NCBI GenBank assembly: GCA_002239065.1 | Contig: MPNO01000016.1 | Span: forward strand, 1 to 64,000 | DNA from: Defluviicoccus sp. bin129 | GTDB taxonomy: Bacteria > Pseudomonadota > Alphaproteobacteria > MPNO01 | Length of the DNA: 64,000 bases | Direction: 5' to 3' | Shown: positions 1 through 64,000 of the stretch, piece by piece | How positions within the stretch are numbered: the first letter of the stretch is position 1 | Layout: each line of letters opens with the position of its first letter | Notes under the pieces: generated by a model | The model's input: only the letters and a program-made list of their open reading frames with translations | The model's database searches: none | Told to the model about the DNA's origin: nothing | Translations under genes and position numbers: made by a program

Positions 1-124
1 ATCCGCACGTCCGGTTTGATGAGCGGGGACTGGAAACGCGGCCATGGGAGCCGGACTGAGGCCCGGCGCGAAAGCGCCGGACAAGCCACCGGACCCTAAC
101 GCTGGCGCGCCAGTCCTCGACTCT
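1..124 (+). mobile_element. 3' end of a group II intron (partial domain V plus domain VI-like region)
   Basis: The window opens in the 3' strand of what looks like group II intron domain V. Bases 1-18 read ATCCGCACGTCCGGTTTG, keeping the CGCACGTnCGGTT core with its AC bulge as in the Lactococcus LtrB intron. The 5' half of domain V and any reverse transcriptase gene lie to the left, outside the window. Downstream, GGACTGG (27-33) can pair with CCAGTCC (111-117) around an inner GGCGCGAAAGCGCC hairpin, consistent with an elongated domain VI. The exact intron 3' end is inferred, probably near the CTCTAC at about 120-125, just before the IS1380-type remnant. Assignment rests on motif recognition only. 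Confidence 0.55.
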
Positions 125-233
125 ACATCAGGGTGTGAGGGCGTGGTGGCGGACGTGGCGTAACTCGTTGACATCAGGTAGAAATTCGTTTCCCAGCGTC
201 TTTCCACCGAAGCAACGAAAGCGCCACGCCACC

Positions 234-1354
234 ATGACCGAAGATATGATTCTCCCGTTCGATCTTCCAGCCGTAAGCCGCAAGAAGGTGACCGCCGATT
301 TCGCGGGCGGTTCGATCTCGTCCGACGGCGGCCTGGTCCTGCTGCGCGCGGCGGAGCGCCGGCTCGGGCTGGCCGAGGCGCTGGCCGGCTGCATCCGGGA
401 GTGACGCGACCCGGAGCGGGTGGTCCACACACTGCCGGCGATCATGCTCGAAATCGACGACACCTGCGACGCGGTGCACGGGCATCAGCAGCTCTCGCTG
501 TTCAACGCCTTCTACGACACGCGGTGCTCCCTGCCGGCGCATGTCTACCATGTCGAGAGCGGCAAGCCGGTAGCGGTGCTCCTGCGCCCCGGCAAGACGC
601 CGTCGGGTTCCGAGGTCCGCACCCTGCTGAAGCACGCGGTGCGCCGCATCCGCCGACACTGGCCGCGCACCCGGCTGACCTTCCGCGGAGACAGCCACTA
701 CGGCCGAACCGAGGCCATGGCGTGGTGCGAGGAAAACGGCGTCGACTACATCTTCGGCCTGGCGGGCAATGCCGTTCTGCACCGCCTCGCCTACGATGTC
801 GCCGACGATCTCAAGGTGCGCCGCGCCGAGGCCGGCACGGAGCAGATGCGCGGCTTCGCCAGCTTCGATTACGCCGCCGGCTCGTGGGACCGCGAACGCC
901 GCATCGTCGCCCGGCTCGAGGCGACGCCGCGCGGCTTCGACGCGCGCTACATAGTCACTTCGCTCACCAGCGAGCCCCGCCATCTCTACGAAGGGATCTA
1001 CTGCGCCCGCGGCCAGGCCGAGACCCTCATCAAGCAGCACAAGGTCCAGCTCGCCTCCGACCGCACCTCCTGCCAGAGCCCGACCGCCAACCAGTTCCGG
1101 CTGATCCTCCACACCGCCGCCTACTGGCTGATGCTCGCGCTCCGCGATGCCCTGCCGCGCAGGATGCCGCTCCACTGGGCCGAGTTCGCAACCCTCCGCC
1201 ATAAACTGCTCAAGAACCTGCCCCGGACTCGATCCGGGGCGGCGCCCGCGTGGTCGAGAAGGCCGCGCGCGTCCGCATCCACTTCGCCTCGGCCTGCCCC
1301 GATGCCGCCCTGTTCCGCATGTTGGCGGGGCGGCTCGCCGCCTCGGGACCCTGA
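234..1354 (+). pseudogene. IS1380-family DDE transposase, disrupted
   Basis: Starting at MTEDMILPFDLPA, the product matches the IS1380 transposase pattern (SSDGGLVLLRAAERRLGLAE, then the family block HGHQQLSLFNA, then RGDSHYGR). Three lesions are visible. A TGA at 402-404 replaces a sense codon between CIRE and RDPERVVHTL. Right after VVHTL the reading jumps to the IMLEIDD block, so roughly 75-80 residues usual in this family are missing. After LRHKLLKN a palindromic insertion (see 1221-1239) shifts the frame; the true C-terminus (ARVVEKAARVRIHFASACPD ... ending LAASGP) is read in another frame to the TGA at 1352-1354. The C-terminal catalytic part is otherwise well preserved, so decay is probably recent. 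Confidence 0.85.
1221..1239. repeat. REP-like palindrome inserted in the transposase pseudogene
   Basis: CCCCGGACTCGATCCGGGG is a perfect palindrome of two 7-base arms around a 5-base centre. It sits where an intact IS1380 transposase would read directly from LLK into GARVVEK, and it causes the frameshift there. Similar CCCCGGA-TCCGGGG units are frequent dispersed repeats in alphaproteobacterial genomes; calling this one a member of such a family is inference. Confidence 0.55.
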
Positions 1355-1507
1355 CCGCCGGGGCGCCGTGCCCCAGGAACCCGAGCCCGTTGAACCCCCA
1401 ACCTGGACTTCCAAGACCTCAGATCCCGGCGCCCCAAAGGCGCCGTACAGAAAACCTTGGGCGCTCGAAATCAACCGATAAAATCGGCCTACGATGAATA
1501 GATCAGC

Positions 1508-1969
1508 CTAAGCACGAATCTCGATGGAGATCTGGCTTGGCTCCACGCCTAGGGATTGGGCCAGCCGGATCTTGGCCTCGTGTATGGTCAGATGTCGTTC
1601 GCTGCCTTCCTGGGGTTCCGAGGCTGCCTCGTCCTCCTCGGAAATGGGATCGGAGGCTTTCTCAAGCTCCTCGGCTTCGCCAGAGGCGACCTGGCCGAGG
1701 CTCACGCGGCTGTACGCCCAGCTGAAGCGCGATGACCAGCCCTTTCTTCCGACGATGAATTCGCCGCAGCCCGCTTCTTCAAGTTCGCGCGCCAGGCTGA
1801 TTGCCTCACCGCGCGTGATCTCAAGCTTCCGCATGAATCGCTCGACGGTGGTTTCGTCGGCGTCGCGTTCGAGAGAAGCAGTCCAGTCGAACAGGCGGGT
1901 CGCGTGGGGATTCTGTTGGTACAGAGCTCGGATAGCCGTTGCGACTTCGGGGTTAAGAATTGCATCCAT
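1508..1969 (-). CDS. Hypothetical protein, possible winged-helix N-terminus
   Basis: Not recognised. The product is 153 aa if it starts at the ATG giving MDAILNPEVATAIRALYQQN, preceded by a purine-rich AAAGGGAAAAAATC stretch; an upstream in-frame ATG would add 21 residues but has no ribosome-binding site. The first ~95 residues are helical with a basic, turn-rich end (GCGEFIVGRKGWSSRFSW) that resembles a wing after a recognition helix, so DNA binding is possible. Residues ~100-130 are acidic and low complexity. The C-terminus (LTIHEAKIRLAQSLGVEPSQISIEIRA) looks like a small separate module. It stands alone between IS debris and AT-richer DNA, which suggests accessory origin. There are no membrane segments. 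Confidence 0.55.
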   Translation of the reverse strand: MDAILNPEVATAIRALYQQNPHATRLFDWTASLERDADETTVERFMRKLEITRGEAISLARELEEAGCGEFIVGRKGWSSRFSWAYSRVSLGQVASGEAEELEKASDPISEEDEAASEPQEGSERHLTIHEAKIRLAQSLGVEPSQISIEIRA

Positions 1970-2181
1970 GATTTTTTCCCTTTTCTGCCTTATGAAGGCC
2001 AAATCACTTGTATAAAAGGATATATAAGGCATATTAAGCCCATTGGCAAGAGATAAAACCCTTTTAGTGAGATAAACGGAGTTTTGTATAGCCCAAATGA
2101 GCTAAATTTCGAAGAAGCCTGTGCCGATGCCGGTTTCCTGACATACTTGGTGCCCGCGCAGATCCCGGCACGACTGACGCC

Positions 2182-2487
2182 ATGAACGCCGACGTCAAGA
2201 ACCCGGTGATCGAGCCCCTGCGAGGCATCGCCCGCACCACGCTGACCCAGCTCGCTGCCGGCGACTGGATCCGACAGGCGCTCAACCTGGTCCGGCAACG
2301 GATCGTCGAAGGGATCGATGCTAAACAGGGATCATCGGCGGACCGGCGCGAACTCGCACTCGGGCACCCTCCACCCGAGATTCCAAATGATGATCTCCAG
2401 CGGGAACTGAGCTCGCGGATTACGACTTGTGCCTCCGGCACGCCGTTAACAGGCGCGACCAACTTTTGTGAAGATTCAGAGACTTAA
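2182..2487 (+). CDS. Short hypothetical protein or gene remnant
   Basis: A 101-codon frame beginning MNADVKNPVIEPLRGIARTT. The first ~60 codons prefer G or C at the third position, as genuine genes here do, and the product has plausible amphipathic helices. The second half (from about KQGSSADRRE) loses that bias and ends in a low-complexity tail, so the frame probably runs from a real gene fragment into unrelated DNA. No clear ribosome-binding site is seen and I do not recognise the family. It lies in the mobile-element-rich left edge and may be the remains of an integrated element. Confidence 0.25.
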   Translation: MNADVKNPVIEPLRGIARTTLTQLAAGDWIRQALNLVRQRIVEGIDAKQGSSADRRELALGHPPPEIPNDDLQRELSSRITTCASGTPLTGATNFCEDSET

Positions 2488-2572
2488 GACAGTTCAGACC
2501 GGGATTTCAATCAATTGTCGGTCTCGGCTGAAACCCGTCCCGTGTCAAGCGTTATTTTTCCTTTTCGGAATA

Positions 2573-2589
2573 GGTCAGCAATGCTGACC
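2573..2589. repeat. Inverted repeat next to parS
   Basis: GGTCAGC AAT GCTGACC is a perfect 7-base inverted repeat with a 3-base centre, ending two bases before the parS palindrome. It could be an operator, part of an extended partition site, or a weak terminator for the leftward TRAP permease gene; there is no T-run directly after it. Confidence 0.45.
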
Positions 2590-2591
2590 AT

Positions 2592-2607
2592 TGTTTCACG
2601 TGAAACA
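2592..2607. other. parS site (ParB/Spo0J binding, chromosome partition)
   Basis: TGTTTCACGTGAAACA is an exact 16-base match to the conserved bacterial chromosomal parS palindrome. ParB loads on such sites and spreads, forming the partition complex moved by ParA and loading SMC condensin. In most bacteria parS sites cluster near the replication origin, so the window is probably origin-proximal, although dnaA, parAB and gidAB are not present here. The site lies in the noncoding gap 42 bases beyond the TRAP permease stop codon. Confidence 0.9.
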
Positions 2608-2648
2608 TTGTCCCGAAACGGTACTATTTTCACGCCCGCCGGAGACGG

Positions 2649-4580
2649 CTACAGCGCGCGCGCCTTCAGCCGCATTGCCGCGTTTCGTCGCGCGGCGAAC
2701 GCGACGCCGCCGCCCGCCGCCGCAGCCAGCAGGGTCAGCGGGGATTCGGCGCCGAGCCAGATCGTCGACCCGCCGACCGCGATCGCCGCGGCGAAGTAGA
2801 ACAGGGCGAGGCCGATCCTGGCGAGCCCGCCGTCGCCCCAGGTGATCACCGCCTCGGCGATCAGGAAGCCTGCGGCGAGCGCGGTCAGGCTGACATAGAC
2901 CACCGCGACCCAGCTTCCCTCCATCACCAGCGCCGGGTTGAACGCCCACAGGAAGGGTAGCAGATAGGCGGCGGCGGCGAGCTGCATGCCGACCAGCCCG
3001 GTGCGCCACATGTCGGAGCCCGCGATCCCCGCCGCCACCATGCTGGCCACCGCGACCGGCGGGGTCAGCATGCTCAAGAGCCCGAAATAGAACAGGAACA
3101 GATGCGCCGCCATCGGCTTCAACCCGATCTCGACCAGGGCGGGCGCTATCACCGTGGCGAGGATGATGTAGACCGCCGCCGTCGGCATACCCATGCCGAG
3201 GACGATGGAGACCAGGGCGGTCACCACCAGCATCCAGAAGATCCCGGCGCTCTGGCCGAGCTCGGCGAGGATGATCGAGAGCTGGAAGGCGAGCCCGGTC
3301 GAGTTGAGCACCCCCATCACCACCCCCGCCCCGCCGGCGATCAGTATCAGCGGCAGCAGGTTCTCGCCCGAGCCGAAGATGAAATCGCTCCATTCCGCGC
3401 GGCTCGGCAGGCGCCGGCTCTTCAGGATGTAGAGGAGCAGCAGCGAGGCGGCGGCGTACATCGCCGAGAGCCCCGGATTGTAGCCGAGCCCGAACAGGAA
3501 ATAGAGCAGCACGCCCAGCGGCAGCAGGAACACCCAGCCCGACAGCAGAACCGAGAAGACCCGCGGCAGCTCCGATTTGGGCAGGCCGCTCAGGCCGAAC
3601 CGGGCGGCGATGGCATCGACCTGGAGGAACAGCACCAGGTAGTAGAGCGCCGCCGGGACCGCGGCCGCGATGACCACGTCGATATAGGCGACTTCGAGGA
3701 ACTCGGCGATGATGAAGGCGGTCGCGCCCATCACCGGCGGCGCGATCTGCCCGCCATTGGAGGCCACCGCCTCGATCCCGGCGGCGTAGCGCGGCTCGAA
3801 CCCGGTGCGCTTCATCATCGGGATGGTGACGATCCCGGTCGACATGATGTTGCCGACCGCCGAGCCCGAAATGGTGCCGAAGGCGCTGGAGGCGACGACG
3901 GCGACCTTGGCCGGCCCGCCCCGGCGGTGGCCCATCAGCCCCATCGCGAGGTCGGTGAAGAACCGCGTCGCGCCGGAGACCTCGAGCAGCTTGCCGAGGA
4001 TGATGAAGGCGAGCACGAGCTCGGTGACGACGCGCAGCACCAGCCCCGGAATGCCGTTGTTGTCGGCGTAGAGGTAGAGCACCGTCTTGGTCGGCGGGAA
4101 GACCTCGGCCTCCAGCGCGCCGGGCAGCGCGTCGCCGAAATAGGCGTAGGCGATCATCACCCAGACCAGGGTGGTGATCACCTTGCCGCAGGCCTTGCGG
4201 AGCGCCTCCATCATGACAAGGACGGCGACCACGCCCGGCACCCACTTGTCGAGAGTCCGATCCGCCATGCCGACGATCCAGTCCTCGAAGTTCCACGACA
4301 TCCAGAACCAGGCGGCGAAGGAGACGACGGCAAGTGCGATCTCGAGCGCCCCGGCCCGGGAGCCGTAGGGGTATTTGAGATAGGCCGCGGCGATCGACAG
4401 CCCGAGGACGACGCCGATCACCTGCTGGAAGGTGAAGGCGAAGCCGAAACGGTCGGCGACCGCGAAGATCCAGAGGATCCCGACGATCGGCACCGCGCCG
4501 AGGCAGGCGCGCAGCAGCAGCGTCGTCAGCTGCTGCATCGGGCCGCCGAACCCGCGCAGCGGGCCGCCGAAACCCCGCAT
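2649..4580 (-). CDS. TRAP transporter fused permease subunit (DctQ-DctM type, TAXI system)
   Basis: A 643-aa integral membrane protein of the fused TRAP permease family, in which the small (DctQ-like) and large (DctM-like) subunits are one chain. It uses an ion gradient to import a solute delivered by a periplasmic TAXI-type binding protein, encoded immediately upstream (gap of 26 bases). Many hydrophobic segments are visible, and the DctM core has family-typical stretches such as GTISGSAVGNIMSTG, NGGQIAPPVMGATAFI and LGMGMPTAAVYI. The start ATG at 4580 has a GAGG motif in front. The first 14 residues contain a near-perfect repeat (RGFGGP twice); the ATG at 4538 (MQQLTT) is an alternative start. 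The cargo is unknown; the neighbouring oxygenase suggests an aromatic or other organic acid. Confidence 0.9.
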   Translation of the reverse strand: MRGFGGPLRGFGGPMQQLTTLLLRACLGAVPIVGILWIFAVADRFGFAFTFQQVIGVVLGLSIAAAYLKYPYGSRAGALEIALAVVSFAAWFWMSWNFEDWIVGMADRTLDKWVPGVVAVLVMMEALRKACGKVITTLVWVMIAYAYFGDALPGALEAEVFPPTKTVLYLYADNNGIPGLVLRVVTELVLAFIILGKLLEVSGATRFFTDLAMGLMGHRRGGPAKVAVVASSAFGTISGSAVGNIMSTGIVTIPMMKRTGFEPRYAAGIEAVASNGGQIAPPVMGATAFIIAEFLEVAYIDVVIAAAVPAALYYLVLFLQVDAIAARFGLSGLPKSELPRVFSVLLSGWVFLLPLGVLLYFLFGLGYNPGLSAMYAAASLLLLYILKSRRLPSRAEWSDFIFGSGENLLPLILIAGGAGVVMGVLNSTGLAFQLSIILAELGQSAGIFWMLVVTALVSIVLGMGMPTAAVYIILATVIAPALVEIGLKPMAAHLFLFYFGLLSMLTPPVAVASMVAAGIAGSDMWRTGLVGMQLAAAAYLLPFLWAFNPALVMEGSWVAVVYVSLTALAAGFLIAEAVITWGDGGLARIGLALFYFAAAIAVGGSTIWLGAESPLTLLAAAAGGGVAFAARRNAAMRLKARAL

Positions 4581-4606
4581 CGCCCCGCCTCGGCCGCGGC
4601 GTCGGA

Positions 4607-5623
4607 CTACTTAACCATGCTCAGGACCTTGGCCTGGCCCGCATCGTGCGCGGCCGTCCACAGCCCCGCCTCCTTGTAGTACTTGATCGCGCCAGGGTGG
4701 TAGGGCATCGAGGTGCTGGCCGGGGCCAGCCCGTCCTGCGGCGTCCCCCGCAGCGGCCCGTAGTCCTTCTGCAGCTTCTTCCAGTTGCTGTGCAGCGACT
4801 TGGCGAGCCGGTACGCGTCCTCATCGCCCACCTTCGCCGCCGAGGCGTTGAGATAGGAATCGAACGCCCCGATGGTGATCGGCTCGCGCACGAAGGGGAA
4901 ACGCTTGCTCGGCTTGACCTTCATCGAATAGAGCCCGGCGATGCCCTTGGCGAGCATCTCGTCGTTCGCCAGCTTGCCGAGGCCGAGGACGCGGAGCCCG
5001 CCCGGCACCGTCGCATGGGTCTTGCGCATCGCCGGCATGGCGAGCGCGACCGTCGTCGCCGCGGCGCGGTTCTCGACGACCATGTTGATGCCGTTGACCA
5101 CCCCGCCCGAATCGATGGGAATGATGTCCTTTTCGGTCAGCCCCGCGGTCGCCAGCACCGTCCGGTTGGTCTGCTCCAGCGAGACATTGGTCTTGACCTT
5201 GACGGTGACCTTCTTGCCGCGCAGGTCTTCGAGCGTCTTGATGCCGGAACTTTCCTTGACCATGTAGGCGTAGGGAAGAATCCACACGCGGGCCAGCATG
5301 CGCACGTTGCGGATCTTGTTCTTGAAGCGGCCCTTGCCGGCGACCGCCAGACCCGAATCCAGGCTCGAATTGAGCCCCATCACGATCTCGCCCTTGTCCA
5401 TCAGCGGCAGATAGACCGACGAGCCGGCATGCGGCTGGGCGGTCGAGCGGATCTTGAGGTCCTGCTGGAAGTGCTTGGCGAAGCCGCCCGCGAGCAGGAA
5501 GTAGGTCGATCCCGCGGGGTTGCTGCCGATGGTGATCCGCTTGAGCTGGGCCTCGGCGGTCGCCGCCGCGCCCCCTACCACGCCCGCCGCGAGCACGGCG
5601 GCGATGAGTCTGCGTGCTGTCAT
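4607..5623 (-). CDS. TAXI family TRAP transporter solute-binding protein
   Basis: A 338-aa periplasmic binding protein. An N-terminal Sec signal peptide (MTARRLIAAVLAAGVVGGAA, then ATAEA) precedes LKRITIGSNPAGSTYFLLAG, the usual opening of the TAXI family (TRAP-associated extracytoplasmic immunogenic). The family's two-lobed body follows, with GLNSSLDSGLAV, LRGKKVTVKVK and MPYHPGAIKYYKEAGLW near the end. It captures a small organic solute and passes it to the fused permease encoded next in the same leftward operon. Length is typical. The bound ligand cannot be read from the sequence. Confidence 0.9.
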   Translation of the reverse strand: MTARRLIAAVLAAGVVGGAAATAEAQLKRITIGSNPAGSTYFLLAGGFAKHFQQDLKIRSTAQPHAGSSVYLPLMDKGEIVMGLNSSLDSGLAVAGKGRFKNKIRNVRMLARVWILPYAYMVKESSGIKTLEDLRGKKVTVKVKTNVSLEQTNRTVLATAGLTEKDIIPIDSGGVVNGINMVVENRAAATTVALAMPAMRKTHATVPGGLRVLGLGKLANDEMLAKGIAGLYSMKVKPSKRFPFVREPITIGAFDSYLNASAAKVGDEDAYRLAKSLHSNWKKLQKDYGPLRGTPQDGLAPASTSMPYHPGAIKYYKEAGLWTAAHDAGQAKVLSMVK

Positions 5624-5704
5624 CGAGTATCTCCCTCTTCCCGGCCCGATGCGGGCGGGTCTTCGTTCATCGAGGCGGAAAGCCTAGCAGAGTCCGGCGG
5701 CGGC

Positions 5705-6853
5705 TCAAATCGGCTTGCCTTCGCTCTCCGCCCAGGCGTCCTGCATGAAGATGTTGGACGGGCGGGTCTCGTCGAGCACCTTGGCGGCCGCCTCGGCGCC
5801 GGCGATGGGGAGGCCATCCGCATCCAGCGCGCCGATCTGGCTGAGCGCCGAGGCCTGGTCCCAGTAGATGTGCTCGTGGCACACGCGGTCGCCGCGGAAC
5901 CTGACCAGCAGCAGCGTCGGGATCTCCACCATTTTTCCGGTCGGCGCGATGCAGGGGAAGTAGCGGTCGAGCACCCGGTCGTGGCGGAAGCGGACCACGG
6001 TCTCCAGCACGATGCGGTCGGGGCCCACGGTCTCCGAGACCGGGGTGCTGGAGCGTTCGCGCGAGTTCTGGTCCACGAAATGGTACTTGTAGAACCGCTT
6101 CAGCATGTCGTGGCCGACCCCGCCCGCGAGCGTGGGCACGTGGTTGACATAGGGCTCGTCGATCATCGTCGCCATGGTGGCGTCGACGTCGCGGGTCTCG
6201 AACTCGTGCCGGACATGCGCCTCGAACAGCGCGACGAGGTCGTAATGCGGGCCGAGCGCGCGGCGCAGCAGCCCGAGCGCCCGGCTGTGGGCGAGGCTGT
6301 CGGAGCGCTTGTCGAAACCCGCCCGGTGCGGGATCGCGAAACCGGGCGCGGCCGAGGGGTAGCGGAGGACGGCGCTGCCGTCGCTCCGGTCGAGGCCGCG
6401 CTCGATGCGCCCCGCCGCTTGCTCGGCCTCCGCGCTGTCCCGGGTGCCGAAGACGAGCAGCGCGGGGCACGCGGCGCCGATCTCCGAGGCCTCGGCGAGC
6501 CCGACCGGATCGAACGCGACCGCCGCGTCGAAGGCGGACGCCGCCCGGCAGGCGAGCGCCCCGCCCGCGCCGTGGCCGAGCACCCCGATCCCGCCCGCCT
6601 GCTCGGGCATCGCGCGCAGCGCATCCGCCGCCGCGCGGACCTCGCCCGCCTCCGACAGGCCGGCGACGGCCAGCACCGCGTAGCCCTCCTCGCCGAACAG
6701 CCCGGCGCGCGCCCTGATCCCGGCATCCAGCCCCGCCTCGTCGGCGAGCAGCAGCAGGCCCGGCCCCGTGCCGCTGCGGTGGACCGCGAAATGGGCCTCC
6801 AGCGTCTTGCCGGCGACGGCGATGCTGCGGCTCCTGCCGATTTCCTTCTCCAT
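5705..6853 (-). CDS. Dienelactone-hydrolase-like domain fused to SnoaL-like domain (probable pseudo-enzyme N-terminus)
   Basis: A 382-aa two-domain protein, started at the ATG giving MEKEIGRSRSIAVAG. Residues ~1-210 follow the alpha/beta-hydrolase fold of dienelactone hydrolase. The nucleophile elbow, normally G-x-C-x-G-G, reads GHGAGG (93-98), so the Cys position is Gly95. The catalytic His of the usual GHGF motif is replaced (AAPGF, Pro170), while an Asp (139) and Glu39 remain. Residues ~225-382 resemble SnoaL/NTF2-like proteins (small cone-shaped cyclase, isomerase or hydrolase folds). It is probably the first gene of the leftward operon with the TAXI-TRAP genes, and is divergent from the ring-hydroxylating oxygenase across only 69 bases. 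The function is probably carried by the SnoaL half; substrate unknown. Confidence 0.75.
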   Translation of the reverse strand: MEKEIGRSRSIAVAGKTLEAHFAVHRSGTGPGLLLLADEAGLDAGIRARAGLFGEEGYAVLAVAGLSEAGEVRAAADALRAMPEQAGGIGVLGHGAGGALACRAASAFDAAVAFDPVGLAEASEIGAACPALLVFGTRDSAEAEQAAGRIERGLDRSDGSAVLRYPSAAPGFAIPHRAGFDKRSDSLAHSRALGLLRRALGPHYDLVALFEAHVRHEFETRDVDATMATMIDEPYVNHVPTLAGGVGHDMLKRFYKYHFVDQNSRERSSTPVSETVGPDRIVLETVVRFRHDRVLDRYFPCIAPTGKMVEIPTLLLVRFRGDRVCHEHIYWDQASALSQIGALDADGLPIAGAEAAAKVLDETRPSNIFMQDAWAESEGKPI

Positions 6854-6922
6854 GACCCGGTCTCCCGCCCTGTGCGCCACGAGTATGACACGCCGCTCCG
6901 GATCGCCTATCCTCTGTGCGGG

Positions 6923-8149
6923 ATGAGCACAGCCCCTCTCTGGCCCGACGACGACGTGTCGCGGGTGCCCTACCGGGTCTACAGCGACCCCGGCATCCAT
7001 GCCCGCGAGCAGGAGCGGATCTTCCGCGGGCCCACCTGGAATTTTCTCTGCCTAGAAGCCGAGATCCCCGAGCCCGGCGACTACAAGACGTGCTTCATCG
7101 GCGACGCCCCGATCATCGCGGTGCGCGACGCCGGGGGCGGCATCAACGCGCTGGTCAACCGCTGCGCCCACAAGGGCGCGCTGCTCTGCTACAAGCCGCG
7201 CGGCAGGGTGAGCGAGTTCACCTGCGTCTATCACAACTGGACCTACGACCTCGCGGGCAGGCTGACCGGCGTGGCGTTCGGCCGCGGGGTGCGCGGCGAG
7301 GGCGGCATGGAGGCGGGGTTCGAGCCCGAAGCGCACGGGCTGCGCCGGCTGCGGACCGCGTCGCGGAGCGGGCTGGTGTTCGCCACCTTCTCCGAAGACG
7401 TCGCGGATCTCGAGACCTATATCGGGCCGGCCATGCTGGCGGCGCTCGACCGGGTGCTGGTCAAGCCGGTCCGGGTGCTGGGCTATCACAGCCAGCTGCT
7501 GCCCAACAACTGGAAGCTCTATGCCGAAAACACCAAGGACAGCTACCACGCGACCCTGCTGCACGTCTTCCACAACACCTTCGGCATCGTCCGCTTCACC
7601 ATGGGCGGGGGCATCGTCCTCAGCGACAACGGCTGGCACCATCTGAGCTTCACCGAGCGCGCGGCCGACGGCAGCGAGCGTGACGGCGCCGAGGCGGTGC
7701 GCTCGCTGAAAGAGCAATACGCGCTCGAAGACCCCTCGCTGATGGAGCACCGGCTCGAGCTCGGCGACCGGATCACCAACTCGATCCAGACGATCTTTCC
7801 CACCCTGGTGGTGCAGCAGATCCTGAACGCGCTCGCGGTCCGCCAGCTGGTGCCCCGGGGGCCGGAGGAATGCGAGCTCAGGTGGACCGTGCTCGGCTTC
7901 GAGGACGACGACGAGCCGCTCGAGGCCCTCAGGCTCAAGGTCAACAACCTGGTCGGCCCGGCGGGCTATGTCTCGATGGAGGACGGCTGTATCGGCGGCT
8001 TCATCGATACCGCGACCAGGAGCGCGCCCGACGAGCGGAGCTTCATGCGGATGGGCGGCACCGCCATCGAGCCGGCCGGCGCATCGCGCGTCACCGAGGC
8101 CGCGGTGCGCGGCTTCTGGCGCGCCTGGCGGGACTGCATGGCGCTGTGA
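6923..8149 (+). CDS. Rieske ring-hydroxylating oxygenase, large (alpha) subunit
   Basis: A 408-aa non-heme iron oxygenase alpha subunit of the type that dihydroxylates or demethylates aromatic compounds. The Rieske [2Fe-2S] ligands are Cys81-x-His83 and Cys101-x2-His104 (CAHKG and CVYHNW). The mononuclear iron site appears as ENTKDSYHATLLH with bridging Asp206 and ligands His209 and His214; the distal acidic ligand probably lies in the later MEDGCIGG region. It resembles anthranilate/salicylate-type alpha subunits; the substrate cannot be assigned. The start ATG (MSTAPLWPDDD) is 69 bases from the divergent hydrolase-like gene. The beta subunit follows with a GTGA overlap. No ferredoxin or reductase gene is nearby, so electrons must come from elsewhere. 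Confidence 0.9.
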   Translation: MSTAPLWPDDDVSRVPYRVYSDPGIHAREQERIFRGPTWNFLCLEAEIPEPGDYKTCFIGDAPIIAVRDAGGGINALVNRCAHKGALLCYKPRGRVSEFTCVYHNWTYDLAGRLTGVAFGRGVRGEGGMEAGFEPEAHGLRRLRTASRSGLVFATFSEDVADLETYIGPAMLAALDRVLVKPVRVLGYHSQLLPNNWKLYAENTKDSYHATLLHVFHNTFGIVRFTMGGGIVLSDNGWHHLSFTERAADGSERDGAEAVRSLKEQYALEDPSLMEHRLELGDRITNSIQTIFPTLVVQQILNALAVRQLVPRGPEECELRWTVLGFEDDDEPLEALRLKVNNLVGPAGYVSMEDGCIGGFIDTATRSAPDERSFMRMGGTAIEPAGASRVTEAAVRGFWRAWRDCMAL

Positions 8150-8625
8150 CCGGGGCGGCGGACGCGCTGGCCGCGCGCATCGGGCGGCTCAACACGGCCT
8201 ATGCGCATGCCATCGACGACGACCGGCTGGAGGACTGGCCCGGCTTCTTCGCCGATGACGGGCTCTACCGCATCGTCACAAGGGAGAACCACGAGGCCGC
8301 GCTGCCGCTCGCCATCGTCCATTGCCAGGGCGCGGCGATGATGCGCGACCGGGTGCGGGCGATGCGGACCGCCAACATCTTCGAGCCGCACAGCTACTGC
8401 CACACGCTGGGCGCGGCGGAGATCGTCGGGAGCGAGGACGGGGTCCACGCCGCGCGGACCAACTTCATCGTCGTCCGCACCATGCAGTCCGGCGCCATGT
8501 CGGTGTTCGCCTGCGGCCGCTATCTCGACCGCATCGTCGAGCGGGACGGCGCCCTCGAACTCTCCGAGCGCGTCGCGGTCTGCGACTCGCGCACCGTCGA
8601 CACCCTGCTCGTGGTGCCGCTGTAG
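8146..8625 (+). CDS. Ring-hydroxylating oxygenase, small (beta) subunit
   Basis: A 159-aa protein of the aromatic-ring-hydroxylating dioxygenase beta-subunit family (NTF2-like fold), which has a structural role in the alpha3beta3 enzyme. Recognisable features are the N-terminal helix with NTAYAHAIDDDRLEDWPGFF, the YRIVTRENHEAALPLAIVHCQG stretch with the family's MMRDRVRAMRTANIFEPHSY block, and the late R..VCDSRTVDTLLVVPL end. The GTG start overlaps the alpha-subunit stop in GTGA, implying translational coupling and equal subunit production. The oxygenase is therefore hetero-oligomeric. Confidence 0.88.
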   Translation: MTGAADALAARIGRLNTAYAHAIDDDRLEDWPGFFADDGLYRIVTRENHEAALPLAIVHCQGAAMMRDRVRAMRTANIFEPHSYCHTLGAAEIVGSEDGVHAARTNFIVVRTMQSGAMSVFACGRYLDRIVERDGALELSERVAVCDSRTVDTLLVVPL

Positions 8626-8631
8626 GCGGGC

Positions 8632-9042
8632 TCACACCGCGGCGATCGTCTGGACCTCGATCAGGAACGGCTCCTGCACCAGCCGGTCGACCAGCAGCAG
8701 CGTGTTCGGCGGGTATTTGCCGTCCGGGAACATCTTGGGGAATTCGCGCAGCCGGAAGCTCATGAACTCCGGAATCCACTGCGAATGCACCATGTAGGTG
8801 GTGAACTGGACGACGTTGCCCCAGCCCGCCCCCGCCGAATCGAGCGCCGCGCCGATATTGGCGAAGACCTGGACGCATTGCGCGTCGAAATCGCGCTCGC
8901 CGACGATGTTGCCTTGCGGGTCGGCCGACAGCATGCCGGCGATGAACAGGAACTCCGAGGCCCTGACCCGCGTCACATGGGTGTACTGGCCCAGCGGCGC
9001 GCCGAGCGCGTCGGGGTTGTAGATGTCGATATCGGCCGCCAT
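8632..9042 (-). CDS. RidA family protein lacking the usual catalytic arginine
   Basis: A 136-aa protein of the RidA/YjgF/UK114 family, trimeric cytosolic proteins that hydrolyse reactive enamines and imines or act in dedicated catabolic steps. FIAGMLSADPQGNIVG and the C-terminal LIEVQTIAAV are family-typical. The position of the key Arg (Arg105 in E. coli RidA) reads PPNTLLLV, with Asn113 instead, so canonical 2-aminoacrylate deaminase activity is unlikely; it belongs to one of the divergent subfamilies often found in catabolic clusters. It converges tail to tail with the oxygenase beta gene (6 bases apart), which suggests a role in the same pathway. Confidence 0.85.
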   Translation of the reverse strand: MAADIDIYNPDALGAPLGQYTHVTRVRASEFLFIAGMLSADPQGNIVGERDFDAQCVQVFANIGAALDSAGAGWGNVVQFTTYMVHSQWIPEFMSFRLREFPKMFPDGKYPPNTLLLVDRLVQEPFLIEVQTIAAV

Positions 9043-9102
9043 GGTTCCGCGCCTCCCTCCGGTGGAGGCGCGATCAAGCCCGTTCGCGCCCGCCCGATCA
9101 AG

Positions 9103-9801
9103 CTATGGCGCCATCGTCCTGACATTCGAGCGCAGCGCGCGGTGGTCGACCACCCCCTGGACGCCGGCGATCTCCTCGGCCAGCACCCTGGAGGCGGCGC
9201 GCTCGGATTCCGAGCCGACCACCCCCCAGAACTCGACCGTGCCCTGCTTCACCGTCACGCTGGTGGTGCCGTAGCTCGCCCAGGGCTGTTCCGACAGCGC
9301 CCTGTCGACCGCCCGGCGGATCGCCTCGTCGTCCGCGTCGCTCTCCATCGACACGGTTCCCGCCGAAGCGATCTGGCGGATGATGTTGGCGCGGCTGATC
9401 AGCCCGACCACCCTGCCGTCGTCGACGATCGGCACCCGCTTGATGTGGTTGCGTTCCAGCGTCTCCGCGACCTCCGACAGCGACGCCTCGGGGCCGAGCG
9501 AGATGACCGGAGCGGTCATCACGTCGCGCGCCGTCTTGCCATGCGCCTTGGTGAAGTCCTCGGCGAGGTCGGACGGATCGCGCCACAAATTGAGCCACCA
9601 CGAACCGGAGGATTTCTGGGTGCCGATCTCCGGGCGGCGCAACAGATCCCCCTCGCTCACGATGCCGAGCAGCGCGCCGTCCTCCTCGACCACGGGGACC
9701 GCGCTGATGTGGTGGTCGGTGAGCTTCTGCGCGATCGCCGCGACCGGCTCGTCCGGCCCGACCGTCACGACGCGGCTGGTCATGATGTCCTTCGCTCTCA
9801 T
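9103..9801 (-). CDS. CBS-pair and BON domain protein
   Basis: A 232-aa soluble protein with two CBS motifs (residues ~8-60, MTSRVVTVGPDEPVAAIAQK; ~95-150, MTAPVISLGPEASLSEVAET) forming one Bateman module, the usual sensor for adenine nucleotides. A C-terminal BON domain (~155-225, with VTVKQGTVEFWGVVGS) is normally associated with phospholipid or membrane interaction. The start ATG (MRAKDIM) follows a GGGAGGGGAGCGAGG ribosome-binding site. It is divergent from a second CBS protein at 9917. The role is probably regulatory, sensing energy state; the partner is unknown. Confidence 0.85.
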   Translation of the reverse strand: MRAKDIMTSRVVTVGPDEPVAAIAQKLTDHHISAVPVVEEDGALLGIVSEGDLLRRPEIGTQKSSGSWWLNLWRDPSDLAEDFTKAHGKTARDVMTAPVISLGPEASLSEVAETLERNHIKRVPIVDDGRVVGLISRANIIRQIASAGTVSMESDADDEAIRRAVDRALSEQPWASYGTTSVTVKQGTVEFWGVVGSESERAASRVLAEEIAGVQGVVDHRALRSNVRTMAP

Positions 9802-9916
9802 CGCCTCGCTCCCCTCCCTCGTGGATCCGCCGCTCGATCCTCGCCGCCGCGCCCGGCCGTCACATTGACCTGGATCAAGCGGGCGTGTTGTGGTCCGGGG
9901 CAGTATCGGAAGCGCG

Positions 9917-11377
9917 ATGACACAGCCGACCGAGATCTTCTTCCTGACCGCCCGGGAGCACGCAAGCCGCCCGGCGGTCGCGGTGCGGCCCGACGCGCCG
10001 CTGCGCGAGGTCGTCGGCCGCATGGCGACGGAGAAGGCGTCCGCCGTCGTCGCGGTCGACGGCGACGGAAGGCCGGCCGGGATCGTCACCGAGCGCGACA
10101 TCGTGCGCCGCGCGACCTTCGCCGCCCCGCCCGAACAGCCGGTGCGCGACCTGATGTCCGTCCCGGTGCGCTGCATCCGCGAGGACGAGCACCTGTTCAT
10201 CGCCATCGCCCGGATGCGCCGGCTCGGCCACCGCCACATGCCGGTGATCGACGGCGAAGGACGGCTCGCCGGCATGCTCGACCTGCACGACGCGATGGGC
10301 CGCGCGGCGCGCGACATGGCGGTCATGATCGACGACCTGACCCGCGACGACAGCGACGACGGGCTGCGCGAGATCAAGGCCGCCCAGGTCCGGGTCGCCG
10401 ATACCCTGTTCGCCGCCAATGTCGCCGTCGGCGACATCCAGGCGACGCTGAGCCACGTCAACAACGACATCTATGCCCGCCTGCTGGAGCGCAACCTCGC
10501 GGCGATGGCGGGCGAGGGGCTGGGCGCCCCGCCGGCGCCGTTCGCGATGATCATCATGGGTTCCGGCGGGCGCCACGAGAACTTCCTGACCCCCGACCAG
10601 GATTACGGCTTCGTCATCGAGGACGGCGCCGATGCGCTCGCCGAGCGGGAAGACGGCTGGTTCGCCGCGCTCGCCGAACGCCTGTCGCGCGACCTCGACG
10701 CGGTCGGGCTGCCCTATTGCGACGGCGGGGTGATGGCGACCAACCCGCAATGGCGCAAGACGCTCGCCGGGTGGCGGGAGCAGGTCGACACGTGGTGCCG
10801 CCGGGCGCGCATCGACCCGCTGCTCGACTTCGACATCTTCTTCGACTTCCGCCTGGGCTGGGGCGATGCCCGGCTTGCCGCAGCGCTGAGGGAGCACGTC
10901 ACCCGGCGGACCGCCGGCAACGAAGCGTTCCTGCGCGAGCTCCATGCCACCAGCCGGGACCACGGCACCGCGCTCGCCTGGTTCGGGCGCTTCGCCACCG
11001 AGCGCTCCGATCCCGCCCGTCGCGGCCAGGTGAACCTGAAGATGCACGGCACCCTGCCGCTGGTCGCCGCGGCGCGGCTGTTCGCGCTGCGCGACGGGGT
11101 GGCGGAGACCGGCACGCGCGAACGCCTCGCCGCCTGCCACGCGGCCGGCGTCCTGAGCGACGCCGAGCACGACGATCTCAACGCCGCCAGGCAGACCATC
11201 TGCCGCCTGCTGCTCGGCCGCCAGCTGGTCGATTTCAGCGCCGGCGCGGCGGTCTCCAACTTCATCGACCCCGCCGCGCTCACCCCGCGGCGGAAGCGCG
11301 AACTGCGCGAGGCGCTGCGCGCCGTCGAGCGCCTGCGCAAGCGCATGGCGGTCGAGTTCGGCGGCGAGGCGATCTGA
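9917..11377 (+). CDS. CBS domain protein with DUF294 nucleotidyltransferase-like domain
   Basis: A 486-aa cytosolic protein. Residues ~10-150 form a CBS pair ([32 protein letters not shown]). The middle is a DUF294 putative nucleotidyltransferase related to the GlnD/KNTase fold: [20 protein letters not shown] carries the G-S-x-G-R and D-x-D-like metal-binding pattern. The C-terminal domain ending [12 protein letters not shown] matches the DUF294 C-terminal helical extension. DUF294-CBS proteins occur beside a DnaQ-like exonuclease in other Proteobacteria (for example near acetate-uptake genes of pseudomonads); here that exonuclease gene is the convergent neighbour 8 bases away. The target of the presumed nucleotidylation is not known. 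Confidence 0.85.
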
Positions 11378-11385
11378 GCCGGAGT

Positions 11386-12309
11386 TCAGTATTTCAGGTC
11401 CAGACCGCGCCGGCGGCGGATCCGCGCCGAGGCCTGGAGCACCTGGCCCAGCGTGGCGATGCCGCGCGCTTCGAGCCTGGGCAGCATCTTGCAGAACACC
11501 CGGGCGGTGGCGATCGAGTCGCCGAGCGCGGTATGGCGGCCTTCGACCGCGACGCCGAGCCGCTCGGCGATCGAATCGAGCGAGTGGTTCCGCGACAGCG
11601 GGTCGAGAAAGACCGAGATCAGCAGCGTGTCCAGCACGACATTGGCGAATTCGATCCCCGTCCCGGCCTCCTTGAGGCGGAGAAACGTCATGTCGAAATC
11701 GGCGTTGTGCGCGACCAGCACGGCGTCGCCGACATAGGCGCGGAACGCCGGCAGGACCTCGCCGATGGGCGGCTCGCCCGCCACCATGTCGTCGGTGATC
11801 CCGTGGAAGCGGATCGAGGCGCGCGGGATCGGCCGGACCGGGTTGACCAGCCGGGAGAACGCATCCGCCTCCTCGACCGCGCCGTCGCGGCAGCGCACAG
11901 CCGCGATCGAGATGATCTCGTCGCCCTCCGACGGCCTGAGCCCGGTGGTCTCGGTATCGAACACCACGTAGCGCAGCGCCGCCAGCTTGCGCCCGTCGAG
12001 CTCGTCGCCGTGGAACGGTTGCTCGAAACCGCGCCCGCCGTGGAACTCGGGCCGGGCGGGCAGGCCGCGGCGGTCGTGAAGCCGGGCGAGGATCACCCGG
12101 TCGGTCAGCGCCCACAGCCCGGCCATGACCGCGGCGAGCACCGCCAGCGCGGCCCAGACGATGCCCACCGGCAGGCCGGCCCCGCCGGCCGCCAGCGCCT
12201 CCGGCCAGACCAGCGCCGCGATCGCCAGAACCAGAACCGCGCCCGCCAGCGCCGCGGCCCAGAGCAGGCCGATGGCACCCCGGATGCCCATCTCGCGCAG
12301 GAGCCGCAT
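11386..12309 (-). CDS. Membrane-anchored DnaQ-like 3'-5' exonuclease
   Basis: A 307-aa protein. Two hydrophobic segments near the N-terminus (~12-35 and ~45-67) anchor it to the inner membrane. The rest is a DEDDh exonuclease: ExoI FDTETTGL, ExoII LVAHNADFDMTF, ExoIII HTALGDSIATARV with catalytic His and Asp. This is the fold of the DNA polymerase III epsilon subunit, but the membrane anchor and lack of a polymerase-binding tail argue for a separate nuclease, possibly on signalling nucleotides, RNA or DNA ends. The ATG at 12309 gives MRLLREMGIRG, fitting a short cytoplasmic N-tail. It converges on the CBS-DUF294 gene, a pairing also seen in other bacteria. Confidence 0.85.
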   Translation of the reverse strand: MRLLREMGIRGAIGLLWAAALAGAVLVLAIAALVWPEALAAGGAGLPVGIVWAALAVLAAVMAGLWALTDRVILARLHDRRGLPARPEFHGGRGFEQPFHGDELDGRKLAALRYVVFDTETTGLRPSEGDEIISIAAVRCRDGAVEEADAFSRLVNPVRPIPRASIRFHGITDDMVAGEPPIGEVLPAFRAYVGDAVLVAHNADFDMTFLRLKEAGTGIEFANVVLDTLLISVFLDPLSRNHSLDSIAERLGVAVEGRHTALGDSIATARVFCKMLPRLEARGIATLGQVLQASARIRRRRGLDLKY

Positions 12310-12338
12310 GCCCGCCCCCCCGGCGGGGCGGCCGCGCG

Positions 12339-13133
12339 CTACACCGCGACCCGCGCCCGGATATGCGCCTGCGGGTGGTAGTCCTCGATCGCGATGTCCT
12401 CGCCGGTGAAGGCGAACAGGTCTCGCCGGTCGGGATTCAGGCGGAGCCGGGGCAGCGCGCCGGGCATGCGCGAGAGCTGCTCGTCGGCCGGGTCGAGGTG
12501 ATCGAGATAGAGATGGGCGTCGCCCAAAGTGTGGACGAACTCGCCCGGCTCGAGGTCGCAGACATGGGCGACGAGATGGGTCAGCAGCGCGTAGCTCGCG
12601 ATGTTGAAGGGAACGCCCAGAAATATGTCGGCGCTGCGCTGGTAGAGCTGGCAGGAAAGCCTGCCGCCGGCGACGTGGAACTGGAACAGGCAGTGGCAGG
12701 GCGGCAGCGCCATGGCGTCGAGTTCGCCGACATTCCACGCGCTCACCACCAGCCGGCGCGAGTCGGGGTCGCTCCGGATCTCGTCGACCACCCGGGCGAT
12801 CTGGTCCACCGTCGCGCCGTCCGGCTTCGGCCAGGACCGCCATTGCCGCCCATAGACCGGCCCGAGCTCGCCGTCGGCGTCCGCCCACGCGTCCCAGATC
12901 GTGACCCCGTTGCGGTTGAGGTAGCCGATATTGGTGTCGCCCGCGAGGAACCAGAGGAGTTCGTGGACGATCGAGGGGCGGTGCAGCCGCTTGGTGGTGA
13001 GCAGGGGGAATCCGTCCGCCAGGTCGAAGCGCATCTGGTAGCCGAAGACGCCCAGGGTCCCGGTGCCGGTGCGGTCGCCGCGCACCGCGCCACGGTCGCG
13101 GACATGGCGCATCAGATCGAGATATTGCCGCAT
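12339..13133 (-). CDS. thyA: Thymidylate synthase
   Basis: The 264-aa enzyme methylates dUMP to dTMP using 5,10-methylene-tetrahydrofolate, giving dihydrofolate. The length equals E. coli ThyA. Catalytic Cys146 lies in [23 protein letters not shown] (phosphate-binding Arg), [14 protein letters not shown] and [20 protein letters not shown] are clear family signatures, and the C-terminus ends RARVAV as closing-flap residues do. The start MRQYLDLM is chosen because it aligns with the family start; the longer upstream frame reaches back into the tmRNA promoter. Its promoter must lie in 13134-13260, overlapping divergent ssrA control DNA. No dihydrofolate reductase gene follows in the window. Confidence 0.97.
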
Positions 13134-13165
13134 TCCACCCCCCGTATCCCGACCCCGCATCCGCC

Positions 13166-13193
13166 TTGAATTGGCCGCGAACCGCCCTATATT
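13166..13193 (+). promoter_or_regulatory. Sigma-70 type promoter for ssrA
   Basis: TTGAAT (13166-13171) and TATATT (13188-13193) are separated by 16 bases and lie just upstream of the tmRNA sequence, predicting transcription from about 13200. This is the best consensus promoter I saw in the window, as expected for an abundant stable RNA. Confidence 0.7.
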
Positions 13194-13199
13194 GTCAAT

Positions 13200-13503
13200 G
13201 CCGGTCAGCCGGCTATGGCGATAAACGGCTCGTGCAATAAGCGAAGCGGACCCGGGGGCAGTACCCGGCGCCTCCACCAAACCTCTTTCCCGCCGCCTCG
13301 GCGCGGGCTTCATGGGGGCGAAACAGGATCGACGCGCGTGTAAAGACTTGCTTTTCGCCCGGCATGGTACCGCCGTTATCGGGCCGATTCGATAGATGCC
13401 AACGACAACGATTTGGCACTCGCTGCCTAGCCTGGCTGGGCAAGCGCGGTTCGGGGGGCGCCGGGCAACAGAAGCCCCCCACTCTCGAACCCTCCCGCGC
13501 TGT
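13200..13503 (+). ncRNA. ssrA: tmRNA, circularly permuted two-piece form
   Basis: This is the trans-translation RNA that rescues stalled ribosomes and tags the nascent protein. The gene is permuted as in alphaproteobacteria: the acceptor piece comes first and ends with encoded CCA at 13277-13279; a short spacer (13280-13313) with a GC hairpin is presumably removed; the coding piece then begins GGGGGCGAAAC at 13314. GGGGGCG (13314-13320) pairs over 7 base pairs with CGCCTCC (13269-13275), rebuilding the acceptor stem. The tag frame 13398-13430 encodes [10 protein letters not shown] followed by TAG. After the tag, AGCGCGG, TTCG and GGGGG pair in nested order with CCCCC, CGAA and CCGCGCT, closing near 13503. 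Outer ends are estimated. Confidence 0.93.
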
Positions 13504-13515
13504 CAGGTCAGGGTG

Positions 13516-13986
13516 ATGTCGGACACCCAAGAGTCCCTCGTCCCGTATCAGGAGATCGTGGAGCGCGCGCTGCGGCAGGTGGTGCGCGACGCGCTCGCCC
13601 GCGCCGAGGAGCAGGGCCTGCCCGGCAACCACCACTACTTCATTTCCTTCCTGACCGGGCATGACGGCGTGGCGATCCCCGATCATCTGCGCGCGCGCTA
13701 CCCGGACGAGATGACCATCGTGCTCCAGCACCAGTTCTGGGGGCTGGAGGCGGGCGATGACGGGTTCTCGGTCACGCTTTCCTTCGGCGGCAGGTCCGAA
13801 CGCCTCGCCGTGCCCTATGACGCGGTGACCGCCTTCATGGACCCCGCGGTCAATTTCGGTCTGCGCTTCGGTCCCCAGCCGGAGGCGGCGGCGGGCGCCG
13901 CGCCGGACGGCGGCGGCGGGGAGGGAAACGACGCCGGCCCCGATGCCGGAAGCGTGGTCACGCTCGAAAGCTTCCGCAAGACCTGA
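13516..13986 (+). CDS. sspB: SspB family adaptor for ClpXP
   Basis: A 156-aa protein of the SspB family in its alphaproteobacterial form. SspB binds the tmRNA-encoded tag and tethers tagged proteins to the ClpX unfoldase. The globular substrate-binding domain spans ~1-115 (YQEIVERALRQVVRDAL, NHHYFISFLTGHDGVAIPDHL, PDEMTIVLQHQFWGL). A flexible Gly/Ala/Asp-rich linker follows, ending in VVTLESFRK, the hydrophobic-basic tail type that docks on ClpX. The ATG at 13516 fits the family start; longer upstream frames run through tmRNA. The gene begins about 12 bases after the predicted end of ssrA, so a shared transcript is likely. Confidence 0.93.
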   Translation: MSDTQESLVPYQEIVERALRQVVRDALARAEEQGLPGNHHYFISFLTGHDGVAIPDHLRARYPDEMTIVLQHQFWGLEAGDDGFSVTLSFGGRSERLAVPYDAVTAFMDPAVNFGLRFGPQPEAAAGAAPDGGGGEGNDAGPDAGSVVTLESFRKT

Positions 13987-14067
13987 CGAGCTGCGCATGC
14001 CGGGCGATCCGGCGGCGCCCTCGATCGGCTATGATGGTCGCGTTGCACCAATCGTTCGGGTGGGGTG

Positions 14068-14874
14068 ATGGCGGAGCTGGAAATCGGCGTGATCGGCGCG
14101 GCCGGCCGGATGGGGGCCGCGGTCGTCCATGAAATATTCGATACCGAAGGCTGCGCGCTGGTCGCCGCGGCGGATGTCGCCGGCCATCCGGCGATCGGCG
14201 AGGACGCGGGCTCGCGCGCCGGCGTCGGCGCGCTCGGCATCCCGATCGGCGACGACCCCGCCCGGGTCTTCGAGCGCGCCCGGGTGGCGATCGAGTTCTC
14301 GCTGCCCGATGCGACGACCCGGCACGCGGCGATGGCGGGAGAGGCCGGCACGCCGCATGTCATCGGCACGACCGGCCTCGATGCGGCGCAGGAGCGCGCC
14401 ATCGGCGAGGCCGCGCAGGGCGCTCCCATCGTGATCGCGCCCAATATGAGCCTCGCGGTCAACATCCTGTTCGCGCTCACCCGCCAGGTCGCCGGCATCC
14501 TCGACGACCGCTTCGACATCGAGATCGTCGAGATGCACCACAAGCACAAGGTCGATGCGCCGTCGGGCACGGCGATCGGCCTCGGCCGCGCCGCCGCGGA
14601 GGGCCGCGGGGTCGCGCTCGACGCGGTCTCCCGGATGACGCGCGAGGGGCATACCGGCGCCCGCGGGCAGGGCGATATCGGCTTCGCGGTGCTGCGCGGC
14701 GGCGACGTGGTGGGCGACCACTCGGTGGTGTTCGCGGTCGAGGGCGAACGGCTGGAACTCGCCCACAAGGCGTCCTCGCGGCGGATCTTCTCGCGCGGCG
14801 CGGTGCACGCCGCGCGCTGGGCCGCCGATCAGGAGCCCGGCCTCTACGGCATGGCGGACGTGCTCGGCCTGTGA
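14068..14874 (+). CDS. dapB: 4-hydroxy-tetrahydrodipicolinate reductase
   Basis: The 268-aa cytosolic enzyme reduces the dapA product in the diaminopimelate/lysine pathway, supplying meso-DAP for peptidoglycan. The N-terminal GAAGRMG is the NAD(P)H-binding loop; GTTGL and APNMSLAVN line the pocket; EMHHKHKVDAPSGTA carries the catalytic His and Lys and the substrate-binding DAPSGTA motif. Length is normal. The ATG at 14068 is preferred over the GTG directly before it because the family begins with a short M-x-x-hydrophobic lead. It is followed convergently by the AraC-MGMT gene. Confidence 0.97.
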   Translation: MAELEIGVIGAAGRMGAAVVHEIFDTEGCALVAAADVAGHPAIGEDAGSRAGVGALGIPIGDDPARVFERARVAIEFSLPDATTRHAAMAGEAGTPHVIGTTGLDAAQERAIGEAAQGAPIVIAPNMSLAVNILFALTRQVAGILDDRFDIEIVEMHHKHKVDAPSGTAIGLGRAAAEGRGVALDAVSRMTREGHTGARGQGDIGFAVLRGGDVVGDHSVVFAVEGERLELAHKASSRRIFSRGAVHAARWAADQEPGLYGMADVLGL

Positions 14875-14878
14875 CCCG

Positions 14879-15739
14879 TCACGCGGCCGCATCCGGGGCG
14901 GAGGCGTGCCGGCGGCCGGCCTCCCACGCGATCAGCGCCCGCTTGCGCGCGCTGCCCCAGCGGTAGCCGGTCTCGAACCGACCGGACGCCCGGATCGCGC
15001 GGTGGCAGGGGATCAGGACGGCGATCGGGTTGGCGCCGACCGCCCGCCCTACCGCGCGGGCGGCCCCCGGCCTGCCGATCGCCCGCGCGATGTCGCCATA
15101 GCCCACCAGCCGCCCCGGCGGCACCCGCAGCAGCGCTTCCCAGACCTTGATCTGGAAATTGGTGCCGCGCGCCCACAGGCGGATCGGGGAGGCGCCGGCT
15201 CCGCCGCCCCGGGCCAGCGCCTCTCCGGCGCAACGCCAGGTCCGTGCCGCGTCCTCGACGAGCCGGGCATGGGGCCAGGCGGCGGCGAGCGCCGCCAGAG
15301 GATCCTCGCCCTCCCGCTCGAAGGCGATACTGCACACCCCGCGCTCCGTCATCGCCACCAGGAACCGTCCGAACGCGCCGTCATGGCGCCCATGGCGGAT
15401 TTCGAGACCCCGCCCGCCGGCGCCGATCTCGCCCGGCGTCGCGGCCTCCAGCGTGACGCACAGATCGTGCAGCCGGCCCGGGCCGGACAGCCCGACATCG
15501 AGCGCGGCATCCAGCACCGAGCGCGCATCCATCAGCGCCTCGCGCGCATGGTCGAGGGTGACATAGCGGAGGAAGAGCTTCGGGCTAACCCCCGCCCAGG
15601 CGGTGAACAGGCGCTGCAGGTGGAAGGGGCTCATGCCGACCCCCGCCGCGACCTCCTCCAGCCGCGGCTGGCGAAGCCTGTGGTCCTCGATATAGCGGAT
15701 CGCCCGCTCGATCCTCGCGTAGGTCGCGTCCCCGTCCAT
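14879..15739 (-). CDS. AraC-type HTH fused to methylated-DNA--protein-cysteine methyltransferase (Ada-like)
   Basis: A 286-aa protein. Residues ~5-105 are an AraC-type DNA-binding domain (RLEEVAAGVGMSPFHLQRLFTAWAGVSPKLFL). Residues ~115-280 are an O6-methylguanine-DNA methyltransferase with FQIKVWEALLRVPPGRLVGY and the active-site motif IPCHR (acceptor Cys245). It removes alkyl groups from guanine in a suicide reaction and probably regulates its own or other repair genes. The N-terminal zinc/phosphotriester domain of E. coli Ada is absent. The ATG at 15739 has an appropriately spaced AGGA-type site; an ATG 30 bases further upstream lacks one. Confidence 0.93.
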   Translation of the reverse strand: MDGDATYARIERAIRYIEDHRLRQPRLEEVAAGVGMSPFHLQRLFTAWAGVSPKLFLRYVTLDHAREALMDARSVLDAALDVGLSGPGRLHDLCVTLEAATPGEIGAGGRGLEIRHGRHDGAFGRFLVAMTERGVCSIAFEREGEDPLAALAAAWPHARLVEDAARTWRCAGEALARGGGAGASPIRLWARGTNFQIKVWEALLRVPPGRLVGYGDIARAIGRPGAARAVGRAVGANPIAVLIPCHRAIRASGRFETGYRWGSARKRALIAWEAGRRHASAPDAAA

Positions 15740-15786
15740 CGGCCCCGTCCTCGTCGCCTGCCTGTGCATGCCGACGATAGAAACGC

Positions 15787-16305
15787 CTAGCTGGCCGGGC
15801 CACCCGTATCTTGCGCCGCCCGGGCGCCCGCGGGCGGACGCTTGAGGCGGTCGAGGGCGGCGGTCAGGGCGCGCGCCAGCTCGAGCCGTTCTTCCGGCGC
15901 GAGGAACCCGCCGACCGCCAGGCTCCGGCCATGCGAGGTCAGGACGAGCTGGCTCGCGTGCTCGGGCGGATCGTCCATCTCGACCCGCAGCCAGTAGGGC
16001 TGGAAGCGCCAGGACTGGCGGCGGCGCCCCGGTCCGATCCGCTCGACGACCAGCGCGCTCTCGGTCAGCAGCAGGGTCTCGTGCATGCGGCCGCTGCGGT
16101 AGTTCGCCTTGAACGCGACGTAGATCAGCAACACGTCGAGCCCGAAGAACCCCAGCACCGGCCAGGCGCCGATCAGCGCGAAGGCGAGCCCGGCGCCGAA
16201 CGACACCGCGGCGATCGCGGTCATCAGGACGACGAACCCTCTCGGGCTCAGGCTGCGATGCGGCTCCAGGGTGGCCTGGAATATCGGCGCGGTCTCGGGG
16301 GCCAT
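15787..16305 (-). CDS. DUF2244 domain membrane protein
   Basis: A 172-aa inner-membrane protein. Residues ~20-75 form two closely spaced transmembrane segments (VLMTAIAAVSFGAGLAFALI and VLGFFGLDVLLIYVAF) joined by a short turn, followed by a cytoplasmic beta-rich domain with SWRFQPYWLRVEM and LVLTSHGRSLAVGGFL, typical of DUF2244. Function is unknown. It is divergent from nth across 54 bases. The ATG at 16305 lacks a clear Shine-Dalgarno sequence. Confidence 0.85.
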   Translation of the reverse strand: MAPETAPIFQATLEPHRSLSPRGFVVLMTAIAAVSFGAGLAFALIGAWPVLGFFGLDVLLIYVAFKANYRSGRMHETLLLTESALVVERIGPGRRRQSWRFQPYWLRVEMDDPPEHASQLVLTSHGRSLAVGGFLAPEERLELARALTAALDRLKRPPAGARAAQDTGGPAS

Positions 16306-16359
16306 CGGAGGATCATAGGCGCCTCCCCTCCGCCGGCCAATCCGGGCTAATCTCCCGCG

Positions 16360-17004
16360 ATGCCGCGACCCATGCCGCTCGCCGATGTCGACGCGTTCTA
16401 CCGCCGCCTCGCGGAGACCATGCCGGCGCCCAGGGGCGAGCTCGAATACCGCAACGAGTTCACCCTGCTGGTCGCCGTCGTGCTGTCGGCGCAGGCGACC
16501 GATGTCGGGGTCAACAAGGCGACGGGGCCCCTGTTCGCCGTCGCCGATACGCCGGCGAAGATGGTCGCGCTGGGCGAGGCGAGGCTCCGGGACCACATCC
16601 GCACCATCGGGCTCTACCGCAACAAGGCGAAGAACGTGATCGCGCTGTCCGAGGCGCTGGCCGCCGATTTCGGCGGCGAGGTTCCGCGCGACCGGGACGC
16701 GCTCGAAAGCCTGCCCGGGGTGGGACGGAAGACCGCCAGCGTGGTCCTCAACATCGCCTTCGGCGAGCCCACCATCGCGGTCGACACCCACGTCTTCCGG
16801 GTCAGCAACAGGACCGCGCTCGCCCCGGGCAAGGACGTCCGCGCGGTCGAGGACGCCCTGGTGCGGCGCACGCCGGCGCGCTGGAAGCAGCACGCCCATC
16901 ACTGGCTGATCCTGCACGGGCGCTACATCTGCAAGGCGCGGCGGCCGGACTGCCCGGCCTGCGTCGTCGCCGATCTCTGCCGCTACCGGGCCAAGACCGT
17001 CTGA
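16360..17004 (+). CDS. nth: Endonuclease III
   Basis: The 214-aa base-excision repair enzyme is a DNA glycosylase/AP lyase for oxidised pyrimidines. The helix-hairpin-helix LPGVGRKTA contains catalytic Lys124; catalytic Asp142 is in VDTHVFRV; the C-terminal [4Fe-4S] ligands Cys191, Cys198, Cys201 and Cys207 keep the C-x6-C-x2-C-x5-C spacing. All essential residues are present and the length matches E. coli Nth (211). The ATG at 16360 is used; one at 16372 is an alternative. Confidence 0.97.
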   Translation: MPRPMPLADVDAFYRRLAETMPAPRGELEYRNEFTLLVAVVLSAQATDVGVNKATGPLFAVADTPAKMVALGEARLRDHIRTIGLYRNKAKNVIALSEALAADFGGEVPRDRDALESLPGVGRKTASVVLNIAFGEPTIAVDTHVFRVSNRTALAPGKDVRAVEDALVRRTPARWKQHAHHWLILHGRYICKARRPDCPACVVADLCRYRAKTV

Positions 17005-17007
17005 CGG

Positions 17008-17487
17008 TCAGCCCGTCGGTTGCTCACGGGCGTGCCGGGCGAGGGCGTTGAGGCACTCCCGCGGCGGGGCCTGCTCGCCGCCCGGCGCCCAGGATTCGAT
17101 GTGGCGGACCCGGAAAATCTCTTCGCCGCCCGGCCTCTCGGCATAGAGGAACAGGGCGAGCGCGCAGCTCCCGTGGCGGTAGCGCCAGAGCTCCGTGGGC
17201 TTTTCACGGCGGATGAACGACGGCGGGCCCAGCAGCGCCCTGACCTCCGCCCGGTCGAGGCCGATCAGGCTGTCGGGATCGATGTCGAGCGACGCCGTCC
17301 GCTCGGGCTCGGGTTCGGGCGGCGGCGGCGCGGCCGGCGCGGTCTCGGCCGTCCCCGCGGGCTCTCCCCCGCCCGCCGACAGGACGGGCAGCGGCTGCTC
17401 CTGAGGGGGCGGAGGCGCGGTGTGCCGCAGAACCAGCGGGTTGTCGATGCGACAGCCGGCGACACCCGCCAGGACGGCGACCGCCAA
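17008..17487 (-). CDS. Putative lipoprotein with SmpA/OmlA-like domain
   Basis: About 159 aa. The N-terminus is a short hydrophobic stretch ending LAGVAGC, a good lipobox with acylated Cys, followed by a Pro/Ala/Glu-rich linker (to ~65). A compact domain, DSLIGLDRAEVRALLGPPSFIRREKPTELWRY, resembles the SmpA/BamE-type alpha-beta outer-membrane lipoprotein fold. The start is unclear: no ATG or GTG lies between the upstream stop and the lipobox. TTG at 17487 is given here, and an ATT codon at 17511, five bases after the bactofilin stop, would give a longer, more typical signal peptide. It is probably translated by coupling to the bactofilin gene. Confidence 0.7.
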   Translation of the reverse strand: MAVAVLAGVAGCRIDNPLVLRHTAPPPPQEQPLPVLSAGGGEPAGTAETAPAAPPPPEPEPERTASLDIDPDSLIGLDRAEVRALLGPPSFIRREKPTELWRYRHGSCALALFLYAERPGGEEIFRVRHIESWAPGGEQAPPRECLNALARHAREQPTG

Positions 17488-17514
17488 CGCTACTCGACAG
17501 GCGGCGAGAATGGT

Positions 17515-18162
17515 CTAGCCGACCGGCGACTCGGCCGCGAGGACGGGGGTCGCCTCACGCGAATCGTCTTCCGAACAGGGGTGCACTTCGCCGACGATGG
17601 TGCCTCCGCGCTCCACTTCCAGCTGGCCGTAGGAGACCGTGCCCAGAATCCGCCCCGAGGCGCGCACGATCAGGGTCTCGCGGGCGATCAGCGACCCTTC
17701 GACGGTGCCGCTGATTTCGGCCGTCTCGACATCCGCGTCGCCCTTGAACACGCCGGTGCGGGCGACCTCGAGCTCGCGGCAGCCCTCCATCCGGGTCTCC
17801 ACGGAGCCCTCGACGATCAGCTTTTCGCAGGACTGGATCTGGCCGTTGAGCGAGATGCTGCGGCCCACCAGGAGACACTTGCCCTCGCTGTCGGCGCCTG
17901 GCGTGATGCGTCGAGTGGGCTCCGCCGCGGGGGTGCTGACGCGGCGCGCGGGCCGGGCCGGGACGACGGCCGCCGGCGTCGGCGAGGCCGCCCGGGCGGG
18001 CTCCCTGGACGGGACGTCGAGCGATGTCTCGGCGCCCGTTTCCTCTTGCTCAGACATCTCGCCGGACCCCTCTTTCTCCCTGGACTTGGGCTCTTCGGTA
18101 TCGTTCTTTCTGCGACCGAACATATCCAATACCCCCTGGCCGGCGTCCGACGACGTGCTCAT
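17515..18162 (-). CDS. Bactofilin family polymer-forming cytoskeletal protein
   Basis: A 215-aa protein. Residues ~1-85 are an unstructured, charged and Pro/Ala-rich head. Residues ~95-190 are the bactofilin (DUF583) beta-helix, with repeated short units such as GRSISLNGQIQSCEKLIVEGSV and ISGTVEGSLIARETLIVRASGRILGTV. Bactofilins self-assemble without nucleotides into membrane-associated filaments that organise cell-wall synthesis, stalks or polar complexes. The start (MSTSSDAGQG) has an AGAGGGA site; MFGRRKN at 18123 is an alternative. It is encoded between an EI24-type membrane protein and a lipoprotein, so an envelope-linked role is likely. Confidence 0.85.
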   Translation of the reverse strand: MSTSSDAGQGVLDMFGRRKNDTEEPKSREKEGSGEMSEQEETGAETSLDVPSREPARAASPTPAAVVPARPARRVSTPAAEPTRRITPGADSEGKCLLVGRSISLNGQIQSCEKLIVEGSVETRMEGCRELEVARTGVFKGDADVETAEISGTVEGSLIARETLIVRASGRILGTVSYGQLEVERGGTIVGEVHPCSEDDSREATPVLAAESPVG

Positions 18163-18196
18163 TCCCTCTGCCTCCGACCCGGGCTGGACCGCGGCG

Positions 18197-18868
18197 TCAT
18201 GTCCCCGCATGCCGCCGCTCCAAGGCGTCGAACTCGTGTACCATAAACGCTGTCGCGATCATGGGCATCAACCAATTGACGACCGGGATGCTCAGTAGAA
18301 GCGTGATCAGAATCCCCCCGACGAAGATCCGCCACCGGGATCTCCTGTACACGCGCCGCGTCGTGCCCGGTTCCAGTCGGCGCAGCGCGACCAACTCGAA
18401 ATATTCGCGGCCCAACAAGTAACCGTTCAACCCGTAGAAAACAAAGACATTCAGTCCCGGCAAGAGATACAGCGGCAGGACCAGAACGTTGAGCGCCAGG
18501 GCGACCAGGACGAGTTTCGCCGTGGAGACCGTGGACGACAGGATCGACTGCCCCGGCGCCTCCGGCTTGTCCGGATAGTGCCAGGCATCGACCGCATCGG
18601 CGATCTCCTCGAGGAAGAGGCCGACCGCCATGGTGGCAAGCAGCGGGAAAAGCATGAGGCCGAGCACCACCGCGCCCGCCCCGGCGAGCGCCTTGATCGC
18701 CCAGTCGAGCCAGCCGATGCCCACCAGCTCGATGGCGTGAAGCGCCCAGCCCATGGCGAGAATCAGCGCGGCGAACAACGCCGCCGAGACCGCGGCGGTC
18801 TTGATGGCGACCGCGCGGAAGGCCGGATCGAAGGCCTGTCGAACGGCGAGCAGCAGGTTCCTCGGCAT
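18197..18868 (-). CDS. EI24/CysZ-like multi-pass membrane protein
   Basis: A 223-aa inner-membrane protein of the EI24 domain family, which includes the sulfate permease CysZ. There are about four strongly hydrophobic segments (residues ~25-50, ~62-90, ~130-165 and ~190-212), with LFLEEIADAVDAWHYPD and FYGLNGYLLGREYFELVALRRL as the family's inter-membrane motifs. The start MPRNLLLAVRQAF matches the family N-terminus. No sulfate-assimilation gene is adjacent, so sulfate transport is only one possibility. It is the first gene of the leftward trio with the bactofilin and lipoprotein genes. Confidence 0.82.
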   Translation of the reverse strand: MPRNLLLAVRQAFDPAFRAVAIKTAAVSAALFAALILAMGWALHAIELVGIGWLDWAIKALAGAGAVVLGLMLFPLLATMAVGLFLEEIADAVDAWHYPDKPEAPGQSILSSTVSTAKLVLVALALNVLVLPLYLLPGLNVFVFYGLNGYLLGREYFELVALRRLEPGTTRRVYRRSRWRIFVGGILITLLLSIPVVNWLMPMIATAFMVHEFDALERRHAGT

Positions 18869-18977
18869 CGGCGGCACTCGAACGGCGTAAGCGCACTCGC
18901 GGGTTCGCCCGACCCGACGCCGCCAGTATACTGGCGCGGCGCCAGAGCCGCGACCGCCCCCATCCCGAGAGGTATCC

Positions 18978-19970
18978 ATGACCGCCGACCCCGCGCCGTT
19001 CGACGCCGTCGGACTCGGCAACGCGATCGTCGATGTCGTGGTTCAGACCGACGACGCCACGCTCGCCGAGCTCGACCTGCGCAAGGGCGCGACGACGCTG
19101 ATCGACGCCGACCGGGCCTCCGGCCTGCAACGCTATGTCGAGGACGGGCTGGAGGTTTCCGGCGGCTCCGCTGCGAACACCATCGCCGGGCTCGCCTCGC
19201 TGGGCGGCAAAGGCGCCTTTCTCGGCAAGGTCGGCGGCGACCGGTTGGGCGAGGCGTTCCGCGCCGACATCGGGGCGATCGGCGTGGAATTCCGCTCACC
19301 GCCCGCGCCCGCCGGTCCCGAGACCGCGCGCTGCCTGGTCTTCGTCACGCCCGATGCGGAGCGCACGATGCTGACCTTTCTCGGCGTCTCGACCGCCTTC
19401 GGCCCCGACGACGTGGACCCGGAGCTGATCGGCAATGCCGCGATCACCTATCTGGAGGGGTACCTGTTCGACGAGGAACTGGCGAAGGCGGCGTTCGCGC
19501 GCGCCGCCGAGCTCGCCCACGCCGCCGGCCGCAAGGTCGCGCTGTCGCTCTCCGATCCGTTCTGCGTCGAGCGCCACCGCGGCGCGTTCCGCCATCTGGT
19601 GCGCGGCCATATCGATATCCTGTTCGCCAACGAGGCGGAGATCGCGTCGCTCTACGAGGTCGAGAGCTTCGACGAGGCCTGCCGGCTGGCGGGCGCCGAC
19701 TGCGCCTTCGCGGCGCTCACCCGAGGGGCCGCCGGCTCGTCCATCGTCGTCGAAGGCAGGATCTCGCAGGTCGCCGCGGCGCCGGTCCCGCTTGTCCTCG
19801 ACACCACGGGCGCCGGCGATCTCTACGCCGCGGGCGTGCTGTTCGGACTGGCCCGCGGCTACGGGCCCGAGCGTTGCGGCAACATCGGCGCCATCGCCGC
19901 GGCCGAAGTCATCGGCCATTACGGCGCCCGTCCCCGGGCGCGGCTCGCCGATCTGCTGCCCGCTGCCTGA
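18978..19970 (+). CDS. PfkB family carbohydrate/adenosine kinase
   Basis: A 330-aa kinase of the ribokinase/PfkB superfamily. The N-terminal GLGNAIVDVVVQ and SGGSAANTIAGLASLGGKGAFLGKVGGD form signature 1; the C-terminal DTTGAGDLYAAGVLFGLARG is signature 2 with the anion hole and catalytic Asp. In alphaproteobacteria this subgroup is usually annotated adenosine kinase, but the sugar/nucleoside specificity cannot be settled from motifs. GAGAGG stands upstream of the ATG. typA follows after 25 bases in the same direction. Confidence 0.92.
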   Translation: MTADPAPFDAVGLGNAIVDVVVQTDDATLAELDLRKGATTLIDADRASGLQRYVEDGLEVSGGSAANTIAGLASLGGKGAFLGKVGGDRLGEAFRADIGAIGVEFRSPPAPAGPETARCLVFVTPDAERTMLTFLGVSTAFGPDDVDPELIGNAAITYLEGYLFDEELAKAAFARAAELAHAAGRKVALSLSDPFCVERHRGAFRHLVRGHIDILFANEAEIASLYEVESFDEACRLAGADCAFAALTRGAAGSSIVVEGRISQVAAAPVPLVLDTTGAGDLYAAGVLFGLARGYGPERCGNIGAIAAAEVIGHYGARPRARLADLLPAA

Positions 19971-19995
19971 GCAGCGGCGAATATCCGGACCCGCC

Positions 19996-21813
19996 ATGGA
20001 GCTCCGCAACATCGCCCTGATCGCGCATGTCGATCATGGCAAGACGACGCTCGTCGACTCGATGTTCCGGGCCGCGGGCGCAATACGCGCCAACCAGCGC
20101 ATCGCCGAACGCGCGCTCGACTCCAACGACCAGGAGCGCGAGCGCGGCATCACCATCCTCGCCAAATGCACCGCCGTGGTCTGGCGCGGAACCAAGATCA
20201 ACATCGTCGACACCCCGGGCCACGCCGATTTCGGCGGCGAGGTCGAGCGCATCCTGTCGATGGTGGACGGCGCGCTGCTGCTGGTCGACGCCGCCGAAGG
20301 CCCCATGCCGCAGACCAAGTTCGTTCTCGCCAAGGCGCTCGGGCGCGGGCTCGCGCCGATCGTGGTGATCAACAAGGTGGACCGCCGCGACGGCCGGCCG
20401 CATGCGGTCGTCGACGCGGTGTTCGACCTGTTCGCCGCGCTCGGCGCCGACGAGCGGCAGCTCGATTTCCCGATCCTCTACGCCTCCGCCAGGGAGGGCT
20501 GGGCGGCGCGCGAGCTCGATGCGCCGAGGGCCGGGATGGAGCCGCTGTTCGACGCCATACTGAACGAGGTCGCGCCGCCGCCTCCCGACCCGGGCGGCGC
20601 CTTCGCCATGCTCGCCAGCATCCTCGAATACGACGCCCATCTTGGCCGGGTGCTGACCGGGCGCATCGCGCGCGGCACGGCGGAGGTCAACATGCCGGTG
20701 ACGGTGCTGAACCGCGACGGCGAGACGGTCGAACAATCGCGCATGACCAAGCTGCTGACCTTCAACGGGCTCGCCCGCGTGCCCGCGCGGCAGGTCTCGG
20801 CCGGCGACATCGTGGCGATCGCCGGGCTCAAGACGGCAACCGTCGCCGATACCGTCGCCGCGGCGGAGCGCCCGGTCGCGCTCGCCGCATCGCCGGTCGA
20901 CCCGCCGACGCTGGCGATGCGCTTCACGATCAACGATTCGCCGCTGGCCGGCAATGACGGCGACAAGGTGACCTCGCGCCTGCTGCGCGACCGCCTGTTC
21001 CGCGAGGCCGAGAGCAACGTCGCCATCGACCTGAGCACCGTCGAGGACGAGGACGGCGTCGAGGTGCGCGGCCGCGGCGAGCTGCAGCTCGGCGTCCTGA
21101 TCGAGACCTTGCGGCGCGAAGGCTTCGAGCTGTCGGTCTCGCGGCCGCGCGTGCTCTACCGCGCCGACCCCGCGACCGGCGCCCGGCTGGAGCCGCTCGA
21201 GGAGGTGATCGTCGACGTCGACGACGCCCATGTCGGCGTGGTCGTCGAGGCGCTGGGCCGCCGGCGCGGCGAGATGACCGACATGCGTCCGTCGGGCGGC
21301 GGCAAGACGCGGATCGGCTTCATCGCGCCGTCGCGCGGGCTGATCGGCTTTCTCGGCGAGCTGATGAACGACACCCGCGGCACCGGGGTGATGAGCCGCG
21401 TCTTCCACGGCTACGGGCCGCATCGCGGGCCGCTGGAAGACCGGCGGCGCGGCGTGCTGATCTCGACCGGCGACGGGGAGGCGGTGGAATACGCGCTGCA
21501 CAATCTCGAGGAGCGCGGCGTCTTGTTCGTCGAACCCGGCGAGCGGGTCTATCGCGGGATGATCGTCGGCGAGCACAGCCGCGGCAACGATCTCGAAGTC
21601 AACCCGCTGAAGACCAAGCAGCTGACCAATATCCGCGCCGCCGGCAAGGACGACGCGACCCGGCTGACGCCGGCGCGCCGGCTGCGGCTGGAGGAGGCGA
21701 TCTCCTACGTCGCCGCGGACGAGCTGGTCGAGGTGACGCCGAAGAGCATCCGCCTGCGCAAGGCGCTGCTCGACCCGCATGCGCGCCGGCGCGCCGCGCG
21801 CGGCGCCGGCTGA
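19996..21813 (+). CDS. typA: Ribosome-binding GTPase TypA/BipA
   Basis: The 605-aa translational GTPase acts in 50S assembly and stress adaptation. The G1 loop is [14 protein letters not shown], switch [23 protein letters not shown], and NKVDR is the G4 motif. Domains II, III and V follow and the TypA-specific C-terminal domain is present ([24 protein letters not shown]). Length is typical (E. coli 607). The start [15 protein letters not shown] matches the family. Confidence 0.97.
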
Positions 21814-21816
21814 CCG

Positions 21817-23133
21817 GTGACCGGCGGCGCTCTGCTCACCGAGGCCAGGGCCGCGCTCGCGGTCTATCGCGACCGTCGCTTCGCGGTCGTCTTCGCCCTC
21901 GGGGTGGCCAGCGGGCTGCCGACGTCTCTGGTGTTCGCGACGCTGTCGATCTGGCTGCGCGAGGAGGGGCTGAGCCGCACCACGATCGGCCTGTTCGGAG
22001 CGGTGGCTACGCCCTATGCGATCAATTTCCTGTGGGCGCCGGTGCTCGACCACGCACGGCTCCCGCTGCTGCGCGGTCTCGGCCGCCGCAGGTCGTGGAT
22101 CGTGGCGGCGCAGCTGCTGCTCTGCCTGGCGATCGCCGCGATGGCGCTCGCCGACCCCGCCGAGCGGCCGCTGGCGCTCGCCGCGGCGGCGCTTGCGGTC
22201 GCCTTCCTGTCGGCCACCCAGGATGTCGCGATCGACGCCTACCGGGTCGAGATCCTCGAATCCGAAACCTACGGCGCGGGCGCCGCGATGGCCGTGCTGG
22301 GCTGGCACCTCGGCGCCTTCGCCTCCGGCGCGGGGGCGCTCTATCTCGCCGACGCCTTCTCGTGGCAGGCCGCCTATCTCGCCGCCGCCGGCGCGATCGC
22401 GCTGCTGGTCGCGGTTCCCCTGCTCGCCGCCGAACCGGCGGCCGGCGCCGCCGCCCCGCCGGCCCGGCGGATCGGCGCGTGGCTCGGCCATGCGGTCGCG
22501 GCCCCCTTCGCCGAGTTCTTCCGCCGCCTCGGCCGGATCGCGGTGGCGGTCATCGCCTTCATCGTCTTCTACAAGTTCGGCGAGGCGATGCTCGGGCGCA
22601 TGGCCGGCGTGTTCTATGTCGACCTCGCCTTCACCAAGGTCGAGATCGCCAACTACGCCAAGACCTTCGGCCTGGCGGGGACGCTGACCGGGGTGGTTCT
22701 GGGCGGCGTGCTCTGTGCGCGGGTGCGCGTCGTCACCGCGCTGTTCGCCGGCGGCATCGCGATGGCCTCGACCAATCTCCTGTTCGCGTGGCTCGCCTGG
22801 ACGGGCAAGGATCAGGGGTTGCTGGCGGCGGCGGTCTTCCTCGACAGCCTCACGGGCGGGCTCGCGACCATCGCGTTCGTCGCGTTCCTGTCGGGTCTCT
22901 GCAACCGGGACTTCACCGCCACCCAGTATGCGCTGCTCGCCTCGATCGGGAATTTCGCGCGCATCCAGCTCGGCGCCGTCTCCGGCTGGGCGGTGGACCG
23001 CATGGACGGGGACTGGGCGGCGTTCTTCGTGCTGACCGCAATCGCGGCGCTGCCCGGGCTGGCCCTGCTGCTGGTCGTCGCCCGGCGCGCGCCGCCGCCG
23101 CCCGGTCAGTCGGGGGAGGCTTCGAGCCCGTAA
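21817..23133 (+). CDS. AmpG-like muropeptide MFS transporter
   Basis: A 438-aa major facilitator protein with about 12 transmembrane segments. Family signatures for AmpG are GVASGLPTSLVFATLSIWLREEG near the N-terminus, NFLWAPVLDHARLPLLRGLGRRR after TM2, and ATQDVAIDAYRVEILE. AmpG imports GlcNAc-anhydroMurNAc peptides for cell-wall recycling. The GTG start is 3 bases after the typA stop, implying co-translation. Its last 28 bases overlap the convergent end of phoB. Confidence 0.87.
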   Translation: MTGGALLTEARAALAVYRDRRFAVVFALGVASGLPTSLVFATLSIWLREEGLSRTTIGLFGAVATPYAINFLWAPVLDHARLPLLRGLGRRRSWIVAAQLLLCLAIAAMALADPAERPLALAAAALAVAFLSATQDVAIDAYRVEILESETYGAGAAMAVLGWHLGAFASGAGALYLADAFSWQAAYLAAAGAIALLVAVPLLAAEPAAGAAAPPARRIGAWLGHAVAAPFAEFFRRLGRIAVAVIAFIVFYKFGEAMLGRMAGVFYVDLAFTKVEIANYAKTFGLAGTLTGVVLGGVLCARVRVVTALFAGGIAMASTNLLFAWLAWTGKDQGLLAAAVFLDSLTGGLATIAFVAFLSGLCNRDFTATQYALLASIGNFARIQLGAVSGWAVDRMDGDWAAFFVLTAIAALPGLALLLVVARRAPPPPGQSGEASSP

Positions 23134-23798
23134 CCGGCCGACCGGACGGTGCGGATGACATCCGATCGGCCGCCATCGTTGAGCGCCTTGCGCAGCCGGC
23201 GGATGTGGACGTCGACGGTCCGCGTGTCGACATAGATGTCGTGCCCCCAGACGGCGTCGATCAGCTGATCGCGCGAGAACACGCGGCCGGGGTGCTCCAT
23301 CAGGTGGCGCAGCAGGCGGAACTCGGTCGGGCCGAGCCTGACGCCGCGGCCGTCGCGCGTCACCCGGTGCGCGGCGAGGTCCATCTCGATGTCGCCGAAG
23401 GCGAGGCGTTCCGCCGCCAGAGCCGGACGCACCCGGCGCAGCACCGCGCGGATCCGGGCAAGCAGCTCGTCGGTCGAGAAGGGCTTCGAGATATAATCGT
23501 CCGCGCCGGTGTCGAGCCCGCGGATGCGATCCGCCTCCTCGGCGCGCGCGGTGAGGATGATGATCGGGACGTTGCGGGTGGCCGGCTTGCGTCGGAGCTG
23601 GCGGCAGATTTCGATGCCGCTCATATGCGGCATCATCCAGTCGAGCAGCACCAGATCGACCCGCTGTTCGGCGAGGACCGACAACGCCTCCTCGCCGTCG
23701 GGGGCGGTGACCACGTCGAGCCCGGCGCGTTCCAGGTTGTAGCGCAGCAGCGTTACCAGGTCCGCCTCGTCATCGACCAGCAGGATGACCGGTCTCAT
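23106..23798 (-). CDS. phoB: Phosphate regulon response regulator
   Basis: A 230-aa OmpR-family regulator. The receiver domain (1-~120) has the acidic pocket Asp9/Asp10 and phosphoacceptor Asp53 (LVLLDWMMP), with the conserved Lys in ISKPFS. The winged-helix DNA-binding domain (~130-228) has LGPTEFRLLRHLMEHPGRVF and VDVHIRRLRKAL. PhoB binds PHO boxes when phosphorylated by PhoR. It is the last gene of the leftward pst-phoU-phoB cluster, 37 bases after phoU. The start MRPVILLVDDE is the family start. Confidence 0.97.
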   Translation of the reverse strand: MRPVILLVDDEADLVTLLRYNLERAGLDVVTAPDGEEALSVLAEQRVDLVLLDWMMPHMSGIEICRQLRRKPATRNVPIIILTARAEEADRIRGLDTGADDYISKPFSTDELLARIRAVLRRVRPALAAERLAFGDIEMDLAAHRVTRDGRGVRLGPTEFRLLRHLMEHPGRVFSRDQLIDAVWGHDIYVDTRTVDVHIRRLRKALNDGGRSDVIRTVRSAGYGLEASPD

Positions 23799-23835
23799 CG
23801 CGCTCCGTTCTTCGCGTTGGCGGCGCCGGCGCGCC

Positions 23836-24549
23836 TCAGCCCGCATCGCTTCCGACCTCGTGATCGGCGGTGCTGCCGCGCGGCCGCGCCCCGCGCATGC
23901 GCGTGCCCTCCACCAGGTAATGGATGATCTCGGCGATATTGGTCACGTGGTCGCCGATGCGCTCGATATGCTTGGCGATGAACAGGAGGTGGGTGCAGGG
24001 GGTGATGCTCCGCGGATCCTCCATCATGTAGGTCAGCAGCTCGCGGAACAGGCTGGTGTACATGTCGTCGACCTCGCGGTCCGAGGCCCAGACCGCCATC
24101 GCCTTGTCGACGTTGCGCTCGATATAGGCGTCCAGCACCTCCTTGATCATCTGCTGGACCTGCTGGCTCATCCGCGGAATCGCGTGCATCGGGCGCACCG
24201 GCGCCACCTCGGAAAGCGCGAGCGACCGCCGCGCGATGTTCGCGCCGTAGTCGGCGATGCGTTCGAGGTCCGCGGCGATCTTGAGGGCGGAAACGATGTT
24301 GCGCAGGTCGAGCCCCATCGGCTGGCGCAGCGCGATCAGCACCGTCGCCTTCTCGTCGATCTCGTAGTTGAGGTCGTCCACCCGCTCGTCGTCGACGACG
24401 ACGGATTCCGCGAGGTCGGGGTTGCGGTCGACCAGCGCCTCGATGGCGCGGGCGATCTGCGACTCGGTGAGGCCGCCCATCCGCGCGATCATGTCGTTCA
24501 ACTCGCGCAGCTCCTCGTCATAGGAGCTGACAATGTGTTCGGCTTCCAT
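23836..24549 (-). CDS. phoU: Phosphate signalling protein PhoU
   Basis: A 237-aa all-helical protein with two PhoU repeats. Metal-binding style motifs are E-x3-D-x3-N-like in DDERVDDLNYEIDEKA and DREVDDMYTSLFRELL, and LERIADYGANIA and IERIGDHVTNIAE mark the second conserved helix of each repeat. PhoU links the PstSCAB transporter to PhoR, keeping the regulon off when phosphate is plentiful. It lies directly downstream of pstB, as in most bacteria. Confidence 0.97.
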   Translation of the reverse strand: MEAEHIVSSYDEELRELNDMIARMGGLTESQIARAIEALVDRNPDLAESVVVDDERVDDLNYEIDEKATVLIALRQPMGLDLRNIVSALKIAADLERIADYGANIARRSLALSEVAPVRPMHAIPRMSQQVQQMIKEVLDAYIERNVDKAMAVWASDREVDDMYTSLFRELLTYMMEDPRSITPCTHLLFIAKHIERIGDHVTNIAEIIHYLVEGTRMRGARPRGSTADHEVGSDAG

Positions 24550-24582
24550 GCCCGTTCCTCCAACCGCCGGCCGGCTGCGCCG

Positions 24583-25422
24583 CTAGCCGAAGCGCCCGGT
24601 AATGTAACCCTGCGTGCGTTCGTCGCTGGGGTTGGTGAAGATCTGCTCGGTGCTGCCCACCTCCACCAGGTTGCCGAGATGGAAGAAGGCGGTCTTCTGC
24701 GAAACCCGCGCGGCCTGCTGCATCGAATGGGTGACGATGACGATGGTGAAGTTTTGCCGCAGCTCGTCGATCAGCTCCTCGATCCGGGCGGTGGCGATCG
24801 GGTCGAGCGCCGAGCACGGCTCGTCCATCAGGATCACCTCCGGGCTGATGGCGATCGCGCGGGCGATGCAAAGCCTCTGCTGCTGGCCGCCGGAGAGGCC
24901 GGTTCCGGGCTCGTCGATGCGGTCCTTGACCTCTTCCAGCAGCCCGGCGCGGTCGAGGCTCGAATGTACGATGTCGTCGAGCTCGGCGCGGTTCCCGGCG
25001 GTGCCGTGGATGCGCGGGCCGTAGGCGACGTTGTCGTAGATCGACTTGGGGAACGGGTTGGGCTTCTGGAACACCATGCCGACGCGCGCGCGCAGCAGCA
25101 CCACGTCGAGAGACGGGTCGTAGATGTCCTCGCCGTCAAGCGTCATCCGGCCGACCACGCGGCAGCCCTCGATGACGTCGTTCATCCGGTTGAGGCAGCG
25201 CAGAAAGGTCGACTTGCCGCAGCCCGACGGGCCGATCAGCGCCGTCACCTGGTGTTCCGGGATGTCGATGTCGACGTTCCTGAGCGCCTCCTTCTCGCCG
25301 TAGAAGACGCCCACCCCCGTCGCCTCGATCTTGGTCGCCGGCAGGTTGCGGCGCTCGGGCTCGACGCCTCCACCCCCGCTTGGATCCTCGATCCGGGCCG
25401 CTGTCGCTGTCGCTTCGTCCAC
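24583..25422 (-). CDS. pstB: Phosphate ABC transporter ATP-binding protein
   Basis: A 279-aa ATPase energising high-affinity phosphate import. Walker A is GPSGCGKST, the ABC signature [14 protein letters not shown], Walker [14 protein letters not shown], with the H-loop in [13 protein letters not shown]. The first ~30 residues are an extra low-complexity tail before [20 protein letters not shown]. It pairs with PstC and PstA encoded just upstream in the same operon. Confidence 0.97.
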
Positions 25423-25456
25423 AGTTTCCCTCCGTCCGGCGGGGCCCGTCTGCGGG

Positions 25457-26779
25457 CTACCACCGCCTTTCGAACCTGCGCCTCAGATAGATCGCGACCG
25501 CGTTCATGACCACCAGGAAAGCGAGCAGGATCATGATCGCGGCGCTGGTCTTCTCCACGAAGCTCCGCTCCGGCATGTCGCTCCACAGATAGATCTGCAC
25601 CGGCAGCACGGTGGCCGGGCTCAGCGGGTCGGTCGGTATGTCGACGATGAAGGCCACCATGCCGATCATCAGCAGCGGCGCGGTCTCGCCGAGCGCCTGG
25701 GCCATGCCGATGATGGTGCCGGTGAGGATGCCGGGCAGCGCCAGCGGCAGCACGTGGTGGGTGATCACCTGGAGCTTCGATGCGCCGATGCCCAGCGCCG
25801 CCTCGCGGATCGAGGGCGGCACCGCCTTCAGCGCGGCGCGGGTGGCGATGATGATCGTCGGCAGGGTCATCAGCGCCAGCACCATGCCGCCGGCGAGCGG
25901 CGCCGAGCGCGGCACCCCGAAGAAGTTGAGGATCACCGCCAGCCCGAGCAGCCCGAAGACGATCGACGGCACCGCCGCGAGGTTGTTGATGTTGACCTCG
26001 ATCAGGTCGGTCCAGCGGTTCCTGGGCGCGAACTCCTCGAGATAGACCGCCGCCCCGACGCCGACCGGGAAGGACAGCAGCAGCGTAACCATCATGGTGA
26101 AGATCGAGCCCATGATGGCGCCCCAGACCCCCGCCAGCTCCGGCTCGCGCGAGGCGCCGGACGAGAAGAACCGGGTGTTGAACCTGGTCTCCACCCGGTC
26201 GTCGGCCATGAGAGCGTCGATCCAGGCGAGCTGCCGGTCCTTGATCGGGCGTTCCCGTTCCGGGCGGTCGCGCTCGATCTTGCCCTTGACCAGCATGTCG
26301 ACATGGTCCGAGGCGGTCAGCCAGACCGCCTGGCCGGTGTCGACGATCGAGGGGTCGGCCAGCACCATGTCACGCAGATCGTCCTCCGCGCCCTGGCTGA
26401 GCAGGGCGTAGAGCGAGCGCCGGTCGCGCCGCTTCTTCACATCGCCGAACCGGTCGCGCAGCGCCTTCTTGTAGACCGCCCCGTAATTGGCCCCGGCGAG
26501 CGACTCGGGCGTGTTCCTGCCCGACGGGTGGAGCAGCTCGGCGTCGAAGAACACGTCGAGCTTGATATGGGTGTGGACGAACGCCTGATAGCCCTGCGCG
26601 ACGATGCTGAACAGGAGCCAGACCAGCGCGACCATGGCGATCGCGATCGCCGCGACGCCATAGGCCTTGAACCGGCGCTCCGCGGCATAGCGGCGGCGCA
26701 GCCGGCGCTCGTCGAGGGTCGGCCGCTTCAGCGCCGGGTCATGCGGTCCCCCGCCCGGGACGTGAGCCGCGTCAGTCAT
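25457..26779 (-). CDS. pstA: Phosphate ABC transporter permease PstA
   Basis: The 440-aa inner-membrane permease is longer than E. coli PstA (296). An N-terminal extension with one membrane segment (~45-68) and a large periplasmic insertion (~70-215) corresponds to the DUF3333-containing form common in alphaproteobacteria. The C-terminal permease has five or so segments and the ABC-interaction loop [25 protein letters not shown]. The start overlaps the pstC stop by 8 bases (coupled translation). Confidence 0.95.
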
Positions 26780-28154
26780 ATTGCTCCCTGTACTTGCGCA
26801 CCACGTGCAGGGCGACGACGTTCATCGCCAGTGTGATGACGAACAGCACCAGGCCGAGCGCGAACGCCGCCAGGGTCTTGGCGCTGTCGAACTCCTGGTC
26901 GCCGATCAGCAGGGTGACGATCTGGACGGTCACCGTGGTCACCGCCTCGAACGGGTTGGCGGTCAGGTTGGCGGCGAGCCCCGCCGCCATCACCACGATC
27001 ATGGTCTCGCCGATCGCCCGGCTGACCGCGAGCAGGCAGGCCGCGAAAATACCCGGCAGGGCGGCCGGCAGGATGACCCGCCTGATGGTCTCCGACTTGG
27101 TGGCGCCCATCGCCAGCGAGCCGTTGCGCAGCGACTGGGGCACGGCGTTCATCACGTCGTCGGACAGCGAGGAGATGAACGGGATGATCATGATCCCCAT
27201 CACCGTCCCGGCGGCCAGGGCGCTCTCCGAGGCCACGTCGAGCCCGACAGATTCGCCGAGACCGCGGAACAGCGGCGCGACGGTCAGCGCGGCGAAGAAT
27301 CCGTAAACCACGGTCGGGATGCCGGCCAGGATCTCGACCACCGGCTTGACCGCGCCGCGCACCCTGAGGTCGGCGTAGTCCGACAGGTAGATCGCCGAGA
27401 GCAGGCCCACCGGCACCGCGATCAGCATGGCGATCAGGGTGATCAGCATGGTACCCGCGAAGAGCGGGATCGCCCCGAACACGCCGGTCGAGCCGACCTG
27501 ATCGTCGCGCAGCGCGGTCTGCGGGCTCCATTCGATGCCGAGCACGAAATCGAAAAAGGGAATCTTGCCGAAGAACCGGATCGATTCGAAGACCAGCGAA
27601 AGCACGATGCCGATGGTGGTCAGGATGGCGATCGACGAACACGCGATCAGCAGGATGTCGATCGTCCGCTCGACCTGGTTGCGCGCCCGGAGCGCCGGCG
27701 CGACGCGGCTCCGCGCGAAGACGAGACCGGCGAGCGCGAGCGTCAGCGCGAGCGCCGCGAGCGCGCCCTTGCCGGTCGCGTCCAGGCGGTTGAGACGCGC
27801 CGCCGCCTCCGCCACATGCGGCGCCGCGGCGCTTGCCGGGAAGGTGCCGTCGGCGACGTTGCGGATGTCGTTCAGCAGGAGCGACATCCGGTCGGGGCCG
27901 AGGCCGCGCACCGCCTCCGGCAGGGCGGACACCACGATGCTCTCGATCACGCCGGGCTGGGCGAGCAGCCAGAGCGCGAAGACGCCGAGCGCCGGCAGGG
28001 CGCACCAGAGCGCCACATAGGCGCCGTAATAGCCCGGCCGGGAGTGAAGGGACCGGCTTCGTCCGCCGGCCATCGCGAAGGCCCGGCGGCGGCCGAAGTA
28101 ATAGGCGAAAACAGACAGCGCGAGCAGAGCGACGATCAGCGATAGCGGAGACAT
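26772..28154 (-). CDS. pstC: Phosphate ABC transporter permease PstC
   Basis: The 460-aa permease has an N-terminal extension (~1-150) of three membrane segments and a periplasmic loop absent from E. coli PstC but usual in alphaproteobacteria. The core permease has FDFVLGIEWSPQTALRDD, GIPTVVYGFFAALTVAPLF, and the coupling loop SLAMGATKSETIRRVILPAALPG. It forms the channel with PstA. A strong hairpin separates it from pstS. Confidence 0.95.
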   Translation of the reverse strand: MSPLSLIVALLALSVFAYYFGRRRAFAMAGGRSRSLHSRPGYYGAYVALWCALPALGVFALWLLAQPGVIESIVVSALPEAVRGLGPDRMSLLLNDIRNVADGTFPASAAAPHVAEAAARLNRLDATGKGALAALALTLALAGLVFARSRVAPALRARNQVERTIDILLIACSSIAILTTIGIVLSLVFESIRFFGKIPFFDFVLGIEWSPQTALRDDQVGSTGVFGAIPLFAGTMLITLIAMLIAVPVGLLSAIYLSDYADLRVRGAVKPVVEILAGIPTVVYGFFAALTVAPLFRGLGESVGLDVASESALAAGTVMGIMIIPFISSLSDDVMNAVPQSLRNGSLAMGATKSETIRRVILPAALPGIFAACLLAVSRAIGETMIVVMAAGLAANLTANPFEAVTTVTVQIVTLLIGDQEFDSAKTLAAFALGLVLFVITLAMNVVALHVVRKYREQYD

Positions 28155-28192
28155 GATCGGATCGGTTGCCTTCGCGTGCCCGCGTTTATCCC

Positions 28193-28233
28193 AAAAGGAA
28201 AACCGCCGGGCGGTGCCGCGCCCCGCCCGGCGG
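28193..28233 (-). terminator. Hairpin plus T-tract between pstS and pstC
   Basis: CCGCCGGGCGG (28203-28213) and CCGCCCGGCGG (28223-28233) form a perfect 11-base-pair stem with a 9-base loop. Read leftwards, the stem is followed by TTTTCCTTTT, giving a Rho-independent-type terminator 8 bases after the pstS stop. It probably makes a partial stop or an mRNA 3' end so that PstS is made in excess of the permease subunits. Confidence 0.75.
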
Positions 28234-28241
28234 ATACAACA

Positions 28242-29282
28242 CTACATGGAGAGTTTCGCGCCGCTCATCGCGGCCTTCATGGTCTTCTTGCGGTCCTCGT
28301 CGGACAGCGGGATCAGGCCCTTGTCGACGAGATAGCCCTCCGGCCCCCACGCCCGCTCGGCGGTGAACTCGGCCACATAGTCCTTGATGCCCGGAATGAC
28401 GCCGACATGCGCCTGCTTGACGTAAAAATACATCGAGCGCGACACCGGGTAGTCGCCGCTCGAGATGGTCTCGAACTCGGGCGCGACGCCGTTGACCACC
28501 GTGCCCTGGATCCGGTCGGCGTTCGAATCGAGGAAGCTGAAGCCGAAAATGCCGAAAGCCTTCGGGTTGGCGACGAGCTTCTGGATGATCAGCACGTCGT
28601 TCTCGCCGGCTTCCACGAAGGCGCCGTCCTCGCGGATGCCGTGGCAGATCGCCTTGTAGCGCTTCTTGTCCGTCTTCTTCATCGCCTTGATTGCCGGGAA
28701 CTGCTTGCAGCCCCCTTCCATGGCCAGCTCGACGAAAGCGTCCCGCGTGCCGGAGGTGGGCGGCGGTCCGAGGACCTCGATCTTGCGCCCGGGAAGCGAC
28801 GGGTCGATGTCGCTCCACATCCTGTACGGGTTGTCCTTCAGCGTCTCGCCCCTGTCGTCGGCCGGTACCGACTTGGCGAGCGCGAGGTAGAGCTGCTTCA
28901 GGGTGATCCGGGTCGGCCCGGCCTTCCTCGAGTTGGCCAGCACGATGCCGTCATAGCCGATCTTCACCTCGGTGATCGCCTTGACGCCGTTCCTGGTGCA
29001 ACGGTCGACCTCGGACTTCTTGATCCGGCGCGAGGCATTGGTGACGTCTGGGTGCTGGACGCCGATTCCGGCGCAGAAAAGCTTGAGGCCGCCGCCCGAG
29101 CCGGTGCTCTCGACCACCGGCGTCTTGAACCTGGTCGACTTGCCGAACTGTTCGGCGACCGCGGTCGAGAACGGGAAGACCGTCGACGATCCGACGATGC
29201 GGATCTGATCGCGTGCCTGGGCGGCCGTCGCCACCGCGATGGAGGCCACCGCGGCGGCGGCGAGCATGGTGTGCCTGTTCAT
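28242..29282 (-). CDS. pstS: Periplasmic phosphate-binding protein
   Basis: A 346-aa protein with a Sec signal peptide (MNRHTMLAAAAVASIAVATA then AQA). The mature protein begins RDQIRIVGSSTVFPFSTAVAEQFG, with phosphate-binding SST; ESTGSGGGLKLFCAG and TSGTRDAF are further ligand loops typical of the PstS-like substrate-binding family. It delivers phosphate to PstCA. The ATG at 29282 is chosen as the start of the signal peptide. A PHO box lies about 118 bases upstream, indicating PhoB activation. Confidence 0.96.
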   Translation of the reverse strand: MNRHTMLAAAAVASIAVATAAQARDQIRIVGSSTVFPFSTAVAEQFGKSTRFKTPVVESTGSGGGLKLFCAGIGVQHPDVTNASRRIKKSEVDRCTRNGVKAITEVKIGYDGIVLANSRKAGPTRITLKQLYLALAKSVPADDRGETLKDNPYRMWSDIDPSLPGRKIEVLGPPPTSGTRDAFVELAMEGGCKQFPAIKAMKKTDKKRYKAICHGIREDGAFVEAGENDVLIIQKLVANPKAFGIFGFSFLDSNADRIQGTVVNGVAPEFETISSGDYPVSRSMYFYVKQAHVGVIPGIKDYVAEFTAERAWGPEGYLVDKGLIPLSDEDRKKTMKAAMSGAKLSM

Positions 29283-29400
29283 GATATCTCTGTCTCGGAT
29301 TTGTGGGTGCCGAGGCAGCGCAACGTTTCGTCCGGCCTGTCGCGACCGGCCCTGTCCACCCCGGACGCCAACGGTGTTACCCGTTCCGGAAGACCTCGTT

Positions 29401-29429
29401 ATGAAATTATTGTTACGTTTTGATGACAG
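29401..29429 (-). promoter_or_regulatory. PHO box upstream of pstS, overlapping the phoR stop codon
   Basis: Read leftwards, three 7-base units recur every 11 bases: CTGTCAT, ACGTAAC, ATTTCAT, separated by CAAA and AATA. The first is a perfect PHO-box half-site and the others keep most consensus positions. The first two units coincide with the last phoR codons (Val-Ile-Lys-Thr-stop). The spacing and location fit PhoB-dependent activation of pstS. Confidence 0.75.
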
Positions 29430-30855
29430 CGTCGGCGCCGTCCGTCGGCGCGGGCGCATCGGATTCCGGCAATGCGCGGGGCAGGCTCACCGTGAACACG
29501 CTGCCGACCCCGAGCTCGCTCTCGATGGCGAGCTCGCCGCGGTGCCGGTTGACGATGTGCTTGACGATCGCCAGCCCCAGCCCGGTGCCGCCCATCTCGC
29601 GCGAACGCGCCGTGTCGACCCGGTAGAACCGCTCGGTGAGGCGCCGCAGATGCTCCGCCGGTATGCCCTCCCCCTGGTCGCTGACGGCGATCCGGACGGA
29701 ATCCGTCTCCCGCGCCCCGTCGCCCGGCCCGTCCAGCGTGGCGCCGCCGATGGCGATGCGGACCGACGAGCCCTCCGCGCCGTACTTGATCGCATTGTCG
29801 ATCAGGTTCTGGAACAGCTGGGTCAGCTCGTCGCGCTCGCCGATCACCCCCGGCTCGGCGATATCGCTGTCGATCGACACCGCGATTCGGCGCGATTCGG
29901 CGGCGAATTGCAGGGAGTCCACCACCGCGGGGATCACCGAGGACAGCGATACCGTGGCGGACGGCGGAAAATGCTCGTTGAGCTCGATCTTCGACAGCGA
30001 CAGGAGGTCGTTCACCAGCCGGCTCATCCGCTCGGTCTGGGTGCCCATCATTTCGAGGAACCGGTCGAACGCCGCCTGGTCCTCCCGGGCCGGACCGCGC
30101 AGCGTCTCGATGCAGCCGAGCAGCACCGAGAGCGGGGTCCTGAGCTCATGGCTCGCATTGGCGACGAAATCCGCCCGCGTGCGGCCGTGGCGCCGGATCG
30201 CGGTGACGTCGGTGACCGCGATCAGGGCGAGGGTCCCGTCGGGCGCCGGCTCGGGCAGCGCGGCGATGCGGGCGGCCAGCTCGAGGTCGGATCCCGCGAG
30301 GTGGAAGTCGATCTCCTCCGGCGCGCCGCTGGCGATCACCCGTTCCGCCGCCTCGAGAACCCCGGGATCGCGGAGCGCGGCGACCAGGTCGGCGCCGGCC
30401 GGATCGACCCCGAGCAGCGCCGTCGTGCTTCGCGATGCGCGCACGATGCGCCGTTCGCCGTCGATCGCGATCACCGGCTCGGGCAGGCTGTCGAGCACGG
30501 TGTCGGCCGACGCGCTGCGCGTCGCCAGATCGCCGAGCCGCTGGTGCAGCGCCGCCGTCGAATCGGCGAATGCCGATGCCAGCCGGCGCGAGACCAGGGG
30601 CGATTCCAGATGCAGGCGCTCCGGCGCGCTGCCGGCGTCGAGCCGGTTCAACCGCCCGGCGACCCGCGACAAATCCGATAGATGGCGCCTGACCGGCAGC
30701 CACAGCGCCGCCGCCGCGGCGACCGCGCCCGCCGCCGCCCAGCCGAGTGCGAGCTCGCCGGCCAGCACGAGCACCAGCAGGACGCCGGCGAACGGGCCGG
30801 CGAGAACCGCGATCGCCCAGAAGAGCGCTCGCTTCGGTACCGGATCGCTGTCCAT
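29413..30855 (-). CDS. phoR: Phosphate regulon sensor histidine kinase
   Basis: A 480-aa membrane kinase. Two transmembrane segments lie at ~11-33 and ~37-54 with almost no periplasmic loop, as in PhoR. A PAS domain (~118-220) follows, then the dimerisation/phosphoacceptor helix FVANASHELRTPLSVLLGC (His236) and an HATPase_c domain with N-box LFQNLIDNAIKYG, G1 DQGEGIPAEH and G2 GGTGLGLAIVKH. It responds to phosphate through the Pst-PhoU complex. The start MDSDPVPKR sits just before TM1; a longer upstream frame is noncoding antisense to mutS. Confidence 0.95.
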   Translation of the reverse strand: MDSDPVPKRALFWAIAVLAGPFAGVLLVLVLAGELALGWAAAGAVAAAAALWLPVRRHLSDLSRVAGRLNRLDAGSAPERLHLESPLVSRRLASAFADSTAALHQRLGDLATRSASADTVLDSLPEPVIAIDGERRIVRASRSTTALLGVDPAGADLVAALRDPGVLEAAERVIASGAPEEIDFHLAGSDLELAARIAALPEPAPDGTLALIAVTDVTAIRRHGRTRADFVANASHELRTPLSVLLGCIETLRGPAREDQAAFDRFLEMMGTQTERMSRLVNDLLSLSKIELNEHFPPSATVSLSSVIPAVVDSLQFAAESRRIAVSIDSDIAEPGVIGERDELTQLFQNLIDNAIKYGAEGSSVRIAIGGATLDGPGDGARETDSVRIAVSDQGEGIPAEHLRRLTERFYRVDTARSREMGGTGLGLAIVKHIVNRHRGELAIESELGVGSVFTVSLPRALPESDAPAPTDGADAVIKT

Positions 30856-30972
30856 ATCGTCACGCGGCCGGTCCGGCCCTTCACTGCAACCCGGCACAGA
30901 GGCTAGCGGCTCGCGCGGTCGCCGCCAAGCCGCCGTCTGGCTGGCGTCGCGCGCGGCATGATAGGGTGCCGA

Positions 30973-33675
30973 ATGTCCATGACCAAGGCGGCCGGGCGGC
31001 GCGAAGACAGCGATGCGCGTTCGACCGGCGGGGGTGCCGGCGGCAAGGGAAGCGCGCGGGACGCCGCCGCGACGCCGATGATGGCGCAGTATCTCGCCGT
31101 CAAGGAGGCCCACCCGGGCTGCCTGCTGTTCTACCGCATGGGCGATTTCTACGAGCTGTTCTTCGACGACGCGGTCGCCGCCGCCAGGGCGCTCGACATC
31201 ACGCTGACCCGGCGCGGCCGGCACCGGGGCGCCGACGTGCCGATGTGCGGCGTGCCGGTCCATGCCGCCGAGACCTATCTGGAGCGGCTGATCCGCAAGG
31301 GCTTCCGGGTGGCGGTCTGCGAACAGACCGAAGAGCCGGCGGCGGCGCGCAAGCGCGGCGCCAAGTCCCTGGTCGCCCGCGAGGTGGTGCGGGTGGTCAC
31401 GCCCGGCACCCTGACCGAGGACTCCCTGCTCGAGGCGCGGCGCCACAACTACCTCGCCGCCCTCGCCGAGGCCGAGGGGCTTCTGGGGTTCGCCTGGATC
31501 GACATCTCGACCGGCGCCTTCCAGGCCCAGCCGCTCGATCCGGGCATGGTGGCCGAGGCGATGGCGCGCGTCGATCCGGGCGAGCTCATCCTCTCGGAGC
31601 GGCTGGCGGCGCAGCCGGAAATCGACATTGCCCTGGAGGGCTGGGACGGCCTGGCCACGCCGCTGCCCGGCGCGCGCTTCGACAGCGTTTCCGGCCGACG
31701 CCGGCTCGAAGCCCATTACGGGGTTCGTTCGCTGGATGCCTTCGGCGCCTTCTCGCGCGCCGAGATCGCCGCCTCTGGGGCCGTGCTCGACTATGTCGCG
31801 CTGACCCAGCAGGGCAGGCTGCCGCGCATCGAGCCGCCGCGGCGGCTCGGGCCCGGCACGGCGATGGAGATCGACGCCGCCACGCGGCGCAATCTCGAGA
31901 TCGTGCGGTCTCTCTCGGGAGAACGCGCGGGCTCGCTGCTCGCGGTGATCGACCTGACCGTCACCGGCGCCGGCGCCCGCGCGCTCGCCGAGCGCCTCGG
32001 CGCGCCCTTGACCGATTGCGCGGCGATAGAGCGCCGCCTCGACGCGGTCCAGCATTTCGCGGCGGACGCCGCGCTGCGCGCTGGCTGCCGCGAAATCCTC
32101 GCCGCCTGTCCCGACCTCCAGCGGGCGATGACCCGGCTGGCGCTTGGCCGGGGAGGACCGCGCGATCTCGCCGCGGTGGGCGAAGCGCTGTCGCGGGCCG
32201 AAAGCCTGTCCGCGCTGCTGCGGGGCGGCCCGGAAGCGGCCCCCGGCGAGATCGACGATGCGGCCGCCGCGCTGACCGGTCACGCCGCGACCGTGGCCGC
32301 GCTCGGGGAGGCGCTCGGCCCCGAACCGGCGCTGCTCGCCCGCGACGGCGGCTTCGTCGCGCCCGGCCACGACGCGGCGCTCGACGAGCTTCGCGCGCTC
32401 CGTGACGGCAGCCGGCGGCTGATCGCCGAACTCCAGAAGCGCTATGCCGAGGCGACCGGTATCGCGTCTCTCAAGATCCGCCACAACAACGTGCTCGGCT
32501 ATTTCGTCGAGGTGACGCCGACCCATGAAGCCGCGATCGCCGGCCATGACGACTTCATCCACCGCCAGACCCTGGCCAGCGCGCGCCGCTACACCACCGT
32601 CGCGCTCGCCGAGCTCGAGGAGAAGCTCGCCACGGCGTCCGACAGGGCGCTGGCGCGCGAGCTCGAGATCTTCGAGGCGCTGGTCGCCCGGGTGACGGCG
32701 AACGGCGAGGCGATCGCCCGAACCGCGACGGCGCTCGCAGAGACCGACGTGACCGCGGCGCTCGCCGAGCTCGCGGTGGAGCGCCGCTATGTCCGCCCGG
32801 CGGTCGACGACAGCCTCGATTTCGCGGTGACCGGCGCGCGCCACCCGGTGGTCGAGGCGTTTCTGGAACGCGATGCCGGGGCCGCCTTCATCGCCAATGA
32901 CTGCGACCTCGGACCCGGGCAGCGGCTGTGGCTGGTGACCGGGCCCAACATGGCGGGCAAGTCGACCTTCCTGCGCCAGAACGCCCTGCTCGCCATCCTC
33001 GCCCAGATCGGCTCCTTCGTGCCCGCCGAGACGGCGCGGATCGGTGTCGTCGACCGCCTGTTCTCCCGTGTCGGCGCCGCCGACGACCTCGCCCGCGGCC
33101 GCTCGACCTTCATGGTCGAGATGGTCGAGACGGCGGCGATCCTCAACCAGGCGGGCCCGCGCGCGCTGGTCATCCTCGACGAGATCGGCCGGGGCACGGC
33201 AACCTTCGACGGGCTTTCCATCGCCTGGGCGACGCTGGAGCATTTGCACGAGGTCAACCGGGCGCGCGCGCTGTTCGCGACCCATTTCCACGAGCTGACG
33301 GCGCTCAAGACCCGCCTCGACGCGGTCAGATGCGTGACCATGCGGGTCAAGGAGTGGCAGGGCGAAATCGTCTTCCTGCACGAGGTGATGACGGGTGCCG
33401 CCAACCGGTCCTACGGCGTCCACGTGGCGCGGTTGGCCGGGCTGCCCGACGGCGCGCTGGCGCGGGCCGAGGCGGTGCTGGAGACGCTGGAGAAGGGCGA
33501 GCAGTCGGGCGCGCTCGCCCGACTCGCCGACGACCTGCCGCTGTTCTCGGCCGCCTTGCCGCCGCCGCCCGCCGCACCCTCGCCGGTCGAGGAGGCGCTC
33601 GCCGCCGTCAATCCGGACGAGGTCACGCCGCGCCAGGCCCTCGACCTGCTGTACCGCATCCGCGCGCTGCTCTGA
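30973..33675 (+). CDS. mutS: DNA mismatch repair protein MutS
   Basis: The 900-aa mismatch-recognition ATPase has the mismatch-binding domain motif [15 protein letters not shown] (Phe-x-Glu wedge), connector and core/lever domains, a clamp with the [14 protein letters not shown] region, Walker [16 protein letters not shown], Walker [16 protein letters not shown], and the C-terminal helix-turn-helix dimerisation region. Start choice: ATGs at 30958, 30973 and 30979 are in frame; 30973 has AGGG at suitable spacing. glnD follows in the same direction, an order common in Rhodospirillales. Confidence 0.97.
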
Positions 33676-33730
33676 GCCGGCTCGCCCGTCCCACGATACG
33701 CCGCGGCGGCGAACGCGCTATAGTCGGCCG

Positions 33731-36563
33731 ATGGCACGGATTTCGCGGCAACGGGCGATCATCGATCGCGGCGCGCTCAACGCCGAGCTCGACCTGCTGC
33801 TCGACGGCGGGCAGGCCGCGGGCACGCCGCGCCGCGCCGCGCTCGGGATTCTCAAGCGCGCGATGGCGGACGGCGAGGCGGAGATCCGCCGGCGGGTCGA
33901 GGCCGCGCCCCGCGGCCGCCCGCGGGCGGTGCGCGGCGGCGCCCGCCGGCGCCCCGCAGGCCGAGCGCGAGCGGTCCTTCCTGATCGACCAGCTCATCCG
34001 GGTCATCTACGACCTCGCCGCCAACCGGGTCTACCGCGCCGCCAACCCGACCGCGGGCGAGCATCTCTGCGTGATCGCCGTGGGCGGCTACGGGCGCGGC
34101 GAGCTCGCTCCCTTCTCCGACATCGACCTGTTGTTCGTACCGCCCTTCAAGAGCGCCCCGCGCAACGAGCAGGTGATCGAATACGTGCTCTACATGCTGT
34201 GGGACCTCGGGCTGAAGGTCGGCCACGCGACGCGGACCGTCGAGGACTGCGTGCGGCTTTCGCGCAAGGATCTGACGATCCGCACCTCCATCCTCGAGGC
34301 GCGTTACGTATGGGGCGAGAGGCGGCTGTTCGACCGGCTGCGCAAGAAATTCCGCGAAGACGTGGTCAAGGGCTCCGAACGCGGCTTCGTGGAGGCCAAG
34401 CTCGCCGAGCGCGACGAACGCCACCGGCGCATGGGCGGCTCGCGCTACGTGCTCGAGCCCAATGTGAAGGACGGCAAGGGCGGGTTGCGCGACCTGCATA
34501 CGCTGTTCTGGATCGCCAAGTTCCTGTACCCGGTGCGCGAAATGGCGGACCTGGTCGAACACGGGGTTCTGCGCGCCAGCGAGGCCGCCCGCTTCCACAA
34601 GGCGCAGCGGTTCCTGTCCACCGTCCGCTGCCGCCTCCACTACCTCTCGGGCCGCGGCGACGACCGGCTCGCCTTCGACCGGCAGCCCGAGCTCGGCGCC
34701 CTGCTCGGCTACAAGGACCACGCCGGCGCGCGCGGCGTCGAACGCTTCATGAAGCACTACTACCTGACGGTGAAGGAGGTCGGCGACCTGACCGGAATCT
34801 TCTGCGCCGCGCTCGAAATCGAGCAGTCCAGGCGCACCCGTTTCGCCTTGCCGAGGCTCGGCCTGCTGCAGCGCGCCCCCCAGGGCCTGGCGATCGAGAG
34901 CGGCCGGCTCGCGCTCGCCTCCGGCGCCAAGTTCGCCGACCGTCCGGTCGATATCCTGCGGCTGTTCCACGCCTCGCAGGATCGCGCGATCGACATCCAC
35001 CCGCGGGTGCTGCGTGCGATCACGCGCAACCTGCGGCTGGTAGACGGGCTGCGCGAGGACGCGGAGGCGAACCGGTTGTTCCTCGACATGCTGACCTCCC
35101 CCAAGGACCCGGAACGGACCTTGAGGCAGCTCAACGAGGCGGGGGTGTTCGGGCGTTTCATCCCCGATTTCGGCCGGGTCGTGGCCCAGATGCAGCACGA
35201 CATGTACCACGTCTTCACGGTCGACGAGCACACGATCATGGCGATCGGCATCCTGCGCGGCATCGAGGACGGCGCCTTCGCGGACGAGATGCCGATCGCC
35301 ACCGAGGTGGTGAAGACCGTGCAGTCGCGCCGCGCGCTCTACATGGCCGTCCTGCTGCACGACATCGCCAAGGGGCGCGGCGGCGATCATTCCGAAATCG
35401 GCGAACAGGTCGCGCTCCGGCTCTGCCCGCGGGTCGGGCTGACGCCGGAGGAGACCGAGACCGTCGCCTGGCTGGTGCGCCAGCATCTGGCGATGAGCAA
35501 CACCGCGTTCCGGCGCGACGTCAACGATCCCAAGACGGTCAGCGACTTCGTCGAGACGGTGCGGTCGCTGGAGCGTCTGCGCCTGCTGCTGGTGCTGACG
35601 GTCGCCGACATCCGCGCGGTCGGACCCGGCGTGTGGACCGCCTGGAAGGCGGCGCTGCTGCGCGACCTCTACTACGCCGCCGAGGAGGCGATCACCGGCG
35701 GGATGGCCGCGGCCGGGCGCGGCCACCGGATCGAACGGGTCAAGGAGGGCCTTGCGGCCGCGCTCGACGATTTCCAGGCCGGCGAGATCGAGACCCATCT
35801 GGAGAGCGGCTACCCCGCCTATTGGCTGTCGCATCCGGCCGACGCCCTGGTCCGCCACGCCCGCCTGGTGCGCGCGGCGCGGCGCGCGGAAACCGCGCTT
35901 TGCATCGACACCCGGATCGACCGCTACCGTCATGCGACCGAGGTGACGGTCTATGCGCCCGACCATCCCGGGCTGTTTTCCCATATCGCCGGCGCCATCG
36001 CGGTTTCCGGCGCCAATATCGTCGACGCCAAGATCTTCACCATGACCGACGGCATGGCGCTCGACACCTTCTGGGTCCAGGACGGCCGTGACGAGCCGAT
36101 CGAGAGCCGCGAACGGCTGGCGCGGCTGGAGACCCATGTCGAACAGGCGGTCACCGGCCGGATGCGGCCGATGCGCGAGCTCGCGGACATGATCCGCAAG
36201 CAGGGGGGGAAGCGCGACAGCGTGTTCACGGTCGAGCCGCGGGTGATCATCGACAATACCGCGAGCGCGACCCATACCGTGGTCGAGGTCAACGGCCGCG
36301 ACCGCCCCGGCCTGCTCTACGCCCTGACGCGCGCCCTGAGCGGCGAGGACGTCCAGATCGGCAGCGCCCAGATCGCGACTTACGGCGAGTCCGCGGTCGA
36401 CGTGTTCTACGTCAAGGACATTTTCGGGCTGAAGGTCACGCACGAGGCCAAGATCGAACGGATCCGCGAGGCGCTGCTCGGAGCGCTCTCCTCCATCGCT
36501 GCCGTCGCCGGGGAGGCGGCCGGCCCGGCCGGGCAAGAGGCGGCCGCGCCGGCCGGGCGCTGA
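33731..36563 (+). CDS. glnD: PII uridylyltransferase/uridylyl-removing enzyme, with apparent frameshift
   Basis: The nitrogen-status sensor uridylylates PII when glutamine is low and removes UMP when it is high. The start MARISRQRAIIDRGALNAEL and the next ~65 codons are in one frame; everything from QAERERSFLIDQLIRVIYD onward is in the next frame. The change falls in the very GC-rich stretch 33900-33960 and fits one extra base (or two missing). Otherwise all domains are intact: nucleotidyltransferase GGYGRGELAPFSDIDLLF (~34084), HD domain HDIAKGRGGDHSEIG (~35360), and two C-terminal ACT domains (APDHPGLFSHIAGAI and GRDRPGLLYALTRAL). A sequencing or assembly error is at least as likely as a true mutation. 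Confidence 0.9.
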
Positions 36564-36600
36564 TCCTGCGCCGCCTGCGCGCGGGCCGCCCGGACGGCGC

Positions 36601-38151
36601 ATGAGACTGCTGAGCGCGATCGCCACCGTCGGCGGCTACACTTTGGCCAGCCGCGTTCTCGGCTTCGCGCGCGACATCCTGATCGCCGGGCTGCTCGGCG
36701 CGGGGCCGGTGGCGGACGCGTTCTTCGTCGCGTTCAAGCTGCCCAATTTCTTCCGCAGACTCTTCGCCGAGGGCGCGTTCGCGGCCGCCTTCATCCCGCT
36801 CTTCACCCGTATCCTGACCGAAGACGGCGCCGATGCGGCCAGGCGCTTCAGCGAGCGCGTGCTGTCGCTGCTGATCGCGATCCTGCTGGTCTTCTGCACC
36901 GCGATGCAGCTGGCGATGCCGTGGGCGATGTATCTCTTCGCGCCCGGCTTCGCCGCCGATCCCGAAAAATTCGATCTCGCCGTCGAGCTCGCCCGGATCG
37001 CCTTTCCCTATCTCCTGTTCATCTCGCTGGTCTCCCAGCTCGGCGGGGTGCTCAACGCGCTCGACCGGTTCGCCGCGGCCGCGGCGGCGCCCATCCTGCT
37101 CAATCTCAGCCTGATCCTGTGCCTGGTCGGGCTCGCGCCGAGGCTGGAGACGCCCGGCCACGCGCTCGCCTGGGGCGTGTTCGCGGCCGGCGTCGTGCAG
37201 TTCCTGTGGATGATCGAGGCGTGCCGGCGCGCCGGCGTGGTCTTCCGCCTGCCGCGCCCGCGCCTGTCGCCGCCGGTGAGGCGGCTGATGGCCAAGATCC
37301 TGCCCGGCGCCGTCGGCGCCGGGGTGCAGCAGATAAACCTGGTGATCGGGGTGGTCCTCGCCTCGCTCCTGCCGACCGGCGCGGTGTCCTATCTCTACTA
37401 TGCCGACCGGGTCTATCAGCTCCCGCTCGGCGTCATCGGGATCGCGGTGGGCACGGCGCTGCTGCCGCTGCTGTCGCGCCAGATCCGCGAGGGCGACGAG
37501 GCGGGCGGGCGGGCGAGCTTCAACCGGGCGCTGGAATATTCCCTGCTGCTGACGCTGCCCGCGGCGGCGGCGCTGCTGACGATGGCCGGGCCGGTCGTCG
37601 CCGTGCTTTTCGAGCGCGGCGCGTTCGATGCCGGCTCGACCGCGGCGACCGCTTCGGCGCTCGCCGCCTTCGCCGTCGGGCTGCCCGCCTTCGTCCTGGT
37701 CAAGGTGCTGGCGCCCGCGTTCTTCGCCCGCGAGGATGTGGTGACCCCGGTGAAGATCGCCGGCATATCGGTGGCCGCCAATATCGCCTTGAGCGCCGCC
37801 CTGCTGGTTCCGCTCCAGCATGTCGGCCTCGCGCTCGCGACCTCGGCCGCCTCCTGGCTCAACGCCGCGCTGCTCGCTTTCGTCCTTCGCCGGCGCGGCC
37901 AGCTCGGGATCGACGCCCGGCTGCGGCGGCGGCTGCCGCGCATCGCGGTCGCCACCGTTCTCATGGCCGCGGTGCTGCTCGCCGGGGTCGAGCTGCTCGC
38001 GCCGATGTTCGGCGGCGGCGAGCTGGAAAGGGTGTTGGCGCTCGTCCTCGTTATTACCGCCGGCAAGCTGGTCTACGGCGCCGCGGCGTTTGCGCTCGGC
38101 GCGGTGGACATGGCGGAGATCCGCCGGACTCTCGCCCGGCGGAGGGCTTGA
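36601..38151 (+). CDS. murJ: Lipid II flippase MurJ (MviN)
   Basis: A 516-aa polytopic membrane protein of the MOP superfamily with about 14 hydrophobic segments, moving lipid II to the periplasmic face for peptidoglycan synthesis. Family-typical stretches are the N-terminal [54 protein letters not shown] region, [51 protein letters not shown], and [21 protein letters not shown]. It lies between glnD and trpS, a conserved alphaproteobacterial order. Confidence 0.96.
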
Positions 38152-38215
38152 CCCCTCCGGGCGATGGGAGGATAACCCGCCCTTCCCCGCCGCACGAAGG
38201 TCCGGAGTTCCGGCC

Positions 38216-39214
38216 GTGAAGCGAATCTTTTCCGGCGTCCAGCCAGCCGGCAACCTGCACTCCGGCAACTATCTCGGCGCAATCCGCAACTTCGTCCGTC
38301 TGCAGGACGAATTCGAATGCGTCTACTGTGTGGTCGATTTGCACGCGATCACGGTCTGGCAGGACCCGGCCGAGCTGGCGCGCAACACCCGCGAATGCGC
38401 CGCGACCTTCCTGGCCGCCGGCATCGATCCCGGGCGCAGCGTCATCTTCAACCAGAGCCGGGTCGCAGCCCATGCCAGGCTGGCCTGGATCTTCAACTGC
38501 GTCGCCCGGCTGGGCTGGCTCAACCGGATGACGCAGTTCAAGGAAAAGGCGGGCAAGCAGCGCGAGAACGCCAGTGTCGGGCTCTACGTCTATCCCAGCC
38601 TGATGGCCGCCGACATCCTCGCCTACAAGGCGACCCACGTGCCGGTCGGCGAGGACCAGAAGCAGCATCTGGAACTCACCCGGGACATCGCGCAGAAGTT
38701 CAACCACGATTTCGGCATCGAGTTCTTCCCGCTCATCGAGCCGCTCATCTTCGGCGAGGCGACCCGCGTGATGAGCCTGCGCGACGGCGCGGCGAAGATG
38801 AGCAAGTCGGAGGGCTCGGAGGCCTCGCGCATCAACCTGACCGACGACGCGGACGCGATCGCGCACAAGATCCGCCGCGCGCGGACCGATCCCGAGCCCC
38901 TGCCCGACTCGCCGGACGGGCTCGCCGGGCGCGCCGAGGCGGCGAATCTGGTGGGGATTTTCGCCGCTCTCGCCGACCGGTCGGCGGACGATGTGCTGGC
39001 GGAGTTCGGCGGGCGGGGCTTCGCCGATTTCAAGCCCGCGCTGAGCGAGCTCGCCGTCGCCGTGCTGTCGCCCGTCGCGGCCGAGCTCAGGCGGCTGATG
39101 GCCGATCCCGGCTATGTCGACTCGGTGCTCGCCGCGGGCGCGGAGCGCGCCGCGGCAATCGCCGACCCGGTGATCGACGAGGTCCACGAGATCGTCGGCC
39201 TCGCCGCCCGGTGA
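38216..39214 (+). CDS. trpS: Tryptophanyl-tRNA synthetase
   Basis: The 332-aa class Ic aminoacyl-tRNA synthetase charges tRNA(Trp). [19 protein letters not shown] contains the HIGH-equivalent; KMSKSEGS is the second signature; DLHAIT and [32 protein letters not shown] are highly conserved. The GTG start ([10 protein letters not shown]) matches the family. Confidence 0.97.
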
Positions 39215-39234
39215 GCCGGGCAGGCTGACGCCCG

Positions 39235-40158
39235 ATGCAAATCTACCTGCCGATCGCCGAAGTCTCGGTCAACGTCCTGGTGCTTCTCGGCCTCGGCGGC
39301 GGCGTCGGGTTCCTGTCCGGGCTGTTCGGGGTCGGCGGCGGGTTCCTGATGACGCCGCTGCTGATCTTTATCGGCATTTCGCCCGCGGTGGCGGTGGCGA
39401 CCGAGGCCAACCAGGTCGTCGCCGCCTCGGTGTCCGGCGCGCTCGCCCACTGGCGGCGGCGCAATGTCGACGTCCGGATGGGGCTGGTGCTGCTCGCCGG
39501 CGGCTTCGTCGGGTCGAGCCTCGGCGTCTGGCTGTTCACCGCTCTGCGCGGCATCGGCCAGATCGATTTCGTGATCTCGGTGGCCTATGTGGTGTTTCTC
39601 GGGATCATCGGCGCGCTGATGGTGTTCGAGAGCGTCCGCGCCTGGCAGCGCCAGCGCAACCCTGCGGCGCCCCGGCGCAAGCTGCACCAGCATTACTGGG
39701 TGCACGGATTGCCGCTCAAGATGCGGTTCCGCGCCTCCAAGCTCTATATCAGCGCACTGCTGCCGTTCTTCATCGGCCTGTTCGTTGGCGTGCTGGCCGC
39801 CATCATGGGCGTGGGCGGCGGGTTCGTGATGGTGCCGGCGATGATCTACCTGCTCGGCATGCCGACCGCCATCGTGGTGGGGACATCGCTCTTCCAGATC
39901 GTGTTCGTCACCGCCAACGTCACCCTGCTGCAGGCGATCAACAACCAGACGGTCGACATCGTCCTCGCCTTGTTCCTGCTGATCGGCGGGGTGATCGGCG
40001 CGCAGATCGGCGCCCGGTTCTCGTCCCGGCTGCGCGGCGAGCAGCTCAGGATCCTGCTCGGGCTGATCGTGCTCGCGGTCTGCCTCCGGGTCGCCTACGG
40101 GCTGGTCGCGACGCCCGACGATCTGTTCGCGCTCGGCGTGCCGGGAGGCAGGGAATGA
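39235..40158 (+). CDS. TauE/SafE family sulfite/anion exporter
   Basis: A 307-aa membrane protein with about eight hydrophobic segments in two repeated halves. Each half opens with the family motif, GGGVGFLSGLFGVGGGFLMTPLLI at ~20-45 and LFVGVLAAIMGVGGGFVMVPAMIYLLGMPTAIVVGTSL at ~180-215. The family exports sulfite, sulfoacetate or related anions. The downstream TIGR02186 gene overlaps by ATGA; this two-gene pair is widespread in alphaproteobacteria, so the two products probably work together. Confidence 0.9.
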   Translation: MQIYLPIAEVSVNVLVLLGLGGGVGFLSGLFGVGGGFLMTPLLIFIGISPAVAVATEANQVVAASVSGALAHWRRRNVDVRMGLVLLAGGFVGSSLGVWLFTALRGIGQIDFVISVAYVVFLGIIGALMVFESVRAWQRQRNPAAPRRKLHQHYWVHGLPLKMRFRASKLYISALLPFFIGLFVGVLAAIMGVGGGFVMVPAMIYLLGMPTAIVVGTSLFQIVFVTANVTLLQAINNQTVDIVLALFLLIGGVIGAQIGARFSSRLRGEQLRILLGLIVLAVCLRVAYGLVATPDDLFALGVPGGRE

Positions 40159-40904
40159 CGGCGGCCCGGCCGACCGCGGCGCTCTTCGCCCTGTTGCTGT
40201 GGGCCGCGCCGCCCGCACCCGCCCTGGCCGCCGACAGGCTGGTGGTGGATTTGTCCAGCGACGAGGTCGCGATCACCACCGGGTTCACCGGCACCGAACT
40301 CCTGCTGTTCGGCGTCAAGGACGGGCCGGGCGACGTGGTGGTCGTCCTGCTGGGTCCGAACCGCGACGCGGTGGTGCGGCGGCGCGAGCGCGTCGCCGGG
40401 GTCTGGGTCAACGGCGAGTCCGCAGTCTTCCGCCGCGTGCCGGCCTATTACCATGTCGCCTCGACCCGGCCGCTCGAGCAGATCGCGCCGCCCGAGATCC
40501 TGGCCGCCAACCGGATCGCCGCGGGCACGCTCGACCTCGCGGCCAACACCCGGCTTCCTGCGGCCAAGAGAGCGCCCTTTCGCGACGGGCTGATCCGCAA
40601 CAAGACCCGCCAGGGCCTGTTCGGCTACCACCCGGGCGGCGTCGCGGTGCAGGGCGAGCGGCTGTTTCGCACCACCGCCGTCTTCCCGGCCACCGTGCCG
40701 ACCGGCCCCTACCGGGTGAACGTCTACCTGTTCGACCGTGGTAAGCTGCTTGCGCGCCAGGAGACCACGCTGATCGTGAGGAAGCACGGGTTGGGAGCGA
40801 GCGTCTTCAATTTCGCGCATCGACAGTCGATCCTGTACGGCGTGGTCGCGATCGTCGTCGCGGTCGCCGCGGGATGGCTGGCCGGCGTCGTCTTCCGGAG
40901 TTGA
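40155..40904 (+). CDS. TIGR02186 family membrane-anchored protein
   Basis: A 249-aa protein with a signal peptide (cleavage probably after PAPALA), a periplasmic beta-rich domain beginning DRLVVDLSSDEVAITTGFTGTELLLFG, and one C-terminal membrane segment (~223-245). This matches TIGR02186, a family of unknown function encoded next to TauE/SafE permeases. The start overlaps the permease stop in ATGA (translational coupling). A role as periplasmic accessory of the exporter is inference. Confidence 0.87.
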   Translation: MTAARPTAALFALLLWAAPPAPALAADRLVVDLSSDEVAITTGFTGTELLLFGVKDGPGDVVVVLLGPNRDAVVRRRERVAGVWVNGESAVFRRVPAYYHVASTRPLEQIAPPEILAANRIAAGTLDLAANTRLPAAKRAPFRDGLIRNKTRQGLFGYHPGGVAVQGERLFRTTAVFPATVPTGPYRVNVYLFDRGKLLARQETTLIVRKHGLGASVFNFAHRQSILYGVVAIVVAVAAGWLAGVVFRS

Positions 40905-40910
40905 TCGACC

Positions 40911-41435
40911 ATGACCGAAGGCCCGGCCCCGGGCGGCGGTTCCCCCGAGCCGACGCCGGAAACCCCGCCCCAGCGAGAGCGGGTCTTCCTCTGCGTCGTC
41001 GATTCCAGCGAAGAAGTGCATGTCGCGCTGCGCTTCGCCGCGCTCCGGGCCAAGCGCTCGGGCGGCCGGGTGGCGCTGCTCTACGTCATCGAGCCGGGCG
41101 ACTTTCAGCACTGGATGTCGGTGGCGGAAAAAATGCGCGAGGAGGGTCGCGAAGAGGCCGAGCAGGTGCTGCAGGAACACGCCGCGGAGGTCGTCGCCAT
41201 CACCGGCCGCACGCCGATCCTCCACGTCCGCGAGGGCGCGCCCCGGGACGCGATCGTCCAGCTCATCGAGGAGGAGCCGGCGATCTCCATCCTGGTGCTC
41301 GGCGCCGGCACCCACAAGAAGGGCCCCGGACCGCTGGTCTCGTCGATCGCCGGCAGGCTGTCGGGCAAATTTCCCATACCCATCACCGTGGTGCCCGGCA
41401 CGCTGAGCCACGAGCAGCTCGACGCTCTGACGTAA
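40911..41435 (+). CDS. Universal stress protein (UspA family)
   Basis: A 174-aa protein. After a Pro/Glu-rich lead (~1-22) the UspA fold follows: VFLCVVDSSEEVHVALRFAALRAKRSGGRVALLYVIEP at the start and GAGTHKKGPGPLVSSIAGRLSGKFPIPITVVPG at the end, which contains the ATP-binding G-x2-G-x9-G(S/T) type loop. USPs are cytosolic stress-tolerance or nucleotide-sensing proteins. It lies 6 bases after the TIGR02186 gene. Confidence 0.9.
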   Translation: MTEGPAPGGGSPEPTPETPPQRERVFLCVVDSSEEVHVALRFAALRAKRSGGRVALLYVIEPGDFQHWMSVAEKMREEGREEAEQVLQEHAAEVVAITGRTPILHVREGAPRDAIVQLIEEEPAISILVLGAGTHKKGPGPLVSSIAGRLSGKFPIPITVVPGTLSHEQLDALT

Positions 41436-41443
41436 CAAAAATG

Positions 41444-41452
41444 TTATCCACA
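41444..41452 (+). promoter_or_regulatory. Perfect DnaA box
   Basis: TTATCCACA is the exact high-affinity DnaA-binding 9-mer. It sits in the short gap between the universal stress protein and glucosaminidase genes. I found no second box close by, so it is a solitary site that could titrate DnaA or regulate the downstream gene, not an origin. Confidence 0.5.
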
Positions 41453-41457
41453 AGGCT

Positions 41458-41487
41458 CTTGAACTAGCGCGCCGTTCGCCCCAATCT
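41458..41487 (+). promoter_or_regulatory. Possible heat-shock-type (sigma-32) promoter
   Basis: CTTGAA (41458-41463) and CCCCAATCT (41479-41487), spaced by 15 bases, resemble the RpoH promoter pattern CTTGAA ... CCCCATnT with one mismatch cluster in the -10 element. It would drive the glucosaminidase gene from about 41494. Weak evidence. Confidence 0.25.
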
Positions 41488-41537
41488 GCGCGGCGAGGAA
41501 ACAGTTCAACGAAAAAGGGAGACTGGACCGGGGGGTC

Positions 41538-42578
41538 GTGTATGCCCGCCGGCTTCCAGCGGAAAAAGGGTTGATTGGATCGCGAGGTTGGCGAACCATC
41601 CGTAATGGATGGGTCGTCGGGCTGTCGGTCGCTCTGGTACCAGCGGTTGCGGTCGCGGAGACCGAGACCGCGCGGGTCGGCGACGGCGGTTTCCGGCTCT
41701 CATTCCTTGAAGGCTCCCCGGTCGGACGTTGGCGCCACTTCGATCTTGGCCGCCCCGCGCCCGGCAGGACCGTGGAAGCGCTCGAGGCGTTGTTTGCCCG
41801 TCTCGACTACCGTCTCGACCGGGTGCGCGAGCGCGGCGTGGTGCCGCGCCTCCTGGTGCGCCGCATGCCCGACGGGTTGTCCCGGATGCACGAGACGCAG
41901 CGGCGCAAGGCGCTGTTCATCCGGATCGCGCTGCCGTTGATCCTGACCACCAACGAAGCGATCCTGCGCGACAGGAGGCGCATCGAACGCCTTCGGGCGG
42001 CGCAGGTCCGGGACGGATTCCTGCCGGTCGGCCAGGAGCGCTGGCTGTGGCAGGTCTTCGCCGCCTACAAGGTCAAGCCGGGCGAATTCGCGGAGTTGCT
42101 GTCCCGGGTCGACATCGTGCCGCCTTCCCTCGCCGTCGCCCAGGCGGCGGAGGAGACCGGGTGGGGCACCTCGCGGTTCGTCCGGCGCGGCAATGCGCTG
42201 TTCGGCCAGCGGACCTACAGGAGCGCCCACGGTATGGTGCCCCGGCGCATGCCGCCCGGAGACAGGTTCCGCGTCCGCCGTTTCAGCCAGCTGCTGGCCG
42301 CCGTGGCGTCCTACGTGTCCAACCTCAACACCCACCCCGCCTATGCGGCGTTCCGGGCGCGGCGAAGCGAGATGCGCGGGGCCGGCCGTCTGCTAGATGC
42401 GACCGCGCTGGCCGGCGGTCTGGAAGCCTATTCGGCGCGCCGGGGAGCCTATGTCCGGACCGTGCGCGCGATCATCCGCACCAACGCGCTCGCCGACCTC
42501 GACCGCCTCGAGCTCGAATCCGGCCGGCCGCAATTCGCCGGCGGCCCGCCCACCGGCAGGCAGCGTCTGGCCAACTAG
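41538..42578 (+). CDS. Secreted glucosaminidase (Bax-like) domain protein
   Basis: A 346-aa protein. An N-terminal export signal (hydrophobic GWVVGLSVALVPAVAVA) is followed by ~100 basic residues of unknown fold. Residues ~195-320 form a glucosaminidase/Bax-type domain (PSLAVAQAAEETGWGTSRFVRRGNALFGQ), with the catalytic Glu in AEETGWG. It should cleave peptidoglycan glycan strands. The GTG start is used because no ATG is in frame before the signal sequence. It converges with a 4-base overlap on the polysaccharide deacetylase gene. Confidence 0.85.
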   Translation: MYARRLPAEKGLIGSRGWRTIRNGWVVGLSVALVPAVAVAETETARVGDGGFRLSFLEGSPVGRWRHFDLGRPAPGRTVEALEALFARLDYRLDRVRERGVVPRLLVRRMPDGLSRMHETQRRKALFIRIALPLILTTNEAILRDRRRIERLRAAQVRDGFLPVGQERWLWQVFAAYKVKPGEFAELLSRVDIVPPSLAVAQAAEETGWGTSRFVRRGNALFGQRTYRSAHGMVPRRMPPGDRFRVRRFSQLLAAVASYVSNLNTHPAYAAFRARRSEMRGAGRLLDATALAGGLEAYSARRGAYVRTVRAIIRTNALADLDRLELESGRPQFAGGPPTGRQRLAN

Positions 42579-43645
42579 CCCGGTACCAGGAACTGCGTGC
42601 CGAACCAGCGCCAGCGGCCCTGCCTGGCCGGCATGGTGCAGTTGAGGCGCGGCCGCCCGGGCGGGAACGCCCGGTTGAACCGAAGCTCCACCCGCGCCGG
42701 CCCGATGCGCTCCATGCGCACCTTTCCCTGACCCGAAGCGTAGCATGTGAGCAGGTCGATATAGGCCAGCGCGCGGCCGGTCACGGTGAAGCCCATATTG
42801 GGCGGATTGCGGCCCTGCCCCACGAGGCTGTCCGCCGGGGTGATGTCGGTTACCTCCAGGGGCAGCGCATCCGCGGCGAGACGGAAGCGCCCGGCGTCGC
42901 CATGCAACTCGTTCATCGGAAACCGCGGCAGGAAATGGAAGCGCGAACCGGGATGGATCACGCCCGAATGGTGCCCGAACGCGGCCGTGAATCCGTTCTC
43001 CTGCACCACCTTCCGCACCGCGAACGACATCGCGCCGTAGGGGTAGGCGAAGAGCTCCGGTCTGGTGCCGAGCTCCTCCTCCAGACGGCGCGACGCCCGC
43101 TTGACGTCGCGGTCGTTGTTCTCGCGCCCGAGCGTCGGCATCTGGTTGTGCGACGCCGTCTGGTTGCCGACGGTCGCCCCGCCGCGCACCACCTCGCGGA
43201 TCTGCTGCCAGCTCATGTAGTGCTCTCGACCCTCGTCGATCGCATCGGTGGAGACGAACAGAGTGACCGGCAGCTCCGCTTGCCGCAGCCTCGGCCAGGC
43301 CTCGGTGTAGAAGGACAGAAACGCGCCGTCGACGGTAAGTGCTACCGTGCGGTCGGGCAGGCCCCGCCCGGCCTTGAGCGCCGCCAGGATTTCGGGCAGC
43401 GCCATCACGTTGAGGCCCCGTTCCGCGATCACCTTCAGATGGGCCTCGAACTGATCGATGCGGATCGCCGTGGACGGCGCGCCGGGGTCGCCGAATCTCT
43501 GATACATGAGGACCACGGCGGAGGACTCGGCGGCGGCGCCCGTCGAGCCGCCCCAGCCCGTCAGAACGGCCAGCCCCGCGAGCGCGCAGCACATCGTCCG
43601 TCGCAACAGCCGGCACCCGCACCCTGCCGTCGCAAAGCGTGTCAT
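42575..43645 (-). CDS. Polysaccharide deacetylase family protein with altered active site
   Basis: A 356-aa exported protein: signal peptide in ~1-38, then a NodB-like barrel (SSAVVLMYQRFGDPGAPSTAI, FVSTDAIDEGREHYMSWQQIRE, TRPELFAYPYGA). Two metal/catalytic motifs deviate. The usual T-x-D-D block reads TVDG (Asp106, then Gly107), and the second His-containing motif reads SHNQMP (166-170), where related alphaproteobacterial proteins have H-x-H-M-P. The protein may be catalytically weak or bind sugar only. The start ATG has GTGAGGG upstream. The neighbours are peptidoglycan-active enzymes. Confidence 0.85.
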   Translation of the reverse strand: MTRFATAGCGCRLLRRTMCCALAGLAVLTGWGGSTGAAAESSAVVLMYQRFGDPGAPSTAIRIDQFEAHLKVIAERGLNVMALPEILAALKAGRGLPDRTVALTVDGAFLSFYTEAWPRLRQAELPVTLFVSTDAIDEGREHYMSWQQIREVVRGGATVGNQTASHNQMPTLGRENNDRDVKRASRRLEEELGTRPELFAYPYGAMSFAVRKVVQENGFTAAFGHHSGVIHPGSRFHFLPRFPMNELHGDAGRFRLAADALPLEVTDITPADSLVGQGRNPPNMGFTVTGRALAYIDLLTCYASGQGKVRMERIGPARVELRFNRAFPPGRPRLNCTMPARQGRWRWFGTQFLVPG

Positions 43646-43718
43646 CCGAGCCCTCACCTGGCGGAGGTTGCGCGCTTTGAGGCCCTGCGGCAAGCCCGAC
43701 ATCCAGCGGCAAACGGTC

Positions 43719-44270
43719 TCACATCATCGGTTCGGGCAGATCGCCGTCCCCGCGCAGCGGGTAGGACCGGGCATCGAAGAGCTGATAGTGCCACCACTCG
43801 CTGCGATAGAAGTCCCAGCCCGCGGCGGTCATCAGGCCGAGCAGCACCAGGCGGTTGCGCTGGGCCTCGGCGCCGACGCCCGTGCTGCCGTGGTGGGACA
43901 GCGGCGTGAAGGCGTCGAACGCCGTCCCCATGTCGAGCGGAGCGCCGTCGCCGTCGAGCAGGGTCAGGTCGACGGCCACGCCGCGGGAATGCGGCGAGCC
44001 GTTTCGCGGATCGGCGAGGAATTCCGGATCGGGCGTGTGTTCCCACAACACCTGCTGGGCTTCGGTCGGGCGGAAGGCGTCGAAGATGCAGATGCCGAGA
44101 CCGATGCCGCGCGCCAGGCGCACCGCCCGGCGGAGCGCCAGGGCGGCGTCGCTGTGGAGATAGCATGCCGGGCGCGCATAGACCGGGCGGCCGGTGAAGT
44201 TCCGCGCCGTCGCATAGGCGATGTCGAGCGCGACGTCGAAGTCTTCCGGCGCGATCTCCACGAGCGACAT
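43719..44270 (-). CDS. D-Ala-D-Ala dipeptidase (VanX/DdpX family)
   Basis: A 183-aa zinc metallopeptidase. The zinc site SPHSRGVAVDLTLLD carries His and Asp ligands, EWWHYQLF gives the catalytic Glu and third zinc His, and FDAFRPTEAQ carries the conserved Arg. The family hydrolyses D-alanyl-D-alanine. With no vancomycin-resistance genes around, cell-wall dipeptide recycling (DdpX-type) is more likely than resistance. No signal peptide is seen, so it should be cytosolic. The start MSLVEIAPED is chosen from family length. Confidence 0.92.
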   Translation of the reverse strand: MSLVEIAPEDFDVALDIAYATARNFTGRPVYARPACYLHSDAALALRRAVRLARGIGLGICIFDAFRPTEAQQVLWEHTPDPEFLADPRNGSPHSRGVAVDLTLLDGDGAPLDMGTAFDAFTPLSHHGSTGVGAEAQRNRLVLLGLMTAAGWDFYRSEWWHYQLFDARSYPLRGDGDLPEPMM

Positions 44271-44338
44271 GCCGCCCACCTTGCGATTTCGGGCACGCCA
44301 CCATAGGAAGAGATCGAACCCGAGACAATTCCGACGCC

Positions 44339-45103
44339 ATGACGGACCGAGCGTTGCAGTCCGAGACGCCAGCCGCCGATCCACCCCGGCGGCCGATACC
44401 CGCCCCCCCGCTGCTGGCGATCGACAGCTCCGGCGCGGCCTGTTCGGTGGCGCTTGTCGGGGGAGGCGGGATCCGCGCCGCCCGGTCCGCCCGGATGGCG
44501 CGCGGTCACGCCGAGGCGCTGATGCCGATGGTGGGCGAGGTGCTCGCGGAGGCGGGCGCCGGCTATCGCGAAATCGGCTGCTTCGCCGTCACCGTGGGCC
44601 CGGGTTCGTTCACCGGGCTGCGCACCGGGATCGCCGCCGCCCGCGGTCTCGCGCTGGCGCTGTCGCGGCCGGCGATCGGCGTCACCGCGTTCGAGGCGAT
44701 CGCCCGCGCCGCGCTGCGCGCCGCGACCGGGGACGGGGCCGACTGCCTCGTCGTCCTTGATACCCGGCGAGCCGATTTATACGCTCAGCGCTTTGCGCCC
44801 GACGGCGCAGCGCTAACCGGGCCGCTTGCGATGATGCCAGAACCACTCGTCTCCTCGCTCGGCGCGGGGCCGCTGCTTCTCGCGGGGGATGCGGCGTCGT
44901 CCGTGCTGCCCCTGCTGGAGGCGCGGGGTATCGATTGCAGGGGCCTGGTGGCCGAGGGCATCGCCGACGCAGCGGTAGTCGCCGAGATCGCGGTCGAACG
45001 CTGGCGCTCGACGCCCGCCCGGGAATTGCGGCCGCCACGGCCGCTCTATCTCCGCCCCCCCGACGCGATCAAGCCGCCGGGCGGCGGGCGGCTCAGGCCG
45101 TGA
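44339..45103 (+). CDS. tsaB: tRNA threonylcarbamoyladenosine biosynthesis protein TsaB
   Basis: The 254-aa ASKHA-fold protein partners TsaD/TsaE in making t6A37 on ANN-decoding tRNAs. LLAIDSSGAACSVALV is the N-terminal nucleotide-binding strand-loop; GCFAVTVGPGSFTGLRTGIAAARGLALAL is the hallmark segment. About 20 extra Pro-rich residues precede the core. rimI follows with a GTGA overlap, as in many bacteria. Confidence 0.96.
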   Translation: MTDRALQSETPAADPPRRPIPAPPLLAIDSSGAACSVALVGGGGIRAARSARMARGHAEALMPMVGEVLAEAGAGYREIGCFAVTVGPGSFTGLRTGIAAARGLALALSRPAIGVTAFEAIARAALRAATGDGADCLVVLDTRRADLYAQRFAPDGAALTGPLAMMPEPLVSSLGAGPLLLAGDAASSVLPLLEARGIDCRGLVAEGIADAAVVAEIAVERWRSTPARELRPPRPLYLRPPDAIKPPGGGRLRP

Positions 45104-45639
45104 GCGAAACCTCCATCCGGGCGATGGCCGCGCACGACATCGACTGCGTGGCCGCCCTCCACGGCGCCTGCTTCGAAGAGTCCTGGTCGGGCGACATGAT
45201 CCGGCGCGTGCTCGGCACGGCGGGCGCCTTCGGTCTTGTCGCGCGGCCGGCCGACGCCACGCCGGTCGCGGCATTCGCGCTCGGCCGGATCGTCGTCGAC
45301 GAATGCGAGCTCCTCTCGCTCGGCGTCGCACCCCTCCAGCGCAGGCAGGGGCTGGGCGCGGCACTTCTCGATGCGGCGATCGCGCGGGCGGCGACGTTGC
45401 GGGCTCGGCGTTTCTTCCTCGAGGTGGGCGAGTTCAACAGCGCCGCGAGGCGGCTCTACGAAAGCCGCGGGCTGAGGATCGTCGGCCGGCGCGAGGACTA
45501 CTACGCCCTCACCGGCGGCGGCGCGATGGACGCGCTGACGATGCGATGCGAGCCGGTCCTCCCCGCCCGTCGCCGCGCCGCTCCGCCGGCCGCCGAGAGC
45601 GCGCCGGACGCAAGGCGGGCTATGTCTTCGCGATCCTGA
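45100..45639 (+). CDS. rimI: Ribosomal protein S18-alanine N-acetyltransferase-like GNAT
   Basis: A 179-aa GNAT acetyltransferase. LLSLGVAPLQRRQGLGAALLDAAI is the acetyl-CoA binding motif (Q/RxxGxG/A); FFLEVGEFNSAARRLYESRGLRIVGRREDYY is characteristic of RimI. It acetylates the S18 N-terminus, and possibly other proteins. The GTG start overlaps tsaB by four bases. About 25 disordered residues follow the domain, and the last 20 bases overlap the convergent tusA-like gene. Confidence 0.93.
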   Translation: MSETSIRAMAAHDIDCVAALHGACFEESWSGDMIRRVLGTAGAFGLVARPADATPVAAFALGRIVVDECELLSLGVAPLQRRQGLGAALLDAAIARAATLRARRFFLEVGEFNSAARRLYESRGLRIVGRREDYYALTGGGAMDALTMRCEPVLPARRRAAPPAAESAPDARRAMSSRS

Positions 45640-45889
45640 GGACCATGTCGCCGTCGCGTGTCCCCCGCTCCCGCTCCAGGCGGGCCCGCGCCGGATCCCC
45701 GGCGAGCGGGAGCATCGCGATCACCCGGTGGCCGAGCTCGGTGACCGATGCAGGCACGTTCTCGATCGGCTCGACGCCGCGCAGGACGATCGTCGCGGTG
45801 TCGCCCGCCGCCATGCGCTCGATGAGCAGGCGTGTCCGCACGAAGGTCATCGGGCAGACATCCGCCGTAATGTCGAGAAAGTGATCCAT
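45620..45889 (-). CDS. TusA-like sulfurtransferase domain protein
   Basis: An 89-aa protein of the TusA/SirA fold. LDITADVCPMTFVRTRLLIERM aligns with the family's C-P-x-P motif with active Cys12 retained but Thr replacing the second Pro. RGVEPIENVPASVTELGHRV is the second helix region. Members carry persulfide sulfur for tRNA thiolation, molybdenum cofactor or other sulfur transfer; the specific role here is unknown. It is inserted on the opposite strand between rimI and fur. Confidence 0.82.
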   Translation of the reverse strand: MDHFLDITADVCPMTFVRTRLLIERMAAGDTATIVLRGVEPIENVPASVTELGHRVIAMLPLAGDPARARLERERGTRDGDMVLRIAKT

Positions 45890-46025
45890 AGCCGCGTCAC
45901 CGCCGCGTCGCCAGCCACTATATCATCTCCGCGGAGACCCCGCGCATCCCCCCGGCGCGGCCCGACATCGACTTTGACTATGCCACCCGAACGCCCTACT
46001 CTTCCCTCAGGTGGCGGAGCGCAGC

Positions 46026-46454
46026 ATGCAATCGCGGATAGAACAACTCTGCCGTGACAAGGGCATGAAGATGACCGAGCAGCGGCGCGCCATCGCCCGC
46101 GTGCTTTCCGATGCGAATGATCACCCGGATGTCGAGGAGGTGCACCGGCGGGTGGTCGAGATCGACCCCCGGGTCAGCATCGCCACGGTCTACCGCACGG
46201 TACGCCTGTTCGAGGCGGAGGACATCCTCGAGCGGCTCGACTTCGGCGATGGGCGCTCCCGCTACGAGGAGGTTGAAGGGCGCCATCACCACCACCATCT
46301 GATCAATCTCGAAACCGGTGAAGTGATCGAGTTCGAGAACGAGGAGCTTGAGCAGCTCAAGCGGCAGATCGCCCGCGACCTGGGATACGACCTGGTCGGA
46401 GAGCGTCTCGAACTCTATGGCGTCCCCGCGGGCAGCGGGCAGAAGAGCAACTAG
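46026..46454 (+). CDS. fur: Fur family transcriptional regulator (Fur/Mur type)
   Basis: A 142-aa metalloregulator. The N-terminal winged helix ([44 protein letters not shown]) is followed by a dimerisation domain with [27 protein letters not shown], giving the His/Glu metal ligands. No CxxC zinc motif is present, as usual in alphaproteobacterial Fur/Mur, so whether it senses iron or manganese is uncertain. The ATG at 46026 has GGAG six bases ahead; a GTG 15 bases earlier is less likely. The ornithine-lipid genes follow in the same direction (33-base gap). Confidence 0.93.
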
Positions 46455-46487
46455 CCCGACCCCGACAAGATCGGAGCCGGACCGCGC

Positions 46488-47339
46488 ATGCGGCATATCG
46501 AAACGGCGGGCAAGGCCGAGCCGCTAGCCCGTCCGGACAACGAGGCGACGCCCGGGGACGGTTTCCTCTCCCTGGCGCAGGGCGGTCTGGAGGCGCGGCT
46601 GGCGTCGTCGCGGGACGATGTCGAGGCGGCGCAGGCGCTTCGCTACCGCGTGTTCTACGAGGAAATGAAGGCCACGCCGTCCGCCGAGACCGCCGCGCTG
46701 AGGCGCGATGCGGATGCGTTCGACGCCGTGTGCGACCACCTGCTGGTGATCGATCCGGCCCGGCGCGACCTGCCGGGCGGGGTGGTCGGGACCTATCGCC
46801 TGCTGCGCCGCTGCCAGGCGCGGGCGCATGGCGGCTTCTACTCCGCCGCCGAGTTCCGGATCGGGCATTTCGAGGATTATCCCGACGAAGTGCTCGAACT
46901 CGGCCGGTCCTGCGTCGAGCGGGACTACCGCAACCGGCCCACCATGCAGCTTCTCTGGCGGGCGATCGCGGCCTATGTGTTCCACCACGACATCGCCGTA
47001 ATGTTCGGCTGCGCGAGCCTGCCGGGCACCGATCCCGAGGCGGTCGACCTGCAACTTTCCTATCTCTACTACTACCATCTCGCGCCGCCCGCCCTGCGCC
47101 CGCGGGCGATCGAGGACCGCTTCGTCGACATGAGGATGCTGCCGCGCAAGGCGATCGATCCGCGCGCGGCGCTCGCCGCGATGCCGCCGCTGATCAAGGG
47201 GTATCTCCGGCTCGGCGGCTTTGTCGGCGACGGGGCGGTGGTCGACCACCAGTTCAACACCATCGACGTGTCGATCATCGTCAAGACCGATCTGGTGACC
47301 GAAAAATATGTCCGCCACTACGAGCGCGAACGGCGGTGA
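46488..47339 (+). CDS. olsB: Ornithine N-acyltransferase (lyso-ornithine lipid synthase)
   Basis: The 283-aa GNAT-like enzyme transfers a 3-hydroxyacyl chain from ACP to ornithine, the first step of ornithine-lipid synthesis. Typical stretches are [47 protein letters not shown] and [11 protein letters not shown], the last two being OlsB signatures. Its identity is strengthened by the neighbour olsA three bases downstream. Ornithine lipids are phosphorus-free membrane lipids that replace phospholipids under phosphate limitation in many alphaproteobacteria. Confidence 0.92.
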
Positions 47340-47342
47340 TCC

Positions 47343-48167
47343 GTGGCCGGCATGGTCTCCCCGCTCCGCGCCCTCGCGAAGATTGTCGCCTATCTCGCCG
47401 TCACCCTGCCGCTGATGCCGCTCCAGGCGCTGGCCCTGGCCCTGGGATGGCGCCTCGCCGTCAGCCTGCCCGTCTTCTATCACGCCCTGTGCTGCCGGAT
47501 TTTCGGCTTCGACGTGAAGACCCGCGGTACGCGCTCGACCGCGCGGCCCACCCTCTTCATCGCCAATCACGCCTCCTATATCGATATCGTGGTGCTCGCC
47601 TCGGTGATCCCGGGCTCCTTCATCGCCAAGGCCGAGGTCGCCTCCTGGCCGCTCTTCGGCACGCTGGCGCGGCTTCAGCGCACGGTGTTCGTCGAGCGTC
47701 GGGGGCGCGCCGCCCACACCCAGCGGGAGACCATCCGCAGCCGGCTCGAGCAACGCGGCAACCTGGTGCTGTTCGCCGAGGGCACGACGTCGGACGGGTT
47801 GCGCGTAAAACCCTTCAAGAGCGCGCTCTTCGCCGCCGCCCGGGCGGACGGCGACGACGTGGCGGTGACCATCCAGCCGGTGTCGGTCGCCTATACCGGG
47901 CTCGACGGCATGCCGCTCGGGCGCAGCCTGAAACCGTTCGTCGCCTGGTACGGCGACATGTCGATGGGGGCGCATGCCTTCGCCCTGCTCGGGCTCGGGA
48001 GGATCACGGTCGAAGTGCTGTTCCACCCGGTGGTGAGCCACGAGGCCTTCGCCACCCGGAAGGCGCTTTCCGAGCATTGCCAGTCGGTCGTCGCCGCCGG
48101 GGTCTCGGCCGCGAATGCCGGGCGCGGCGACGATCCGGACGGCGCCGTGGCGATCCCGGTTTCTTGA
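47343..48167 (+). CDS. olsA: Lyso-ornithine lipid O-acyltransferase (PlsC family)
   Basis: The 274-aa membrane acyltransferase has an N-terminal hydrophobic segment (~15-45), then the PlsC catalytic motif NHASYID (H-x4-D type), the glycerophosphate-like binding motif FVERRGRA and block [12 protein letters not shown]. PlsC relatives acylate lysophosphatidate; adjacency to olsB indicates it acylates lyso-ornithine lipid, as in Rhizobium. The GTG start is 3 bases after the olsB stop. The promoter of miaB overlaps its end. Confidence 0.9.
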
Positions 48168-48191
48168 CTCGCCGGCGCCCCGTGCTAGCTT
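48164..48191 (+). promoter_or_regulatory. Predicted sigma-70 promoter of the miaB operon
   Basis: TTGACT (48164-48169) and TAGCTT (48186-48191, extended as TGCTAGCTT) are spaced by 16 bases. The -35 element contains the olsA stop codon. Transcription would begin near 48197, leaving a ~40-base leader before the TTG start of miaB. Confidence 0.5.
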
Positions 48192-48235
48192 CGAATTCCC
48201 GCGGCGCGGCGCGGCGCGGAACCGGGATTGCGTCC

Positions 48236-49623
48236 TTGGCAAGGCGGCTCTTCATCAAAAGCTACGGATGCCAGATGAACGTCTATGACGCCGGTCGGAT
48301 GGCCGATGTCATGGCGGCGGACGGCTATGTCCGGACCGATCGCGCGGACGCCGCCGATGTGGCGGTCCTGAACACCTGTCACATCCGCGAGAAGGCGGCC
48401 GAGAAGCTCTACTCCGACCTCGGCAGGCTGCGCCCGCGAAGCAGGGCGGGCGGCGCCCCGGTGATCGTGGTGGCCGGTTGCGTCGCCCAGGCCGAAGGCG
48501 CCGAGATCATGCGCCGCGCGCCATGGGTCGACGTGGTGGTCGGGCCGCAGACCTATCACCGCCTGCCCGAGCTGGTGCGCCGCGCGCGGGCCGGCGAGCG
48601 GGGCCTGCTCGACATCGACTTCCCTCTCGAATCGAAATTCGACCGCCTGCCCGAGGAGGCGGCGAGCCAGGGGCCGTCGGCCTTCCTGACCATCCAGGAG
48701 GGCTGCGACAAGTTTTGCTCGTTCTGCGTCGTCCCCTACACCAGGGGCGCCGAGTACTCGCGCCCGGTGGACGCCGTCAAGGCCGAGGCGCGACGCCTGC
48801 TCGAAGGCGGCGCGCGCGAGATCACCCTGCTCGGGCAGAACGTCAACGCCTATCACGGCGCCGGCCCCGGCGGCGGCGCGGAATGGGGGCTCGGCCGGCT
48901 GATCCGGGCGCTCGCCGAAATCCCGGAGCTCGCGCGGATCCGCTACACGACCTCGCATCCGCGCGACATGGACGCGGATCTGATCGCCGCGCATGGCGAG
49001 GTGCCGACGCTGATGCCCTATCTCCATCTGCCGGTCCAGTCCGGGTCGGACAGGGTGCTCGCGGCGATGGGGCGCCGCCATACCGCCGGGGACTATCTCG
49101 GTCTGGTCGACCGCTTGCGCGCGGCGCGGCCCGACATCGCCCTGTCGTCCGATTTCATCGTCGGCCATCCGGGCGAGGACGAAGCCGATTTCGAGGCCAC
49201 GATCGCCCTGGTGCGCGCGGTCGGCTACGCCCAGGCCTATTCGTTCAAGTACAGCCCGCGACCGGGAACGCCGGCGGCGACGGCCGAAGGCCAGATCGAC
49301 GAGGCGCGCAAGGCGGACCGGCTGGCGCGGCTGCAGGACCTGCTCACCGCCCAGCAGGACGAGTTCAACCGGGCGACCGTCGGCCGCGTGGTCCCGGTGC
49401 TGTTCGATCGGCGCGGGCGCAAACCCGGCCAGGTCGCCGGCCGGACGCCGGCGATGCAGGCGGTTCACCTGTGCTGCGAAGATCCGCCGTCTCTGCTGGG
49501 CGAGATACGCGATGTCACGATCACCGAGGCGCACGCGAACTCGCTCGCGGGCGCGTCGATCGACCGCCCGCCGCAGCCTTCTCCCGGCTGCGCCCATGAA
49601 GCGGCAGAGAACGGGCGACCCAA

Positions 49624-49627
<4 letters not shown>
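48236..49627 (+). CDS. miaB: tRNA-2-methylthio-N6-dimethylallyladenosine synthase
   Basis: The 463-aa radical-SAM methylthiotransferase modifies A37 of tRNAs reading UNN codons. The N-terminal domain carries three cluster Cys ([29 protein letters not shown]); the radical SAM motif is [17 protein letters not shown]; the C-terminal TRAM domain runs from [14 protein letters not shown]. No ATG is available near the family start: TTG at 48236 ([13 protein letters not shown]) lies just before the conserved opening, while an in-frame GTG at 48182 falls inside the predicted -10 region. phoH follows with a TTGA overlap. Confidence 0.95.
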
Positions 49628-50631
<1,004 letters not shown>

Positions 50632-50637
50632 GGTCCG

Positions 50638-51144
50638 TTGAACGCGCAGACGGGGATACAGATCCGATGCCAGGGCTGGGCCGAGGCCCTCGACGACGCG
50701 CCGGCGCTGTGCCGGCGGGCGGTCGACGAGGCGTGGCGGGCCGCTTCCCCCGGCGGCGGCGGCCCCGCGGAGATCGGCATCGCGCTCGCCGACGACGCGG
50801 AAGCCGCCCGGCTCAATGCGCGCTACCGGGGTCTCGACCGGCCGACCGACGTGCTGTCCTTCGCCAGCGGGGAAGAGCCGGGCGGCAGCCACCGCCCGGG
50901 GGACCCTCCGGTGATGCTGGGCGACATCGTCGTCGCCTACGAGACCAGCGCCCGGGATGCCGCGCGCGACGACAAGCCGCTCGCCGACCACCTGCAGCAT
51001 CTGGTGGTGCACGGCCTGTTGCATCTGCTGGGCTATGATCACGAGACCGACGACGACGCAAGGCGCATGGAAGCGATGGAGGTGGAGATATTGAGGCGGC
51101 TCGGCGTTGGCGATCCCTATGGCAGCGACGCCGCCTCTCCGTGA
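50638..51144 (+). CDS. ybeY: Endoribonuclease YbeY (rRNA maturation factor)
   Basis: A 168-aa zinc metalloprotein needed for 16S rRNA 3' processing and 70S quality control. The signature HGLLHLLGYDH (H-x3-H-x5-H) is intact; RYRGLDRPTDVLSFASGEEPGG and MLGDIVVAY are conserved. The TTG start (NAQTGIQIRC) is 6 bases after phoH. Confidence 0.96.
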   Translation: MNAQTGIQIRCQGWAEALDDAPALCRRAVDEAWRAASPGGGGPAEIGIALADDAEAARLNARYRGLDRPTDVLSFASGEEPGGSHRPGDPPVMLGDIVVAYETSARDAARDDKPLADHLQHLVVHGLLHLLGYDHETDDDARRMEAMEVEILRRLGVGDPYGSDAASP

Positions 51145-51148
51145 AACG

Positions 51149-52054
51149 ATGACCGATCCCTCCGAACCTAGGAAGCCCCGTGGAAACGGGGCCAATCCGG
51201 ACCGGCCGACACAGAACCGCGGGCTTCGGCCCTGGCTGAAGCGTCTGTTCGGCCAGCGAAACGGCGGCGAGTCCCTCCGCGATACGATCGAGGAGCTGAT
51301 CGAGCAGGAGAACACCGCCAACAGCGAGGCGGGCGAGGAAATGGTCTTCCTGCGCAACGTCCTCCAGCTTCGCGACCTCGCCGCCAATGACGTGATGGTG
51401 CCGCGCGCCGACATCGTCGGCGTGGAGATCGGCACCCCGCTCGACGAGCTGGTGTCGCTGATGAGCCGCTCGGCCCATTCCCGGATGCCGGTATTCCGCG
51501 AGACCCTCGACGACGCCGTGGGCATGGTGCACGTCAAGGACGTCGTGGCCTGGCGCGGCAGCGCCGAGACCTTCACCATCGCCAAGATCCAGCGCCGCAT
51601 CCTGTTCGTCGCGCCGTCGATGCCGATCCTCGAATTGCTGCTCCAGATGCGCGTCAGCCGCACCCACATGGCGCTGGTGGTCGACGAGTTCGGCGGCACC
51701 GACGGGCTGGTCACCATCGAGGACCTCGTCGAGGAGATCGTCGGCGAGATCCAGGACGAGCACGATCCCGAAATCGCGCCGATGATGGCCGACCGGACGG
51801 ACGGATCCATCGAAGCCGATGCAAGGGTGGCGATCGCGGAGTTCGAGTCCCGGATCGGCGCGGTGCTGACGCTCGCCGAGCCGCAGGCCGATATCGATAC
51901 CCTCGGCGGGCTGGTGTTCACCCTGGCCGGGCGCGTCCCCTCGCGCGGCGAGGTGATCCGTCACCCCTCGGGTGCGGAGTTCGAGGTTCTCGACGCGGAT
52001 CCGCGGCGCATCAAGCGGCTCCGGGTATGCCCGCCGCCCGCGTCGGGCGCTTGA
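51149..52054 (+). CDS. corC: CorC/HlyC family CBS protein
   Basis: The 301-aa cytosolic protein has a basic/Gly-rich head (~1-40), a CBS pair (MVPRADIVGVEIGTPLDELVSLM ... MPVFRETLDDAVGMVHVKDV and ALVVDEFGGTDGLVTIEDLVEEIVGEI), and a C-terminal CorC_HlyC domain (~225-295). These proteins are implicated in Mg/Co homeostasis; this gene sits in the conserved ybeY-corC-lnt order. The ATG (MTDPSEPRKPRGN) lies 4 bases after ybeY. Confidence 0.94.
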   Translation: MTDPSEPRKPRGNGANPDRPTQNRGLRPWLKRLFGQRNGGESLRDTIEELIEQENTANSEAGEEMVFLRNVLQLRDLAANDVMVPRADIVGVEIGTPLDELVSLMSRSAHSRMPVFRETLDDAVGMVHVKDVVAWRGSAETFTIAKIQRRILFVAPSMPILELLLQMRVSRTHMALVVDEFGGTDGLVTIEDLVEEIVGEIQDEHDPEIAPMMADRTDGSIEADARVAIAEFESRIGAVLTLAEPQADIDTLGGLVFTLAGRVPSRGEVIRHPSGAEFEVLDADPRRIKRLRVCPPPASGA

Positions 52055-53628
52055 CGAAGACCGGGCCCCGGCGCCCGCGCCGCCTCGCCCGCCCGGCGGC
52101 GGCGCTGGCTTCGCTGACCGGCTGGCGGCGCTGGCTGGCGGCCTGGCTGTTCGGCCTCGCCTCCGTGCTCGCGCTTCCCCCGGTCGGGTGGTGGCCGACG
52201 CTGTTCGTCGCGCTTCCCGCGCTGGTCTGGCAGATCGACGGGACCGCCACCCGGCGGGCGGCGTTCGCCGTCGGCTGGTGGTTCGGCCTCGGCCATTTCA
52301 TGGCCGGCACCTACTGGATCTCCAACTCCTTGCTGGTCGAGGCGGATCGCTTCGCCTGGCTGATCCCGCCGACGCTGGTCGGTGTGGCGGCCTATCTCGC
52401 GGTCTATCCCGCGCTCGCCTGCGCCTTCGCCGGCTGGATGCGGCCCGGCTGGCCGCGCGTCGCGGCGCTCGCCGTCGCCTGGACCGGGATGGAGATGCTG
52501 CGCGGCGTGGCTTTCACCGGCTTTCCGTGGAACCCGGTGGGCTCGGTCTGGACCGATATCCCGGCGATGATCCAGCCGGCCGCGGCGGTCGGGGTGTACG
52601 GCCTCGGCCTGATGACGGTCGCTCTCGCCGCTTCGCCCGCGCTGCTTGCGGCCGGCCGACGGGAAGCGCTCGCCGTGGCGCTCGGGGTGCCGCTCGCGCT
52701 CGCCCTGGCGTGGGGGGCGGGGAGCATGCGCCTCGAGCGGGCGCGGGCCGACCTCCACCCCGGGGTCAGGATCGGCATCGTCCAGCCCAACCTGCCCCAG
52801 CACGAGAAGGTCCGGGCGGCCTTCAGGCGGCGCCATTTCGCCACCCACCTCGCGATGACCCGGGCCGAGGCGGAGCGCGGCACGACCCATTTCGTGTGGC
52901 CGGAGACCGCGATCGGGTTCGCGCTCTCCCGGGCGCCCGGCGCCGCCGAGGCGGTCGCCCGGGCGCTGCCCCCGGGCGGTCTGGTGATCGCCGGCACGCT
53001 GCGCGCCGGCCCGCGCGGCGAGCGGCCGGCTCGGACCTGGAACAGCCTGGTCGCGCTCGACGGCGCGGCGCGCCGCGTCGCGGTCTATGACAAGGCGCGG
53101 CTGGTCCCGTTCGGCGAATACGTGCCGCTGCGCTCGATCCTCTCCTTTACCCAGATCACCGGCGGGCGCATCGACTTCAGCCGCGGCCCGGGACGCCGCA
53201 CCCTCGCCGTCCCCGGGTTGCCGCCCTTCAGCCCGTTGATCTGCTACGAGATGATCTTTCCCGGCCGGGTGGTCGATTCGGACAGACGGCCCGAATGGCT
53301 GCTCAACCTCACCAATGACGGCTGGTTCGGCGACAGCGCCGGCCCCTACCAGCACTTCGCCGCGGCGCGCATGCGGGCCGTCGAGGAAGGGCTGCCGGTC
53401 GTGCGGGCGGCGAACTCGGGCATCTCGGCGGCGATCGATCCCTATGGCCGGGTGGTCGAGCGGCTCGGTCTCGGGAAACGCGCCGTGCTCCGGGTCGCGC
53501 TGCCCAAAGCGCTGTCCGAGCCCACCCCGTTCGCGCGATTCGGCCATGCGCCGCTTTTGGCGGTCATCGCCCTTGCCGCGGCGGGCCTCGCGACCTTCAG
53601 GCGATCGGCACCGCCCCGCCGCTCCTAG
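52027..53628 (+). CDS. lnt: Apolipoprotein N-acyltransferase
   Basis: The 533-aa inner-membrane enzyme adds the third acyl chain to lipoproteins. It has about six to seven N-terminal hydrophobic segments, a periplasmic nitrilase-like domain with the catalytic triad Glu in VWPETAIGF, Lys in DKARLVPFGEYVP and Cys in LICYEMIFPG, and a C-terminal anchor (~505-525). The ATG at 52027 overlaps corC by 28 bases; a TTG at 52051 overlapping the corC stop (TTGA), the arrangement used for phoH, is an equally good start. Confidence 0.95.
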   Translation: MPAARVGRLTKTGPRRPRRLARPAAALASLTGWRRWLAAWLFGLASVLALPPVGWWPTLFVALPALVWQIDGTATRRAAFAVGWWFGLGHFMAGTYWISNSLLVEADRFAWLIPPTLVGVAAYLAVYPALACAFAGWMRPGWPRVAALAVAWTGMEMLRGVAFTGFPWNPVGSVWTDIPAMIQPAAAVGVYGLGLMTVALAASPALLAAGRREALAVALGVPLALALAWGAGSMRLERARADLHPGVRIGIVQPNLPQHEKVRAAFRRRHFATHLAMTRAEAERGTTHFVWPETAIGFALSRAPGAAEAVARALPPGGLVIAGTLRAGPRGERPARTWNSLVALDGAARRVAVYDKARLVPFGEYVPLRSILSFTQITGGRIDFSRGPGRRTLAVPGLPPFSPLICYEMIFPGRVVDSDRRPEWLLNLTNDGWFGDSAGPYQHFAAARMRAVEEGLPVVRAANSGISAAIDPYGRVVERLGLGKRAVLRVALPKALSEPTPFARFGHAPLLAVIALAAAGLATFRRSAPPRRS

Positions 53629-53865
53629 CCTGCGCGTTCGGGTTGCGGCGGCGCTGCGATTATTCTCCATGCTCCACATGGACTCGTGCTTGCAATTTTA
53701 GTATAGATCCTTTCGTTCCCCGCGCTGGCTGCATGATTTTTTTGGGTAGCCTTCCGGCGGAAAAGTGACGATCCAAGTGTAGTTTCCAAACATTGCAGGG
53801 AATATGTCGTTGTCCATAGGTTCGCGTAGTTGCGGACGCTCAGTGGCAATAATCGGATTTCAAAA

Positions 53866-54351
53866 ATGGCGGATTTTCCACGGGGCGCCACGGCGCCTCC
53901 GGCGCGGGGGCGCCGCGGCCGGTCGAATTCGATCGACGTGCATGTCGGCAGCAGGGTGCGCATGAGACGCACGTTGCTGGGGCTCAGCCAGGAGAAGCTG
54001 GGCGAGGCGCTCGGCCTCACCTTCCAGCAGGTGCAGAAATACGAACGCGGCGCCAACCGCATCAGCGCCAGCCGCCTGTTCCAGATCGGCCGCGTGCTCG
54101 ACGTTCCCATCTCGTTTTTCTACGACGAGATGCCGGACGAGGTCCTGCGGGACGCGCAGGGGGTCATGCGGCCCGGCCTCGGCGAGTCGGCGGACCCGTT
54201 CGAGCACGACCCGCTCGCCAAGCGCGAGACCCTGGAACTGGTCCGCGCGTATTACCGCATCTCCGACGCGCGCGTTCGAAGACGGATTTTCGAGCTCGTC
54301 AAGGCGGTCGCCCGGATCGAGAGCGAAGACGACACCTCGCTGGATAGCTAG
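53866..54351 (+). CDS. XRE family helix-turn-helix regulator (PhrR/PraR-like position)
   Basis: The 161-aa cytosolic DNA-binding protein has a basic head, an XRE-type HTH at ~28-85 ([52 protein letters not shown]), then an acidic linker and a C-terminal helix ([26 protein letters not shown]). In rhizobia the gene between lnt and metK is the regulator phrR/praR; position and length suggest an orthologue. The upstream 237 bases (53629-53865) are strikingly AT-richer and probably hold its promoter and regulatory sites. The ATG at 53866 gives MADFPRG. Confidence 0.9.
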
Positions 54352-54383
54352 CCGTCCGCGACCGTCCGGTTGACGGCGCGTGG

Positions 54384-54436
54384 CTGCCCCTGCGACAACG
54401 GTGCCAGCCGGGCGACGCAACAGGGCGAGGGGGCAG
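54384..54436 (+). promoter_or_regulatory. metK leader with alternative hairpins covering the ribosome-binding site
   Basis: CTGCCCC (54384-54390) can pair perfectly with GGGGCAG (54430-54436), which overlaps the GAGGGGG Shine-Dalgarno sequence (54427-54433) of metK. CCCTG (54388-54392) can instead pair with CAGGG (54421-54425), which would leave the site free. These two folds are mutually exclusive, suggesting translational control. It does not clearly match the SAM-II or SAM/SAH riboswitch consensus as I know them. Confidence 0.35.
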
Positions 54437-54440
54437 GCGG

Positions 54441-55604
54441 GTGCGGAAACAGGATTTTGTGTTCACCAGCGAATCGGTGTCCGAGGGGCATCCCGACAAG
54501 GTCAGCGACCGGATCTCGGATGCCGTGGTCGATGCGTATCTGTCCGCCGACTCGGACTCCCGCGTGGCCTGTGAAACGCTGACCACCACCAACCGGATCG
54601 TCATCGCCGGCGAGGTTCGCGGCCCGGTCGACCCGCAGGACATGGAAGGCGTGGCGCGCGAGGCGGTACGCGATATCGGCTACGAGCAGGACGGGTTCCA
54701 CTGGCGGAAGGCCGAAGTGGCGGTCTATCTGCACGCCCAGTCGACCGATATCGCCCGCGGCGTCGACGCCTCCGGCAACAAGGACCAGGGCGCCGGCGAC
54801 CAGGGCATCATGTTCGGCTTCGCCTGCGACGAGACCCCGACGCTGATGCCCGCGCCCATCCATTACGCGCACGCCATCCTGCGATCGATCGCCGAGGCCA
54901 GGCACGCCGGCGGGGTGGACGGCTTCGGCCCGGACTCGAAGAGCCAGATCTCGCTGCTTTACCGGGACGGGCGCCCGGTCCGGGCGACCTCGGTCGTGGT
55001 GTCTACGCAGCACGACCCCGGCCTCGACCAGGACGCGGTCCGCGAGCTCGTCCGCCCGCATGTCCTCGAGGTATTGCCGGACGGCTGGATGTGTCCGGAG
55101 GACGAGTTCTACGTCAATCCGACGGGCCGCTTCGTGATCGGCGGGCCGGACGGCGATTGCGGGCTCACCGGCCGCAAGATCGTCGTCGACACCTATGGCG
55201 GCGCCGCGCCGCATGGCGGCGGTGCGTTCTCCGGCAAGGACCCCAGCAAGGTCGACCGTTCCGCCGCCTACGCCGCGCGCTACGTGGCGAAGAACGTGGT
55301 CGCGGCGGGGCTTGCGTCGCGCTGCACCATCCAGGTTTCCTATGCCATCGGCGTCGCCAGGCCGCTATCGGTCTATGTCGACACGGAAGGGACGGCGACG
55401 GTCGAGGAGGAAAGGGTCTCGGGCGCGATCCAGGAGGTCGTGGATTTGTCGCCGCGGGGCATCCGCGACCGGCTCCAGCTGCTGCGGCCGATCTACGCCC
55501 GCACCGCGGCCTATGGCCATTTCGGGCGCGACCCCGAGCCCGATGGCGGCTTCGCCTGGGAGAAGCTCGATCTCGTCGAGGACCTCAGGAGCGCCCTGAC
55601 CTAG
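54441..55604 (+). CDS. metK: S-adenosylmethionine synthetase
   Basis: The 387-aa enzyme makes SAM from methionine and [30 protein letters not shown] begins the family; [17 protein letters not shown] is signature 1; [27 protein letters not shown] is signature 2 (GGGAFSxKD). Length matches the family. The GTG start ([12 protein letters not shown]) fits; its ribosome-binding site lies in a predicted hairpin. Confidence 0.97.
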
Positions 55605-55605
55605 G

Positions 55606-56313
55606 GTGGCAGACGCGCGGCGCATCCTCTACGGGCGGCGGCGCGGCCGAAAGCTGCGCGATGGCCAGCAGGCCCTGCTCGACGATGTCGTGCCGGGGCT
55701 CGAAATCGCGCTCGGCCCGTCATCGCGTCCGATCGAGCCGGCGGCGCTGTTCGGCCGCCCGGTGCGCGAGGTCTGGCTGGAGGTCGGTTTCGGCGCCGGC
55801 GAGCATTTGCTGGCCCAGGCGGCGGCCAACCGCGATGTCGGGCTGATCGGCTGCGAGCCTTACGTGACCGGCGTGGTGCGCATGGTACGCGGTCTCCGCG
55901 AAGCCGGGCTCGACAACATCCGGATCTGGCGCGACGACGCCAGGCTGCTCATCGACCGCCTCGCCGACGGTTCGCTGGCCCGGGTCTTCGTGCTGTTCCC
56001 CGATCCCTGGCCGAAGAGCCGCCATCACAAGCGGAGGTTCGTCTCCGCCCCCGTGCTCGAACGTCTCGCCGCGGTCATGCGGGACGATGCGGAGCTCCGC
56101 GTGGCAACCGACGACAGGGGCTACCTGGTCTGGATCCTCGCCCATCTGTGGCGCTCGGAACGCTTCGCCTGGACCGCCAGGGCGCCGTCCGACTGGCGCC
56201 GCCGGACCTCCGACTGGCCGGCCACGCGCTATGAGCGCAAGGCGTGCGAACAGGGCCGGAGCTGTTTCTATCTGCGCTATCGACGACGCCCCCGCGCGTC
56301 AAGACCCCCTTGA
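55606..56313 (+). CDS. trmB: tRNA (guanine-N7-)-methyltransferase
   Basis: The 235-aa SAM-dependent enzyme makes m7G46 in tRNA. The N-terminal RRGRKLRDGQQALLDDVVP is typical of the alphaproteobacterial form; VWLEVGFGAGEHLLAQAA is the SAM-binding motif; VFVLFPDPWPKSRHHKRRFV is the hallmark; TRYERKACEQGRSCFYLRYRR ends the protein. The GTG start follows metK by one base. Confidence 0.97.
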   Translation: MADARRILYGRRRGRKLRDGQQALLDDVVPGLEIALGPSSRPIEPAALFGRPVREVWLEVGFGAGEHLLAQAAANRDVGLIGCEPYVTGVVRMVRGLREAGLDNIRIWRDDARLLIDRLADGSLARVFVLFPDPWPKSRHHKRRFVSAPVLERLAAVMRDDAELRVATDDRGYLVWILAHLWRSERFAWTARAPSDWRRRTSDWPATRYERKACEQGRSCFYLRYRRRPRASRPP

Positions 56314-56370
56314 AAACCGGCGCGCGAGCCCGTATCTTCACCACGGCTGGAAAAATTGCGCGGCACAAAA

Positions 56371-56400
56371 AGAAAGTGGGCTCGTCGCCCGCTTTTTTTT
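56371..56400 (+). terminator. Attenuator/terminator hairpin in the rimP leader
   Basis: AAGTGGGC (56374-56381) pairs with GCCCGCTT (56387-56394) around TCGTC, followed directly by a run of eight T (56393-56400), a textbook Rho-independent terminator. It lies 12 bases before the rimP start, after trmB. The rimP leader described in alphaproteobacteria is a predicted attenuator ending in just such a terminator before rimP-nusA-infB; this looks like that element. Confidence 0.75.
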
Positions 56401-56412
56401 GTCGTTGCCGCC

Positions 56413-56925
56413 ATGCGGAAGGTTTGCATCGCGTTGGAAGCGATCGGCGAGGTCGAAAGGATCGTGGGGCCGCCCATCGAGGGGCTGGGCTACGATCTCG
56501 TTCGGGTCCGCCTGACCGGCACGTCGACGCCGACATTGCAGATCATGGCCGAGCGCAGGGACCGCCGCGAGATGAGCGTCGACGATTGCGCCGGGATCTC
56601 CCGCCTGGTCTCCGCGCTGCTCGATGTCGAGGACCCGATCGCCGGGTCCTACACGCTGGAGGTCTCCTCGCCCGGTCTCGACCGGCCGCTGGTCAGGGCC
56701 GAGGACTACGAACGGTTCGCCGGCTGCGAGGTCCGCATCGAGACGCGCCGGCCGCTCGAGGGGCGCAAGCGTTTCCGCGGCCGCCTGGTCGGCCGGCGCG
56801 GCCCCGACGTGGTGGTCGCCGACGGCCATGTCGAGCACATCATCCCCTTCGGCGAGGTGCTGCGGGGCAAGCTGATGCCGACCGACGCGTCGATCGCCGA
56901 GGCAATGAAAGGACGGGGTAGGTAG
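56413..56925 (+). CDS. rimP: Ribosome maturation factor RimP
   Basis: A 170-aa 30S assembly factor. The N-terminal domain has GPPIEGLGYDLVRVRLTG and the C-terminal SH3-like domain follows TLEVSSPGLDRPLVRAEDYERFAGCEVRI, the RimP hallmark. The ATG at 56413 (MRKVCIALEAIGEVE) is used because it lies just after the leader terminator. nusA follows after 5 bases. Confidence 0.95.
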   Translation: MRKVCIALEAIGEVERIVGPPIEGLGYDLVRVRLTGTSTPTLQIMAERRDRREMSVDDCAGISRLVSALLDVEDPIAGSYTLEVSSPGLDRPLVRAEDYERFAGCEVRIETRRPLEGRKRFRGRLVGRRGPDVVVADGHVEHIIPFGEVLRGKLMPTDASIAEAMKGRGR

Positions 56926-56930
56926 TCACC

Positions 56931-58541
<1,611 letters not shown>

Positions 58542-58565
58542 ACCCGGCGCGGCGGAGACGGCATC

Positions 58566-59168
58566 TTGACCGTGGAACGCTACCCGTCAGAACCCGCCGG
58601 CAACGCGAGGCGTTGCCTGGTGAGCCGCGAGTGCCAGCCGCGCGAGCGGATGCTGCGCTTCGTGGTCGGCCCGGATCGCGAGATCGTGCCCGATATCGCG
58701 GGCCGATTGCCGGGACGCGGATTGTGGCTCCAATCGCGCCGGGATATAGTCGAGCGCGCGGCGGCGACGGATCCCTTGGCCGGGGCCGCCCGCCGCGACG
58801 TGACGGTGCCGGATGCGCTGGCCGACCGGGTCGAGCGATTGCTGGCGGCGCGCTGTATCGACCTTATCGGGCTCGCGCGGCGCGCCGGCAGCGCGCTGAC
58901 CGGTTTCGAGGCGGTGCGGCGCGCGCTGCAACGGGGAGGAGCGGCGCTTCTCCTGGTGGCCGCGGACGGGTCCATGCGCCAGCGGAGCCGTTTGCCGCTG
59001 GCGCGTGTGCGTGACCGCGTGGTCGATGTGCTGCTCTCGTCGGAGCTCGGCGGCGCGTTCGGCCGCGACGCGGTGACTTACGCGGTGCTGGGCCAGGGTC
59101 GTCTCGCCGGACGGGTCTGGACGGAAGCCGGAAGGCTGGCTGGATTTCGCACGGCGCAGAAGAGTTGA
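58566..59168 (+). CDS. YlxR (DUF448) RNA-binding protein with L7Ae-like C-terminus
   Basis: A 200-aa protein. Residues ~12-85 are the DUF448/YlxR domain ([33 protein letters not shown]); residues ~95-185 resemble an L7Ae-type RNA-binding fold ([22 protein letters not shown]). It occupies the usual place between nusA and infB. Start: TTG at 58566 with GGAG upstream. Function is probably ribosome- or RNA-linked. Confidence 0.9.
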
Positions 59169-59173
59169 ACGAT

Positions 59174-61765
<2,592 letters not shown>

Positions 61766-61803
61766 CACCGGCTCCGGGCGCCGCCCCGCGGGGGACGGGA
61801 CCC

Positions 61804-62214
61804 ATGGCACGGCGGAGACATTCGGCGCGCGGTCCATCGCAACGACAGCTCAGGGTGGGCGAAACCGTACGCCACGCCCTCTGCCGCCTGTTCGAGCGCG
61901 GCGCGATCCGCGATCCCGAGCTTGCCGGCATGTCGCTCACCATCGCCGAGGTGGCGATGAGCCCGGATCTCAGGGTGGCCACCGCCTATGTCCTTCCGCT
62001 CGCCGCCGGCGAGACCGAGAGGGAGGCGGCGGTGGCGGCGCTCAACCGGATCGAGCCGGCGCTCCGGCGCCTGCTCGCGCCGATGGTCTCTCTCAAGTTC
62101 CTGCCCGATCTCAGATTCGTCGCCGATACCCGCTTCGACCGGGCGGGACGGATCGAGGCGCTGCTGGATCGGGCCCGCGGCAGCGCCGACGGGGTGGACG
62201 GAGATGGCGCGTAA
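61804..62214 (+). CDS. rbfA: Ribosome-binding factor A
   Basis: A 136-aa cold-shock 30S maturation factor with a KH-like fold. RVGETVRHALCRLFERGAIRDPEL, MSLTIAEVAMSPDLRVATAYVLPL and LKFLPDLRFVADTRFDRAGRIEALL are conserved in RbfA. The ATG (MARRRHSARG) is 38 bases after infB. truB starts 11 bases before its end. Confidence 0.96.
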   Translation: MARRRHSARGPSQRQLRVGETVRHALCRLFERGAIRDPELAGMSLTIAEVAMSPDLRVATAYVLPLAAGETEREAAVAALNRIEPALRRLLAPMVSLKFLPDLRFVADTRFDRAGRIEALLDRARGSADGVDGDGA

Positions 62215-63133
62215 ACGCCGGGGCCGGCCGATCCACGGCTGGATCGCGATCGACAAGCCGAGGGGCATGTCGTCGGCCCATGCCGTCGCCCGGGTCCGCC
62301 GCATCACCGGCGCGGCCAAGGCCGGCCATGGCGGCACGCTGGACCCGCTGGCGACCGGAGTCCTGCCGGTCGCGCTCGGCGAGGCGACCAAGACGTCGGC
62401 CTGGGCGATGGCCGGCGACAAGACCTACCGGTTCGTCCTGCGCTGGGGCGAGAGCCGCGACACCGACGACTCCGAGGGCGCGGTGACCGGGACCAGCGAC
62501 GCGCGCCCCGCCGAGGCGGAGGTGCTGGCTCTGCTCGATCGTTTCACCGGCGACATCGTCCAGCGCCCGCCGCGCTACTCCGCCCTCAAGCTGGACGGGC
62601 GGCGCTCCTACGACCTCGCCCGCGCGGCGGTCGATTTCGACCTGCCGGAACGCGTGGTCACAGTGGTGGCGCTGGCTCTGCTCGACATGCCCGACGCCGA
62701 CCGCGCGGTCTTCGAGATGCGCTGCGGCAAGGGCACCTATGTGCGCAGCCTCGCGCGCGACCTCGCGCTCGCGCTCGGCACCGTCGGCCATGCCGAGGAG
62801 ATCCGACGCCTCGCGGTCGGGCGCTTCGCCGAGGCGGACTCGATTCCGCTGGATCGACTGGAGACGCTGGTGCATAGTGCGCCCGCGCAGGATTACCTGT
62901 TGCCGATCGAGGCCGCGCTGGACGACATCCCGGCCGTGCCCGTATCGGCCTCGCAGGCTGCCCTGCTGAGGCACGGCCAACCCGTCCGCATAACCGCTCG
63001 CGAGCGGTGCGCCGTCGTGGCCGAACGTGTTGCCGAGGGTGACACGGTGGTCGCGATGGGCGAGGGTGGGGTGGTTGCGCTCGCGCGCGTGGAGGACGGA
63101 GCGATCCGCCCGACGCGCGTGATCAACCCGTAA
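62204..63133 (+). CDS. truB: tRNA pseudouridine-55 synthase
   Basis: The 309-aa enzyme converts U55 in the T-loop of tRNAs. [23 protein letters not shown] begins the family; [24 protein letters not shown] contains the catalytic Asp; [20 protein letters not shown] and [22 protein letters not shown] are conserved. The start overlaps rbfA by 11 bases. The C-terminal segment (~245-305) is the alphaproteobacterial extension with a PUA-like end. Confidence 0.97.
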
Positions 63134-63146
63134 CCTGGAGTCCACG

Positions 63147-63416
63147 ATGTCGATCACGTCTGCTCGCACGGCCGAGCTGGTCACCGAATACGGCTCCGAC
63201 CCGGCCGATACGGGCTCGCCCGAGGTACAGGTCGCGATCCTGTCTGAACGGATCCTCAACCTCACCGAACACCTCAAGGAACACAAGAAGGACTACCACT
63301 CGCGCCGCGGCCTGCTGATGATGGTGGGACAGCGGCGCCGCCTGCTCGACTATCTCAAGCGCAGGGACCAGTCCCGCTACACCACGCTGATCGGGCGCCT
63401 GGGGCTGCGCCGCTGA
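63147..63416 (+). CDS. rpsO: 30S ribosomal protein S15
   Basis: An 89-aa primary 16S-binding ribosomal protein, the standard length. [55 protein letters not shown] covers the conserved helices. TGGAGT stands 7 bases before the ATG. The next gene is pnp, the universal order. Confidence 0.98.
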
Positions 63417-63540
63417 GCGTTCGGGGCCGGTCGGGCGCGGAGCGCGCGACGACCGCCGCCGGACTGCCGATCGATACCGAATTCACCACGTACGCATGGC
63501 GCGGCGCACAGGGCGGCGCGCCGTTTGGAAGGATGGAAGA

Positions 63541-64000
63541 ATGTTTACGATACACCGGAAAGAACTGACCTGGGGCGGCCGCCCGCTGGTCATCGAGACC
63601 GGCCGGCTCGCCCGACAGGCGGACGGCGCGGTGCTCGTGACCTATGGCGAGACCACCGTGCTCTGCACCGCGGTGGCGGAGAACCAGCCCCGCGCAGGAA
63701 TCGATTTCTTTCCTCTCACGGTCAACTACCAGGAAAAGGCCTTCGCGGCCGGACGCATCCCGGGCGGCTTCTTCAAGCGCGAAGGCCGCCCGTCGGAGAA
63801 GGAAACCCTGACCTCGCGGCTGATCGACCGGCCGATCCGCCCGCTCTTCGCCAGCGGCTTCCGCAACGAGACGCAGGTTATCTGCACGGTTCTCAGCCAC
63901 GATCTCGAGAACGACCCCGACATCCCGGCCCTGATCGGGAGCTCGGCCGCGCTGACCATCTCCGGGATACCGTTTCTCGGGCCGATCTTCGGCGCCCGGG
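63541..64000 (+). CDS. pnp: Polynucleotide phosphorylase, N-terminal part (runs off the window)
   Basis: The first 153 codons of the 3'-5' exoribonuclease of the RNA degradosome are present. The first RNase PH domain opens [45 protein letters not shown] and contains [46 protein letters not shown]. The rest, including KH and S1 domains, lies beyond base 64000. GGAAGGATGGAAG precedes the ATG. The 124-base rpsO-pnp gap contains GC-rich self-complementary stretches (around 63505-63530), a place where RNase III processing autoregulates pnp in E. coli. Confidence 0.97.

Follow-up and report, generated by a model that had tools for sequence, protein, structure and literature searches.

The described systems closest to the locus treated here are the parS sites of chromosomal ParABS systems and the REPIN elements, which are mobilized by RAYT enzymes. 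Why parS numbers vary between genomes and what drives the clustering of the sites are presented as open questions in a review (PMC7333895). According to this review, two species tolerate new parS sites only in a region of ∼600 kb surrounding the native locus or the origin, and a self-reinforcing expansion of parS limited to ∼600 kb is suggested. For the ParB/Noc family, PMC7383237 gives a specificity rule in which the Noc pattern consists of Q, K, K, and R, and the parS type shows R173 and G201 with no lysine at position 179 or 184. A word search of the main text of the Defluviicoccus genome paper (PMC9041414) returns no mention of parS. No paper describing parS carried by a dispersed repeat was found in a literature search made mostly beyond subscription journals, with the survey by Livny et al. 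from 2007 outside its scope.

The window analyzed comprises 64,000 nucleotides, positions 1 to 64000 of contig C95 of Defluviicoccus sp. bin129 (genome G000), a draft of 4.83 Mb in 122 contigs that is 89% complete. At positions 2592 to 2607, the palindrome TGTTTCACGTGAAACA, given without strand, matches parS at 16 of 16 positions, as the original prediction had stated, and is the sole match in the window even with up to three mismatches allowed; 6 of 100 shuffles yield any match at this tolerance. With the window composition of 69.8% GC, 7e-7 exact matches are expected by chance per 64 kb and 5e-5 per 4.83-Mb genome, in agreement with the claim that such a match should not arise by chance. By its letters, the site belongs to the chromosomal parS type. 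An identity as a Noc-binding site (NBS), compared in the form that we take to be the NBS sequence, is ruled out by the parS sequence and by a ParB without Noc residues.

To the left of the site, a DDE_Tnp_1_4 transposase recognized by its Pfam profile extends over positions 135 to 1481 of the plus strand and is called broken because the match is split into two pieces, with profile positions 2 to 45 at 135 to 401 and 139 to 397 at 420 to 1478. Two open reading frames (ORFs) without a Pfam match separate the transposase from parS. A 174-amino-acid ORF without a Pfam match is found on the minus strand at 1508 to 2032, in the stretch that separates the transposase remnants from the repeat with parS. 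On the right, the gene of a DctM-type permease of a TRAP transporter (2649 to 4580; minus strand) has its 3′ end 42 bp from parS; the gene of an NMT1-like binding protein lies on this side as well. These neighbors correspond to the predicted setting beside decayed mobile elements and catabolic genes. The description as a centromere-like site in an unusual home overlooks that the site does not stand alone, being 1 of 23 and lying inside a dispersed compound repeat. This embedding may explain the location beside mobile DNA.

The whole-genome search for TGTTTCACGTGAAACA proposed with the original prediction gives 23 perfect sites on 16 contigs of G000, besides two sites at one mismatch and a single site at two mismatches. 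Four congeners, MAGs labeled Defluviicoccus sp., contain 35, 52, 22, and 35 perfect sites; several site coordinates in G001, G002, and G004 coincide with those of the JAJEHI, JAPPIT, and JAJDVM records. Going by this label, the class is Alphaproteobacteria. We presume that the Defluviicoccus bins come from sponges. The only relative from the same family (G005; 79% complete) has 2 perfect sites, and 21 genomes of the same order have 0 to 4 each. A class sample of 289 genomes including G000, the others being at least 90% complete, shows a median of 2 among the 288 other genomes, of which 3 have at least 10 (13, 18, and 78). The class genome G207 (2.8 Mb) carries 18 perfect sites on its contig C1, eight within 1.812 to 1.817 Mb and ten scattered, a layout unlike the usual origin-only pattern. 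G221 (1.8 Mb) holds 78, and the places listed for it include six sites in a row with a spacing of 37 bp (C5:85888-86088).

Simple gene calls place 19 of the 23 sites of G000 in intergenic regions. The other 4 are no more than 100 bp away from an edge of a called ORF, and in one case (on C1) this ORF is long and poorly coding, with the site inside it. The site at C53:8617, counted among the 19, in fact falls within the start of an ORF missed by the caller, which we take to be rsmG-like. Measured against a uniform spread, the sites are locally clumped in the two genomes for which a complete site list was used, with 6 pairs less than 7 kb apart versus 0.61 expected in G000 and 8 versus 0.71 in G004.

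The genes parA and parB are located on C53, where their starts lie at distances of ∼0.6 kb (parA) and 1.5 kb (parB) from the parS site at 8617. ParB has 294 residues and the domains ParB_N, HTH_ParB, and ParB_C, and its best match among solved structures is the ParB chain 6t1f, which we take to be the Caulobacter protein. The letters of this chain fit the positions used in PMC7383237 at a constant offset of 10. Through the alignment, the residues of the ParB of G000 at positions 173, 179, 184, and 201 are R, A, N, and G, respectively; Q162, G170, S172, N178, and R204 are kept, and K171 is replaced by R. As these positions do not show the Noc pattern, this protein should read parS, and by these residues it is classed as a ParB of the parS type. 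The reading as a chromosomal parS is thus strengthened by a parA-parB pair in the same genome. A small ParB-like ORF is also present on C104, a contig without a perfect parS.

The parS of the window forms part of a compound repeat with two further modules. The second palindrome, P2 (GGTCAGCAATGCTGACC; 2573 to 2589, plus strand), has its arms at 2573 to 2580 and 2582 to 2589 and lies 2 bp from parS. The third conserved module, P3 (TTGTCCCGAAACGGTACTATTT; 2608 to 2629, plus strand), abuts parS on the other side. The repeat at 2530 to 2629 (plus strand) is 95% identical to a copy on C9 over 100 bp, and positions 2537 to 2631 are 94% identical to a copy on C96 over 95 bp. Its longest extent, 2485 to 2642 (plus strand), is pieced together from three partial matches of 80 to 84% in the congener G003. 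The general plan comprises parS, 2 bp, and P2 with the conserved letters GGTCARCANNGYTGACC, to which a further parS at a period of 37 bp is added in some elements and P3 in some copies. With P2 scored as present when at least 10 of these 13 letters agree, 16 of the 23 sites of G000 carry P2 at a distance of 2 bp on one side, and 7 are without it. The 16 sites correspond to 14 elements, 2 of which have a perfect parS on both sides at the 37-bp period. Among the congener elements read, 28 of 36 are such pairs, a share biased upwards because these loci were mostly fetched by the pair pattern.

The modules are closely linked. All eight exact copies of P2 in G000 adjoin a perfect parS. In the 1.07 Mb read, partly chosen around parS, 13 of the 14 places with zero or one mismatch adjoin parS, 12 of them a perfect one; the one-mismatch places contribute 5 of 6, and among two-mismatch places, the proportion is 2 of 7. 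The two-mismatch class is mostly background, since 1.6 Mb of the complete relative G011 gives 0, 1, and 15 matches at 0, 1, and 2 mismatches, where a single place may be counted twice, once per strand. P3 occurs in six copies within three mismatches, five of them exact, and all six abut parS (five perfect and one with one mismatch). Blocks of 38 bp consisting of parS and P3 are found in exact form at five places in G000. One parS-P2 unit adjoins parAB on C53, and another is located ∼2 kb from dnaA on C76.

Searches outside G000 indicate that the compound repeat is genus specific within the samples covered. P2 together with parS, at up to two mismatches, is detected in 2 of 385 class genomes, a sample that contained no congener: in G000 itself and as a single two-mismatch match in G052 (1 of the 384 non-congeners). 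All four congeners have the combination, with 37, 47, 18, and 30 rows for G001, G002, G003, and G004, and none of four other relatives searched has it (0/4). Of 118 loci fetched with parS pairs spaced by 37 bp, 21 from Defluviicoccus bins and one on a contig binned as Vicinamibacteria contain P2, and the remaining 96, from many phyla, contain none. The latter contig (L038; JAJEEA010000103.1), 3 kb long, carries parS-P2-parS and is probably misbinned. The spacing of 37 bp alone is rejected as a signature, as such pairs occur in many phyla among the matches listed. Pairs exactly 37 bp apart with unrelated spacers are present in Clostridia, Streptomyces, Anaerolineae, and others among these matches.

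Within the repeat, parS is better conserved than the adjoining P2. In 132 rows with mismatches allowed anywhere, a hand count gives 8 mismatches in 2,112 positions of parS compared to 108 in 1,584 positions of P2; the rows overlap and are not independent, both faces of one P2 being counted. In G000, the best neighboring parS has 1 mismatch in 208 positions compared to 10 in 182 for P2 (Fisher P = 0.004), with unlike ascertainment: the former value comes from P2 sites found regardless of parS and the latter from P2 at sites found via parS. Within the repeat, parS is thus the better preserved part, and ParB binding is probably under selection.

The position relative to the origin is derived from synteny with G011 (4.149 Mb), which serves as the origin reference. 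Its GC skew switches at ∼2.78 Mb, its two parS sites are found at 2.7655 and 2.7675 Mb, and its dnaA gene has the position 2.8837 Mb. Positions 14 to 64 kb of the window are collinear with 2813 to 2861 kb of G011 over 29 genes. On the other side, the ortholog of the permease beside parS is located at C85:21575-24540 in G002, and genes at 0.1 to 6.9 kb of the same contig match 2782 to 2786 kb of G011; this contig is taken as JAPPIT010000079, given that three parS coordinates coincide. Both sides place the window site ∼20 to 30 kb from the skew switch, which supports the earlier supposition that it is probably close to the replication origin. The GC skew of the window itself, −0.029 to +0.033, is weak and changes sign and therefore speaks neither for nor against this placement.

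For the parS set as a whole, origin clustering is not proven with the draft of 122 contigs. The comparison covers 0.8 Mb around the origin and 0.8 Mb around the terminus of G011, together ∼40% of that genome, and assigns 7 of the 16 parS contigs to blocks in the 0.8 Mb around the origin, 2.42 to 3.22 Mb (C1, C9, C14, C53, C70, C76, and C95), 2 to the terminus only (C13 and C51), and 7 to neither. From 25 further contigs, of which shorter stretches were read, come three blocks of the origin part and one of the terminus part, a ratio much like that of the parS contigs, and enrichment at the origin is therefore unproven. At the gene level, enrichment is likewise absent, with 16 origin and 20 terminus matches in the parS stretches versus 21 and 21 in the controls outside C95. 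Among 34 loci compared from the congeners, including three parB loci without parS, those with at least two neighboring anchors lie on the origin side in L013, L051, L059, L083, and L091 and on the terminus side in L078 and L128; L078 matches genes beside dnaA on C76. This contig (18478 to 51000) shows dnaA followed by a block of 15 genes matching 751 to 779 kb of G011, a region distant from the origin there, so that the two families differ by a large rearrangement. Positions near the terminus of G011 are therefore not transferable to the genus.

Copies of the element vary between species, as seen from the differing states of single loci. At the window locus, all that G003 retains next to the permease is P3 and the last six bases of parS, preceded by different DNA, and G001, G002, and G004 have no element. 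RHO2 (L013) has a parS pair in an interval that lacks one in the window. The alignment of L013 with 43.9 to 45 kb of the window includes ∼0.5 kb of extra unrelated DNA, which rules out L013 as a clean insert defining the boundaries. No clean insertion with target duplication is seen among the loci compared. The pair form is a near-perfect inverted repeat of 53 bp, with 44 to 50 of the 53 positions self-complementary in six examples. Folding against shuffles gives z values of −8.4 and −8.9 for the pair L111 and of −3.5 and −2.4 for the single-parS copy of the window.

The site is best explained, with a probability of roughly two in three, as a functional parS of the origin region and as one copy of a genus-specific, hairpin-forming repeat that multiplied parS. 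ParB would load at the window parS, and loading near the origin would contribute to segregation and to the loading of SMC, as in ParABS systems. Judging from the relatives, the ancestral state may have been two parS sites flanking a gene that we take to be mnmG, followed by an increase to 22 to 52 per genome. The repeat would have been duplicated or transposed to give the dispersed copies, and selection for ParB loading would keep parS intact and retain copies mainly in the origin region. P2 could be bound by another factor besides ParB or belong to the spreading mechanism of the repeat. A more far-reaching proposal, offered tentatively and open to considerable doubt, regards the centromere as the core of a REPIN-like mini mobile element with two parS around P2 that multiplies within the genome, where ParB and the requirement for origin-proximal loading decide which copies survive; it would constitute a natural route of centromere expansion, perhaps with a genus-specific partner protein of P2.

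Three other explanations are weighed against this reading. A REP- or REPIN-like family that merely contains the parS 16-mer could act via RNA or supercoiling, as a hairpin or terminator, with incidental ParB binding. The 53-bp inverted pair form with the strong fold of L111, the intergenic location of 19 of the 23 sites, and P2 as the lone terminator-like match all suit such a family, which is nevertheless considered unlikely: parS is preserved, whereas the stem of P2 shows variation, its pair 3-15 being unpaired in 11 of 36 congener elements. As this variation often breaks the stem, it is more in keeping with a site bound by protein than with a stem formed in RNA. Furthermore, no Rfam family is found at the site in a search of window positions 1 to 6000 at an E value of up to 1, with one weak hit elsewhere. 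A function as a transcription terminator is rejected, with a scan no better than shuffles (1 found, P2 itself, versus 1.1 expected) and mixed orientations of the genes flanking the parS sites.

Quite improbable, too, is an origin region with many parS sites of the ordinary kind known from Streptomyces and Listeria, where sites are gained singly by point mutation and kept for segregation and where the similarity of the flanks is a minor matter. Up to 20 to 23 origin-proximal parS sites are given for Streptomyces coelicolor and Listeria innocua in PMC7333895, and the 7 of 23 sites without P2 would fit an origin by point mutation. The copies of 100 and 95 bp at 94 to 95% identity and the exact P3 blocks, however, show that a larger unit was copied, and the eight of eight exact P2 copies beside parS argue in the same direction. 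Chance, or a parS left as mobile cargo by an integrated plasmid or phage, is given hardly any weight. The adjoining broken transposase would be in keeping with cargo, but the same parS-P2 unit stands beside parAB and near dnaA, and the expectation of 7e-7 speaks against chance. A plasmid origin is rejected, with window positions 1481 to 2700 resembling no record of the plasmid collection.

If the reading as a multiplied origin-region parS is correct, the genus offers an approach to the variation in parS numbers. Five species of one genus hold 22 to 52 parS sites compared to few in the relatives, and the likely vehicle, the compound repeat, is visible; the question thus becomes testable by comparing the gain and loss of copies. 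With P2 only 2 bp away from parS, ParB may have a partner protein that binds there and could be isolated directly.

Compared with described systems, the sites of the NBS type, likewise 16 bp long and read by members of the ParB/Noc family, form a sister class, from which the locus is set apart by its parS sequence and by a ParB without Noc residues. The repeat resembles REPIN and REP-BIME elements (PMC3116915; PMC2817692) in its short, mostly intergenic palindromes, inverted pairs, capacity for hairpins, and tens of copies, with the REPIN-like pair form present in the congeners and in 2 of the 14 elements of G000, the window copy having one parS. It differs from these elements in that its core is a ParB site and in its lower copy number. 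No HUH motif of the kind that we take to be RAYT-like is found in the 1.07 of 4.83 Mb read (22% of the genome). With the parS sites of chromosomal ParABS systems, the locus shares the identical 16-mer, parS-type contact residues in ParB, an origin-side copy, and a pair flanking mnmG beside parA-parB. Unlike the usual parS of these systems, it reaches 22 to 52 copies in the genus, and 16 of the 23 sites in G000 are joined to a fixed palindrome 2 bp away. The site is notable for its vehicle: the repeat, specific to the genus, seems to have multiplied a centromere site.
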